From positions 1 to 51,583 of the forward strand of contig JAJRQD010000161.1 of the NCBI GenBank assembly GCA_024280435.1: a stretch of DNA of 51,583 nt, in the 5' to 3' direction. Positions 1-51,583 of the stretch are shown piece by piece; position 1 is the stretch's first letter; the number at the start of each line of letters is the position of its first letter. Source of the stretch: an archaeon. GTDB taxonomy: Archaea; Asgardarchaeota; Heimdallarchaeia; Heimdallarchaeales; Kariarchaeaceae. Below the pieces are notes generated by a model. That model ran no database searches, had not been told where the DNA came from, and saw nothing but the letters and a program-made list of their open reading frames with translations. The translations under genes were made by a program, and so were the position numbers.

Positions 1-2
1 CA

Positions 3-212
3 ACCAATCGTTATATTGATGGTGATGAGTTATTACAGAATTACAAACAGCAAAATAATGTGGAAAGAGGATTTAGGTTTTTAAAAGACTCACTATTTTT
101 TGTGGATGGAATATTTTTGAAAAATGAGAAAAGGATCATGGGGTTTCAGCCAGGACCAGAGACCAATGCCCATCTATTAATAAAAATATCCTGCAACAAT
201 TTCTATGATTGA
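3..212 (+). pseudogene. IS1634-type transposase, C-terminal remnant cut by window edge
   Basis: The open frame enters from the left edge and ends in TGA at 210-212. Its translation contains NNVERGFRFLKDSLFF and then VDGIFLKNEKRIM. This matches the conserved C-terminal block of IS1634-family DDE transposases, where a Q/N-x-VERGFRFLKDPxFF stretch carries the last catalytic glutamate. In intact members a hydrophobic stretch and about 80-100 more residues follow the RIM. Here the frame turns into a non-matching tail (GFQPGPETNAHLLIK) and stops, so the copy looks truncated or recombined at its 3' end. Whether the 5' part is intact cannot be seen. Confidence 0.75.
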
Positions 213-434
213 AGGATGAGAATATTGAGAACACCAAAATCAAGAGAGTGAAACCTGAACTGATATGGAATAATTTTGGTATTCAGGTCCAAAATTCCCA
301 AATTTCTTTCGAGGTGGTGTCAGTAGAAATGAGCTTTATCTCTCTTCATTAAAGTTTGGAACAAAGTTCTGTTTGATGAATTTCTCTTTATTGATGTTTG
401 TGTGTTTTGGCCATGAATTATTGATCTTCACAAG
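213..434. other. Non-coding stretch between transposase remnant and helicase gene
   Basis: No gene is recognised here. One plus frame (about 206-352) stays open for roughly 48 codons, but its peptide matches nothing I know and does not continue the transposase. No clear inverted repeat or target duplication marking an insertion-sequence end was seen. Confidence 0.4.
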
Positions 435-2390
435 TCACAACATATTGTGAATTCTGAAAAAATCTCTTGCTTTCAATGATACATATGAGGGGTCTGGAGA
501 GATTATTTCTATTGAATCTCTTATCCATACGGGTAATTTATTCTGAACTGCTGCCTGTCCATATCTGTGATCTATCAGAACAATCAATGCCTTGTCATCC
601 AATCCTCTCACCGGTCTTCCAGCAGCTTGTGCAGCACGGTTAATTGCAGGGGTGGTATATGAGAGAGTTCTTCCCTTTCCAGGAAATTTACTGTTCATAT
701 AATCAATCTGTGCATTAACCCTGACTGTGGGTGGTGGATATGGAATACCTACAATTATCACAGTATTCATCAGATCTCCTGGGAAATCAGCACCCTCACT
801 ACTTCTACCACCAAGTACAGTGCATAGAATTGCACCACCTCTTTTGGATTTTCTCTTGAACCTTTCTATCATAAGATCATTCTCAGCAGATTTCATACCG
901 GGTTTTGCCACGATGATATCCTTGGGTGCATAGTCCTCCAAGCCATTATTTAGAATGTCTTGTAGTAGTTTATAACTTGGTACAAATAATCCCACATTTG
1001 CAGGAGTTTCAGCAGATACTGCACAAATAGCCTTGACAATTTTATTAAACATACTTGGAGTTCTCTGCTTGTATATAGTGGTTAATTCCTTGAGTACCAG
1101 TGTTTTCACATTTTTCTTATCATAAGGACTTGGGAATATATTTGTGGTGTGTTTTAATCTGTTAATTCCTGTAAGCAGGGTGTATGCCAATGGATCGCCC
1201 AGCGTACCTGTGACTGAGATTGAATTCTCCACATTGCTAAGAACGGGATATATACCCTTGGAAGGATCCAGTGAGTTCAGATTGAGTACCACAAAACTAC
1301 CCTTTCCATCCTGAAATCTTTTCTTCTCCATACTGTATGTTAAATCATTGTGTCCTATGCTATCATACCATTTGAAGAAAAATTCTCCAATTCTACCAAG
1401 AGAAGATCTTGGCTCCTTACCATTTTTTGCCAGGGCGAATCTGATTGTTTCACCAAGATCCAGCATATCCCCAAAGAATTCATCATCCAATTCAAGTCCA
1501 CATTCCAATTCCAATTCTTCAAGTATAATTCCCGCATCTACTGCTTTCTCATCATATAATTTCATTTCCTTATCCTTTTTTGAGAGGAAATCAATCACAG
1601 TATCGAAAAATCTCACAAAATCATCTCTACCATGCCTAGATGCCTCTCTAGTGGCTCGGGTCATTGAGAAAGAGGATAGAGTATCAGAGGTCACCCCATT
1701 GACCATATCGGGCAGATTGTGTGCCTCATCAATAATTACAATCAGATCACTTAGCTCACAGTTAATTGTCTCGAGAAATGATTTTCTTATCTCTTGATCA
1801 AATAGGTAGAGATATGAGCAGGCAATAACATCAACAGATGGTAATACCTTTCGAACGGTCTCAGCAGGGCATATCATTGCAGATTGGGATACATCGAATA
1901 TATACTCAGAGGTTGCAGGTTGAGATGATAGATCTCTCAGTACGGGTGCCATTCTTCGATCATCTTTCATATTCACATGATACTCACATTTTTTTGATGT
2001 TTTGAGATGTTTACACATTATCTGAAGTGCTCTGCTACTATTTGAATGCTTTAGCACCATTTTATTCAGACAGAAAGATTCTCTACCCCTCATTGCGATA
2101 CCAGATACGGGTGTTTTCTCAGATATCTTTTGTAGTTCCTCTACCACACGATCCATCTGAGAATGAGTACGTGCAGTATATATTATTTTGTATCCATTTG
2201 CCTTTGCGTAGGGTAGAACAGCTGCAAGATTTACAATTGTCTTACCAATGCCAGTAGAGGCCTCCATTACAAGATGTACCCTCTTTCTTAGAAAGGAATT
2301 TATCACTTTAATCATTCCAATCTGCATCTTACGGGGTTCATATGGAAAATAGTCATTCCAAGTTTTTTCTTGCATGTCTGTTTGGCTCAT
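435..2390 (-). CDS. XPD/Rad3-like superfamily 2 DNA helicase
   Basis: ATP-dependent 5'-3' DNA helicase of the XPD/Rad3/DinG group, expected to act in DNA repair or recombination. Visible motifs are Walker A ASTGIGKT near the N-terminus, the DEAH box VIIDEAHNL, and motif VI QAAGRPVRG near the C-terminus. Between motifs I and II lie four cysteines (in GRESFC, IMCKHL, KKCEYH and MICPAE) spaced like the 4Fe-4S ligands of XPD. I chose the ATG at 2390 (MSQTDMQEK). A longer frame to 2435 would need a TTG and adds a poorly convincing 15-residue leader. The dUTPase gene lies 112 bp upstream on the same strand. The family is secure; whether it is a strict XPD orthologue is not. Confidence 0.93.
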   Translation of the reverse strand: MSQTDMQEKTWNDYFPYEPRKMQIGMIKVINSFLRKRVHLVMEASTGIGKTIVNLAAVLPYAKANGYKIIYTARTHSQMDRVVEELQKISEKTPVSGIAMRGRESFCLNKMVLKHSNSSRALQIMCKHLKTSKKCEYHVNMKDDRRMAPVLRDLSSQPATSEYIFDVSQSAMICPAETVRKVLPSVDVIACSYLYLFDQEIRKSFLETINCELSDLIVIIDEAHNLPDMVNGVTSDTLSSFSMTRATREASRHGRDDFVRFFDTVIDFLSKKDKEMKLYDEKAVDAGIILEELELECGLELDDEFFGDMLDLGETIRFALAKNGKEPRSSLGRIGEFFFKWYDSIGHNDLTYSMEKKRFQDGKGSFVVLNLNSLDPSKGIYPVLSNVENSISVTGTLGDPLAYTLLTGINRLKHTTNIFPSPYDKKNVKTLVLKELTTIYKQRTPSMFNKIVKAICAVSAETPANVGLFVPSYKLLQDILNNGLEDYAPKDIIVAKPGMKSAENDLMIERFKRKSKRGGAILCTVLGGRSSEGADFPGDLMNTVIIVGIPYPPPTVRVNAQIDYMNSKFPGKGRTLSYTTPAINRAAQAAGRPVRGLDDKALIVLIDHRYGQAAVQNKLPVWIRDSIEIISPDPSYVSLKARDFFRIHNML

Positions 2391-2502
2391 TTTTTTAATC
2401 ACCTGTCTGAAGAAAAAACTTGCTATCACACTCAATTTTTTCTAATAAGTTTTATTGATCTAAATCTGATTTAAACTTAGAGGAGACCAGTTTAAAAGTG
2501 AA

Positions 2503-2934
2503 TTACCGGATACCGGTTGATCCGAAACCTCCCTCTCCTCTTGAGGTGTCATCAAGATCTGAAACCAGTTGAAATTCAATTTCCGGTACCTCTCTGATTG
2601 CCATCTGGGCAATTCTATCACCTTTGTTTATCTCAAATTCCTTATCACCAAAATTTGCCAGAATTACCTTGACCTCCCCTCTATATCCAGAGTCAATAGT
2701 TCCGGGTGAATTCAATACTGCAATACCATGTTTTGCAGCTAGACCAGACCTTGGTCTTACCAGTGCCTCATATCCCTCGGGTACTGCCATGGCAAATCCA
2801 GTGGGTATCATCATTACTTTACCAATTGGAATTTTCATCGATACATTAGATCTTATATCTGCACAGGCATCACCCACATGGGCAAATGAAGGTGCTTGTA
2901 CTTCTTTATCCAGTAACTTGATATTAACATTCAT
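2503..2934 (-). CDS. dut: dUTP diphosphatase (dUTPase)
   Basis: Hydrolyses dUTP to dUMP and pyrophosphate, keeping uracil out of DNA and supplying dUMP for thymidylate synthesis. All five trimeric-dUTPase motifs are present in order: DACADIRS (motif 1), [12 protein letters not shown] (2), [16 protein letters not shown] (3), GDRIAQMAI (4) and [10 protein letters not shown] (5) at the C-terminus. The 143-residue length is normal for the family. The start is an ATG at 2934. It lies between the metal-uptake operon and the helicase, all on the minus strand, with separating gaps of 67 and 112 bp, so it may have its own promoter. Confidence 0.96.
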
Positions 2935-3001
2935 TATTCACTATTCTCCGATGTTTTTTCAATATTAGTAATATCTCATTTGTTTATAAACAAAAATTCA
3001 T

Positions 3002-3451
3002 TCAATGATAATCGTGGTGAGGAATTTCAAAATTATGTGGACAGGCAACTGGTTTACCCATCTTATCACATAGACGCTCCACAAAGTTATAAGAGACATA
3101 TAATAATAGATTGAATGCCTCTTTCTCAGCAGTCTTGAGGTCCATCTTCAATTCATCAAAACAGTAGGTCTCAAGTATTTTGAAGCGATGCTCAAGCTCT
3201 TTAAGTACTTTTTTTCCATGATCCGTGAGTGTAAATCCTTTTCTTTCCAATTTACTTAATATACCCTTCTCCATCAATTTTGATAGAATAGCATGTGCTC
3301 TCTGTCTTGTTATAGGGCCCACATCAGCTCGGGTATATAGTTTAGCAAGTTGTGTTGCACCTAGAAAAATCAATTCCTTATTATTTTTCTGATTATGGAA
3401 GATAAGCATGATCTCCTTCTCCACAGGGGTAAGATCTAGATTTATTATCAA
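3002..3451 (-). CDS. DtxR/MntR-like transcriptional regulator with degenerate metal site
   Basis: Last gene of the metal-uptake operon, probably its regulator. The N-terminal 80 residues form a winged helix (recognition region PITRQRAHAILSKLMEKG, wing KLERKGFTLTDHGKK). The second part matches the DtxR dimerisation domain and ends in CPHNFEIP, the counterpart of the usual CPHGNPIP. The block corresponding to DtxR EACRWEH reads EAFNLLL here, so the primary ligand positions Cys102, Glu105 and His106 become Phe113, Leu116 and Leu117. A Cys/His-rich tail (CPH then HHDYH) remains and could bind metal instead. The start is a TTG at 3451 overlapping the upstream permease stop as TTGA; an in-frame stop lies two codons upstream, so no longer start exists. 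Confidence 0.85.
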   Translation of the reverse strand: MIINLDLTPVEKEIMLIFHNQKNNKELIFLGATQLAKLYTRADVGPITRQRAHAILSKLMEKGILSKLERKGFTLTDHGKKVLKELEHRFKILETYCFDELKMDLKTAEKEAFNLLLYVSYNFVERLCDKMGKPVACPHNFEIPHHDYH

Positions 3452-4293
3452 TTTTTACCACTCCTTGTAAATATCGTCACAATCATGAATATTAATCCCG
3501 CAACAATTGTAATCACACTAGAGATCTCCACACTACCAAGATTCCATGCAATAAAAAAGCCTAGTAATCCACTGATAATTGCAATAACTATTGATAATGC
3601 AATCATCTTTCTCAATTCTTTGGTCAGCATAAATGCAGTTGCGGGTGGAATCACCATCAATCCAACTGCAATAACCACACCTGCAACTGAGAAGGTGGTG
3701 ACTATGGTTATGCTTACAATAAACATAAAGCTTAGATTGATAAAAGTGGGATTGAAACCTAGTATATGTGCATATTCACTATCAATTGCTGTTATCTTCA
3801 ATTCCTTGTAAAATATACCAATGTAGATAATATTTATTAGTAGTACCAATATGGTGATCCATAACAATTTGGGTCCCAGATCATAGCCTGCAATGATAAA
3901 ACGATCGAAGGGAATGAGTGCAATATTACCAGTGATGGCAGCCTTTGCACTGAGTGTGGTGTTGGCAGCATATTTTGCAATCATAATCAATCCTAGTGAG
4001 AATACAAATAGATATATAATTCCAAGAGCTGCATCCTGTTTGATAAATCTGGATTTTGTTAGAAATTCAACCAAAGAGACAATTATCACACCGGTCAATG
4101 CAGCACCCACTGGTAGGAATGGAGAATTTAGATCCCTGGTGAATAGAAATGTAATAACAATTCCAAGTAGAATAGAATGTGATAGTGCAAAAGCAGTCAA
4201 TGAACCACCTCTGAGTATAAGAAAAGTACCAACCAGACTGCTGACAATAGATATCATTACAGATAGGAGTAGCAGATCAAAATATACATTCAT
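3448..4293 (-). CDS. Metal ABC transporter permease (ABC-3 family)
   Basis: Integral membrane subunit of a ZnuABC/MntABC-type importer for Zn2+, Mn2+ or Fe2+. The 281 residues contain about eight to nine hydrophobic helices. It carries the family signature region GVVIAVGLMVIPPATAFMLTKELRKM near residues 205-230, which contacts the ATPase. Its ATG at 4293 directly abuts the stop codon of the other permease, and its TGA overlaps the regulator start by four bases, so the genes are translationally coupled. Two different ABC-3 permeases in one operon suggest a heterodimeric membrane domain, as in some MntCD-type systems. The transported metal cannot be read from the sequence. Confidence 0.93.
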   Translation of the reverse strand: MNVYFDLLLLSVMISIVSSLVGTFLILRGGSLTAFALSHSILLGIVITFLFTRDLNSPFLPVGAALTGVIIVSLVEFLTKSRFIKQDAALGIIYLFVFSLGLIMIAKYAANTTLSAKAAITGNIALIPFDRFIIAGYDLGPKLLWITILVLLINIIYIGIFYKELKITAIDSEYAHILGFNPTFINLSFMFIVSITIVTTFSVAGVVIAVGLMVIPPATAFMLTKELRKMIALSIVIAIISGLLGFFIAWNLGSVEISSVITIVAGLIFMIVTIFTRSGKN

Positions 4294-5421
4294 CTATTCA
4301 TTCCTCCTCTCAGATTTGAATTTCTCAGTTTCCTGAATACCTTTGTAGGTGAGTGCACATTTACTACCAGATAGTTTTTTACAGAAACCACATTGTATCA
4401 GCTTATCAAGAATGAGCTCTGATAATTCTGGATAATGCTCTCTGTCAAATTCCAGTATAGTCATTGCATCACTCTGGAATAAACCGGTGGTGGTGGTGAT
4501 GAATTCACTTAGTAGCTCATCATGATCCACATTTCTGTGGAAGATATTGCGATGTATCCAATTTTGGAAAATACCAGATTTTGTACCGAATAATAATGAG
4601 AAGCCAACAAATAATGTGAGATATACTATAATTATTGGGCCAGGTGGAAGATCAAATGATTGTGAAGAACTTATTGCACCAGCCACCCCAATCATCGCAG
4701 AGATTATTCCCGATAATATTATCATCTTAGCAAATTTATCAGTCCACTGTCTTGCAGCAACAGCAGGTGCCACTAGCATTCCAGATATCAGTACAACTCC
4801 TATCATCTCAATTGCAAGCACAACTGATAATGTTATCAGAACCATCAATAGTAGCTCAAGAAATTTAACATTTATTCCAAGTACAATTGCATGTTCCCTA
4901 TTGAACAGATATATCTTGAATTCCTTATAAAATAACAATACAGGTAGAAGTACAATCACAGATAGAAATAATATTGATTTGAGATCACTTAGCAGAAGAA
5001 ATGCAATATTACCAAAGATGTAATGTTCCAATCCTGCCTGTGCAGATAATGACAGGTTCTGGATATATGTCAGCATAGCAATACCAATGGCAAAGAAGAA
5101 TGATAGAACCACTGCAATAGAGGTATCCTCCTTTAGTCTAGTCCATTTGGATATTAACATGATTGATACTATTGCCATGAATGAGGTGATCAATGCACCA
5201 GTGATCATATACAGACGGTTTTTCTCAAGTACGATAAAGAAGCCAATAGCAATACCGGGTAAACTTGCATGGGCCAGTGCATCGCCAATGACACTTCTCT
5301 TCTGTAACACAAACAGCACACTCAGAACTCCTGTAACAAAGCCAATCACTATGGCCCCGATTGATACCACAGCAAGTGTGTAGCCGATACCAAGATTAGA
5401 CAACAATTCCCATATACTCAT
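4294..5421 (-). CDS. Metal ABC transporter permease (ABC-3) with C-terminal winged-helix-like extension
   Basis: Second permease of the metal importer. Residues 1-275 are a typical ABC-3 membrane domain (GDALAHASLPGIAIGF near the N-terminus, MIGVVLISGMLVAPAVAAR in the coupling region). It is longer than usual: about 90 extra cytoplasmic residues follow. The end of this extension (ELILDKLIQCGFCKKL, then CALTYKGIQETEKF) reads like a winged-helix domain of the kind found in DtxR-type repressors. Similar permease-repressor fusions are known in bacteria, where the domain may report metal status to the transporter. Start ATG at 5421, five bases after the ATPase stop. Confidence 0.9.
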   Translation of the reverse strand: MSIWELLSNLGIGYTLAVVSIGAIVIGFVTGVLSVLFVLQKRSVIGDALAHASLPGIAIGFFIVLEKNRLYMITGALITSFMAIVSIMLISKWTRLKEDTSIAVVLSFFFAIGIAMLTYIQNLSLSAQAGLEHYIFGNIAFLLLSDLKSILFLSVIVLLPVLLFYKEFKIYLFNREHAIVLGINVKFLELLLMVLITLSVVLAIEMIGVVLISGMLVAPAVAARQWTDKFAKMIILSGIISAMIGVAGAISSSQSFDLPPGPIIIVYLTLFVGFSLLFGTKSGIFQNWIHRNIFHRNVDHDELLSEFITTTTGLFQSDAMTILEFDREHYPELSELILDKLIQCGFCKKLSGSKCALTYKGIQETEKFKSERRNE

Positions 5422-5426
5422 CTATT

Positions 5427-6161
5427 TCACCTGTGTGGCATATGCATCAGACCACCATATGCAGCCTGCATATTCTCTGCAGTCAATACCTCAGAGGGGG
5501 TACCAAATGCAATTTTCTGGGTATTGATAAGCATGATATAGTCAAAATACGCCTTCAGAGTATCTAATTCATGTGTGACCACAATGATGGTCTTGTTGTT
5601 ATCTTTGAGTTCTTTCAACAGATCAAGGGTTACCTGTTCTGTTTTTGAGTCCACACCACCGAATGGTTCATCAAGAAAGTATATATCTGCCTGCTGGATA
5701 TATGCTCTTGCAAGAAAAACACGCTGTTTCTGACCACCAGATAACTCACCAATCTGTCGGTGAGAATATTCCGCCATACCAAATTTCTTCAGTGCATTCA
5801 TTGCAAGTTCTCGTTCATTCTTTCCAGGACGTTTGAACCATCCAAGATGACCATATCGGCCCATCATCACCACATCAATCACATTGGTTGGGAAATCAAA
5901 ATCAATTGATGATCTCTGTGGCATGTATGCAATATATTTGTGTTTATCCCTCAACTTATGATGTGGCGTTCCCATTATCTCAATCTCACCATTTTTTACC
6001 TTTATGAGATTGAGTATACTTTTCAGTAATGTGCTCTTTCCCGCACCATTTGGACCAATTATAGCAACCATAGTACCCTCGGGCACTTCAAAATTAATAT
6101 CCCACAATGCGGGTATTTGATGATAGAGAATACTGAGATTTGATACTTTTACTGCACTCAA
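5427..6161 (-). CDS. Metal ABC transporter ATP-binding protein
   Basis: ATPase subunit energising the metal importer. It shows Walker A GPNGAGKST, the Q-loop in YMPQRSSID, signature LSGGQKQR, Walker B IYFLDEPF and the H-loop VVTHE, all as expected for the ZnuC/MntA group. An ATG at 6224 exists in frame but would overlap the binding-protein gene by 67 bp and add residues not found in the family. A TTG at 6161 overlaps the upstream stop codon as TTGA, exactly as at the regulator gene, and places the first strand (VSNLSILYHQ) at the usual distance. I therefore prefer 6161, giving 244 residues. Confidence 0.92.
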   Translation of the reverse strand: MSAVKVSNLSILYHQIPALWDINFEVPEGTMVAIIGPNGAGKSTLLKSILNLIKVKNGEIEIMGTPHHKLRDKHKYIAYMPQRSSIDFDFPTNVIDVVMMGRYGHLGWFKRPGKNERELAMNALKKFGMAEYSHRQIGELSGGQKQRVFLARAYIQQADIYFLDEPFGGVDSKTEQVTLDLLKELKDNNKTIIVVTHELDTLKAYFDYIMLINTQKIAFGTPSEVLTAENMQAAYGGLMHMPHR

Positions 6162-7186
6162 TACAGGGCACCTTCTTTTTTCCGCTTTACCACTGCGATC
6201 ATGGATATACCCAATAGTATCCATAAAAATGATACCGGTGCTTCTTGCTGTACTGGAGGATTAAGAATGCCATCTACAATCAAATTGACATTTGCACTCA
6301 TCATTCCAATATAAGTTGATGAATTGCCATCTCCTACTGATCCTGTGAATAGAACACCACCATTTTTAACAGTCCATCCAATTGCCTGTGTTGCATCAAT
6401 CACTGCCTGTGCTTGAGTATCTGGGACTGTGGATTCTAGAAAAATCACAGAAATCCTGTTTGTCCTGAGATAACTTGCCATATCGTCAATCTCTGCAATA
6501 CCAGCCTCATCATTGGTACTTATACCAGCCAGTGATTTTGTCTGAAATTCATATTGGTTTGCAAAATATTCAAATGATGCATGTTGTGTCACAAGAAATT
6601 TTGAATTAACATCTAGTTCATTCACACGTTCTGTGATCCATTCATCCAATGTGATCAGACGGTTCATAAAATCCACTGAGTTGCGGGTGTAAGCGTCAAT
6701 ATTATCAGGATCTATGGCAGTCATCACATCTCTTATCATAACTACGGGGTACTCAATTATTGTGGGGTCCAGCCAGAAGTGTGGATCCACAATACCATCT
6801 TCAGTCTTCAATAATTTATCATTTGGAATTGATTTAATAAGTGAAAAAGCTTTTTTATCATCCTCCATCGCGATTAATGTCTTATCAAGACCTTCCTCAA
6901 CTCCACCACCAAGAAAGAATACAATATCTGCATTCTCAAGAGCACTAGAATCCTCTGCTGAAGCCTGATAATCATGTACATCCACACCTTTGTTTATCAG
7001 AGTGTAGATATTGAAATTACCACCTATGACATTCTCCACCAGATCTGCCACAACAGTGGTTGTTACCACAATCTCCGGGGATTGTGCCATTGGAACTTGT
7101 ACCATTGGAACTTGGGATTGCACCATTGGAACTTGAGAGATAAATAATATAATCATCAAAATTCCACTGTATCTATTGAATTTCAT
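6158..7186 (-). CDS. Metal-binding ABC transporter substrate-binding protein (ZnuA/TroA-like), membrane-anchored
   Basis: First gene of the metal operon; captures the metal outside the cell and delivers it to the permeases. Residues 1-23 are a signal peptide. Ligand candidates typical of cluster A-I proteins are seen: His in VDVHDYQAS, His in DPHFWLDP, His in VTQHASFEYF, and an acidic residue in the C-lobe near ESTVPD. The end APVSFLWILLGISMIAVVKRKKEG is a C-terminal transmembrane anchor with a basic tail, the archaeal alternative to a lipid anchor. Just after the signal peptide lie three in-frame VPM repeats. Start ATG at 7186, about 26 bases from the TATA centre, so the message is probably leaderless. 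Confidence 0.93.
   Translation of the reverse strand: MKFNRYSGILMIILFISQVPMVQSQVPMVQVPMAQSPEIVVTTTVVADLVENVIGGNFNIYTLINKGVDVHDYQASAEDSSALENADIVFFLGGGVEEGLDKTLIAMEDDKKAFSLIKSIPNDKLLKTEDGIVDPHFWLDPTIIEYPVVMIRDVMTAIDPDNIDAYTRNSVDFMNRLITLDEWITERVNELDVNSKFLVTQHASFEYFANQYEFQTKSLAGISTNDEAGIAEIDDMASYLRTNRISVIFLESTVPDTQAQAVIDATQAIGWTVKNGGVLFTGSVGDGNSSTYIGMMSANVNLIVDGILNPPVQQEAPVSFLWILLGISMIAVVKRKKEGALY
7087..7135 (-). repeat. Three 13-bp repeats coding for VPM units in the binding protein
   Basis: The plus-strand sequence CCATTGGAACTTG occurs at 7087-7099, 7102-7114 and 7123-7135. The spacings of 15 and 21 bases are multiples of three, so copy number can change without frameshift. The repeats encode the linker between signal peptide and mature domain. 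Confidence 0.85.
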
Positions 7187-7199
7187 ATAAATTGATAAG

Positions 7200-7240
7200 T
7201 GTCAACAGTATATATACTTTTGTAAACATGTATGTTGACA
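7200..7240 (-). promoter_or_regulatory. Promoter and putative operator of the metal-uptake operon
   Basis: On the minus strand a TATA box (GTATATATAC, 7208-7217) is centred about 26 bases before the binding-protein ATG. A perfect inverted repeat, TGTCAACA at 7200-7207 and TGTTGACA at 7233-7240 (plus strand), flanks it. The upstream arm is also part of an imperfect 18-bp palindrome, GTAAACATGTATGTTGAC (7222-7239), matching at 14 of 18 positions. A dimeric regulator bound here would cover the TBP/TFB site. That the operon's own DtxR-like protein binds it is inference. Confidence 0.65.
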
Positions 7241-7290
7241 TGCAAATACTTCTTCAAAATCAATCAGTCTTGTGAACAAGATAGAGAATC

Positions 7291-7298
7291 TATAATAA
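7291..7298 (+). promoter_or_regulatory. TATA box of the membrane/HEAT gene
   Basis: TATAATAA lies about 28 bases before the ATG at 7323, the normal archaeal distance for a leaderless or nearly leaderless transcript. It is divergent from the metal-operon promoter. Confidence 0.5.
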
Positions 7299-7322
7299 AG
7301 ATCACAAATTACATAATTAATA

Positions 7323-10300
7323 ATGAAATTAACAAATCCCAGATTTGCCTCTCTAATGGCAATCATAGCATTGCTAGTCTATGTGGCATTAAATATCATG
7401 GTAGAGGAATTAGAAATTGGAATTAGATTAGGTTTACTAGTACTTATCAGTATATTTATTGGTCTAGCAGCATTTAATTTTGCAGCTAATGAGATGAAAG
7501 AGACGGCAGGGGTTAGTTTTACACTAGAATTGGGATTTAAAAAAATAATTGCGATCTTGTTTTTCAGTTTATTTCTCATTATTGGCTATGATATGTTCGT
7601 GATCTTCATTGTGCAGATGTTTAATCCTTCAAGCACTTTGAACATCACTGAATTAGCTATTGCCATGGTATCAATCTCAGTATTTTTTATTACCATCTAT
7701 CCATTCTTCCAGTTGCTAAATCTTGCAAGAGAGGGAGAGCAATCCAGTATTCCCTCTGAATTTGTAATTGAGAAGATGGTTGAGAAGATAGCACGGGCAA
7801 TCAATTCACCATTCCTTGCAGGTGTAATACTCTATGGGATACTGTATATAGGCCCCATAGTTATCATTAATGAGGTAATCAATGATCAGGTTCTATCTAT
7901 TTTTATCTGGTCTATACTTCTTCCTTTGATCAGCGTATCAGCACTTGCAGGTGCAGGTATTGGGGAAGATCTGATACGATTGAGATTGGTAAAAAATCCA
8001 TTCACAGATCTCAAGAAACTAGGATTACCAAAAATATCCATCACTAAGTTGAAATTTGAGACAGGCGGTTTATTTTTGATAATACTGGCAATACAGGTAA
8101 TCATTACCACCTTCTATTTTGGAATGATGGGATTATACCAGGCAGCAGGTGGAAAACAGGTAATTGCAGGTACAATTCCCATGCTAACATTATTTATCGC
8201 ACTACTCAACAAAGGCAGGGGTGCCACCAAAGAGATCACACAGGTATGGAAAGAGACTGGATTCAAAGTATCAATATACCAACTATTTCTTCCCATATTT
8301 GTATTTCTTGGCGTTATACTCTCATCCATTCTAGAGGTATTTATTAATAACCCAGTGGGATTGTTCACAGATATCGGCCTAGATAAGCATATACAGCTGA
8401 TTGCAGGCTTTCTTGCCATACAGAATTTTGTACTGGTATTCACTGCACTATATATATACAAGACAACTCCAGCTACTGCCGAGAGAAGATTAATCGCAGA
8501 GATACCGGAATTTCATCAACTAGAGGATGGTACTCCTGATATCAAAGGATATTTGTATATGTATAAAAAGCTAAAATCAGATAGAGCAGTGGAAAACCTG
8601 TTGAAAGTCATATCCAAAATGATAAGAAAAGATATAGCACAATTTGTGCTATTAAAAGACCTGTTGAAGGAAACCCTCAGTACAGGTAGTGCCAGAATAC
8701 AGACAGCAGCCAGTGAGACTGTATATACCATAGTTGAAAAGATAGATACTGTTGATGATGATCTGCTAGAGCTTGCCAAAATAGCTATCAATTCAGAACA
8801 TTCAGGTTCAAGAATTTATGGTATCAGATCTTACAAAATTCTGATTTCTAGAACAGATGATGGATTATTAAAAGAGAGATTGATCAAGGATATTTCGGAT
8901 AAGCTGAATGATGATGATAATGTGGTTGCATGGGATACAGGTATAATATTGCAGAAGATAATTGAGGAAGATGAGGCATATCGTTCCTTTGTACTGGCAC
9001 ATGTAAGCAATATTTTATTGAATACTGATAAAAAAACTGCTATTACCTCCATAAATCGCCTGTTTACCAAAATGGCATCAAATTCCCAGAAAGCAGGACA
9101 GATGGCCATATCTGTTTTATCAACAAGATTAGCAAGTAAAGATATTAAAAATATTGACAATCTGATACTGGCAATCCGATCTATACTCAGGGGTAATCCT
9201 CAGCTTGCAGTTGATCTTATTGATATAGTGGCAATGGGTACTATGGATCCAGATATACAGCAGAGAAAACAGAGCTATATTGTACTGATCAATCTTGCAG
9301 AGTATTCAGAGGGTATTGACAAAGAGATTATCAATCTTGTATTACAGGGCATTAATGATGAATCTGAGGAAATACAGGAGCTATCATACTCAGCACTCAA
9401 GAATGAGGTGAAAAATTCACCAGAACATATAAAAGAGGTATACACAATAATAAATACTATATTCATAGACCTCAGAGGAGTAGCCCTAATTGGTGCACTC
9501 GAGGTATTGGAAGCCATTGTAATGTATGATAACAATTTATCTACGCAGATTTTCAGCCTGATTGAGAATGCAGTAAAGTCTAGTAATGATATTGTCAGAG
9601 CAAAAATATTGAAAATATTCACAAGTATAATTGAAACAAATCATGATCTTGCAGATGAAGTATACAGAATATGCGAGAAGATAATTGGAGATCAGAATGA
9701 GGATGTTAGACAGAATGCCATCTACGCCATGGGGCAGGCGGTAAGTGCTCAACCATCATTATCAAGAGTTGTTTACAGAAGAATCAATTCAGCCAGAAAT
9801 GATTCTTCTTTCAAAGTACAGTTAGCTGCGATTGAGGCATTGGGATTTGTTGCATTTGCGGATAAATCATTCTCTGATGAGATATCTCATAATCTGAAGC
9901 CATTGCTCAATGATAATAACTGGCGAGTAAGAATGGCATCTTTCAATGGTATATTTGCAGCTTCCAAGAGTAGAAAAGATCTGCAGGAAGAACTGGTGCA
10001 TCTGACAATAGTAGCTCTTAATGATCCGGATCAACTAGTTAGAGAGAGTGCATTCGATTCGATAAATTGGCTAGTGACAAATTATAGGCCCTCTGCAGAG
10101 ATAATTGTTAAGGAGATCACAAAGCAGGTGAAAAAAGTAGATGATGAGGTATTAAATGCGTTTTGTAATTCGCTTGAGATCATTGCAGAGAGAAAATTAT
10201 CGCTACTTGAGAAGATAGTACCGCTATTAGAACGCGGATTCAACTCTTATGATGCATCCACCAGAAACAGTGCATTGAATGCATTGAATGCAGTTATGAG

Positions 10301-10583
10301 TAAACTATCAAAAGCAAGAGAGCCATCAAAAGAGATGCATAAAGTATTGAACAGGATGGTTACAAATCTACTAAAGGCTGCAAATAACTCAAATTCAGGT
10401 GTTAGGCGTAATTCATATGAGGGTTTAACCACTATCTGTGTTGCGGTACCTCTTTTCAAAGTGGCCTCTCGTGCAAGAAGATCACTTAACACGGCATTGA
10501 AAGCTGAGAAAGATGTGGGATTGATCACTATGCTTGAAAGAGCAGTAATCAGAGCTAGAGTACCAATGGATTACAAAAAATAA
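7323..10583 (+). CDS. Large membrane protein with C-terminal HEAT-like repeats
   Basis: A 1086-residue protein of unknown function. Residues 1 to about 385 are hydrophobic, with roughly ten predicted membrane helices in two blocks separated by a loop. From about 395 to the end the sequence is wholly helical, with repeated pairs of the form DxxxxVRxxAIxALG or DSSFKVQLAAIEALG, typical of HEAT/armadillo repeats (for example NEDVRQNAIYAMGQ, DNNWRVRMASFNGI, DDQLVRESAFDSI-like units). Such solenoids are protein-binding scaffolds, so the protein probably gathers partners at the cytoplasmic face of the membrane. It is divergently transcribed from the metal operon, but nothing shows a shared function. 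Its stop codon is one base from a 32-bp inverted repeat. Confidence 0.88.
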   Translation: MKLTNPRFASLMAIIALLVYVALNIMVEELEIGIRLGLLVLISIFIGLAAFNFAANEMKETAGVSFTLELGFKKIIAILFFSLFLIIGYDMFVIFIVQMFNPSSTLNITELAIAMVSISVFFITIYPFFQLLNLAREGEQSSIPSEFVIEKMVEKIARAINSPFLAGVILYGILYIGPIVIINEVINDQVLSIFIWSILLPLISVSALAGAGIGEDLIRLRLVKNPFTDLKKLGLPKISITKLKFETGGLFLIILAIQVIITTFYFGMMGLYQAAGGKQVIAGTIPMLTLFIALLNKGRGATKEITQVWKETGFKVSIYQLFLPIFVFLGVILSSILEVFINNPVGLFTDIGLDKHIQLIAGFLAIQNFVLVFTALYIYKTTPATAERRLIAEIPEFHQLEDGTPDIKGYLYMYKKLKSDRAVENLLKVISKMIRKDIAQFVLLKDLLKETLSTGSARIQTAASETVYTIVEKIDTVDDDLLELAKIAINSEHSGSRIYGIRSYKILISRTDDGLLKERLIKDISDKLNDDDNVVAWDTGIILQKIIEEDEAYRSFVLAHVSNILLNTDKKTAITSINRLFTKMASNSQKAGQMAISVLSTRLASKDIKNIDNLILAIRSILRGNPQLAVDLIDIVAMGTMDPDIQQRKQSYIVLINLAEYSEGIDKEIINLVLQGINDESEEIQELSYSALKNEVKNSPEHIKEVYTIINTIFIDLRGVALIGALEVLEAIVMYDNNLSTQIFSLIENAVKSSNDIVRAKILKIFTSIIETNHDLADEVYRICEKIIGDQNEDVRQNAIYAMGQAVSAQPSLSRVVYRRINSARNDSSFKVQLAAIEALGFVAFADKSFSDEISHNLKPLLNDNNWRVRMASFNGIFAASKSRKDLQEELVHLTIVALNDPDQLVRESAFDSINWLVTNYRPSAEIIVKEITKQVKKVDDEVLNAFCNSLEIIAERKLSLLEKIVPLLERGFNSYDASTRNSALNALNAVMSKLSKAREPSKEMHKVLNRMVTNLLKAANNSNSGVRRNSYEGLTTICVAVPLFKVASRARRSLNTALKAEKDVGLITMLERAVIRARVPMDYKK

Positions 10584-10584
10584 A

Positions 10585-10616
10585 TTCATGAGAGTTACAC
10601 CTCGTGTTTCAACTGT
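10585..10616. repeat. 32-bp inverted repeat, left copy
   Basis: This segment is the exact reverse complement of 11732-11763. The copy begins one base after the stop codon of the HEAT gene. On the plus strand it encodes ESYTSCFNC from 10590, the start of a TnpB-type zinc ribbon. Confidence 0.95.
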
Positions 10617-10745
10617 AAGAAAGGCAAACAGAGTACACAGGTGCAATAACTGTAGAGATATATTAATGGAGCAATAATGGTAACCCGAGAGAATGTATTG
10701 CATTCAATGGAGACATCAGCAGAGCGTGTGAAATCCACAACTTAA
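10587..10745 (+). pseudogene. Degenerate TnpB (IS605 OrfB/IS1341-type) C-terminal remnant
   Basis: Three overlapping short frames together resemble the C-terminal end of TnpB. Frame from 10587 reads HESYTSCFNCKK, like the YTSxxCxxCG start of the TnpB zinc ribbon. The next frame reads KANRVHRCNNCRDILMEQ, like the second CxxC half that precedes DRDxNxARNI in intact proteins. The third, from 10677 to TAA at 10745, reads ENVLHSMETSAERVKSTT, like a TnpB tail. Two frameshifts and the missing catalytic part make it non-functional. No stretch encoding the RuvC core is present. The identification rests on short motifs. Confidence 0.6.
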
Positions 10746-10809
10746 AATTTGTATGTACAAGTAAGATGATTACAATAACTTATTATTTATCAAAGCATGA
10801 AATAAGAAT

Positions 10810-11613
10810 ATGATAAAAGATAAAGCCTCATTTCTTATTGGAGAAGCTTTCGATAGTAATCTCAAGGCGTATCTCAGACATATAGCAGATGATTTCATTG
10901 AGAAAGAGGGATACTTTCGTGCTTATTCGGGTATTAAACATCCAAATCACAATATTTTCTATCAAGATGTGATAAAACAGGATAATCTTGAGAAGATACT
11001 AGATGAGACAATTGAGTATTTCTCTGAAAAAGGAGTTCCATTCACCTGGTGGGTCAGTGATGAGACAATTAATGAGAATATAAAAAAAACACTCACTAAA
11101 AAGCTCAGACCATATGGTGAGATGCTTGGCCTTGCAATCAATCTTGAGGATCTGAAAAAAGGGTTTGACAAACCAAATGCATTGTATGTTGATTTTCTCA
11201 AAAATAATGCAAATATTAAGGAATGGACAAGAATTGTTGCACAGTACTTTGGATTAAGAAATAATGATACCCGATTAATAGATGATAAGCTGGAAAAGTA
11301 TGATCTTAGTGATAAGAACCTTGGGTTCAAAAAATTCATGGCATATCTTTCTGGAGAGGCAGTTGCTGCATGTACAATGATGACTGGTGATAAAGTAGCT
11401 GCTATATTTGATGATGAGGTGATACCTTATTATTCCAAATATAATCCATTCATACTCTCAATAATCTATTATCCACTGAAGAAGGCAATTGAAATGGGAT
11501 ATCATGTTGGTTTAGGTATTGTGGATACCAAGAGGATAAATTATTACAAGATACTTGGATTTGAAGAGCGGTACAAATATCACAAATTTGTATTTGTACC
11601 TAGAAGAAAATAG
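10810..11613 (+). CDS. GNAT-family N-acetyltransferase-like protein
   Basis: A 267-residue protein with a two-part layout. The N-terminal half contains VPFTWWVSDETINENIKKTL, a motif typical of GNAT proteins with an inactive-looking N-lobe. The C-terminal half has the strands of the acetyl-CoA fold (AVAACTMMTGDKVAAIFDDEVIPYY) and the closing motif RINYYKILGFEERYKYHKF, where Tyr-x-x-Leu-Gly-Phe marks the end of the GNAT fold. The substrate is unknown. The gene stands alone between two copies of a 32-bp inverted repeat, with a TnpB remnant upstream and tandem repeats downstream, so it may have arrived or been duplicated with a mobile element. Start ATG at 10810. Confidence 0.75.
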   Translation: MIKDKASFLIGEAFDSNLKAYLRHIADDFIEKEGYFRAYSGIKHPNHNIFYQDVIKQDNLEKILDETIEYFSEKGVPFTWWVSDETINENIKKTLTKKLRPYGEMLGLAINLEDLKKGFDKPNALYVDFLKNNANIKEWTRIVAQYFGLRNNDTRLIDDKLEKYDLSDKNLGFKKFMAYLSGEAVAACTMMTGDKVAAIFDDEVIPYYSKYNPFILSIIYYPLKKAIEMGYHVGLGIVDTKRINYYKILGFEERYKYHKFVFVPRRK

Positions 11614-11673
11614 GAACTACTTTACATTTACCTCCACAGCTATTGTACCTGTATAGCCCCCAGTTTATCTTTC

Positions 11674-11737
11674 TTATAATTCCACAGTTTTATAATTCCA
11701 CAGTTTTATAGTTCAACAGTTTTATAATTCAACAGTT
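11674..11737. repeat. Four tandem copies of a 16-bp repeat
   Basis: Units of the form TTATAATTCCACAGTT lie at 11674-11689, 11690-11705, 11706-11721 and 11722-11737. The first two are identical; the last two vary at one or two positions (TTCAACAGTT). The last unit runs into the right inverted repeat, sharing its inner ACAGTT, which suggests the array grew from the end of that repeat. Confidence 0.95.
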
Positions 11738-11763
11738 GAAACACGAGGTGTAACTCTCATGAA
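11732..11763. repeat. 32-bp inverted repeat, right copy
   Basis: Exact reverse complement of 10585-10616. It overlaps the stop codon of the TPR-longin gene (TGA at 11757-11759), so the last codons of that gene (Phe-Ser-stop) lie inside the repeat. On the minus strand it again reads ESYTSCFNC followed by a stop. Confidence 0.95.
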
Positions 11764-13634
11764 AAACTGTGCTGATTTATTTTATACAATAATTTTTCAG
11801 TATCAATATCACCTTCTAGATCAACAGAAATCTCATCAACAAGATTATTAAATCTCTCAACACCTGTGAATGATGCCGTCGAATCAAAACAGTAAATTAT
11901 TCGGTGATTATTTATCTCTCTAAACAGAATATATGCACTACCGAATTTCAGACGCTCTAATTTGAATTCTTTTCTGCCAAGGAAATTTCCAATGAATGAA
12001 TCTATTGTGCTGAGAAGTGATGCGATATATTCCTTATCAATAGGAAAAGCCTCATCAAGTATTTTTGTTATCAAATGGTTATCATCGCTATCAACTATCA
12101 AAAATACTATGGGATTGATATCCACAATATCAAAAGACTTTACTCTTGATTGAAGAAGATCTGCGATATAATTCTCCAGTTCAATCTCCTGTATTCGCTC
12201 AATTAGGTCCTCATTTGATGCGAATGAAACATCCTCCATGTAGTGTTCAAGCAATGAATCATATTCATTAGATATCTTTATCTGCATCTCCTTATAGCTA
12301 TTTTTTACTGCAATATCAAATGCATTGCTCAACACCTCATATGCATAATTGATATTCATTTCAAGACGAGCCAGTTTAGATTCTATAATCAATGATTCTA
12401 CAAGAAGAGTATTGGAGAAACTATTTTTATGCTCTATTCTCAGTAGCTTCATTATATTGTATAATTCATCAATTACATCCTTGTTGGTTGAGAATTTGAA
12501 TTCTGAGAATAGCATATATGTGAGGTTGAGAACAGCATATACGAATAGAGAGTAATCCAGTATTTCCTGTGTAGCAATCTCTTTGAATGTTTTCTGTGCT
12601 TTTGCACGATCTATTAGGCGATCGCCATCTTTCTGATAGCTTGCCCAGCATAATTTGTGGTACAGATCGATCATCACAGAGCTAGAATTTTTATGTATGT
12701 GATCAATATGCTCCAGAAAAGGATGAATTGCATCTACTTTATTATTCAGAGTATACACTCTGATTATATCAAAAATAATCTGTGAGGTATAGTAATCATT
12801 ATCCAGCATCTGAAATAGGAAAAAACTCTCATTCAGATAGGTCATTGCATTATCAACCTCATTTATCTTATTATGAAGCAAGCCCAATGCTTTTGTGATC
12901 AATGCCTGTGTACGTACACATGATTTTTTTATTCCTATCTCAAGGCCTTTAGTGTAATAGTTCAATGCATCTGTCATCTGCCCTGTGAATTCTGATAATC
13001 TACCCAAATTGAATAATGTAGTTGCAAGAGCAAGTTCCTCCTGTTCATTATCCTCTCTCATTATTTTTGCCTGATTAAGATTGATCAGAGCATCCTCATA
13101 CAGCCCCATATCCAGGTGTATCAAGCCATTTGCATTGTAGCAGAGCGATAATAACCGGGTATCATTGAGCATCTCAGCCTGTGCAAAGCTCTCATAGAAA
13201 TATTCAAGAGATACATCCAACTCTCCTAGAAAACGGTAGTAAGCTCCTTTCAGATGCTTCAGCTTGGAGAATAATATCAGGTTCACCTCATCCTCAAGGT
13301 TCTTACGATTGAAGAGTATCTCCTCTGCCTCTAATATCACCTCAAGTAACTCCTCTAGTTTATACCATTTCCATAAGATACTGCTCTTTGTGATCATAGC
13401 CTCTAGTCTTAATTGTTCATCTTTTCGTATATCTGCAAGATGAATAAGGTCATTACTTATATCCACTGCAATGCTGTAATTTCCAAGAAGATCATTAATT
13501 CTAAATAATAGCTGGTAGTAGGTGACTACCTCGTTGTAAGTGTAGTTGACTAATTTTTTTTCAAATTCAAGCATCTTTTTGGCTTCTTTCAATTCACCTT
13601 TTTCAATTTTCAACCGAATTGTATCTAAATCCAT
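11757..13634 (-). CDS. TPR-repeat protein with C-terminal longin/roadblock-like domain
   Basis: Residues 1 to about 480 are helical pairs of tetratricopeptide type, with good matches such as LSLCYNANGLIHLDMGLYEDA and LGRLSEFTGQMTDALNYYTKG. Residues about 495-610 form a mixed alpha/beta domain beginning NPIVFLIVDSDDNHLITKIL, then a helix (EYIASLLSTIDSFIGNF), then strands KFGSAYILFREINNHRIIYCFD. This order resembles longin/roadblock-like platforms that are numerous in Asgard archaea, where they are thought to work with small GTPases. No GTPase gene is in this window. The annotated start is the ATG at 13634; a TTG lies one codon earlier. The 3' end is inside an inverted repeat, so the last residues may have been altered by its insertion. 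Confidence 0.82.
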   Translation of the reverse strand: MDLDTIRLKIEKGELKEAKKMLEFEKKLVNYTYNEVVTYYQLLFRINDLLGNYSIAVDISNDLIHLADIRKDEQLRLEAMITKSSILWKWYKLEELLEVILEAEEILFNRKNLEDEVNLILFSKLKHLKGAYYRFLGELDVSLEYFYESFAQAEMLNDTRLLSLCYNANGLIHLDMGLYEDALINLNQAKIMREDNEQEELALATTLFNLGRLSEFTGQMTDALNYYTKGLEIGIKKSCVRTQALITKALGLLHNKINEVDNAMTYLNESFFLFQMLDNDYYTSQIIFDIIRVYTLNNKVDAIHPFLEHIDHIHKNSSSVMIDLYHKLCWASYQKDGDRLIDRAKAQKTFKEIATQEILDYSLFVYAVLNLTYMLFSEFKFSTNKDVIDELYNIMKLLRIEHKNSFSNTLLVESLIIESKLARLEMNINYAYEVLSNAFDIAVKNSYKEMQIKISNEYDSLLEHYMEDVSFASNEDLIERIQEIELENYIADLLQSRVKSFDIVDINPIVFLIVDSDDNHLITKILDEAFPIDKEYIASLLSTIDSFIGNFLGRKEFKLERLKFGSAYILFREINNHRIIYCFDSTASFTGVERFNNLVDEISVDLEGDIDTEKLLYKINQHSFS

Positions 13635-13818
13635 CAAGAAACCTTCTTATAAAGAAATAATAATTAGTAATTAATTAAATCAACCTATCTTGTGATTAAA
13701 TATTGTATGCTAATTTTTTACTCTTTGAAAAACTTGTAAAAAATATGTAAAATGTTTTTGGATTATCTCAAGTTTTAAAACTTAAAAATACTACATAATT
13801 ATTAGAAGGAATCAATCA

Positions 13819-14298
13819 ATGCAAGAATTGGATAAAAATGAGATTCACAAGGGATTAAGTCATACTTCAGTTGAGTTATCCTATAAATTCTGGGGATTAA
13901 AAAGAAAACAGATAACAGTAACACCAGAGGATGGTGGGCTCTCACCTCTAGAGATACTAGTGATCATGAGGCAGAGTGCAGAGATCTATACTGCAAGAGT
14001 TGAGAGAATTGTCAGAAATGAGGATATGGATAATTTACCCAAATTACATGATTTTGATGAGAAAAAATTGATGCGAAGAATTGATCTTGAAGAGGAGACA
14101 CCAAAAGCCAATATCAATATATTCATGGCTGCAAGATCAGATATGTTGAATCTCATTTCTTTTGATGATGATGTATGGGAGAAAAAGAAATGCTTGCATG
14201 AGACCAAGGGTGTGATGACATTACAAGAATTACTTGCGGATCTTGTTATAAGAGAAAGAGCTTATCTTGATAAATTGAATGAATTACTACCTGAGTAG
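13819..14298 (+). CDS. DinB-like four-helix-bundle protein
   Basis: A 159-residue helical protein. The layout, with GLSPLEILVIMRQSAEIYTARVERIV as the first bundle helix and a final helix after GVMTLQELLADLVIRERAYLDKLNEL, resembles the DinB/YfiT-like superfamily. Those proteins often bind a metal through three histidines and act as thiol-dependent transferases. Here the expected helix histidines are not at their usual places (MRQSAE instead of HLxxxE; VIRERAYLDKL instead of xxHxxHLxQL), so the metal site is probably absent. It is divergent from the TPR gene and stands alone. Function unknown. Confidence 0.6.
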   Translation: MQELDKNEIHKGLSHTSVELSYKFWGLKRKQITVTPEDGGLSPLEILVIMRQSAEIYTARVERIVRNEDMDNLPKLHDFDEKKLMRRIDLEEETPKANINIFMAARSDMLNLISFDDDVWEKKKCLHETKGVMTLQELLADLVIRERAYLDKLNELLPE

Positions 14299-14392
14299 AT
14301 TTATTAGAATCAAAAAACTTCACAAGAAGTACATTTCACTGTAATAATACATTACTTAATTTTGCAGTAGCATATAATTCTAAATAGCAATT

Positions 14393-14956
14393 TTAATCCA
14401 TATGAAAGATCAAACTAACTAAAAGAATAATTGTGAATAGCCACTGTCTATGTAACGCCATAGTTAGTTTTCTTGTTGCTTTGTTCTCCCATATCAGTGC
14501 AACTCTCTGCCAGATAATATATCCAGATACTGATAGAATCAGCATAGCAGTTGCAGCCACTATTCCTGTAAATATTGCACCAGATTCACCTGAGAATTTT
14601 AAAGTTGTAAAATCAAACACCATAAATCCATGAACAAATGCCAAGATGGTGGCAATTATATTTACCAAGAAATGAAATACCATCAATGGTTTGCGAGTTT
14701 TTCTATATATATCTTTAATCTGACCCTTGAGCTCTTTCTGATCCTCTTTGAGATAGCGTTGGGAATAGATATATGTTCGTTTCAACAGTACATATGAGAA
14801 ACCCATGAACATCAGAGCAAATGCAGCAACACCAGTCCCCTCAAATGCATCATTCTCGATCTCACCTCCCTCAAAATCATCATTATCTGCGATAACAGTG
14901 AATACAGAGAATAATAGTGAGAATAATAGTAAACATAGTAAATATCTATTTTTCAT
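14393..14956 (-). CDS. Signal-peptide four-helix membrane protein with paired histidines, putative di-heme cytochrome b
   Basis: A signal peptide (MKNRYLLCLLLFSLLFSVFTVIA) and a short acidic stretch (DNDDFEGGEIENDAFEG) precede four membrane helices. Counting from the ATG at 14968, helix 2 has His99 and His113 and helix 4 has His173 and His189. Helices 2 and 4 run in the same direction, so the histidines would face each other at two levels. This is the bis-heme arrangement of cytochrome b561/ferric-reductase-like membrane domains. The gene follows AlaRS by 43-55 bp on the same strand. I prefer the start at 14956 because it gives a compact signal peptide. The heme proposal is inference from histidine spacing only. 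Confidence 0.65.
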   Translation of the reverse strand: MKNRYLLCLLLFSLLFSVFTVIADNDDFEGGEIENDAFEGTGVAAFALMFMGFSYVLLKRTYIYSQRYLKEDQKELKGQIKDIYRKTRKPLMVFHFLVNIIATILAFVHGFMVFDFTTLKFSGESGAIFTGIVAATAMLILSVSGYIIWQRVALIWENKATRKLTMALHRQWLFTIILLVSLIFHMD

Positions 14957-15011
14957 AATACATATCATTCTTATACAGTTTTTAATTTTTTCTTAATGTG
15001 AATATTCTAAA

Positions 15012-17783
15012 CTATAGATTCTCAATAACTATACTCTCAGCCTGAGCCAATGCTTCTTCAATACCCTCAATTTTTGGACCTCCACCTGCGATAACGTCTT
15101 TTTTGCCACCTCCTCCCCCACCAAGTAGCTTCCCAATACTACGTATTATGGGAGATAGTTTCAGATCACTTCCCTTAGTCTTTGCTACAATTATCATTGC
15201 TTTACCCTCATGTTTTCCAATAATAATCGCAAGTAGATCCTCTTTTGATATCTCAGAGAATTTCTGACCGGATATAATCAGATCTACCTGTGGTGCATCT
15301 ATCTGCGTTACCACCAGTTTGATAGTCCTGCCAGATTTTGTACGGATGGATTTTGCATTGTCGATTAATTGTGGTATCCTTGCCTCTGCAAGCTGACTAC
15401 TCAACCTCTCGATTATCTTACGCTGTTCTTTCCACTCTGAGAAGAAACGATCTGAGGTTTTTGGCATATCTTCTGGTATAACTGAGAATACATCAGCAGA
15501 TTCAGATAATAATTGATAATTATGCTGTGCAGTGGTAACTGCTTTTTTACCAGCTGTCAGTGTTAGCCGGACTATACCATCCTGAATTCGCTCTGCACCC
15601 AGTATACGGATATATCCAATATCTCCAGTTGCATCTGCATGAGTACCACCACATGCCTCTGTATCAATACCGGGTATCTCCACAATTCTTAACTCTTTAC
15701 CCGGTACTACTCCACCCTGATAAATGGTGAATCCGAATTTCTGCTCTGCATCATCTCGAGAGAGTACATGTTTCTTAATTCTGCGATTATCCATAACCAC
15801 AGAATTTGCAATGAATTCAATCTCATCAAGTGTCTCTCTTGATATACCCTCCCAGTGGGTGATATCTAGCCTTGCTCTCTCAGGAGTCTTATCAGCACCT
15901 GCCTGCCATACATGAGATCCAAGTACCTCTCTTGCAGCACCTCCAACTATATGAACTGCTGTGTGATGTCTTGTCAATGATAATCTTCTCTCCCAATCTA
16001 CATTCATAGTCACTGTGGAACCGACTTTCAATGACTTTGGCAATTTACTCAATTTATGCACAACTGCATTTCCAAATTTCTTGACATCCTCAACATTGAT
16101 GTTGTTCTTGGAGAAGGTGATAGTACCAGAATCCTCTGCCTGACCACCACCTAGTGGATAGAATATAGTTTTATCAAATATAACATGACCTGTATCTAGT
16201 ATTGCAACAACCTTGGCTTTTGTCCTCTTCAGATGCTGTTTCTCATAATACAGTTTCTGTGTCTCAAATGATTTTATCTCATCAAAATCAATCTCTGATT
16301 TTGTCTTTGTACCTTTATCAACCCGGGGCAATGCCTTATCTACCTGTTGATAGAAATCCATGGGAATATCTACAGTGATTCCTTTTTCCATGGCAATAGA
16401 TTGTACAGATTCGGGTGGAATACCTCTTGAGGTATACATATCCACCAATACACTGTCATTTATCTCTTTTTTCTGTTTGACCAGTTGGTTAACAAATTTC
16501 CTTCCGGATGCTATTGTCTTCTTATGCCTGAGCAGCTCCACATCCATGATTGTGGGTACAAGCTCTCTTGCCTCTTTCAGTCTTGGATAACTCTGTGATA
16601 CATAGGTAATAGTTCTATCAATAATATCAGATAGGTCAAGATCCAGCTCTAATTGTTCGTTTATTGTGAACATTCGTCTTATTAACGATCTGAGATTGTA
16701 TCCACCACCAACATTTGAAGGAATTGCTCCATCAGCCAGTGTGAATGCAACAGTTCTGCTATGGTCCCCAATTGCATACAATGCCTCAATCTCTGCCAGT
16801 GCAGAGTTCAGATCTGTAAGTGAGTAACCCAATCTTTCTGCAATATTTGCCCTTGCAGACTTCACATCACTCACTTCATTGATATCAATTAAACCTGCAA
16901 GTTTAGAGTAATTTACCAGAAGATCCTGATCTACTTTGATACCAGTCTCTTTCTTCATATAGTCAAGTACAGGACCAAAGGTTGCCTCATATATAGTTGG
17001 TGTACCCTGTGAGAACCATGATACTCGTTCCAATCCCCAGCCCACATCAATTACCTTTATATCCATATCTTTGTATCCCTTATCTGTCTCCTCATACTGC
17101 ATAAATACAGAGTTCACAATTTCAGTTCCAAATGCAAAACTCTCAAGATTAGGCCCGAAATTACCACCACCAGCCCAGATACCTTCAATATATGTCACCT
17201 CTTCAGGCTTCAATCCCAACCTCTCAGTTAGGAATTTGAAATTCAGATCAATACATCGATCCATCCAGTATCCACCTTTTAGTTTATCAGAATTGAATGC
17301 ATGTTGTCCAAACATGATGAATGAGGTTAGATGTCTTCCAGTTCTTCCCACATTATCAGTATCTGAGAAGTCACCTCCAAAGCGTATACATGGCTGTGGT
17401 ACTGTTAATGGATTTGCAGGCGGGTCTAGTGTACCATTAGTTACCCATGGTTGAAAATCAGCAATTGATGCGATGGTGAATTCCAGATCATCTCTCCATC
17501 TGGCAACAGTTGGATAAGCCTCTATTGATGTGTGTCCATGTTTCTCAAAGAATGATGTGAGTTGTGAAATAGTTTCATGAAAATCCCAGTTCTTTCCTTT
17601 GCGATTGATAAAGCTGTATCCTCCCTCACATGGTGTATCACCACATGTGTTTCTATCTTGATCCAAGGTCCAGAACATATGTTTACAGCCAGTACATTCT
17701 TTTCTGATATAACCTTTATCTTTGAACAGTTCCACTTTGTACTGTTCGGGGGTAAAGATTTTTTGCATTTCAGACTTATCCAT
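15012..17783 (-). CDS. alaS: Alanyl-tRNA synthetase, archaeal type
   Basis: Charges tRNA-Ala with alanine and edits mischarged serine or glycine. The 923-residue length and the N-terminal cysteine-rich region (ECTGCKHMFWTLDQDRNTCGDTPCEGG), placed before the class II catalytic domain, are specific to archaeal AlaRS. The editing domain shows HHTAVHIVGGAA and EACGGTHADATGD, which supply the zinc-binding H-x3-H and C-x3-H motifs. The C-Ala domain ends with the glycine-rich LLGGGGGGKKD and a final helix. Start ATG at 17783; the divergent primase operon starts 127 bp away. Confidence 0.97.
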   Translation of the reverse strand: MDKSEMQKIFTPEQYKVELFKDKGYIRKECTGCKHMFWTLDQDRNTCGDTPCEGGYSFINRKGKNWDFHETISQLTSFFEKHGHTSIEAYPTVARWRDDLEFTIASIADFQPWVTNGTLDPPANPLTVPQPCIRFGGDFSDTDNVGRTGRHLTSFIMFGQHAFNSDKLKGGYWMDRCIDLNFKFLTERLGLKPEEVTYIEGIWAGGGNFGPNLESFAFGTEIVNSVFMQYEETDKGYKDMDIKVIDVGWGLERVSWFSQGTPTIYEATFGPVLDYMKKETGIKVDQDLLVNYSKLAGLIDINEVSDVKSARANIAERLGYSLTDLNSALAEIEALYAIGDHSRTVAFTLADGAIPSNVGGGYNLRSLIRRMFTINEQLELDLDLSDIIDRTITYVSQSYPRLKEARELVPTIMDVELLRHKKTIASGRKFVNQLVKQKKEINDSVLVDMYTSRGIPPESVQSIAMEKGITVDIPMDFYQQVDKALPRVDKGTKTKSEIDFDEIKSFETQKLYYEKQHLKRTKAKVVAILDTGHVIFDKTIFYPLGGGQAEDSGTITFSKNNINVEDVKKFGNAVVHKLSKLPKSLKVGSTVTMNVDWERRLSLTRHHTAVHIVGGAAREVLGSHVWQAGADKTPERARLDITHWEGISRETLDEIEFIANSVVMDNRRIKKHVLSRDDAEQKFGFTIYQGGVVPGKELRIVEIPGIDTEACGGTHADATGDIGYIRILGAERIQDGIVRLTLTAGKKAVTTAQHNYQLLSESADVFSVIPEDMPKTSDRFFSEWKEQRKIIERLSSQLAEARIPQLIDNAKSIRTKSGRTIKLVVTQIDAPQVDLIISGQKFSEISKEDLLAIIIGKHEGKAMIIVAKTKGSDLKLSPIIRSIGKLLGGGGGGKKDVIAGGGPKIEGIEEALAQAESIVIENL

Positions 17784-17910
17784 AATTATCCAATTGTTTT
17801 TGTTTTAAAAAAAGTTTCCTTAGTATCTCTATCATTAAACAATAGATTGCCATAGATAAAAGTAATTAACTTTTAAAAGATAATTAACACGTGACTTTAT
17901 TAATTGAAAT

Positions 17911-19320
17911 ATGAATTATCAATTAGAAATGAATGCCAAATTGCCCTATTGGTATTTGAATCAACAGACCAGTATAGAGGAAAGTATAGACCCAGCTACC
18001 AGAGATAAGTTGATTAATGAGAGATTAGATTTTCTGAAAAATCCAGATAGAAAGGATATCGAATTTGGATTGGATAAATATGACAAGGAAGAGCTTGGAA
18101 AGAGAGAGAGAATGGCTTTCACAATCATGAAGATTGGTGCATGTCTAGATCCCAGACTATCGGCATGGTTAATTGAGACAGAGGGGGATGTATTTGAGAA
18201 AGATTTTAGATTACTCAAATGGAATGATAAAAAAGCAATATTGGACGATCTGTATCCTCGTGAGGCGGGAGCAGCTACATGGAGTACTGTTGAGGATCTG
18301 GTATATGATATGAATGAGGGTGATCTTTACAAAAAACTGTCTATAAAAGAGGAGAGTACACAGCAGATCAGATCAAGCAATACATTGTATGCCACTGCAA
18401 CTGTAAAAGATGTACGAGGTATGAACAAGTATATCGCATTGGATTTCAGATTTGCATCTCAGCTGATCAGAACAAGAAAAGCAATTCTGTACAGAGGGTG
18501 GGCAATTACCACAGTATCAAGATTTATAGTCACAATAAAGCACAGATATGAGGAGACAATAGGTAAAAGTCTTACTGAATATGCAGACAGGCTTGAGAAC
18601 AAACCAAATCCAGTGATGAAAAAGATAGCAAAAGAAGTCAATGAGATACTACAAAAGAAGGTGGAGTTCAGAAGATCAAGATTACAGATTGATGCAATAG
18701 AGCTGGAGGGAACTCTAGATGAGAATATGGGCATTCTTCCCCCATGTATAGAGGATTTACTTGTCAGAGTAAATGAGGTAGGATATATTGGCCACTGGGA
18801 GAGATTACAACTTGGTATATTCCTGAAGAAGATTGGTATGGATGTGGAGACACAGCTACATTTCTGGTATGATAAGGCAGTGGATAATGTAAATATGACA
18901 TTTGATGATTTTATCAACAAAGCTGGATATGTGATCAGGCATATTTACGGCTTGGAAGGTGGTAAAGTCAATTATGAGATGCCTTCATGTACCACTATCC
19001 AGGGAAAAATGTTCTGCACTTTCAGACATCTTGGTATCGAGCATATCAATAAAAGAGTGGTATCGATTCTTAAGAGAATAACTGGAGATAAACAGGATGA
19101 GAACAAGAAAAATGTGGCCAAGAGAATAATAGAAGCCAGTATCAGAGGTTTACCAAATATGGCATGTGCATATAATCTAGATCTGATAACAGGCATCAAG
19201 AGAGATAAAATTGTACATCCAATGATTTATCTTAAATTAGCAGGGGAGAAATCAGGTAAGATAAAGAAAGAACTGGATAAGAATAAAACAGGAGAACTGG
19301 TTGAGGAGGGAGAGAAATGA
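17911..19320 (+). CDS. priL: DNA primase large subunit PriL
   Basis: Non-catalytic subunit of the archaeal/eukaryotic primase, which makes RNA or DNA primers for replication. The N-terminal region (ACLDPRLSAWLIETEGDVF) matches PriL. Four cysteines, at about residues 279 (LPPCIED), 360 (MPSCTTI), 369 (MFCTFRH) and 419 (NMACAYN), fit the 4Fe-4S ligands of the C-terminal domain. Its stop overlaps the ATG of priS as ATGA, indicating coupled synthesis of the two subunits. Start ATG at 17911. The 469-residue length is on the long side for archaea. Confidence 0.95.
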   Translation: MNYQLEMNAKLPYWYLNQQTSIEESIDPATRDKLINERLDFLKNPDRKDIEFGLDKYDKEELGKRERMAFTIMKIGACLDPRLSAWLIETEGDVFEKDFRLLKWNDKKAILDDLYPREAGAATWSTVEDLVYDMNEGDLYKKLSIKEESTQQIRSSNTLYATATVKDVRGMNKYIALDFRFASQLIRTRKAILYRGWAITTVSRFIVTIKHRYEETIGKSLTEYADRLENKPNPVMKKIAKEVNEILQKKVEFRRSRLQIDAIELEGTLDENMGILPPCIEDLLVRVNEVGYIGHWERLQLGIFLKKIGMDVETQLHFWYDKAVDNVNMTFDDFINKAGYVIRHIYGLEGGKVNYEMPSCTTIQGKMFCTFRHLGIEHINKRVVSILKRITGDKQDENKKNVAKRIIEASIRGLPNMACAYNLDLITGIKRDKIVHPMIYLKLAGEKSGKIKKELDKNKTGELVEEGEK

Positions 19321-20399
19321 GCGATAAAGCATTGGATAAAAAACTGGATACCTTAGAGAATATAGATGAGATTGATAATGTTACCACCAGGAGGAAATTC
19401 AAAATATTCACCGAAGAAGAGATCAAATTACAGAATGATCTGCAGACTTACTATCGCGATCATTTTGATGTGAACCTACTCTGGAGAGTGATAAAGAGGG
19501 AGAATTTCGATACTCGTGAGTTTGGATTCAATCGTTTGAATGCAGGATTTACCCGTAATAAATCATTTGAACAACCTGCTCATCTTAAGGAATATATGCA
19601 CACATTTCCAATAATCGGTGCATATATTGGCTCTTTGTACAAGAATAGACTACTACCAAAGGATAGATACAATAAAGCGGTAACAATACACAATGCAGAG
19701 TGGCTTGGAAGAGAGTTGATATTTGATCTGGATCTAGATGACTATAATCCTGTAAGAAGGTGCAAATGTGAGGGTAAAGATGTATGTGAGGATTGCTGGG
19801 GACTTATGCAGGAAGCTGCTGTTATAATAGATGATACTTTGATACATGATTTTGGATTCAAAAAACTAGAATGGGTATACACAGGTGGTAGAGGCTATCA
19901 TTGCTGGGTGCTTGATAGTAAGACTATGCCACTGGATCAGAACCAGAGAACTGCAATTGTGGATTATATGCAGTATATTCATGATCCCAAGGGATTACAG
20001 AAGGTGGATAAGATTGGATCATTTGATGAGAGAATGAAGATACGTATCTATGAGAAGCTGGCAAGAAACTTCATATTCAATGAGACACAGAAATTTCTTA
20101 CTGAGAATGCAGGCTTCTCAGTGAATAGTCTGAAAAAAGCAAGACAGAAACTAGAGAGCAGTGAATTGTTACGCGATATTGTGGATGCAATACCAAATGG
20201 CAAGGAGCCCATATTTCTCAATACATTGATCAAGTACCATTATCCAAGAATAGATCATAAGGTTACCATAGATGTGAGAAGATTGATCAGAATGCCTGGA
20301 TCCATACATATCAGATCTAAAAATATATCAGAATACATTTCCAATCCGGGTAAATTCAATCCAATTAATGATGCCAGGAATATGTATGACTTAATCTAG
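19317..20399 (+). CDS. priS: DNA primase catalytic (small) subunit PriS
   Basis: Catalytic subunit of primase. The metal-binding acidic motif is FDLDLDDY (Asp137 and Asp139), followed by a zinc knuckle CKCEGKDVCEDC and the nucleotide-binding stretch YTGGRGYHCWVLD, in the order found in archaeal and eukaryotic small subunits. RLIRMPGSIHIRSK near the C-terminus holds a further conserved motif. The gene overlaps priL by four bases; this adjacent priL-priS order is convenient for making an equimolar complex. Confidence 0.96.
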   Translation: MSDKALDKKLDTLENIDEIDNVTTRRKFKIFTEEEIKLQNDLQTYYRDHFDVNLLWRVIKRENFDTREFGFNRLNAGFTRNKSFEQPAHLKEYMHTFPIIGAYIGSLYKNRLLPKDRYNKAVTIHNAEWLGRELIFDLDLDDYNPVRRCKCEGKDVCEDCWGLMQEAAVIIDDTLIHDFGFKKLEWVYTGGRGYHCWVLDSKTMPLDQNQRTAIVDYMQYIHDPKGLQKVDKIGSFDERMKIRIYEKLARNFIFNETQKFLTENAGFSVNSLKKARQKLESSELLRDIVDAIPNGKEPIFLNTLIKYHYPRIDHKVTIDVRRLIRMPGSIHIRSKNISEYISNPGKFNPINDARNMYDLI

Positions 20400-20443
20400 T
20401 AAAGTTAAGCTAATTATTAAAAACATCACTGCATATTTGAAAT

Positions 20444-21097
20444 ATGACCGATTGGTATGTTATTGATCTTGGTACTATCAGCTATAAGAAGGGGCTTGAA
20501 TTACAACAGGAATACTGGCAAAAAGCAGTTGATGGTGAGGATCATTACATTCTTCTCCTAGAACACACACCTGTGATCACACTTGGAAGGCGTACAGAAC
20601 CAGAACATCTGCTGTTGAATGAGGAAGAGCTTAAAGTACAGGGGATAGATCTGTACAAAGTGAATAGAGGTGGGTCTGCCACATATCATGCACCCGGACA
20701 ACTGGTTGGATATATTATCTGTAAATCCTCTAGATTTGGTGGCATACATGAGCTGGTTACCAGAGTATTGAATTCAATACAGCAAGTAATCTCTGATTTT
20801 GAGATTAATTGTGTGATCGATCCAGAGAACCCCGGTATTTGGACAAACAGTGATACTCCCAGAAAGCTTGCAGCAGTGGGAATGCAGAACAAGCATGGAT
20901 ATACACTTCATGGATTTGCAATCAATGTACATTTACCACTCACGGGTTTCTCTGCAATAGTGCCATGTGGGTTGACATTACCTGTAAGTACCATGTCAAT
21001 AGAGCTTGGAAAAATAATAAGAATAGAAGATGTGAAAACTAAAACTAGAAAAATATTACTACAAGAATTGACAAAGAAAGTGAAAAAAAATATTTGA
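20444..21097 (+). CDS. lipB: Lipoyl(octanoyl) transferase LipB
   Basis: Transfers octanoyl groups from acyl carrier to lipoyl domains, the first step of lipoate assembly. Family motifs are VNRGGSATYHAPGQLVGY, the lysine in RKLAAVGMQ (Lys141) and the acyl-thioester cysteine in SAIVPCGL (Cys175); both catalytic residues are present. At 217 residues it is full length. It follows priS by 44 bp but is functionally unrelated. Lipoyl synthase and lipoylated enzymes are not in this window. Confidence 0.95.
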   Translation: MTDWYVIDLGTISYKKGLELQQEYWQKAVDGEDHYILLLEHTPVITLGRRTEPEHLLLNEEELKVQGIDLYKVNRGGSATYHAPGQLVGYIICKSSRFGGIHELVTRVLNSIQQVISDFEINCVIDPENPGIWTNSDTPRKLAAVGMQNKHGYTLHGFAINVHLPLTGFSAIVPCGLTLPVSTMSIELGKIIRIEDVKTKTRKILLQELTKKVKKNI

Positions 21098-21145
21098 TCA
21101 GTTAATTAACAAAGCACTTAATATTTTATGTTTTTATTATATTTT

Positions 21146-21556
21146 ATGAACGAAGAGACACTGATCAAAGAGGCAATAAAAGCAAGGGAGTTTGCATATG
21201 CACCATATTCCTCATTCAAAGTTGGTGCAGCATTGGAAAGTGTGGATGGAGAGATTTATCACGGCTGTAACATTGAGAACAGTAGCTATACGCCCACTGT
21301 TTGTGCAGAGAGAACTGCGGTATTCAAAGCAGTATCAGAGGGAAAGAAAAGATTCACACGAATTGTAGTGGTAACAGGAGATAATAAGCCTTCCTCACCA
21401 TGTGGAGTATGCTTACAAGTGCTCTCTGAATTTGTGGATGATGATTTTCCAGTGATATTAACAAATACTTCTGGAATAGTTGAGCAGTATAAATTCACAG
21501 ACCTATTGGGAAGACCTTTCAGACCAGAAGTATCAATCGGCAACCGGGATAATTGA
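21146..21556 (+). CDS. cdd: Cytidine deaminase
   Basis: Zinc enzyme that deaminates cytidine and deoxycytidine to uridine and deoxyuridine in pyrimidine salvage. It carries the signature CNIENSSYTPTVCAERTA, whose second cysteine and glutamate form the active site, and PSSPCGVCLQVL, which supplies the other zinc ligands. I chose the ATG at 21146 (MNEETLIKEAIKA) because the usual N-terminus starts there; the ATG at 21128 would add six hydrophobic residues. Length 136 residues, typical of the tetrameric type. Confidence 0.95.
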   Translation: MNEETLIKEAIKAREFAYAPYSSFKVGAALESVDGEIYHGCNIENSSYTPTVCAERTAVFKAVSEGKKRFTRIVVVTGDNKPSSPCGVCLQVLSEFVDDDFPVILTNTSGIVEQYKFTDLLGRPFRPEVSIGNRDN

Positions 21557-21607
21557 CTCAATTCACAATATTAAAATTGTTAATATTTAATTCAGTATTG
21601 TACCCTC

Positions 21608-23062
21608 ATGGCAGATGAAATAGATCCTGAAATAACTCTAGATCCTGAAAATTGGCAAGCTCTGGCAAAATTGGGAGATGATGTATTAGAAGATATGTTT
21701 GATTATCTAGAAAATGTGAGGGAGAGAAAAGTATGGCATGATATACCGGAGAATATCAAACAATGCTTCAATGAGAGCCCACCGATGAAACCATTATCAT
21801 CCAAAGAAGTGTATGAAAGGGTAAAACATGAGATATTACCATATCCACCGGGAAATATACATCCAAGGTTCTGGGGATGGGTGAATGGTACCGGCACACC
21901 ATTTGGATTGATTTCAGAACTTATCATTGCAGCAATGAATGCCAATACAGGAGGAAGAGAACATATTGCAAATTATGTTGAGAGACAACTGGTATCATGG
22001 ATGCGTGAGATATTTGAATTCCCAGCAAACAGCAGTGGACTTGTCACCTCTGGATGCTCTATTGCCAATCTGATTGGGATAACAGTTGCAAGAAATCAAG
22101 CATTGGATTTTGATGTGAGAAAAAAAGGGATAATGGCTATTAAAAAACCTATGATACTGTATGGTACCTCTCAGATGCATTCATCTATTCAGAAAGCAAT
22201 GGAAATACTGGGCCTGGGTTCTGATAGCATACACCTCATAGAATGTGATGAGAATGCTAGCATCAGTATTGATAACCTGAGAGCTCAGATAAAACAGGAT
22301 ATAGAGGCCAATCTACAGCCATTTGTGGTGGTTGGCAATGTCGGCACTGTGAATTCTGGTACAATCGATGACATATTAGCTTTAAGAAAAATATGTGATG
22401 AATTCAATCTGTGGTTGCATCTAGATGGTGCTTTTGGTGCATTGCTTCAGCTATCATCAAATAAGTATAAGATCAAAGGAATTGAGCTAGCAGATTCACT
22501 TGCATTTGATTTTCATAAATGGATGCATGTGAACTATGACGCTGGCTTTGTACTGATCAGAGATGATAAATTACACAGAGATACATTCACACTGAGGCCA
22601 AGTTATCTTGCATCTATGGAACGAGGTTTAGCAGGAGGAGGTTACTGGTTCTCAGAATATGGATTACAACTATCAAGAGGCTTCAGATCTTTGAAAGTAT
22701 GGATGACAATCAAAAGATTTGGATTTGATATCTTTGGTAGACTCATAGATCAGAATATCAGACAGGCACGCTACTTTGCAGATATAATCGAGAAACAGGA
22801 TAACATTGAGCTAGTTGCCAAAGTAAATATGAATATTGTGTGTTTCAGATATAATCCAGGTGAGATTGATGAGGAAGAGCTTGAACTTATCAATAAAAAA
22901 ATATTGTATGCTATGTATGATCGGGGAATAGTGGCCCCATCATATACAAGAATATTTGGCAAATACTGCCTTAGAATTGCAATTACCAACCATAGAAGCA
23001 GACTATCAGATCTAGATATTCTATTGAATGAGTTGAATGAAATAATTGAACTATTGCAATAA
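21608..23062 (+). CDS. Group II pyridoxal-phosphate-dependent decarboxylase (aromatic-amino-acid-decarboxylase-like)
   Basis: PLP enzyme decarboxylating an amino acid. The cofactor lysine lies in DFHKWMHVNYDAGFVLI (Lys304), the aspartate pairing with the pyridine nitrogen in LHLDGAFG, and the N-terminus has HPRFWGWVNGTGTP, the substrate-side motif of the aromatic amino acid decarboxylase/glutamate decarboxylase group. The 484-residue length fits bacterial-type decarboxylases better than the shorter archaeal MfnA tyrosine/aspartate decarboxylases. The substrate (aromatic amino acid, glutamate, aspartate or other) cannot be decided here. Confidence 0.9.
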   Translation: MADEIDPEITLDPENWQALAKLGDDVLEDMFDYLENVRERKVWHDIPENIKQCFNESPPMKPLSSKEVYERVKHEILPYPPGNIHPRFWGWVNGTGTPFGLISELIIAAMNANTGGREHIANYVERQLVSWMREIFEFPANSSGLVTSGCSIANLIGITVARNQALDFDVRKKGIMAIKKPMILYGTSQMHSSIQKAMEILGLGSDSIHLIECDENASISIDNLRAQIKQDIEANLQPFVVVGNVGTVNSGTIDDILALRKICDEFNLWLHLDGAFGALLQLSSNKYKIKGIELADSLAFDFHKWMHVNYDAGFVLIRDDKLHRDTFTLRPSYLASMERGLAGGGYWFSEYGLQLSRGFRSLKVWMTIKRFGFDIFGRLIDQNIRQARYFADIIEKQDNIELVAKVNMNIVCFRYNPGEIDEEELELINKKILYAMYDRGIVAPSYTRIFGKYCLRIAITNHRSRLSDLDILLNELNEIIELLQ

Positions 23063-23175
23063 CTTGATCAGTTTTATGAAAATATATTGAAAATGATAAA
23101 AATATATTGAAAAAATATGAAATTCATACCAGAAAATAAATAGCTATATGATATTGAAATAAAAAATTAATGTAG

Positions 23176-23526
23176 ATGAAAACACCTGCATTACCTACTA
23201 AAATCACTATCACCAATCAAGATCTTGAGGCTAAATTCGCCAGTGAATTCCATATTATGCATAATCCAAATGAATTCGTGCTGACTATGCTGGAAGTAAT
23301 ACCACAGATGAAATATACTTTCAAAGAGGTGCCCCATCCAAAAACAGGACTGCCCACAAAAGTTGCCAGAATGGCAAATGATGGTCTGGTACAGAAGGTG
23401 GTTGGTCGATTTGGAATGAGCCCTGCTACAATGAAAAAACTGGTGACAGTACTAAATCAGAATGTGAAAAACTATGAGGCCAAATTTGGCGAGATATCTA
23501 TTAATCCTCCAGAAGGACTTCACTAA
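23176..23526 (+). CDS. DUF3467-family protein
   Basis: A 116-residue protein with the stretch EFHIMHNPNEFVLTMLEVIPQ, the hallmark of DUF3467 (usually NPxEFVLDF). The C-terminal part, MSPATMKKLVTVLNQNVKNYEAKFG, also fits, with the helix common to the family. These small proteins are found across bacteria and archaea with no established function. It stands between the decarboxylase and the sulfur enzyme, separated by 113 and 63 bp, so no operon link is evident. Confidence 0.85.
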   Translation: MKTPALPTKITITNQDLEAKFASEFHIMHNPNEFVLTMLEVIPQMKYTFKEVPHPKTGLPTKVARMANDGLVQKVVGRFGMSPATMKKLVTVLNQNVKNYEAKFGEISINPPEGLH

Positions 23527-23589
23527 TCTAATTTAGCAATAATAATCCTTTAACCTATGCTTTTTAAGTAAACTCTATAATATTGTATT

Positions 23590-24969
23590 ATGAAATTTAG
23601 TTTTGATATATTCGTCACTCGTGGACTTGGTGATAATTCATATCTGATACATTCTGGAGACGAGGCAGCTGTGATAGACCCACAGAGAGATGCCTGGAGG
23701 TTCACAGATAAGGCAGATGAACTGGGCCTTGGTATCAAATATGTATTTGAAACACATGTGCACAATGATTATATCTCAGGTGCATTTGAGATACATGACA
23801 AAACAGGTGCTAAACTGGCAGTTCCTGCAAAAGGAGAGTATAAATTCAATCATAAGAAAATGAATGAGGGTGATAAGATTAAAATTGGAGACATCACTAT
23901 TCAGGCTTGGCATACACCTGGACATACATATGAGCATACTAGCTGGTTGGTATCTGAGGAAAAAAATCCAGTAGCTATATTCACAGGTGGTTCTATGCTA
24001 GTTGGCTCTGCAGGCAGGACAGACCTTTTGGGACATCATCACACCGAGAATTTAACAAGATCACAGTTTGATACTGTCAAGAGAATTGGAAGTTTGCCAG
24101 ATGATGTCAAGGTATTGCCCACACATGGCGGAGGTAGTTTTTGCAGTGCATCAAATCCATCATCAGATAGAGTATCCACTATTAAATTGGAAAAATCATA
24201 TAATCAAGCATTGAGATGTGACACAGTTGATGAATTTCTAAATAAACAATTAGAGGGTCTACTACAATATCCAAGCTATTACAAGTATATGGCACCTCAG
24301 AACAGAGCAGGTGTGAAAGTGGTTGGATCTCTTGAATTACCCACAAGACTATCAGAATCTGAATTTGATGAGGAATTCTCAAGAGCCAGAGTAATAGATA
24401 CCAGAACACGTGATAAATTTGCATCTGCACACATTGATGGCACACTTAATATAGAGTTAACACTATCCTTTGGTACATATATTGGCTGGTTATTGGAATA
24501 TAATGAACCTATGGTATTTATTGTAGATAATGAGAAGGAGAAGGAGAATATTGAGGAAATAACCACACAGCTGTTCAGAATAGGAATTGATAATATCAAA
24601 GGATATATCAGTAGTGATGATAATTTTTTCATTTCCAAAGCGATCAGTAAATACACACTTACAACACATGAAAGTATCAGAGAGCAATTGGATAGAGGTG
24701 AGGCACCAATATTCATAGATGTAAGAGATCCAGTTGAGTGGAAAAACACAGGAGTGCTTCCCAATACAAAAAAAGTATTTCTAGCAGATGTACCATCTAA
24801 ATTGAGAGAACTCAGAGATGAATTTGGAGAAAAACAAGTTTATGCAATCTGCGTATCTGGAGAGAGGGCAGTGATCTCAACTTCATATTTGAGGTCTTTA
24901 GGCATGAATGCATCGGTCATAGCAAATGGTGGAATAAATCAATTCTCAAGCTATTTAAAGCATAATTAA
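23590..24969 (+). CDS. Metallo-beta-lactamase fold / double rhodanese fusion, persulfide-dioxygenase-like
   Basis: Residues 1-230 are a metallo-beta-lactamase fold of the ETHE1 type: THVHNDYISG, the His in HTPGHTYEHTSW, the Asp in GRTDLLG and the His in LPTHGGG. The last His of the usual HxHxDH is Tyr here, as in several rhodanese-fused relatives. Two rhodanese domains follow. The first (VIDTRTRDKFASAHIDGTLNI) has no active-site cysteine. The second (FIDVRDPVEW) ends with YAICVSGERA, giving an intact C-x-S-G-x-R loop. Such fusions oxidise glutathione- or CoA-type persulfides and move sulfane sulfur. It probably detoxifies or processes sulfide-derived persulfide in the cytoplasm. Confidence 0.92.
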   Translation: MKFSFDIFVTRGLGDNSYLIHSGDEAAVIDPQRDAWRFTDKADELGLGIKYVFETHVHNDYISGAFEIHDKTGAKLAVPAKGEYKFNHKKMNEGDKIKIGDITIQAWHTPGHTYEHTSWLVSEEKNPVAIFTGGSMLVGSAGRTDLLGHHHTENLTRSQFDTVKRIGSLPDDVKVLPTHGGGSFCSASNPSSDRVSTIKLEKSYNQALRCDTVDEFLNKQLEGLLQYPSYYKYMAPQNRAGVKVVGSLELPTRLSESEFDEEFSRARVIDTRTRDKFASAHIDGTLNIELTLSFGTYIGWLLEYNEPMVFIVDNEKEKENIEEITTQLFRIGIDNIKGYISSDDNFFISKAISKYTLTTHESIREQLDRGEAPIFIDVRDPVEWKNTGVLPNTKKVFLADVPSKLRELRDEFGEKQVYAICVSGERAVISTSYLRSLGMNASVIANGGINQFSSYLKHN

Positions 24970-25049
24970 TATAATAATAAAAAAAATATTCAATTTCATT
25001 CCTAATAGGAAGAACCTTGATTAATAGCAATATGTATTATAACCTGTAG

Positions 25050-25961
25050 ATGGCAAAGATTACTATAAAAGATGGTTCTACAATATCCTATCATCTGGAA
25101 GGAGATATATCCAATCCAGTTGTTATTTTTGTAAACGGAAGTATATTCAATTACAAGCAGTTCAATCCGGTACTATTACCTGCATTGAAGAAAATACTTG
25201 GAAAAAATTATTCATATTTACAGTATGATTATGTGGGAATATCAAATTCATCTGAATTAACTGGTGGATTTGATTTCAGTACAATAACACGGCAACATGT
25301 GGAATTGATGGATGCACTTGGAATTGATAAAGCACATCACTTTGGATATTCTAAAGGGTCACTTGTAAGTTTTCTTACTGCTGCAAACTATCCAGACAGA
25401 GTAATTTCAGTAGCAGGATATGGCAACCCAAATTTAGATGTCGCAGATGATGAGATGACAAGAAATGCATTTATCAGAAGAAGACAGGCATTATCATCAA
25501 TCTCAGGAGTATGGGATCAGAAGGTGAATGAATTCAACTATGGCATTCTTTATGATGCTGTATTTCTACCAATGGTATTTCCAGGTAAAACATTGAAAAC
25601 AATATCAATCAAAGAGAAGGTGAAGAATAAAGTGATCAAATCCAAACTGAAACCTATGTTGTGGGATACTAGAATAGATGTACTTGATAAATTGTATCAA
25701 CTATACACAGAGATAATATCAGAGGAAGATCGCAACAGATACATAGAGGAGATGAAGGGTATTAAACAGCCAGTACTGTTATTACACGGTACTAATGATG
25801 AGACAGTTCCATTATCTGCATCTGAGAAACTAGCAGATTGGATTGATGGTGCTAAATTGATAAAAATAAAAGACTACGAGCATACAGCACCTGTACTGGT
25901 TAAAAAGAAGGGAAAATATCTGATGACAGAGTTGGCTAATTTTATAAAATCAATAAAATAG
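25050..25961 (+). CDS. Alpha/beta-hydrolase fold protein
   Basis: A 303-residue hydrolase. The nucleophile elbow is HFGYSKGSLVS (Ser101), the acid is Asp in LLHGTNDETVPL, and the histidine is in DYEHTAPV, completing the catalytic triad. An oxyanion-type motif FVNGSIFNYKQF follows the first strand. The substrate is unknown; the fold includes esterases, C-C hydrolases and haloperoxidase-like enzymes. It starts a run of plus-strand genes (LLM oxidoreductase, lactonase, epimerase) separated by short gaps. Confidence 0.88.
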   Translation: MAKITIKDGSTISYHLEGDISNPVVIFVNGSIFNYKQFNPVLLPALKKILGKNYSYLQYDYVGISNSSELTGGFDFSTITRQHVELMDALGIDKAHHFGYSKGSLVSFLTAANYPDRVISVAGYGNPNLDVADDEMTRNAFIRRRQALSSISGVWDQKVNEFNYGILYDAVFLPMVFPGKTLKTISIKEKVKNKVIKSKLKPMLWDTRIDVLDKLYQLYTEIISEEDRNRYIEEMKGIKQPVLLLHGTNDETVPLSASEKLADWIDGAKLIKIKDYEHTAPVLVKKKGKYLMTELANFIKSIK

Positions 25962-25999
25962 ACCAATAGATATTTCTATTATTAATTTTATAAGCATCT

Positions 26000-26950
26000 A
26001 TGGTTATCAATTATGCAGTACAGATAGAACCACAATTTGGTTATGATTATCAACAGATTTATGATATATGCAATGCAGCTGAGGATAATAACTTCTCACA
26101 TGCGTGGTTCTCAGATCATTTCATGATGACTAGGGATTCCACTGATCTTATCTCCTATGAGGCGTTCTCAGCCATGTTTGCAGCACTATCGAGAACAACA
26201 ACACTGAAAATTGGCTCTCTTGTATTTGGTAATTCATATAGACATCCAACAGTGTTAGCCAAACAGATTGCTTCAATGGATCATTACAGCAATGGAAGAG
26301 TAGAGTTTGGAATTGGATCGGGATGGAAAGAGCTAGAGTATAAAGCCTATGGAATTGATTACCCATCTGCCGGAGTAAGAATAAAGCAGTTATCAGAGGC
26401 AATTGATGTGATAAGAAAATTATGGACTGAGGAGAAGGCAAATTATTCAGGAGAGTATTACAATCTGAAGGATGCAGTATCATTCCCAAAGCCATATCAA
26501 AAGCCATATCCACCTATATGGGTGGGTACAATGGAGGCCAAGAAAAAAATGCTCACTCTTGTAGCAGAGAAGGCAGATGGGATAAATATTGCATGGAGCT
26601 TTGCACCAGATGTATATCAGGAGAAATTACAAAGGATTGATGAATACTGTGATAAATTTGATAGAGATCCAAAGACATTAATGAAAAGCTATGGAGTATG
26701 GACAAGAATCTATGCAGATGAGGATGAGAAGTATAGGATTTGGAAAGATGTGAGCGAGAAGAGAGGCTTCAGCATGGAAGAGGTTGAGAGAAGATATTCT
26801 GGCTCATTACATGGTACTGTGTCTGAGATAATTGAAAAGCTCAAACAATACAAAGCACTTGGAATTGATCACTTTATATTCATGTTTCCAAAGGATAAGG
26901 AGATAGAATCTATGGAAATATTCAATGATAAAATAATTCCAAAGGTATAA
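26000..26950 (+). CDS. LLM-class, F420-type flavin/deazaflavin oxidoreductase
   Basis: A luciferase-like TIM-barrel oxidoreductase of 316 residues. SHAWFSDHFM near the N-terminus, GNSYRHPTVLAKQIASMDHYSNGRVEFGIGSGW in the core, and IWVGTMEAKKKMLTLVAEKADGIN after it are the standard blocks of the F420-dependent branch. Members transfer hydride between F420 and alcohols or sugar phosphates. It lies 51 bp before a 6-phosphogluconolactonase gene, which makes an F420-dependent glucose-6-phosphate dehydrogenase-like role attractive; the G6P-binding residues were not verified. Confidence 0.88.
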   Translation: MVINYAVQIEPQFGYDYQQIYDICNAAEDNNFSHAWFSDHFMMTRDSTDLISYEAFSAMFAALSRTTTLKIGSLVFGNSYRHPTVLAKQIASMDHYSNGRVEFGIGSGWKELEYKAYGIDYPSAGVRIKQLSEAIDVIRKLWTEEKANYSGEYYNLKDAVSFPKPYQKPYPPIWVGTMEAKKKMLTLVAEKADGINIAWSFAPDVYQEKLQRIDEYCDKFDRDPKTLMKSYGVWTRIYADEDEKYRIWKDVSEKRGFSMEEVERRYSGSLHGTVSEIIEKLKQYKALGIDHFIFMFPKDKEIESMEIFNDKIIPKV

Positions 26951-27001
26951 TATACCGGGATAGATAATAAACACTATAAATTGAGAATATTGGAATAATT
27001 T

Positions 27002-27721
27002 GTGAATATAGAAGTCTTTGATAAGGATGAGATTGCACTTGAATGTGCTAAACTAATGATGTCAAGAATTATCAGAGGATTTATCGATAAAGATAGAGTA
27101 GTAATCGCTCTATCCGGTGGAAATACTCCAAAACCGGTATATGTATATCTTGGTAAATATCTAAGATCTGAGGAGATACTTGGAGAGGATAGAGAATTAC
27201 ACATAATACAGGTGGATGAGAGGTTCACCGAGAAGAATAGTGATAGAGCAAATCAAAAAATGATCAGAGATGCATTGAATATTGATAAACTGAAGCATAT
27301 GTATTATCATTTTATACCAATGAGAGATGAGGTTGATAGTATTCAACAAGCGGTGGAACAATACAGAGATACTCTTGAGCAGCTGAAGAGAATCGATGTC
27401 ATTCTTCTGGGAATGGGAGATGATGCACATACTGCATCGTTATTTCCAGAAAATACAGAATATATCAGCTCGTTGAAGAAAGAAGAGACTGTATTATCAG
27501 CTTTTGTCAAAGTACAGAATGAGGATAGAGTATCTCTAACTCCTGCAACAATAAATGATGCAGGGGAGAAGATACTGTTAATCACAGGTGAGAAAAAAGG
27601 AAAAATACTGAAAGAGGCAATAAATTCAGATAATATTCATAAATATCCCATAAAAACAGTCATAGATAATACTATAATCTTTATGGATAGGTCTTGTGAA
27701 GAATCATATATGGGTAATTAA
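27002..27721 (+). CDS. pgl: 6-phosphogluconolactonase (DevB/SOL type)
   Basis: Hydrolyses 6-phosphogluconolactone to 6-phosphogluconate, the second step of the oxidative pentose phosphate pathway. It has VVIALSGGNTPKPVY near the N-terminus, VDERFTEKNSDRANQKMIRDAL in the middle and LGMGDDAHTASLFPENT, all diagnostic of the family. The start is a GTG at 27002. The next gene begins one base after its stop. Archaea mostly lack this pathway, so a full-length gene here is notable; other pathway genes are not visible in the window apart from the possible dehydrogenase upstream. Confidence 0.93.
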   Translation: MNIEVFDKDEIALECAKLMMSRIIRGFIDKDRVVIALSGGNTPKPVYVYLGKYLRSEEILGEDRELHIIQVDERFTEKNSDRANQKMIRDALNIDKLKHMYYHFIPMRDEVDSIQQAVEQYRDTLEQLKRIDVILLGMGDDAHTASLFPENTEYISSLKKEETVLSAFVKVQNEDRVSLTPATINDAGEKILLITGEKKGKILKEAINSDNIHKYPIKTVIDNTIIFMDRSCEESYMGN

Positions 27722-27722
27722 C

Positions 27723-28676
27723 ATGAGGATGATTATATTTGGTGCAACAGGTCTTGTTGGTACTCATATGGTGAATAAATTCAAAGATAGCTATGAACTG
27801 CTTGCAGTGGGTAGAAATGAAAAGAGGTTGAATAAACTGCATAAAATAGGTGTAAACACGCTAAAATTTGATATTACATCAGATTATGATAATTATTCGG
27901 TATTTGATGAATACAATGATTGTGTGGTGATCAATTGTGCAGCAGCAGTAACCGGTGCATCTGAGAATACTCTGAATGATGTGAATATACTTGGAACTGA
28001 GAAAATTATTAGAAAAGTGAATGAATTGAATGCCAGATTGATACATATATCTAGCTACACAATATATGGTGTGAATGGATCAGATTATACAGAAGTTGAT
28101 AAGTTTGATGGTGGCACAAAATATGCAGAGAGCAAGTATATTGCTGAGAAACTAGTAATTGATAACTGTGATAAATGGACGATATTCAGACCTCCATTTA
28201 TTGGAGGACCATTTGATGAGAATGTACTGTATAATTTTTCAGAGAGAATAAAAAAACATAGGATGCCATTAATCGGAGATGGCTATCTCACATATATAGA
28301 TGCCAGAGATATTGCAACCATCACAGAGATTGTACTCACAGATGATAGATCGGTGAAACAGATATACAATATTGCCGGTGAGACAATCAAATTATCAGAA
28401 TTTATAGATCTGCTTGGTGGATTACTAGGAGTTGAGAAACCATATGGGAAGAGATATCCATATTTTTTAATATTCTCAATTGGTAGTATACTTGATTTTA
28501 TTGCCAGAATACGTGGAAAAAACAATGAGAATTCAATATCCCGGTACAGGATAAAAAGTCTTACCTCAGATCGAACTTTGAATACGGAAAAAGTTATAAC
28601 TCAATTCAAGTTCAAACCTGTATACAGTATAAAACAGAGTATTATAGATTGGATAAATGAGACATCGAAATCATAA
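27723..28676 (+). CDS. NAD(P)-dependent epimerase/dehydratase (extended SDR)
   Basis: Rossmann-fold protein with the nucleotide loop GATGLVGTHMV at the N-terminus and the later SSYTIYG and YAESKYIAEKL, which supply the catalytic Ser/Thr and YxxxK. It resembles sterol-dehydrogenase-like and sugar-nucleotide extended SDRs. I chose the ATG at 27723, two bases after the lactonase stop; a GTG at 27696 would only add nine residues within that gene. Its coupling to the lactonase suggests co-expression. The substrate is unknown. Confidence 0.88.
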   Translation: MRMIIFGATGLVGTHMVNKFKDSYELLAVGRNEKRLNKLHKIGVNTLKFDITSDYDNYSVFDEYNDCVVINCAAAVTGASENTLNDVNILGTEKIIRKVNELNARLIHISSYTIYGVNGSDYTEVDKFDGGTKYAESKYIAEKLVIDNCDKWTIFRPPFIGGPFDENVLYNFSERIKKHRMPLIGDGYLTYIDARDIATITEIVLTDDRSVKQIYNIAGETIKLSEFIDLLGGLLGVEKPYGKRYPYFLIFSIGSILDFIARIRGKNNENSISRYRIKSLTSDRTLNTEKVITQFKFKPVYSIKQSIIDWINETSKS

Positions 28677-28710
28677 AATAATTGACTTAATCTAAATTCA
28701 CAATCAGACA

Positions 28711-28740
28711 TATTTATATACCGCCACCTCTATATTTATT
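28711..28740 (+). promoter_or_regulatory. TATA-like region before the coiled-coil/wHTH gene
   Basis: TATTTATATA at 28711-28720 and TATATTTATT at 28731-28740 precede the ATG at 28753. The second is only about 17 bases from the start, the first about 37, so the first would give a short leader. Confidence 0.4.
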
Positions 28741-28752
28741 ATAAGAACGATT

Positions 28753-29469
28753 ATGGAGATTAATCTAATACAACCAATAATTAATTCAGTTATTGATGCC
28801 AATAAGCTCATGAAAAGACATGCAGAGGAAAGATTGAATGTACTCTCTGATTTATTCTCTGAACTGGATGTTTTGATAAATCAAGATGAAAACAGTATTA
28901 ATCTGATTGAAACTACATTTCAAGAGATACATGATATTCATGAGAGTGTAAACAGTACAGCAGATACTAAATTAGATCTTGAATTGATTGCAGTACAAGA
29001 GAAAAAATTGAAATCTATCAATAAAATTATTGGAGAATTGGATGTATTGGAGGAGAACAAAGAATATTTGGAGAAAAGTATTGAAGCAGTAGATAAATCA
29101 ATCGAAGATCGTGATGAATTAATTTCCATTCTTAGTGAATATGTAGAGCTTGAGACTGCATCCAACTATAAAATACTGGCAGAGATCGCAGAGCTTGAGA
29201 ACATACAGTATAATTTTGAGAAATCAATGAATATGTATTCAATGCTATCACGATATGATCCTAGAATACAGACAATAAATATACTTGAGAAGTATCAAAA
29301 CGGTATCTCAAAATATCAGCTGATAAAAATGCTTGATATTTCAGATTATGAGGCTATAAAAATAATAGATGAACTTATTGCACTGAAGATGATAGAGACA
29401 CGGGGTTCCAATACAATCCTGCATTTACCAGGAGAAAAAGTAAATCTCGGATATATTAAATCAATTTAA
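28753..29469 (+). CDS. Coiled-coil protein with C-terminal winged-helix-like domain
   Basis: A 238-residue protein. Residues about 10-165 are nearly continuous coiled coil, rich in Glu, Lys and Leu (for example EVD-like heptads in LVLQEKKLKSINKIIGELDV). Residues 175-235 (NGISKYQLIKMLDISDYEAIKIIDELIALKMIETRGSNTILHL) read as a winged helix with a recognition helix and a short wing. It could be a DNA-binding regulator or a scaffold. No relative with known function is recognised. It lies inside the sugar-enzyme gene run, 76 bp after the epimerase. Confidence 0.65.
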   Translation: MEINLIQPIINSVIDANKLMKRHAEERLNVLSDLFSELDVLINQDENSINLIETTFQEIHDIHESVNSTADTKLDLELIAVQEKKLKSINKIIGELDVLEENKEYLEKSIEAVDKSIEDRDELISILSEYVELETASNYKILAEIAELENIQYNFEKSMNMYSMLSRYDPRIQTINILEKYQNGISKYQLIKMLDISDYEAIKIIDELIALKMIETRGSNTILHLPGEKVNLGYIKSI

Positions 29470-29516
29470 TATGATATTATAAACATAAACAAAAGTAATT
29501 GGAATGTAAATTGAAT

Positions 29517-30293
29517 ATGGACTTTTCTAAAATAAATAATTATATATTTGATTCAGATGGAGTATTACTAGAAGAAGGCAAAATCATTGCAGGTGCATCT
29601 GAGCTTACACGTCATTTGCAAGCTATGGGTAAAAAAATATATATTTTCTCTAATAATTCCACAAAACATCCTGAAACTATGAGAACACATTATGAAGAAT
29701 TCGGGATCTCAGTTGATGGTGTGATCAATTCAGGAATGCTAGTTGTGGATTATCTGAATAAACAGAAAATTGATAATGTATATGTCGTGGGAGAAGATGG
29801 CTTTATTTCACTGTTAAGACAGAATGGAATTGAGCATCATGAAGGTGATGTACAGGCAGTAATTGTAGGAATGGACCGTAATCTCACATATGAAAAGTTA
29901 AGGATTGCCAGTAGAAAAATAATCAATGGAGCAAGATACATAGCCTCAAATCCAGATAATAGCTTTCCAACACCCCGTGGGTTAGAGCCTGGCGCCGGAT
30001 CTATGATTGCAGCAATATCAGCTGCAAGTGCAATAGAGCCTGAAATCATACTAGGAAAGCCCAATACATACGGATACAATTTTATTGTTGATAAATATGG
30101 ATTGAAAAGATCTGAGACGCTAATGATTGGGGATAGATTTGAGACAGATATTTTGGGTGCAATACAATCCAGTATCCACGCACTTGTTATCAATACAGGA
30201 GTAGCAAAAACAAGAGAAAATCCAGGTAAATATGGCGAATATACTGCATCAGTGATAGAGAATTTATCTGAGCTATTAGCTAAAACCAGTTAA
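29517..30293 (+). CDS. HAD-superfamily NagD-like phosphatase
   Basis: HAD hydrolase of the NagD/pNPPase group, 258 residues from the ATG at 29517 (a TTG at 29499 is less likely). Motif I is FDSDGVLLE with the two catalytic aspartates; motif II is in IFSNNSTKHPE; the cap resembles the C2B cap; motif III lysine is in ILGKPNTYGYNFI; motif IV is LMIGDRFETDILGA. Members dephosphorylate sugar phosphates, phosphoglycolate or similar small molecules. It is the last plus-strand gene of this run, converging on the acyl-CoA dehydrogenase seven bases away. Confidence 0.9.
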   Translation: MDFSKINNYIFDSDGVLLEEGKIIAGASELTRHLQAMGKKIYIFSNNSTKHPETMRTHYEEFGISVDGVINSGMLVVDYLNKQKIDNVYVVGEDGFISLLRQNGIEHHEGDVQAVIVGMDRNLTYEKLRIASRKIINGARYIASNPDNSFPTPRGLEPGAGSMIAAISAASAIEPEIILGKPNTYGYNFIVDKYGLKRSETLMIGDRFETDILGAIQSSIHALVINTGVAKTRENPGKYGEYTASVIENLSELLAKTS

Positions 30294-30300
30294 TCTCAAA

Positions 30301-31446
30301 TTATAAACCAAGTGATCGTGCAATCACAAATCTCTGTATCTCATTTGTACCTTCATACAGTAGAGTTGCCTGTACATCTCTATGATATCTCTCCAGTGGT
30401 AATTCCCTACTGAAGCCCATACCACCATGTACTCTGATTGCCTGTGCAGTGATCTCAGATGCTACCTCAGTGGCATATGCCTTGGCAATGCTTGAATTCA
30501 TGGTGTGTTTCATTCCCTGATCTTTCATCCAAGCTGCCTTGTGTGTAACTAATCTTGCTGCCTCCAATTTCATCTGCATCTCTGCAATTTTGAAAGATAC
30601 ACCCTGAAATTTACCAATAGGCCTACCAAACTGTTCTCGTTCCCTGGCATAGGCAATTGCTGCTTTGAATGCAGAATCTGCAATACCCAATGCTTGTGAT
30701 GCGATACCAATCCTACCGGTATCCAGCGATTTCAATGCAATAGCAAGACCTGCACCCAACTCACCTAATCTGTTCTCTTTTGGAATTCTCACATTATCAA
30801 AGAATATTGCACTGGTATGGGAGCCATGTAATCCCATTTTTTTCTCAGCAGGGCCAATCGTCATTATACCGGATTTTATGGCTGATTTCTCCACAATAAA
30901 GGCAGAGATGCCTTTACTACCAAGAGATGCATCCTCAATTGCCATTACAAGAAATATATCTGAATGAAGTGCATTTGTTATCCAAAATTTTGAACCATTA
31001 ATTATGTATTCATCACCATCAATAACAGCAGTGGTTTTCATACCAGATGGATCAGACCCCGCAGTAGGTTCTGTTAGGCAGAAGGCTCCAAGTGTATCAC
31101 CCTCTGCAATTCTAGTTACATATTTTTTCTTCTGCTCATCACTACCCTCTCTCTGTATTGCAAGGCCTACCATTGTAGTTACAGATACGATCACACTGGT
31201 GGAAGCACATGCTTTTGCAATCTCTTCGAGAATTATTGAATAGCTGAGTGTGGAGCTACCCGCACCCCCATATTCTGGATCAAGTAGGCTTCCAAGTAAA
31301 CCCAATTCTGCAAGTTCTGCGATATTTTTCTCTGGAAACAAGGCTTCCTCATCTATCTTGCCTGCTCGATTAACAAATTTATTCTGTACCAATTCACGAA
31401 CCATATCTCTGATCATTGATTCTTCTTCATTAAAATTAAAATCCAT
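30301..31446 (-). CDS. Acyl-CoA dehydrogenase
   Basis: FAD enzyme that introduces the alpha-beta double bond of acyl-CoA, probably short- to medium-chain. Recognised blocks are FCLTEPTAGSDPSGMKTTA (FAD/substrate loop), WITNALHSD, and the C-terminal LLYEGTNEIQRFVIARSLGL. The catalytic base is Glu365 in YEGT, the position used by short-chain (butyryl-type) enzymes. The 381-residue length is standard. No thiolase, enoyl hydratase or electron-transfer flavoprotein lies next to it, so the pathway cannot be judged. Confidence 0.95.
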   Translation of the reverse strand: MDFNFNEEESMIRDMVRELVQNKFVNRAGKIDEEALFPEKNIAELAELGLLGSLLDPEYGGAGSSTLSYSIILEEIAKACASTSVIVSVTTMVGLAIQREGSDEQKKKYVTRIAEGDTLGAFCLTEPTAGSDPSGMKTTAVIDGDEYIINGSKFWITNALHSDIFLVMAIEDASLGSKGISAFIVEKSAIKSGIMTIGPAEKKMGLHGSHTSAIFFDNVRIPKENRLGELGAGLAIALKSLDTGRIGIASQALGIADSAFKAAIAYAREREQFGRPIGKFQGVSFKIAEMQMKLEAARLVTHKAAWMKDQGMKHTMNSSIAKAYATEVASEITAQAIRVHGGMGFSRELPLERYHRDVQATLLYEGTNEIQRFVIARSLGL

Positions 31447-31501
31447 AGAATACTGATTAATAGGGGGATAATTAAAAATTTCTCAATCACTCATTAATAT
31501 T

Positions 31502-31939
31502 TTACCTGTGGAAAGAAGACCTGCTCTTGTTTCTAGTCTCTCTTTGCTCCATTACACTGTATGGTCTTAAATTTATCAATTCACGGTTCAACTCGTTATT
31601 TTTCACCAACTCCCGGATACTCTCAAATAAATCAGGAGAATCCAGGCCCATAGCAAGTAATTCACAAAAACGGGCCAGTACATCTGGATTATAATTCTCT
31701 TTATTACCTTTTTTAATACTTGTCAATGCTTCAATTACCTTATTTCCTGCCTCTATCTCCTCCTCAATCACTTTTATAGTTGGGCGTATGATGGTATTTC
31801 TTGTCTCATTGATTGCAAAAGTTAAACTGGCAACTCTATAAGAATCATCTTTCACATATGTTTTCAGATAAAAAGATGATTTATCAGATGAATCCAATAA
31901 ATTTAGTATCTCAACTAATTTATTATCTGCACTGATCAA
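31502..31939 (-). CDS. Helical protein, possible downstream half of a split or frameshifted gene
   Basis: No family recognised. The roughly 145 residues are helical, with ALTSIKKGNKENYNPDVLARFCELLAMGLDSPDLFESIRELV and a basic C-terminus (QRETRNKSRSSFHR). There is no ATG; the first usable codons are two TTGs at 31942 and 31939, and the second overlaps the upstream stop as TTGA. The same frame stays open upstream through KSEELISYNELL to a stop at about 31975. Adding one T to the T4 run at 31970-31973 would fuse it with the gene at 31936-32256. Whether there are two coupled genes or one broken gene is unresolved. Confidence 0.5.
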   Translation of the reverse strand: MISADNKLVEILNLLDSSDKSSFYLKTYVKDDSYRVASLTFAINETRNTIIRPTIKVIEEEIEAGNKVIEALTSIKKGNKENYNPDVLARFCELLAMGLDSPDLFESIRELVKNNELNRELINLRPYSVMEQRETRNKSRSSFHR

Positions 31940-32256
31940 CAACTCATTATAACTGATAAGCTCCTCAGATTTTCATGTATAGAATTTATAATCTGTATTT
32001 TGAATTCAGATATTTTTGTACTTGAGGTACTAACTTCTCCTGAAAAAAGAGATTTACCAAGTTTGTTACTTTTTACAAATCTCACTGTATTTGTGAAATG
32101 CAGGTTCATTGCAAGGCTGGTGAATAATTGCAAATATTCAGATCGGGTTGTGAAAAAAGTAGACGGGGCATTCTCACTATCAAAAATAGATATAAGATCT
32201 GAATTAACTTCTTCCAGTACAGATACTGTATTTGATATTGTATCCAAATTATTCAT
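31936..32256 (-). CDS. Small helical protein, possible upstream half of the same gene
   Basis: No family recognised. The 106 residues are helical with polar heptads (TISNTVSVLEEVNSDLISIF and STKISEFKIQIINSIHENL). The ATG at 32256 is preferred to a GTG at 32265, because a TATA-like stretch (about 32283-32293) lies about 30 bases before it. The last residues SVIMSC look unlike the rest, whereas the alternative frame continues in the same helical style, which favours a frameshift near 31970-31973. Confidence 0.5.
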   Translation of the reverse strand: MNNLDTISNTVSVLEEVNSDLISIFDSENAPSTFFTTRSEYLQLFTSLAMNLHFTNTVRFVKSNKLGKSLFSGEVSTSSTKISEFKIQIINSIHENLRSLSVIMSC

Positions 32257-32265
32257 ATCTTGCAC

Positions 32266-32576
32266 GATAGTTACCTCTTATTAACTAATATAATACTATT
32301 TGATAAACCTATCATTTAGAAAAAATATTATTGTCATTTAATGAGCAGACTATATCTAGAAGATATGTGTAGTGGATTAGTATATAAAATCTCATCAAAC
32401 GTGGGAAAAAATTCCATCTTAAGATACATGAAAGAGTAAATTTACCAAACTCAAGTACTTTTATACTAATACCGATTTTTATAAAGTTTAGACCTAATGC
32501 AAAAAGCGGAGTATCTACCGAGTAGGTTAAAAATAAACCTAAGAAAATCAGATTAGTATCGGAGATAAAGAAATCA
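32266..32576. other. Intergenic region with promoter of the CBM9-like gene
   Basis: No gene seen in 311 bp. TTTATAAAG at 32478-32486 is a good TATA box on the plus strand and predicts transcription from about 32508, leaving a leader of about 70 bases. The leader contains a hairpin TAGGTT (32523-32528) and AACCTA (32536-32541). The minus-strand promoter of the small helical gene is at the left end. Confidence 0.45.
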
Positions 32577-34394
32577 ATGTTAAAGTTCCAAATATGGAAA
32601 ATCCTACCGTTAATCCTTATTATTACAGCAGGGTTATTTGCTACCCCCGCACAAGCAGATCCATTTATTTTACCCAAAATAGATGGGGCTGGTCCAACAA
32701 TAGATGGTAATATTGCCGCAGCAGAATGGCAAGACTTCCTGCTATTCAACGCAACTGTGAACAATCAAGATGCACAGATAAGAGTTTCAAGTGATGATAA
32801 CAACCTATACATTGGTTTCAATTTTACAGCACCAAACTTTGTTCCTGTGGATGATAATGGATTCAATGCCACTATCACAGAGAATCTTGACACTCATGAT
32901 TGGGTTGTGTTCCAATTTGATAATAATCTAGATCAGAAGCCAATGGGTACAGCAGATTCACCAGATGATGCAGTGATATTTGATCAGTACACCAATACAG
33001 CAGTTGATGCGTTGATCAATGGAACATCATATATTGCGGATATTGATAATGAAGGAAATGCCGATGGTACATATGCATTTGCAAATGTTACAGATGCACT
33101 TACCTATGAGATTTCCAAACCATTATCTTCAGGAGATTTGAATGGTTCAGATATTGCAATAGAAAGAAGTATCTTGCAATTTAGAATTAATAATTTCTTC
33201 AATCAAACATCAAATTCATCATCTTACTCAAGCACCCAGTGGTTTACATTCCGAGTGAATGAAACAGGAACCGGAGTGGCTTACAAGAGTGTTTCCAACA
33301 CCACCATCTCACTGAGTATAGTATCAGATGATTCCAGTAAATACACCGGTCTCAGTACAGTACTTGATCAGTATGGATTCGATGTGACAACCTCTGTTGG
33401 CAATCTCACATTTGGAGATGTGGATCTCAATATAATTGTGATAGATGAGACATCTAGCGTGGATGATAACAATCTAGATGAACTAGTAACATATATCGAG
33501 CTTGGTGGAAAGGTAATTATCTTTCTTGCAGAGGGATCAGGTGATTCTTCCAAAATAGCTGAAAAATTCAATCTTGAATATCTATCAGAAAGTGTAAAAT
33601 CACCTGATAACGAGACAATGCTCACATTCAGCTCCACAGGCTTTAATTCATCCTTGAGATATATCACTGCCAATACCAATGTAACAGATAGAGTGATCAA
33701 AGATGTCGGGTTTACATCCGGTGCATTCAATAAGAGCAGTTTATTTGACTCAAAATATATGTTCAGACAAGAATATCATATGCAGGATATTTTCAATATT
33801 GATAATTTTCTCTATAGTAATGATACAGTAAATAGTAATATCACCATCGGTGCATCGATTGATCTGATGAAAACTGGTAGAGTAAGTATTTTTGCAGGTA
33901 ATTCAATAGTAACAAATGAATTTATCAACTATGGAGATAATATGCATTTATTACTGAGAATGATGCCATGGAATGCTAGATTAGTAAATACACTGAAGAT
34001 CAATTCAGTTGAGATTGATGATCATGCAGTCAATAAAACAGAACCAATTAAGATCACAATTAATGTCACAAATGGATTTGATGAGTACAATGCAGATATC
34101 AATGTCAAGGCCATGCTAGTCAGAAATGATCAAGCAGTATTTACACTTGACCTCAGCTCCACAACATCAGTGTATGAAGGAGTGATTGAGACCAATGTAT
34201 ATGGAAATATGCAGATTGAGGTGTTAGCTTATCTTGATGGATATGGCTATGCAGAGGGAGAGATACAACAGGTATTTATTGATACACAATTGAATCTGTA
34301 CAATAGTTTTTCAGATATTAGCACATTGATAATGGGAATATTTGTATTGTCAGTCTTTATTACTGTTTTCACAATTATCAAAAGTAAAGAATAA
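32577..34394 (+). CDS. Secreted, membrane-anchored protein with CBM9-like and GATase-like domains
   Basis: Residues 1-27 are a signal peptide ending APAQA-like (ATPAQADPF). Residues about 30-220 start IDGAGPTIDGNIAAAEW and continue through QIRVSSDDNNLYIGFNF, as in CBM9-like/ethylbenzene-dehydrogenase-type domains that bind sugars or heme. Residues about 245-410 hold a Rossmann-like region with LNIIVIDETSSVDDNNLDEL and GGKVIIFLAEG, resembling the DUF4350/class I glutamine-amidotransferase-like fold. An immunoglobulin-like stretch and a C-terminal anchor (LIMGIFVLSVFITVFTIIKSKE) follow. It stands outside the cell, tied to the membrane. No catalytic residues were identified. It converges on the next gene with one base between stops. 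Confidence 0.75.
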   Translation: MLKFQIWKILPLILIITAGLFATPAQADPFILPKIDGAGPTIDGNIAAAEWQDFLLFNATVNNQDAQIRVSSDDNNLYIGFNFTAPNFVPVDDNGFNATITENLDTHDWVVFQFDNNLDQKPMGTADSPDDAVIFDQYTNTAVDALINGTSYIADIDNEGNADGTYAFANVTDALTYEISKPLSSGDLNGSDIAIERSILQFRINNFFNQTSNSSSYSSTQWFTFRVNETGTGVAYKSVSNTTISLSIVSDDSSKYTGLSTVLDQYGFDVTTSVGNLTFGDVDLNIIVIDETSSVDDNNLDELVTYIELGGKVIIFLAEGSGDSSKIAEKFNLEYLSESVKSPDNETMLTFSSTGFNSSLRYITANTNVTDRVIKDVGFTSGAFNKSSLFDSKYMFRQEYHMQDIFNIDNFLYSNDTVNSNITIGASIDLMKTGRVSIFAGNSIVTNEFINYGDNMHLLLRMMPWNARLVNTLKINSVEIDDHAVNKTEPIKITINVTNGFDEYNADINVKAMLVRNDQAVFTLDLSSTTSVYEGVIETNVYGNMQIEVLAYLDGYGYAEGEIQQVFIDTQLNLYNSFSDISTLIMGIFVLSVFITVFTIIKSKE

Positions 34395-34395
34395 A

Positions 34396-35049
34396 TTATA
34401 ATTCACCCATTTCATCCTGTAATTTAATTACCACACTATTATTATCAATAGATTCATACAATTTAATCGCTTTCTCCATATATTTCCGTGCAATAATATC
34501 AGCATCCATTATTTCCTGTTGTAATATTTTATCTTTCTCATCAAGAAAATAATTTGCCAGTCTAGTCACCAATTTACGAGTAAGTTTGTTATCATGAATA
34601 TCTACACTCAGTTTTATCGCTTTCTCAAGATAATAATCTTTCTTCATAGGAGTAATTTTAATCTCATCAAGATAAAGTGATATTAATCTATGAACCACCT
34701 GTTTTCTCAACTTAGGCTTACCAAGTATTTTCAAAGTAGATTGATATACATTCAGCAGATCAATATTCTCTTTATCCTCCAGTTTATTTATGAGTTCTGC
34801 TGTGTGTTTTAAAAAGAATACACCTATATTTCTATACAGTTTTATCAACTCAATATCTAATTCTGCGGATTTATATGCAATTGCAGTTCTGTATGCAAAA
34901 TATATACTGTCCTCTACATATTTATTCTTAATGCATAATTCAGATAAATACTGAAATCCTTTTGCAGAATCCTTGAACCGTGAAGTATCAAAATTAGCAA
35001 TTGCATCCTGATATAAAACCTCGAATGACTCCTCAAAATCAGGTAACAC
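34396..35049 (-). CDS. Helical TPR-like protein
   Basis: A 217-residue, all-helical protein with repeated pairs like FKDSAKGFQYLSELCIKNKYVEDSIYFAYRTAIAY and YMEKAIKLYESIDNN, which read as degenerate TPR or SNAP-like repeats. The start is a GTG at 35049. It probably binds another protein. It is convergent with the CBM9-like gene and divergent from the chemoreceptor gene. Function unknown. Confidence 0.6.
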   Translation of the reverse strand: MLPDFEESFEVLYQDAIANFDTSRFKDSAKGFQYLSELCIKNKYVEDSIYFAYRTAIAYKSAELDIELIKLYRNIGVFFLKHTAELINKLEDKENIDLLNVYQSTLKILGKPKLRKQVVHRLISLYLDEIKITPMKKDYYLEKAIKLSVDIHDNKLTRKLVTRLANYFLDEKDKILQQEIMDADIIARKYMEKAIKLYESIDNNSVVIKLQDEMGEL

Positions 35050-35210
35050 AACAATAGATCAATATTTCATATTATAAACTTGTGAAAATTAATAATATAT
35101 TAAACATACTAAATAAAATTATAAGATTATATGTAGATCATCAATTACAACACAGAATTAATTGATACCTTAAATATGTAGTTTGTATATTTTTAAAAGC
35201 CACACAAATA

Positions 35211-35228
35211 ATTTAAATATAAAAATAG
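35211..35228 (+). promoter_or_regulatory. TATA box of the chemoreceptor gene
   Basis: The A/T stretch TTTAAATATAAAAAT lies about 27 bases before the ATG at 35247, the usual archaeal spacing for a leaderless transcript. Confidence 0.5.
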
Positions 35229-35246
35229 TATGACATTCACTATCAA

Positions 35247-37022
35247 ATGAAATTGCATATTAGATTATCATTGATGAATATAATATTTATTATTATCACA
35301 CTGTCATTAATGATAGGAATAACCTACAAAGCCACCATCCCTAAAGTAGAGGCACAAAGTATCACATTGGTAGAAGCAACTGCAAGTGAGATCAGTGGAG
35401 ATCTCTCAGATAAAATAGGGCAATCCAAACAGCTTGTCAGAGGCTTGTCAATATCAAGTCTACTACTTGTGGAAGATGCATCGGGTATGGAGGATAATCT
35501 GATAAAGCAAGAATTGATCACATATCTTGAGTTTAATCCAGACGTATATTCAGTGTATATCACACATTTCAATGGCACACACACGAAAGTGATAATTGTT
35601 TTCAGAGAAGCAGAGGGTTCTAGTAATTTCATCTCAGATATTGTATTCAGTACTGAGTTCTCACAGGATGAGGTATTTCAATTTCTAATTGGACAGGTAG
35701 AATCATTAGAAAAAGGTGATGTGATCAACACACCTGCATACTATGATACAGCATTTGTAAATAAACCAATGATTTCATTGCTTGCCCCAATTGTGGTAAA
35801 TAATGTAAATTTTGGTTTTGTGGGTGTAGATATAGTTATGGAGGATGTATTGAATGCTATTAGTAGAATTCCTGAAATACTGGGAGAGGAGAGTTATGGC
35901 ATCATCACAGATATTGATGAGACAATACTGGCACATCCCTCAGAGAAATGGAATTACACCAATAACTGGAATAGAGAGGAAACATTGAAATTCAGTGACT
36001 GGGCAAAAACATCTGGTATTGAGACAATTGATACAGTAGTTGATGCAACTCAAAAAGATAAAACAATCACGCAGGTTGGGGATAATCTGGTGATTACAGT
36101 CAATCTTGTGGAGAATACTGGTTGGAATCTTATAATTATATCTCCGGATACCCTGGTATATTCTATCTCTCAGAGTTTCCAACTGACTGGATTGATTGTT
36201 GGAACACTTACATGGCTCATATTTGGAAGTATTACTTATTACAGTAACAGATATAAAGTAGCGAATAAAATAGTAGATATTTCAGAATTGGCTAAGCAAA
36301 TGGCAGCAGGTGATTTAACTGGAAATGTGGAATTGGAGACGAATATTGATGAAATCTCAGAGCTTGGAGAATCATTTAATCATATGATAAAGAATATGAA
36401 GGAATTACTTTTGAATATGAAGCAAACCTCATCTCTTCTCAGTACTAATTCACAGGAATTATCATCTGCAACTGAGGAGATCAATGCAAGTGCAGAGGAG
36501 GTAGCAAGTACATCACAGGCGATGTCAGATGGTGCAACCACACAGACAGAGCTTATTGCAGAGGTCAATGAAGATGTGGAGAAAGTACAGCATATTGTTG
36601 ATGATATTGTGAAGAAGATACAGCTGAATACTCAGGAAGTTGCTCAGATTGCACTGCAGACCAATATACTTGCACTGAATGCAGGAATAGAGGCATCACG
36701 AGCGGGAGATTATGGTAGAGGATTTGCAGTTGTTGCGGAGAATGTTAGAAAACTATCAGATCAGTCTAAAATGGCCTCTGAGAGGATAGAAACAGTTGCG
36801 GATGAGATCAGAGATACACTACTAGCTTCATTCAATAGAATATCAAGTACTATGATCAATGTGGTATCTGTATCTGAGGAGACTGCAGCCAGTGCGGAGG
36901 AGGTTGCAGCAGCAGCAGAGGAGATGACTGCAACAATTGAGGAGATCTCAACCACTGCACTTACTTTGACAAAGAATGCAGAGGAATCTGATGAAGCAGT
37001 TAATCAATTCAAATTTGAATAA
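35247..37022 (+). CDS. Methyl-accepting chemotaxis protein (Cache sensor, HAMP, signalling domain)
   Basis: Transmembrane receptor. A first helix (about residues 8-27) is followed by an extracellular Cache-like domain to about 305 with [23 protein letters not shown], then a second helix ([20 protein letters not shown]), a HAMP region ([20 protein letters not shown]) and a cytoplasmic coiled-coil signalling domain. The tip [37 protein letters not shown] has the CheA/CheW-contact signature. Glu pairs ([25 protein letters not shown]) look like methylation sites. No che gene is nearby. The stimulus is unknown. Confidence 0.93.
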
Positions 37023-37098
37023 TGATAAAAAAAAATATTAATAAATAGGTCAATTAAAGACAATAAATTCCATCAAGTTTCTAAAATTTGATAGAATT

Positions 37099-37106
37099 TA
37101 TTATAT
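37099..37106 (+). promoter_or_regulatory. TATA box of the CBS protein gene
   Basis: The stretch ATTTATTATATTA centred near 37102 is about 27-30 bases before the ATG at 37130. It supports that ATG as the start instead of the TTG at 37088. Confidence 0.45.
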
Positions 37107-37129
37107 TAGATAAATCCACAATCAAGAAT

Positions 37130-37960
37130 ATGCAGGATAAAATAAAGATAATAGATATAGGAGAAGAGGATATCATTGGTTGTGCAGCCAACAGGACAAT
37201 CGAGAGTGCAATATTGATATTGGGTACAAATAAATTCAGAAGGCTTCCAATAACCAAACTTGGAAAAATAGAGGGAATACTAACAATCACAGATATATTA
37301 AGAATAATATCGAAGGTTGGCATACAGAATAGCTTCAAAGAGAAAGTTGAGGATTGGATGACTAAAACTCCCAAGAAAATAAATTTGAATGTAGATGTTG
37401 ATAGTGCAATAAAGGAGATGAACAGGTACAATATCGGATCATTACTTCTTATCGATGATCACAATCCAGATATGTGCAAAGGAATTGTTACAGAGCGAGA
37501 TATTTTGAACCATTATGAATGTGAAAAATGGAATGATATACTTCTGAAATCAATAGATGGAAAGTACATGCAGTTGGGATACCATATAATTGACTATGAT
37601 ACACTGTTATTGGATGCAATTAAAATTATGGCAGATAACAATACACACCGGGTAGTTGTGAGAAGTAAAGAGGGTACTGGACTTTATGGATTATTAAGTG
37701 CCAATGACATCACTCGTCTTATTAAAGATCAAAGAGAGGAAATTGCCAATAATTCCAATTTTCTTGACAGTGTTAATGCAGGATACGTATCTTCGGGTAA
37801 GATTACAAGTGTTAATGAGGATGTTACACTGAAAACTGCCATTGATATAATGCGAAAGGAAAAATTTGGTGCTCTCCCCGTTCTAGGAGATAATGGTAAG
37901 ATAATAGGTATTTTCAGTGAGAGATCTTTATTGCACTATATTGATGAGAACAAATGCTAG
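37130..37960 (+). CDS. Protein with four CBS domains
   Basis: Two pairs of CBS domains without a fused enzyme. Repeats are seen as RRLPITKLGKIEGILTITDILR (1), NIGSLLLIDDHNPDMCKGIVTERDIL (2), THRVVVRSKEGTGLYGLLSANDITR (3) and KFGALPVLGDNGKIIGIFSERSLLHYI (4), each with the TxxDI-like adenosine-binding element. Such proteins usually sense AMP, ATP or S-adenosylmethionine and regulate a partner. The start ATG at 37130 gives 276 residues. It lies 107 bp after the chemoreceptor on the same strand. Confidence 0.92.
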   Translation: MQDKIKIIDIGEEDIIGCAANRTIESAILILGTNKFRRLPITKLGKIEGILTITDILRIISKVGIQNSFKEKVEDWMTKTPKKINLNVDVDSAIKEMNRYNIGSLLLIDDHNPDMCKGIVTERDILNHYECEKWNDILLKSIDGKYMQLGYHIIDYDTLLLDAIKIMADNNTHRVVVRSKEGTGLYGLLSANDITRLIKDQREEIANNSNFLDSVNAGYVSSGKITSVNEDVTLKTAIDIMRKEKFGALPVLGDNGKIIGIFSERSLLHYIDENKC

Positions 37961-38065
37961 ATCTAGTTTATTTATCCTCACATTACTTATAATTCGATAT
38001 GATCCAATTATCTAGCTAAATTATCCATACATTATTCATATTTCACAGTTCCGAACATTTATCAA

Positions 38066-38084
38066 AGATAAAACATATAATATA
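38066..38084 (+). promoter_or_regulatory. Promoter of the first pilin-like gene
   Basis: AGATAAAACATATAATATA precedes the ATG at 38096. The centre of the left part is about 26 bases from the start; the CATATAATATA part is closer. A similar CATATATTATA lies at 40182-40192 before the paralogue. Confidence 0.4.
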
Positions 38085-38095
38085 TTAGACACACT

Positions 38096-39967
38096 ATGTT
38101 CAGTTTACGCTATATAAATTCAAAAAGAGCTGTCAGCCCGGTAGTATCATCAATGCTGTTAATTGCATTGATTGTAGCTGCGGGTGTATCAGTGATGGTG
38201 GTACTTGATAATGCAAACACAGTACCTACTGTTGAGACAACTGATAATGAGTTAACTCCTTCAAATAATCTTCGCACTGATAAATTAAATATCTCTATAT
38301 CATTACAGAGATCATCATTCGATCTATCAATCTATCAGAGTGAGGGTAAAAAATACTATACCAGCCTCTCGGTATCAGTTGATTACTATGGATTGAGCAA
38401 TGATCCTGCATTCATCTACATTGCAGATGTTGATGTGTTTGTATATGGTGAGAAACTGGATGAGATTGCATCATGGGAGATTGATAGCAGCTCAATCACA
38501 GGTGCTGAGATACAGTTTGATAATAATGGAGATATTGCAGGATACAGACAGGCAATCAACTCAACAGCCACATATATTGTAAATCTATCAGATAAGGATA
38601 TCAAGAATGCAAGAATATTTGTTGATACCACATTCACATATAAGGCTAAAATTGGTACTGAGATTGACGCCACTTCTGGTAGATTCACTATCACACAATC
38701 AGTGGAGAATGAGGAGATATCAAAAATAGTATTCAATACTATCTATAAAACTGTGAATATATTCCACTATGGACAGAAGATAAATGATAAAATAACTGCT
38801 TTATACGAATGGGTGGACGTTCTGAACACGTACAATGGTTCAAACAAAGTATATTTCCTGTTTGATGAGAAAGCCAATGTATTTGATATCAAAAAAGACG
38901 AGCAGAATACAAGAATTGCCAATGTAACTGAATTTGCAAACAGTACAGATCTTGTGATATTTGCAGAATGGGCAATTCACAAAGATGCATCTGCGTTTGT
39001 TCAGAAATTATTTGATCTGAATGTACCAATGACATTTGGAGGCTCTGTAAGAAAGATATGGAAAAAAATTGATACACAGCTGACTGAGGATATAATTGGA
39101 GTGATACCAAATGTTGCAAAACACAAAGTTAAATCAAAATGGGCAACATTCAGTAATTCATACAAATTCTACTCAGTACAGTCTAACTTACTTGTTGATA
39201 TTGCAGGTATTGGAGAGGCAAGTTATGTGGAGAAGAAGGCATATGATGCAGCATACATCAACTCTACAATTGCAACAAAATTAGGAGAATCTAATATTTT
39301 GATTGCAGAACAATTTACAGGTGGAAAAGTATATTTCAATCATTCAAATGGAGTACTGCTCTCATTAAGAGAGGCCAATGCAACTATTGGTACACCGCTT
39401 ATCACCAGTTTTGTTATCAATCACGAGGCAGTTGCACTATCAAGAACTACTTTCAGAAATATGTTATTCTATGCATTCAGTGATCCAGAGAGAATTATCA
39501 TCTCAAATGCAAAACTAGAGATAACTTCATTTACTATGACTGCAAAAACCAAAAAAAGTGGATTCAGAGAGGATCCTGCATTCTCTATCTCTGCAATTGT
39601 AACCGGTGGGAATATAGATGGAGGTTCTGTAAACCTGACACTTCACATGGATAAAAAAATCAAATGGAAGGACAAAAAAGGATATGATGCACAGGTGATT
39701 ATAGCAGGAAATATATACAAAATCCCATTTAAAATAGACAAGAGCAAGAGTTCTTGGGTAATTAATCTACAGATTGGTAAGTATCATAAACAGGTGATCA
39801 ATGAGGGCGATACAATCAGTATATCCATACCAACTAAGAAATCATTGAATTCTGAGAAAGTATTCACACCAGTATGGCAGGCCTACTCATGGAATGTGGC
39901 AATTGAATATCGAACAAGTGATGGTGCAATAGGAGCACCTGCCACTGCAACTACAAAATCACCTTAG
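38096..39967 (+). CDS. Giant pilin-like surface protein, lysine-rich paralogue
   Basis: Residues 9-38 read SKRAVSPVVSSMLLIALIVAAGVSVMVVL, a class III (type IV pilin-like) signal with a processing site at or near the Ala-Val of RAVSP and a long hydrophobic assembly helix. Ordinary archaeal pilins are 100-200 residues; this has 623. After the helix come a beta-rich domain (about 55-215), a Rossmann/GATase-like domain (about 215-430; STDLVIFAEWAIHKDASAF and VPMTFGGSVRKIW), and a C-terminal beta domain with IVTGGNIDGGSVNLTL. It is a tandem paralogue of the next gene, but carries many extra lysines (KKIWKKID, MDKKIKWKDKKGYDAQ). It may be a pilus tip, adhesin or pseudopilin. No pilus ATPase or peptidase is nearby. 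Confidence 0.78.
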   Translation: MFSLRYINSKRAVSPVVSSMLLIALIVAAGVSVMVVLDNANTVPTVETTDNELTPSNNLRTDKLNISISLQRSSFDLSIYQSEGKKYYTSLSVSVDYYGLSNDPAFIYIADVDVFVYGEKLDEIASWEIDSSSITGAEIQFDNNGDIAGYRQAINSTATYIVNLSDKDIKNARIFVDTTFTYKAKIGTEIDATSGRFTITQSVENEEISKIVFNTIYKTVNIFHYGQKINDKITALYEWVDVLNTYNGSNKVYFLFDEKANVFDIKKDEQNTRIANVTEFANSTDLVIFAEWAIHKDASAFVQKLFDLNVPMTFGGSVRKIWKKIDTQLTEDIIGVIPNVAKHKVKSKWATFSNSYKFYSVQSNLLVDIAGIGEASYVEKKAYDAAYINSTIATKLGESNILIAEQFTGGKVYFNHSNGVLLSLREANATIGTPLITSFVINHEAVALSRTTFRNMLFYAFSDPERIIISNAKLEITSFTMTAKTKKSGFREDPAFSISAIVTGGNIDGGSVNLTLHMDKKIKWKDKKGYDAQVIIAGNIYKIPFKIDKSKSSWVINLQIGKYHKQVINEGDTISISIPTKKSLNSEKVFTPVWQAYSWNVAIEYRTSDGAIGAPATATTKSP

Positions 39968-40203
39968 AATACTAAATTTCAAATAGCGGTAATTATATTT
40001 TATGTATAAACAATTATATTATTCAGACATTAATTTCTGTACTCGAATAAAACAGACAAAAAATGTGTAATTCTATTAAAAGTTATTTACTTTAATTTAT
40101 AATGAAAATTAATGTGTAACTAGTTTTTCTATCCGCTATTTCTTTAAATAATATATTACAGAAGATTTATCTTCTAGTTTGCATATATTATACTGAAGAC
40201 AAT
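39968..40203. other. Spacer and promoter between the pilin-like paralogues
   Basis: No gene seen in 236 bp. CATATATTATA at 40182-40192 is the likely TATA element of the next gene. A small palindrome, GAAGATTTATCTTC, lies at 40161-40174. Two GTGTAA boxes (about 40064 and 40114) occur in the middle without known meaning. Confidence 0.4.
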
Positions 40204-42087
40204 ATGTTCAGTGTATACTATATAAAATCAAAAAGAGCAGTCAGTCCTGTAATATCATCAATGCTGTTAATCGCATTGATTGTAGCTGCGGGTGTATCAA
40301 TCATGGTGGTGCTTGATAATGCCAACACAGTTCCAACTGTCGAGACGAATGATGATGCTTTGAATATATTCGGAGGACTACCCTCTGATGAATTAAACAT
40401 CTCAATATCACTACTTAAATCATCAATCGATCTATCAATCTACCAGAGTGAGAATAAAAAATACTATACCAGCCTATCAGTAACGATTGATTACTACGGG
40501 ATGAATAGTGACCCTGTATTCATCTACATTGCAGATATTGATGTGTTTGTATATGGAGAGAAACTGGATGAGATCTCCCCCTGGATAATAGATAGTACCG
40601 CCATCACAGGTGCGGAGATACAGTTTGATAACAATGGAGACATTGCAGGATACAGACAGACAATCAACTCAACAGCCACATATATTGTAAATCTATCAGA
40701 TAAAGATATAAAGAATGCAAGAATATTCTATGAAACAAGTTTCTCATATCGTGCGAAAATTGGTACTGAGATTGATGCCACTTCGGGTAGATTCGCAATC
40801 ACACAATCAGTGGAGAATGAGGAGATATCAAAAATAGTATTCAATACTATCTATAAAACTGTGAGTATATTCCACTATGCACAGAGCTTGATTGATACTA
40901 CATCCGCACTATATCAGTGGGTAGATATTCTGAACACCTACAATGGTTCAAATAAAATATATTTCCTGTTTGATAGCTCAGACATATATGATATCAGTCA
41001 GAACGAGCAGAATACGAGAATTGCCAATGTAACTGAATTTGCAAACAGTACAGATCTTGTGATATTTGCAGAATGGGCAATACATACCAGTGCATCTGCA
41101 TTTGTTCAGACAATTTTTGATCTGAATGTACCAATGACCTTTGGTGGCTCTGTTAGAAATATATGGGATTCAATAGATGCCACACTGACCGAACAGATTA
41201 TTGGAGTGATACCAAATGTTGTTCAGCATAATTTCAATCCCAGATGGAGTACAATTACCAATTCATATCAATTCTACTCAGTACAATCAAATCTGCTTGT
41301 TGATATTGCAGGAACTGGAGAGGCAAGTTATGTGGAGGAGAATGGATTTGATGCGGCATATATCAACTCCTCAATTGCAACCAAACTAGGAGAATCTAAT
41401 ATACTGATCAGATTGAAATTATTTGGTACTATTGATTTTAACCATACAGATGGAGTACTGCTCTCATTAAGAGAGGCAAATGCGACTTATAACACACCTC
41501 TAATCACCAGTCTTGTTATCAATCATGAAGCAGCTGCACTATCAAGAACTGCATTCAGAAATATGTTGTTCTACGCATTCAGTGATCCAGAGAGAATTAT
41601 CATATCAAATGCAAGATTGGAGATAACATCCTTCACCATGACTGATACAATTAGTAATGGTTGGTTTGGTTTACAATTCAGAGAGGACCCTGCATTTGCA
41701 ATCTCTGCAATTGTAACCGGTGGGAATATAGATGGAGGTTCGGTTAATCTTACCCTGAATATGGATTCAGATATCAGATGGACCACGACAAATGGATATA
41801 CTGCACAGGTAATAATTGCAGGAAATATATATGCGATCCCATTCAACATAATACAGACCAGTAATGCATGGGTAATCAATCTTGCAATAGGTGACTATCA
41901 TAATATGGTGATAAATGAGGGTGATACAATCAGTATTGCAATTCCGGAGAGTGGTGCATTGAATTCAAGAGGATCATTCTCATTCGCATCCATATGGGAG
42001 GCCTACTCATGGAATGTGGCAATTGAGTACAGAACCAGTGATGGTGCAATAGGTGCTCCTGCCACTGCTGCTACATCACCACCCTGA
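40204..42087 (+). CDS. Giant pilin-like surface protein, neutral/acidic paralogue
   Basis: A 627-residue paralogue of the preceding gene, aligned over its full length. The N-terminus KSKRAVSPVISSMLLIALIVAAGVSIMVVLDN is again a type IV pilin-like signal. The same beta, Rossmann/GATase-like and C-terminal beta domains follow. Stretches such as VLLSLREANAT and RIIISNARLEITSFTMT are almost identical, but surface segments differ in charge: RNIWDSIDATL replaces RKIWKKIDTQL, and MDSDIRWTTTNGYTAQ replaces MDKKIKWKDKKGYDAQ. The C-terminus ends GAIGAPATAATSPP. The two may form a heteropolymer or bind different ligands. Confidence 0.78.
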   Translation: MFSVYYIKSKRAVSPVISSMLLIALIVAAGVSIMVVLDNANTVPTVETNDDALNIFGGLPSDELNISISLLKSSIDLSIYQSENKKYYTSLSVTIDYYGMNSDPVFIYIADIDVFVYGEKLDEISPWIIDSTAITGAEIQFDNNGDIAGYRQTINSTATYIVNLSDKDIKNARIFYETSFSYRAKIGTEIDATSGRFAITQSVENEEISKIVFNTIYKTVSIFHYAQSLIDTTSALYQWVDILNTYNGSNKIYFLFDSSDIYDISQNEQNTRIANVTEFANSTDLVIFAEWAIHTSASAFVQTIFDLNVPMTFGGSVRNIWDSIDATLTEQIIGVIPNVVQHNFNPRWSTITNSYQFYSVQSNLLVDIAGTGEASYVEENGFDAAYINSSIATKLGESNILIRLKLFGTIDFNHTDGVLLSLREANATYNTPLITSLVINHEAAALSRTAFRNMLFYAFSDPERIIISNARLEITSFTMTDTISNGWFGLQFREDPAFAISAIVTGGNIDGGSVNLTLNMDSDIRWTTTNGYTAQVIIAGNIYAIPFNIIQTSNAWVINLAIGDYHNMVINEGDTISIAIPESGALNSRGSFSFASIWEAYSWNVAIEYRTSDGAIGAPATAATSPP

Positions 42088-42131
42088 AATAATATATAAA
42101 GTAATAATTCAGTAATAATCTAATATTAAGT

Positions 42132-44375
42132 ATGGTATTAATCTATAAATTAGTAGAAAGCTTTTCTAAAAAGAATGAATTAACCATCATAATGAAATTA
42201 AAATCCAGCATATATTTTCTATCTCTGTTTATTTTGTTAATCCCAGTATATACCCCGGGATTTATTGATAAACAGGATAATATAAGAGTTGATATAGATC
42301 AGAAAAGTTCTATTGAATTATTCGAGGGAGCTCTATCCTATCTAGAGAGCAAGAGTAGTAATTTCAGTAATTTCATAACATATTCTGATGAGTTTAACAG
42401 TAGCACACTGGTTTACTATGGTAAAGTAGGACTTGCAGGTACTGGATTGAACTTACTTGAGGCAAGAAAGAATGATGCCAGCTGGGTGGGTACAGATGTT
42501 AATGATAGATTACTTAGCCTTGCCACAGATATTGCAGACTTTCTGATCTCTATTGCCAGTGTGGACAATGCAACACACAGTATCATCTCACTCAATAACG
42601 AGAATGATCTGGTGGATCTATCATTGGAGTTTGGACTGTTGGGAATTACGGAATTCTTTATTGAACTGTATAATCAGACACAGACAGCACTGTATGCAGA
42701 TTTTGCAACTAAATTAATGCAATCTGTAAATGATCTTGCAATCACAAATTCAACAGATATGTATTTCAGATATGATAGTTATATAACAATGAATAACAGC
42801 TGGACACCTTATAATGATTTTGATTATTATTTCAGTAATCTATATCCAGAACATGAGTTTACTTTCTCAGGCATGTCATTTGGTACTGCGGGTATTATTA
42901 GCACTGCAATTAAATTCCTTGATATAGTAGATGCAAATAGCAATCTAGTCGGTACTATGATGAATAAATCAATTCATTATCTGTGGAGATCCAGTAGGAT
43001 AAATGGTAGTGAGCTATCTTTCTACACTGCGGAGGAGTATACAGGAATGGAATCCACCTCAATTGCAACAGGAGTTGCGGGAATAGGTAATACGTATCTA
43101 GAGCTTTACAGTCTAACTGCAAATAATACATATCTAGACAATGCAGTAGGTATAATGCACTGGTTGAATGGTACCACAAGTGGAGAGAGAAGGACGGGTA
43201 CTTCCTGGATAATCAATGATACAGTGGATGATGATCTTGAATTTGGACTTGAATTCGGATTGGCAGGTATCATTGATTTTCTTGATAATCTGTATGATTA
43301 CACCAAAGATATAAATCAGACAGTTTTGATCAAAGAGGCAACTATATCTTTGAGGAATTACGGTACACTTGATAGTGATCTGCTATCATTTCCAGAGAGA
43401 TATATAGATGGTAGTTTCATACTTAAAGGATCTACTTCCTACAGCTATGGTTCTGGAGGAATACTTGAGCTGTTCAATAAAATAGGTATTAAGTATAACA
43501 ATTCCTTCTACAATGAATACGCAGCTCAGATAAAAAATTATCTTAAACAAACATATCAGATGATTGATGGATACACAGCAATCTACACCAGAGAGACATT
43601 TAATTTTGAAACCAATCCCAAGATTGGAATATCTGGTACTTTGCTGTATCTATCTTCCTTCACACAGGGTTTATTAGATTTTGATTATAGTAAAATAGTT
43701 TTTCCCGAGACTGAACTAGGATACAGTAGTGTGAAAACACTTGTTCTTAACAACACGGGTGAGGCTACTCTGAGAATATTCAATATTACAGTGGGAGAGT
43801 ACTTTACAGTAGATAATACAGAATTAAATATTGCAGGTAATGCTTCTGCAGAGTTAAATATCACATTCACACCACTCAAAGAGGGAATAATTGGTACAAG
43901 TATTAATTTTACCAATGGATTGATGCAGTATTCAATAATTATAGAGACTTCTGGTTATGACAATCCTCAATTAGTATCATTCACCGGTCCTAGTAATAAT
44001 ACGGAATTCAATGAGTACAAGAAGTTGGATTTTGTGCTAGAGGTATCAGATCAATCAGCAATATCATCTGTGGTGATGAGGCTTATGAATGAGAATGAGA
44101 CTGATATACTGAGCAGTGCAATGATTTTTGAGGATAATGTATACAAAGGTAGTTGGGACCCTGCAAACTATGCCAATGGTACATATATTCTTGATTTTGA
44201 GATCACAGATGCTCTCAATCATAAGACCATTGTTAGATATGTATACAGTATAGGTATCTATACACCTGCACTGGAAGAGAGAATATTCAGTGATACAGTA
44301 CTGTATGGTATTATAATAGCAACAGTAGTCTTACTGATCATTGCGATTATTTTAACAAAGAGAATTAAATCTTAA
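42132..44375 (+). CDS. Secreted LanC-like toroid with immunoglobulin-like domains and membrane anchor
   Basis: A signal peptide (MKLKSSIYFLSLFILLIPVY) starts at an internal ATG, 42192; the frame also opens at an ATG at 42132. Residues 60-510 have seven regularly spaced helical repeats with G-x-x-G turns (near residues 100, 168, 251, 314, 376, 440 and 499, for example FGLAGIIDFL and GVAGIGNTYLEL), as in the LanC (alpha/alpha)7 barrel. The zinc-binding Cys-Cys-His of LanC is missing; the protein has no cysteine. Residues 525-620 form a choice-of-anchor-D-like beta domain (KTLVLNNTGEATLRIFNITV), 625-715 an Ig-like domain, and 725-747 a membrane helix with a basic tail. It is extracellular; substrate unknown. 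Confidence 0.7.
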   Translation: MVLIYKLVESFSKKNELTIIMKLKSSIYFLSLFILLIPVYTPGFIDKQDNIRVDIDQKSSIELFEGALSYLESKSSNFSNFITYSDEFNSSTLVYYGKVGLAGTGLNLLEARKNDASWVGTDVNDRLLSLATDIADFLISIASVDNATHSIISLNNENDLVDLSLEFGLLGITEFFIELYNQTQTALYADFATKLMQSVNDLAITNSTDMYFRYDSYITMNNSWTPYNDFDYYFSNLYPEHEFTFSGMSFGTAGIISTAIKFLDIVDANSNLVGTMMNKSIHYLWRSSRINGSELSFYTAEEYTGMESTSIATGVAGIGNTYLELYSLTANNTYLDNAVGIMHWLNGTTSGERRTGTSWIINDTVDDDLEFGLEFGLAGIIDFLDNLYDYTKDINQTVLIKEATISLRNYGTLDSDLLSFPERYIDGSFILKGSTSYSYGSGGILELFNKIGIKYNNSFYNEYAAQIKNYLKQTYQMIDGYTAIYTRETFNFETNPKIGISGTLLYLSSFTQGLLDFDYSKIVFPETELGYSSVKTLVLNNTGEATLRIFNITVGEYFTVDNTELNIAGNASAELNITFTPLKEGIIGTSINFTNGLMQYSIIIETSGYDNPQLVSFTGPSNNTEFNEYKKLDFVLEVSDQSAISSVVMRLMNENETDILSSAMIFEDNVYKGSWDPANYANGTYILDFEITDALNHKTIVRYVYSIGIYTPALEERIFSDTVLYGIIIATVVLLIIAIILTKRIKS

Positions 44376-44422
44376 ATTACTCAATCACATTATTTTTTAT
44401 ACATATAATACTACAAACAATT

Positions 44423-44860
44423 ATGGAGCCTATCAGATATAGTGAACTTATAGTTTTTCGACCGGTAAAGAATTGGAAAATAGAGATATTATGTCTGAAA
44501 ATAGATAACAAACCAGAATTCATCAAACAATTGATCTCTGATGAGGATCAAGCACTGTATGCAGGTTTGAACAAATTAAAACGGGTTGCAGGTATTGAGC
44601 CAAGAATAATTAGTATGGAACCTGTATATCAATTTAATAGAGATGAGATAATTTACTTTTTTGCATGTATTGTTGATCCATACAAGGAAATAAGAAGATT
44701 GAATTATTACGAGGAAGCAGAATGGTATGATCCAAGATACATATACAATTCATTGTACAAATCAGGTGACAAAGAGGCTTTAACAGCAGCTATTGAGTGG
44801 GTAAAGAAAAGTGATTATTCTGCAATGTATCTCTCAAGAAATGTGATGTTCATGGGTTGA
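44423..44860 (+). CDS. Conserved-looking hypothetical protein
   Basis: A 145-residue protein not recognised. It mixes strands and helices (ELIVFRPVKNWKIEILCLKI, then YFFACIVDPYKEIRRLNYYEEAEWYDP) without signal peptide or membrane helix, so it is cytoplasmic. TATA-like ACATATAATA lies at about 44401-44410, close to the ATG at 44423. It stands alone. Confidence 0.6.
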   Translation: MEPIRYSELIVFRPVKNWKIEILCLKIDNKPEFIKQLISDEDQALYAGLNKLKRVAGIEPRIISMEPVYQFNRDEIIYFFACIVDPYKEIRRLNYYEEAEWYDPRYIYNSLYKSGDKEALTAAIEWVKKSDYSAMYLSRNVMFMG

Positions 44861-44888
44861 TCCTCTGTTATTGGATGAAATCACTATA

Positions 44889-44940
44889 TTTTATCGATAA
44901 AAATCAAAGATCGATTGATTATTCTGATCTTTTTTATCGT
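44889..44940. terminator. Palindrome and imperfect hairpin, possible terminator
   Basis: A perfect 14-bp palindrome TTTTATCGATAAAA (44889-44902) is followed by a nested imperfect hairpin pairing CGATAAAA and AGATC with GATCT and TTTTATCG (44895-44939). The right arm includes a run of six T, which could help end transcription of the preceding gene. Confidence 0.35.
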
Positions 44941-45010
44941 TCATAAACTGAAAATAAGATATGTTTTTTATTTGATACGATATTACATACACTTGTATTG
45001 AGTGAACACT

Positions 45011-45343
45011 ATGCCAGATAGAGATAAAATCCCATACGAAACTTCATTATCAACATTACTTGAATCCATTGTGAAACAGGCACAAGAGGATGGCAGGATA
45101 TCAAGTGAGGAATCAGAGTTGATACACAGAATTCAGATAGATGCAAGAGATTTTGAGAAGGAAATTGTTAATGCTAAAAAAAAGGCTCAGGGTAATATAA
45201 CAATAGAGGAAATATTCAACATCAGTAAGAAAAAAATGATATTGAATGCCACAGAGGTTGCTAAGCAGGATGGTATAATTACAGATGATGAGCAGGCAAT
45301 AATCAATAAACTTGTATCAGAATTGGAGACATTCAAGATATAA
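45011..45343 (+). CDS. TerB-like small acidic-helical protein
   Basis: A 110-residue all-helical protein. Two copies of a calcium-site-like pattern are visible: QEDGRISSEESELIHRI and KQDGIITDDEQAIINKL. These resemble the DGxIxxxExxxI motifs of TerB/tellurite-resistance-type domains, whose acidic loops may bind metal. The start ATG at 45011 is preferred to the GTG at 45002. Its stop overlaps the phosphatase ATG by one base (TAATG), so the two proteins are probably made together and may work together in signalling. Confidence 0.7.
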   Translation: MPDRDKIPYETSLSTLLESIVKQAQEDGRISSEESELIHRIQIDARDFEKEIVNAKKKAQGNITIEEIFNISKKKMILNATEVAKQDGIITDDEQAIINKLVSELETFKI

Positions 45344-45777
45344 TGAAACCACGCAATTTTGCATTTATTGATGATTTTATAGCAGGTTCTGCCATACCAG
45401 ACAACATAGATCATCTGAAATTTTACAAAGAGAATGGGATTAACAGGGTAATTTCATTAACAGCGGATAGACCACTTGTTATGTATCACAATAACATAAT
45501 TGAGGATCACCACCTAGCAATATCCAGTACTCCATCTGATAGAACTATCAAAAAATATATCGATATACTGAGAGATGCAGAGAAAAATAATGAGAAGGTG
45601 GTGGTACACTGTCAGTTCGGACAGGAGAGAACGGGGATAATGTTGATCATCTATCTTGTGGAGATAAAGGGTATGAATAAAGATGATGCAATCAGATTGT
45701 TGAGAGAGAAAAGACCCGTATCACTGAAAACATACCATGCAATTCAATATTTGAATAATCGATACATCGGTGAATAA
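45343..45777 (+). CDS. Dual-specificity/tyrosine phosphatase (Cys-based)
   Basis: A 144-residue phosphatase of the archaeal DSP/PTP type. The active-site loop is VHCQFGQERTG, giving Cys90 and Arg96 (H-C-x5-R-T). The general acid is likely an acidic residue in the segment near DHHLAISSTPSDRTIKK. The C-terminal MNKDDAIRLLREKRPVSL matches the family helix. It probably removes phosphate from Tyr/Ser of proteins, or from nucleotides or inositol phosphates. It is translationally coupled to the TerB-like gene. Confidence 0.92.
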   Translation: MKPRNFAFIDDFIAGSAIPDNIDHLKFYKENGINRVISLTADRPLVMYHNNIIEDHHLAISSTPSDRTIKKYIDILRDAEKNNEKVVVHCQFGQERTGIMLIIYLVEIKGMNKDDAIRLLREKRPVSLKTYHAIQYLNNRYIGE

Positions 45778-45812
45778 TAATATTATTGAGTAACTGAATT
45801 TGTGATAGAATT

Positions 45813-46775
45813 GTGAGTAGAATTGGATATGGATCTGCACCTGGAAAAGTAATAATCTCAGGTGATCACAGTGTGGTGTACAAATACCCAGCACTTGCCA
45901 GTGCAATAGATCTGAGATGTAGAGTAAAGGCGGTAGAGATCAACAGTGGATTGAGGATCATTGCCAATGATTTTGGAATATCAGTTGACTACACAGCTGA
46001 TGAACTGTCCAGAGTAGGAGAAGGAAAGGATGTACATGATAAATTTGATGGAATTGCCAGAATAGTTAATTCAATGATTGACAAGGGGATACAGCTGGAG
46101 ATAGAGAGTGAAGTTCCAATTTCAGCAGGATTAGGTAGCTCTGCTGCGGTTGCAGTAGCCACAGTAGCAGCAATTGCAGATCTTTATGAGATGGATATAT
46201 CCCGGGAGAGAATATCTGAACTGGCATTTGAATCCGAGAAAGTAATACATGGAAGACCTTCTGGGATTGACAATTCAATTGCCACCTATGGTGGTTTACT
46301 TGTATTTAATGATGGTAAAATAGATCTGAAAGAATTGAAGTATGAGATACCACTTGTTATTGTCAATTCCAAAGTACCAAGAGATACCAAAAAACTTGTT
46401 GCAAGTGTTGCTGATCTGAGAGAAGAGATTGATGAGATTGACAAGGTATTGTATTCTATGGGAAATATAACCCGAAATGTGATTGATACAGTTGAGAATG
46501 GCGATCTGCGGAGATTGGGTAAGCTACTTGATATAAATCAGGGTCTGTTGGATGCAATTGGTGTAGGTCATTCTGCTTTATCAGAGATAATATGGAGACT
46601 TAGGGGAATTGGATTACTCGGTGCCAAACTTACTGGAGCAGGTGGTGGAGGCTGTATGATTGGATTAATGGAGAACAGTGATAATAACGAGAAGATAATT
46701 GCAGAACTATCAACTCTTGATGTGGATGTGATATTCACCAGTGCAAGTAGCAGAGGAGTTGAGATAGGAAAATGA
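45813..46775 (+). CDS. mvk: Mevalonate kinase
   Basis: GHMP kinase phosphorylating mevalonate, a step of archaeal isoprenoid lipid synthesis. It has the substrate strand YGSAPGKVIISGDHSVVYKYPALA, the ATP-binding loop EVPISAGLGSSAAVAVAT, GRPSGIDNSIATYGG and the C-terminal KLTGAGGGGCMIGL. Start GTG at 45813. The TGA overlaps the next ATG as ATGA, coupling it to isopentenyl phosphate kinase. Confidence 0.95.
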   Translation: MSRIGYGSAPGKVIISGDHSVVYKYPALASAIDLRCRVKAVEINSGLRIIANDFGISVDYTADELSRVGEGKDVHDKFDGIARIVNSMIDKGIQLEIESEVPISAGLGSSAAVAVATVAAIADLYEMDISRERISELAFESEKVIHGRPSGIDNSIATYGGLLVFNDGKIDLKELKYEIPLVIVNSKVPRDTKKLVASVADLREEIDEIDKVLYSMGNITRNVIDTVENGDLRRLGKLLDINQGLLDAIGVGHSALSEIIWRLRGIGLLGAKLTGAGGGGCMIGLMENSDNNEKIIAELSTLDVDVIFTSASSRGVEIGK

Positions 46776-47575
46776 TGATACTCAAGCTTGGAGGAGCTGC
46801 AATAACAGATAAAAATAAGAAGAATACACTGAAAACAGATGTAATATATTCAGTCCTTGAACAGATAGTTGATTTCCACAGTGAGATATTACTTGTACAT
46901 GGAGCAGGTTCCTTCGGCCATGTGGATGCCAAGAAATATCTGTTAAGGCATGGGATAAATGACAGCATATCACTGGATGAACAGAGAATAGGTGTATCCA
47001 GGATCAAATCCAATCTGAAAATACTTGATACAGAGATAAATAATATAGCAATTGAACTTGGGATCAATCCTTTCACCCTATCTATCTCATCAATGATGCT
47101 AAGTGATGGGGATGATGATGAGAAATTGTATCTAGATGCATTAGATCAGTGTATTGCAATGAAATTCATGCCAATACTGTGTGGAGATATGGTATTTGAT
47201 ATGAAAACAGGCTTCAGAGTAGTCTCAGGAGATAGAATTATCAAATTACTGGCAGAGAGATATAAAGATAAAGATTTGACAGTAATATTTGGAACAGATA
47301 TTGATGGATTGTACAATAAAAATCCAAATGAATTCAAAGATGCAAGATTAATTGAGAGAATTGAGTATGATAAACTGGATGAGCTGATTATCAAAGCAGG
47401 AGATAGTGCAGGTGTGGATGTAACAGGTGGGATGGCTGGAAAACTGCAACAGATAAAAGATATATCCAGCCTTGGGATAGATGTGATAATGGTAAACATA
47501 ACAGAGAAGAATAGGCTGAGAAAGGTATTAAACAGAGAACATACAATTGCCACCTTCATATCGGGTAAAAAATAG
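46772..47575 (+). CDS. ipk: Isopentenyl phosphate kinase
   Basis: Amino-acid-kinase-fold enzyme phosphorylating isopentenyl phosphate to isopentenyl diphosphate, the last step of the archaeal mevalonate pathway variants. The N-terminus MILKLGGAAITDKNKKNTL, LVHGAGSFGHVDAKKYLLRHG (with the catalytic His) and DVTGGMAGKLQQI are diagnostic. Its 267 residues are normal. The adjacent mvk shows the two steps are co-expressed; the decarboxylase steps lie elsewhere. Confidence 0.95.
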   Translation: MMILKLGGAAITDKNKKNTLKTDVIYSVLEQIVDFHSEILLVHGAGSFGHVDAKKYLLRHGINDSISLDEQRIGVSRIKSNLKILDTEINNIAIELGINPFTLSISSMMLSDGDDDEKLYLDALDQCIAMKFMPILCGDMVFDMKTGFRVVSGDRIIKLLAERYKDKDLTVIFGTDIDGLYNKNPNEFKDARLIERIEYDKLDELIIKAGDSAGVDVTGGMAGKLQQIKDISSLGIDVIMVNITEKNRLRKVLNREHTIATFISGKK

Positions 47576-47641
47576 ATAATTATCATAAAAAACATGAATA
47601 TTAACTAATATATTTATTAGAATTCAGATAAACTTGATTTT

Positions 47642-48106
47642 ATGAATGAAACCTATGATGATAAAGTCAGAAAAATATATGCAAAGAATACACGTACTAT
47701 GAAATTAACAGTAGTCAATCTATCAATAGGTGCAGTTCTTTTACTATTATTCTCAATTATTAATGTACTGAACAATGACATGATTGGCTATTTCCAGGGT
47801 ATCCTTGTGGTATATCTAATCTTACTGATGTATTATTACTGGAAACGAAGTATGACTGCAAAGAATCTGATTATTTTCTCAGCTGCATCAATAATATTTT
47901 TTTTCCAACCAATATTGATTTACTTTACCGCAGCACAGATATTGATTTTTGTACAGCATAATTATGTGATTGGAATACCATTACTGATTTTCTCAGGATG
48001 GCTGATCTATACCATGCTTTATGTGACACTAGCCAATTTATTCAATGAGGAGACAAATAGGAAGTTTGAATTTCCAGATATAATACCATCGGATATAGTG
48101 GAATAG
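47642..48106 (+). CDS. Four-helix membrane protein of unknown function
   Basis: A 154-residue protein with four membrane helices at about residues 22-46, 50-70, 78-103 and 111-135, and a short acidic C-terminus (NEETNRKFEFPDIIPSDIVE). No family is recognised. It starts 66 bp after ipk on the same strand and converges on the lipase-like gene. Confidence 0.65.
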   Translation: MNETYDDKVRKIYAKNTRTMKLTVVNLSIGAVLLLLFSIINVLNNDMIGYFQGILVVYLILLMYYYWKRSMTAKNLIIFSAASIIFFFQPILIYFTAAQILIFVQHNYVIGIPLLIFSGWLIYTMLYVTLANLFNEETNRKFEFPDIIPSDIVE

Positions 48107-48108
48107 AT

Positions 48109-49098
48109 CTATTTTCTGTACTCTCTGATCTTATCTCTCAGTACAACTTTTTTCTCATCCAATATAGTGGACAGTTCCTCTTTCTTACGTGATAACTCTG
48201 ATTTTTTCTTCTCAACCAATTCTACCTGCTCTCGCATGAAATCATTGAATCGTTTCTTCAGTGTGAGATCTGTTAATCTACCATCTATACCAAGATCCTC
48301 AAGCAATTTATCATATATCTGATAATCATCATCAATCAGCAGATGAGTTTTATCAATTGCCACATTGTATAGATTTGATGCATCTGATTTTATTGGCATA
48401 GAAACAAAACTAGTGCCAATATATACCAATTGGTCAACCGCAGATCTTGCACCCTCAGATGAGTAATAATAGTAATGTTTTGTCACTTTATCAGAGTTGT
48501 AAATTCTTTGATGAGTATGTGGATGATCCTTCTCAGATAGAATAATCTCGGGTCTAATTTTATCCTTAATAATTGGGTCTGCAAGGTTCTGAGAGAGAGA
48601 TAACAATTTATTTGATATCCGAATCGCAGGTCCACGCATATCTTCATGCAATTTCTCATGGATAAGTATCAGAGTTTCATTATCACTCTCCATTATCTCC
48701 TCAATGAAACTGGTTGTCAATACTGGACTCTCTTTGAAAAGAGGCATTGCATCAATCTGTATGAGAATTTCAATCGTATATCCCTTTGAAATCAATTCAT
48801 TTGCCAAAAGAGATGCAGACCAACCACCAAGAGAATGACCGATAATTACTATTTTTTTATCCACATCATTATTGATTTTCTCAGTAATTCTGGATAAAGT
48901 ACTTGAATAGCCATTATCATTCCAGAACTTACCATATTTGTGGTACTCATCATAAATTATATTTTTATATCCAAGTTTTATCAATTCAACTGTTGGATAT
49001 TTACCAGAACGAATTAATAATTCTTTTACTTTCTCAGTTAATATCCATACGCCTGGCTTTATAATTGTTCTAAAACCATGGATGGCAATTATAATCAT
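48109..49098 (-). CDS. Lipase-like alpha/beta hydrolase with C-terminal coiled coil
   Basis: Residues 1-230 are an alpha/beta hydrolase with an N-terminal IAIHGF oxyanion loop and the nucleophile elbow VIIGHSLGGWSAS (Ser89), as in class 3 lipases and PGAP1-like proteins. LIQIDAMPLF probably holds the catalytic Asp or an adjacent residue, and the histidine may lie in KDHPHTHQRIY. Residues 265-329 are highly charged coiled coil (KKKSELSRKKEELSTILDEK). There is no signal peptide, so it acts inside the cell. Substrate unknown. Confidence 0.78.
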   Translation of the reverse strand: MIIIAIHGFRTIIKPGVWILTEKVKELLIRSGKYPTVELIKLGYKNIIYDEYHKYGKFWNDNGYSSTLSRITEKINNDVDKKIVIIGHSLGGWSASLLANELISKGYTIEILIQIDAMPLFKESPVLTTSFIEEIMESDNETLILIHEKLHEDMRGPAIRISNKLLSLSQNLADPIIKDKIRPEIILSEKDHPHTHQRIYNSDKVTKHYYYYSSEGARSAVDQLVYIGTSFVSMPIKSDASNLYNVAIDKTHLLIDDDYQIYDKLLEDLGIDGRLTDLTLKKRFNDFMREQVELVEKKKSELSRKKEELSTILDEKKVVLRDKIREYRK

Positions 49099-49506
49099 AA
49101 ATTAAATATATCAAAATATGATTTAAATTTATAGAATATATTTTGTAAATAATCTTCCTAGATAAACTACTAAAGTTTCAATTACTATCATTTTATAGAG
49201 TATCAATAGAGCAACTATATTCATTGGGTACTTACCATCTTTTGAGTACATACACTTTTCCTGTATATAGCCATTTTTCTTCAATAATCTGAACTATGAA
49301 CTGAAATTCTGCTTAAGGTTCTTATTGTTAGCTGCGGATTCTGTGTATGAAGTATGTGATTTTATTTTTAGAAATAATTCTTTATCAGATAATTTCCTGT
49401 TCTAGTGAAATGGAATTATGCTACTAAATCAATGTTAGTGCAGATTAAATGCAAATAGTGATTATTTAAACAATTTATTTAGTACTCTATTTTTTTTAAA
49501 AGATAA
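49099..49506. other. Non-coding region between lipase-like and ferredoxin genes
   Basis: No gene, tRNA or clear repeat was found in 408 bp. The open frames are short. The T-rich stretch at 49489-49500 lies just after the ferredoxin gene's 3' end and could be its terminator. Base composition is somewhat richer in short G+C patches than the neighbours. Confidence 0.4.
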
Positions 49507-49827
49507 TTACAGCTCAAAAATCTTGATAGCAACTACTGGACAATCAGTCTCACATGCCAAACATTCAATACAACGATCCTGGTTAACAGGTGCTGCCTTC
49601 TTGTCTGATGCGGGATTTCCTGCATATTCTGCCCACTCAAAAACTTCCTCTGGGCATACCTCGATGCATACACCATCTGCAATGCATATATCGAAATCAA
49701 CTGCCACATTATCACCGTGTATACCTAGTTTTTCTGGTGGTGCAAATTCGCCCCATACATTGTACTCAAATTCGGGATGCTTCTGTGAACTTAGCTTATC
49801 TTTAAAATCAACGTCTATTTCAGCCAT
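49507..49827 (-). CDS. Zinc-ferredoxin-like 7Fe ferredoxin
   Basis: Electron carrier. It has the archaeal zinc-ferredoxin layout: an N-terminal extension, then GIHGDNVAVDFDICIADGVC. The first cluster motif CIADGVCIEVCP has Asp in place of one Cys, as for a 3Fe-4S cluster, and the second is CIECLACETDCP for 4Fe-4S. Two histidines (KHPEFEY and GIHGD) match candidate zinc ligands of Sulfolobus ferredoxin. I chose the ATG at 49827 (MAEIDVDFKDK) because that fits the family N-terminus; the ATG at 49896 adds 23 residues. It probably serves 2-oxoacid oxidoreductases. Confidence 0.92.
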   Translation of the reverse strand: MAEIDVDFKDKLSSQKHPEFEYNVWGEFAPPEKLGIHGDNVAVDFDICIADGVCIEVCPEEVFEWAEYAGNPASDKKAAPVNQDRCIECLACETDCPVVAIKIFEL

Positions 49828-50141
49828 TTTGGTTTTCCTCTCATAATCTGCTTTAAATTCATGACTTGCATAAATTATTTTGAGATTATAATTCATGGTT
49901 ATGATTTTGAAATATAAGTATTTTCAATCTTGGCTATTTATTTCTGAAAGAAAATTAATTCTGTGAGAAAATTGACAAAAATATCATTGATTTGTTATTA
50001 TTGATTGTTTTTTGTCCAAAGTATTTCATTGAGCTTTTACTACATAAAGTAATGTTATATCTGTGATCATCTGATGGTATTGTTATTTTGCAATGCTAGT
50101 TGACTATTATCAGTCAGATATCAGATGGATAATGATTTGAT

Positions 50142-50924
50142 ATGGATTTAACCAAAAAAAAGACCTACTTCAAATTATTTATTAGTGTATTTATAATTCT
50201 AGAATTAGTTAGAATGAGAACAGTAAAGTTAACAATATTTGTATTGCTATTGATATTGATCAGTAATCCAACAGGTAGAGGGGAACTCACACCAAATATG
50301 ATCTCTTATTATTATATGACAGATAGTATTGAGAATGGCGTGTGGAATCCTGATAAGGTATTTACAGATGATAGCATGGTAAAAGCAAGAGAAGGAGATA
50401 GGATTGATGTAGAAATTGATTATATTGATGGAACTGAATTCACCTACAACATCTCGGCTAATTGGGTATGGAGTTTTGCCAAGGAAGATATCACCAATTT
50501 TGGTGGATGGGTCATCTCAGATGATTTTGACTACTGGATGGAGGATGGGAATGTTAACGCCAAAGATAGATTTTTAGATGGGTTTGAGGATTTAAGGATA
50601 GAGCTTACTGAAGATATTTCAATAAAAACGAATGGTGATTTACTGTATGAGATGAGATTGAGGGCCATTGATGAGTTTAATGATAGTGCACTTGATGTTA
50701 CATATTATGCGAAGTATCATGAGAATGGTAGATTAAGTCTGCTTAATTATGAAGTCTGGGTAAAGATATTGAATACACGTTATATTAGGGATTCAATTAA
50801 TTTAAGAAATACAGGTACAGATTTTGCATTGGATGTATTTCAAGAAAAATCACCTGGATTTCTGATATTGTCTGTGTTTGCTCTTATCCCAGTAGTGTTA
50901 ATTAAAAGAAAAAATATAGATTAA
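50142..50924 (+). CDS. Secreted, membrane-anchored surface protein
   Basis: Function unknown. The frame opens at an ATG at 50142, but a second ATG at 50214 begins a clear signal peptide (MRTVKLTIFVLLLILIS), so that is the likely start. The mature part is beta-rich and acidic (DRIDVEIDYIDGTEFTYNIS), and the end SPGFLILSVFALIPVVLIKRKNID is a C-terminal anchor with a basic tail, like the binding protein and CBM9-like protein of this window. The last four bases overlap the stop of the convergent acidic-protein gene. Confidence 0.65.
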   Translation: MDLTKKKTYFKLFISVFIILELVRMRTVKLTIFVLLLILISNPTGRGELTPNMISYYYMTDSIENGVWNPDKVFTDDSMVKAREGDRIDVEIDYIDGTEFTYNISANWVWSFAKEDITNFGGWVISDDFDYWMEDGNVNAKDRFLDGFEDLRIELTEDISIKTNGDLLYEMRLRAIDEFNDSALDVTYYAKYHENGRLSLLNYEVWVKILNTRYIRDSINLRNTGTDFALDVFQEKSPGFLILSVFALIPVVLIKRKNID

Positions 50925-51355
50925 AGATCCCATTCATCGAAATCATCATCAGAACTAGCAAGTATAATATCTTTATCTGAAAGATCATTATCAGATATAT
51001 CATCTGCGAGTTTCAGAGCATCATCTAGTACTAATGAGTCGAGTTCGTCAATATCATCCTCTTCAATATCGTCTTCAATATCTTCATCAATATCATCATC
51101 TTCAAATTCAGATTCAACCTCCTCAAATTCGATAAAGTGTATTTGCTCTGGTTCTCCATCTGGTTCATCATAATTGTCATTCAGTATAGTTGTTATATCC
51201 TGATCTCCCAGTGCAAGTTCATCGTCTTCACTATCCCCAAAGAAAGAGTCCAAAAAAGCTCTTGCTTCTTGTAAACCTACACTCTCGATGAATTCGTTGA
51301 GGATATCCACGAGATTATCAATTATCTCATTGTTCACTGGATTTTTTGCGGACAC
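50921..51355 (-). CDS. Extremely acidic protein of unknown function
   Basis: A 144-residue protein. Residues 8-40 form a helix-rich start (NEIIDNLVDILNEFIESVG). The rest is dominated by Asp and Glu (EEVESEFEDDDIDEDIED and similar), with almost no basic residues, so it is probably disordered. The start is a GTG at 51355. Such proteins can act as charged partners of basic proteins or as metal buffers. Its gene is convergent with and overlaps the anchored surface protein by four bases. Confidence 0.65.
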   Translation of the reverse strand: MSAKNPVNNEIIDNLVDILNEFIESVGLQEARAFLDSFFGDSEDDELALGDQDITTILNDNYDEPDGEPEQIHFIEFEEVESEFEDDDIDEDIEDDIEEDDIDELDSLVLDDALKLADDISDNDLSDKDIILASSDDDFDEWDL

Positions 51356-51413
51356 TATCTGATAATGATTTGATGCGATATTAAAATGTCTTATTCGGAA
51401 TAATAGAATTAGT

Positions 51414-51432
51414 AAAAAAAAAAAAAAAAAAA
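51414..51432. repeat. A19 homopolymer
   Basis: Nineteen A in a row on the plus strand upstream of the acidic-protein gene. The length may vary between assemblies or cells. Confidence 0.9.
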
Positions 51433-51544
51433 TATTGTTTGCTGGGATTATTCATTTTTCTTGGCTAATCCCTAAATCATGAACACCTCCTTTCTAAGCT
51501 CAATATTTTTAATATTTGCTTCAAAAAAATTCATTAGATTATTG

Positions 51545-51571
51545 AATCCCAGTCTTGCAGAGACTGGGATT
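51545..51571. other. Perfect 11-bp stem hairpin
   Basis: AATCCCAGTCT and its complement AGACTGGGATT enclose a five-base loop TGCAG. Another copy of CTGGGATT lies at 51442-51449. A G+C-rich stem is unusual in this AT-rich DNA, so it may be a terminator, a dispersed palindromic element or the end of a mobile element beyond the window. Confidence 0.7.
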
Positions 51572-51583
51572 GTATTTTGATAC

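Follow-up and report, generated by a model that had tools for sequence, protein, structure and literature searches.

Two neighboring genes of an archaeon from the Kariarchaeaceae encode giant pilin-like proteins that are closely related but carry very different numbers of lysines, which raises the question of why one cell would hold two versions of a surface protein that differ mainly in charge. An earlier note, made from the letters of the contig (51,583 nucleotides, referred to here as the window), had proposed a duplication followed by selection for opposite charge. We confirmed that the two genes, P1 and P2, are adjacent intact open reading frames of 623 and 627 amino acids (aa) on the plus strand, both with the pilin-type N terminus KRAVSPV, and that the peptides cited in that note occur in the two proteins. 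The alignment of P1 and P2 contains 478 identical positions out of 630 (77%). The features of the locus are listed in Table 1. The spacer between the genes would be long enough for a separate P2 promoter and contains a TATA-like candidate element, catatattata, ~20 nt 5′ of the P2 start.

Table 1. Features of the P1/P2 locus (coordinates of the window).
Feature	Coordinates	Strand	Basis or remark
Four-CBS-domain protein, 5′ of P1	37088..37960	+	Immediately precedes the single pilin gene of G001 as well
P1, giant pilin-like surface protein, Lys-rich, net charge 0, pI 7.07	38096..39967	+	ORF, alignment
P1 class III signal peptide (KRA/VSPV) and hydrophobic H-domain, helix 15–40	38096..38215	+	Profiles, structure model
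P1 pilin beta domain, residues 41–212	38216..38731	+	Homology to ~190-aa short pilins of the sister family
P1 ectodomain, residues 213–623, GATase1/ThuA-like Rossmann part, then Ig-like beta-sandwich, 41 Lys	38732..39964	+	Predicted fold
AT-rich spacer between P1 and P2, 236 nt	39968..40203	+	
P2, giant pilin-like surface protein, Lys-poor, net charge −34, pI 4.36	40204..42087	+	ORF, alignment
P2 class III signal peptide and H-domain	40204..40323	+	Profiles
P2 pilin beta domain, residues 41–212	40324..40839	+	Homology
P2 ectodomain, residues 213–627, 4 Lys	40840..42084	+	
LanC-like neighbor: secreted LanC-like alpha-toroid, ASH/Ig, Big_7, and C-terminal transmembrane segment (TM), net charge −44	42132..44375	+	Domain matches

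Both proteins start with a class III (type IV pilin) signal and a hydrophobic helix at residues 15 to 40; P2 differs from P1 at 5 of the first 40 residues. Matches to the archaeal pilin profiles were under the curated cut-offs, with E values of 0.0014 (P1) and 0.0063 (P2) for Pilin_N, PF07790 (19.9 and 17.8 bits; cut-off 25.2), and of 0.0065 and 0.0027 for TIGR02537 (16 and 17.2 bits; cut-off 20). The orthologue from a genome of the same genus, G001, exceeds the TIGR02537 cut-off (23 bits). In both proteins, the signal is followed by a ~190-aa pilin domain and a ~410-aa ectodomain. The signal, the hydrophobic helix, and the beta domain behind the helix are as in archaeal type IV pilins and archaellins, and the ~190-aa relatives of P1 and P2 are ordinary-sized pilin-like proteins. 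In contrast, P1 and P2 are three times longer, carry the extra ectodomain, and are not adjacent to pilus assembly genes. Since their size, and that of their full-length relatives (602 to 678 aa), is far above the about 100 to 200 aa of small pilins, we file them as pilin-anchored proteins and not as ordinary pilins; at such a size, they may be anchored as single molecules rather than form filaments. The ectodomain had no match in any library (Pfam families and PDB sequences), and the earlier view that no known family has this ectodomain was supported by these and by wider relative searches. No viral relative and no Rfam match was found.

Structures were predicted with AlphaFold2 from a shallow alignment (mean pLDDT of 64 and 66 for the two models). 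In Foldseek searches with the model of pLDDT ~64, the Rossmann part resembled the ThuA-like protein 4jqs (TMt of 0.58, probability of 1.0, 6% identity) and CTP-synthase glutaminase domains. The remaining part resembled Ig-like or CBM-like sandwiches, with a TMt of 0.4 to 0.5 to adhesin domains. Both matches are likenesses of fold only. Whole-chain matches to integrins (TM of 0.1 to 0.15) were ignored. With modest confidence, the ectodomain is thus predicted to consist of an amidotransferase/ThuA-like Rossmann domain and an Ig-like sandwich; the Rossmann-like domain suggested previously gains support from both methods, at a model confidence that is only moderate. While this part is predicted to have the class I glutamine amidotransferase/ThuA-like fold, neither P1 nor P2 contains a single cysteine, which makes a catalytic Cys-His-Glu triad impossible. 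Without the nucleophile Cys there can be no amidotransferase chemistry, and by that criterion the proteins are not enzymes of this class. When a DUF4350-like protein encoded at 32577 was compared with the Rossmann part, hhalign gave a probability of 0.2%, and a relationship was rejected. That gene (32577–34394) encodes a secreted protein with a CBM9-like N terminus (by eye), a weak DUF4350 match, a C-terminal TM, and a net charge of −46.

P1 contains 51 lysines and P2 contains 14. In the alignment, lysine is present only in P1 at 39 columns and only in P2 at 3 (binomial P = 5.6e-9), and it is the most skewed of all 20 residues; the next are Ile (4:17, P1 versus P2) and Val (13:3). The sum of Asp and Glu is 66 in both copies, with 54 of the 66 sites in common, and the net charge is 0 for P1 and −34 for P2. 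Nearly all of the lysine excess is found in the ectodomain, from residue 213 on (41 in P1 versus 4 in P2), and the pilin domain is charge-matched (10 versus 10 lysines).

Surface placement of the lysines was judged from hydrophobicity in outgroups and predicted secondary structure. The columns where P1 gained lysine are more hydrophilic in five outgroups than the other changed columns (P = 0.004) and than all remaining ectodomain columns (P = 1e-4). In the predicted model, 26 of the 37 lysine-gain columns are coil, and at 36 of the 37, the P2 residue is polar or glycine. By these measures, the added lysines occupy hydrophilic sites of the predicted surface, most of them in loops, and are not scattered at random between core and surface, the pattern that would have spoken against selection on charge. 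Glycosylation as the cause of the exchange of Ser, Thr, or Asn for Lys was rejected, both copies having 10 N-X-S/T sequons. What stands of the proposal in the earlier note is a duplication with a directional change of surface charge; the charges are not opposite, one copy being neutral and the other acidic.

The suggested comparison of synonymous and nonsynonymous changes between P1 and P2 yielded a dS of 0.51, a dN of 0.15, and a dN/dS of 0.30, alike in the pilin domain and the ectodomain. Lys-changing codons account for 55 of the 146 nonsynonymous changes in the ectodomain; when they are left out, ectodomain dN is 0.117, equal to that of the pilin domain (0.115). Both genes are thus maintained, and lysine substitution is an extra directional component on top of the common rate. 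As far as codon changes tell, both copies are shown to be intact and under purifying selection; their branches in the tree are of similar length (0.15 and 0.17). Two identical nucleotide runs of 65 to 67 nt shared by P1 and P2 (the longest run in 2000 shuffles was 63 nt) may reflect mild gene conversion or constraint.

The polarity of the lysine change rests on the states of the outgroup, which is distant (36%). At the P1-only lysine columns, lysine is found in 3 of 37 positions of G001, in 0 of 39 of G008, and in 7 to 9 in other relatives. Since relatives have few lysines at these columns, a gain in P1 is the most likely origin; about 35 lysines would have been added, neutralizing its outer domain, a count derived from their absence in relatives that include no close sister. 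By the same comparison, P2, the copy that adjoins the LanC-like gene, has retained the acidity seen in the same-genus relative.

Relatives were sought among 57 relatives of the window genome, and then across the order and phylum. When contigs of genomes were searched, a query built from the P1/P2 alignment retrieved five loci, whereas P2 alone retrieved nothing. The full-length form was found only in one family of Heimdallarchaeota: in the window genome, in G001, and in G004, G007, and G008 (another genus), the latter four being metagenome-assembled genomes of Candidatus Heimdallarchaeota. A sister family has ~190-aa proteins that match residues 1 to 190 alone, and the giant form therefore looks like a pilin domain with a ~410-aa addition. 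A C-terminal fragment resembling the giant-pilin family (by eye) lies upstream of a LanC-like gene in G005. In G004, another locus (L044, 7083–9032, contig C57) encodes a further, distant giant-pilin paralogue with a net charge of −14 versus +14 for the other copy of this genome; an actin-like gene lies on C57 as well.

The tandem pair is restricted to the window species; G007 and G008 have single copies. According to the earlier note, relatives with only one gene and no conserved charge difference would count against the proposal. The pair is indeed not conserved, as G001 was found to hold one acidic gene (net charge of −49) between the same neighbors: its contig contains the CBS gene, one pilin gene, and, after 103 nt (104 nt in the window, where the true start of the LanC-like gene is likely 42192), a signal peptide where the LanC-like gene would begin. 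Of the downstream gene, the contig includes only 26 residues, so that it was identified from its location and its signal peptide. The possibility that the assembly break hides another tandem copy was rejected, as the LanC-like start follows the single pilin so closely. The single copy between the same neighbors indicates that the tandem duplication is local, and, judged from the loci sampled, it is specific to the lineage of the window, in line with the tree.

Charge also varies among relatives. The single orthologues of G008 and G004, which are 52% identical, have net charges of −27 and +10 and lysine counts of 12 and 41 (P = 8e-5), whereas for 12 other syntenic gene pairs of these two genomes, net charge differs by no more than 5. 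When G007 was compared with G008, the pilin had a charge of +13 to +17 versus −28 and the LanC-like protein 0 to +4 versus −34; cytoplasmic neighbors were unshifted. A shift confined to exposed proteins of G007 fits adaptation of such proteins to habitat. The columns involved in charge swings coincide in two lineage pairs more often than expected among polar columns (8 versus 3.1, P = 0.003), at ~24% identity and with uncertain alignment of loops. Since swings occur between single-copy orthologues too, a change of charge needs no hetero-partner. As read from these comparisons, charge retuning is characteristic of the surface locus in general and is not confined to the P1/P2 pair.

We tentatively favor the reading that P1 and P2 are paralogous, pilin-anchored surface proteins that offer alternative surface charges, following the ecoparalogue principle; they appear to be lineage-specific tandem duplicates of a surface protein special to one Heimdallarchaeota family. 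Both copies would be processed by the prepilin peptidase of the genome and anchored or polymerized via their near-identical N-terminal helix. Given this common helix, the two outer domains may act as exchangeable surface modules with one shared function, adhesion or scaffolding, under differing ionic or binding conditions, probably with the LanC-like/Ig protein as a partner. The acidic form would suit high ionic strength or cation-rich surroundings, and the Lys-rich form would suit lower ionic strength or acidic surfaces. The different pI values at high identity are consistent with this. In Haloarcula marismortui, the archaellins FlaA2 and FlaB are ecoparalogues stable at different ionic strength (PMC6528647). 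There, too, filament-type paralogues with different properties are kept in one archaeal genome; however, salinity-dependent stability and expression were measured for them, while P1 and P2 are known from sequence.

Alternatively, neutral, Lys-rich P1 could pack against acidic P2, or against the acidic LanC-like neighbor, in one filament or lattice. Adjacency of the genes, the shared helix, and the charge-matched pilin domain permit such co-assembly, the neighbor is acidic, and the two divergent archaellins FlaB1 and FlaB2 of Halorubrum lacusprofundi, which likewise share their assembly part, provide a precedent, as they have been shown to co-assemble in one filament (PMC7349177). We nevertheless consider this heteropolymer unlikely, since no pair is kept in G001, G007, or G008, charge swings are also seen in single-copy orthologues, and P1 is neutral rather than basic. 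In another reading, the exposed domain is a target to which viruses, grazers, or partner cells bind; a charge switch would change the ligand or allow escape by altering adherence to surfaces, DNA, or partner cells, and the duplication would provide two specificities. This would agree with the recurrent, coinciding swings at polar columns and the predicted adhesin-like sandwich. It too seems improbable to us, because dN/dS is low overall, with no burst of noncharge changes, and because the acidic sites are largely kept, so that the change is one-directional to lysine and not diversifying. Functionless drift through base composition or codon usage is very unlikely and was rejected as the cause of the lysine gain: P1 is slightly more AT-rich (GC of 0.357 versus 0.379), but synonymous changes are only mildly skewed (about 50 versus 36), Asn and Ile, with AT-rich codons, move oppositely (9:16 and 4:17), and the effect is limited to hydrophilic columns of the ectodomain.

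On the favored reading of alternative surface charge, the tandem pair may enable the cell to alternate between, or combine, differently charged surface coats or filaments, and paralogues that differ directionally mainly in surface lysines would represent a natural experiment on how surface charge fits a filament or adhesin to its environment. The surface appendages of Asgard archaea are poorly known, and literature searches returned no paper describing giant Heimdall pilins like these. It is possible, though we hold it with more doubt than the reading itself, that the locus represents a new class of giant Heimdallarchaeota pilin-anchored surface proteins, with dead glutamine-amidotransferase-like and Ig-like adhesin domains, a surface LanC-like partner, charge repeatedly retuned by lysine gain, and one species holding both states as a tandem pair.

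The LanC-like/ASH/Big_7 protein has strong matches in seven of nine genomes of the family, and its gene adjoins the giant pilin or lies one gene away in G004, G007, and G008. The protein, with its Hydin-like ASH domain, is kept beside the giant pilin at loci L042, L043, L041, and L077; extracellular display of a LanC-like fold is unusual. Elsewhere in the window genome, which is 84% complete, a prepilin peptidase (Peptidase_A24, contig C65) and pilus-type assembly ATPases (T2SSE, contigs C291 and C46) are present, while Pfam gave no match to the platform protein T2SSF (PF00482). On C291 (L099, 477–2755), a pilus-type ATPase (384 aa) is followed by a polytopic membrane protein (374 aa); this two-gene unit is likely a pilus motor and platform, although the T2SSF profile misses the latter protein. 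Another giant protein, of the VSPVI type, is encoded beside a ~600-aa secreted protein on contig C310 of the window genome (L037, 2320–7228; 994 aa) and on contig C131 of G004 (L075, 1954–7702; 1287 aa), possibly representing a second giant-pilin system.
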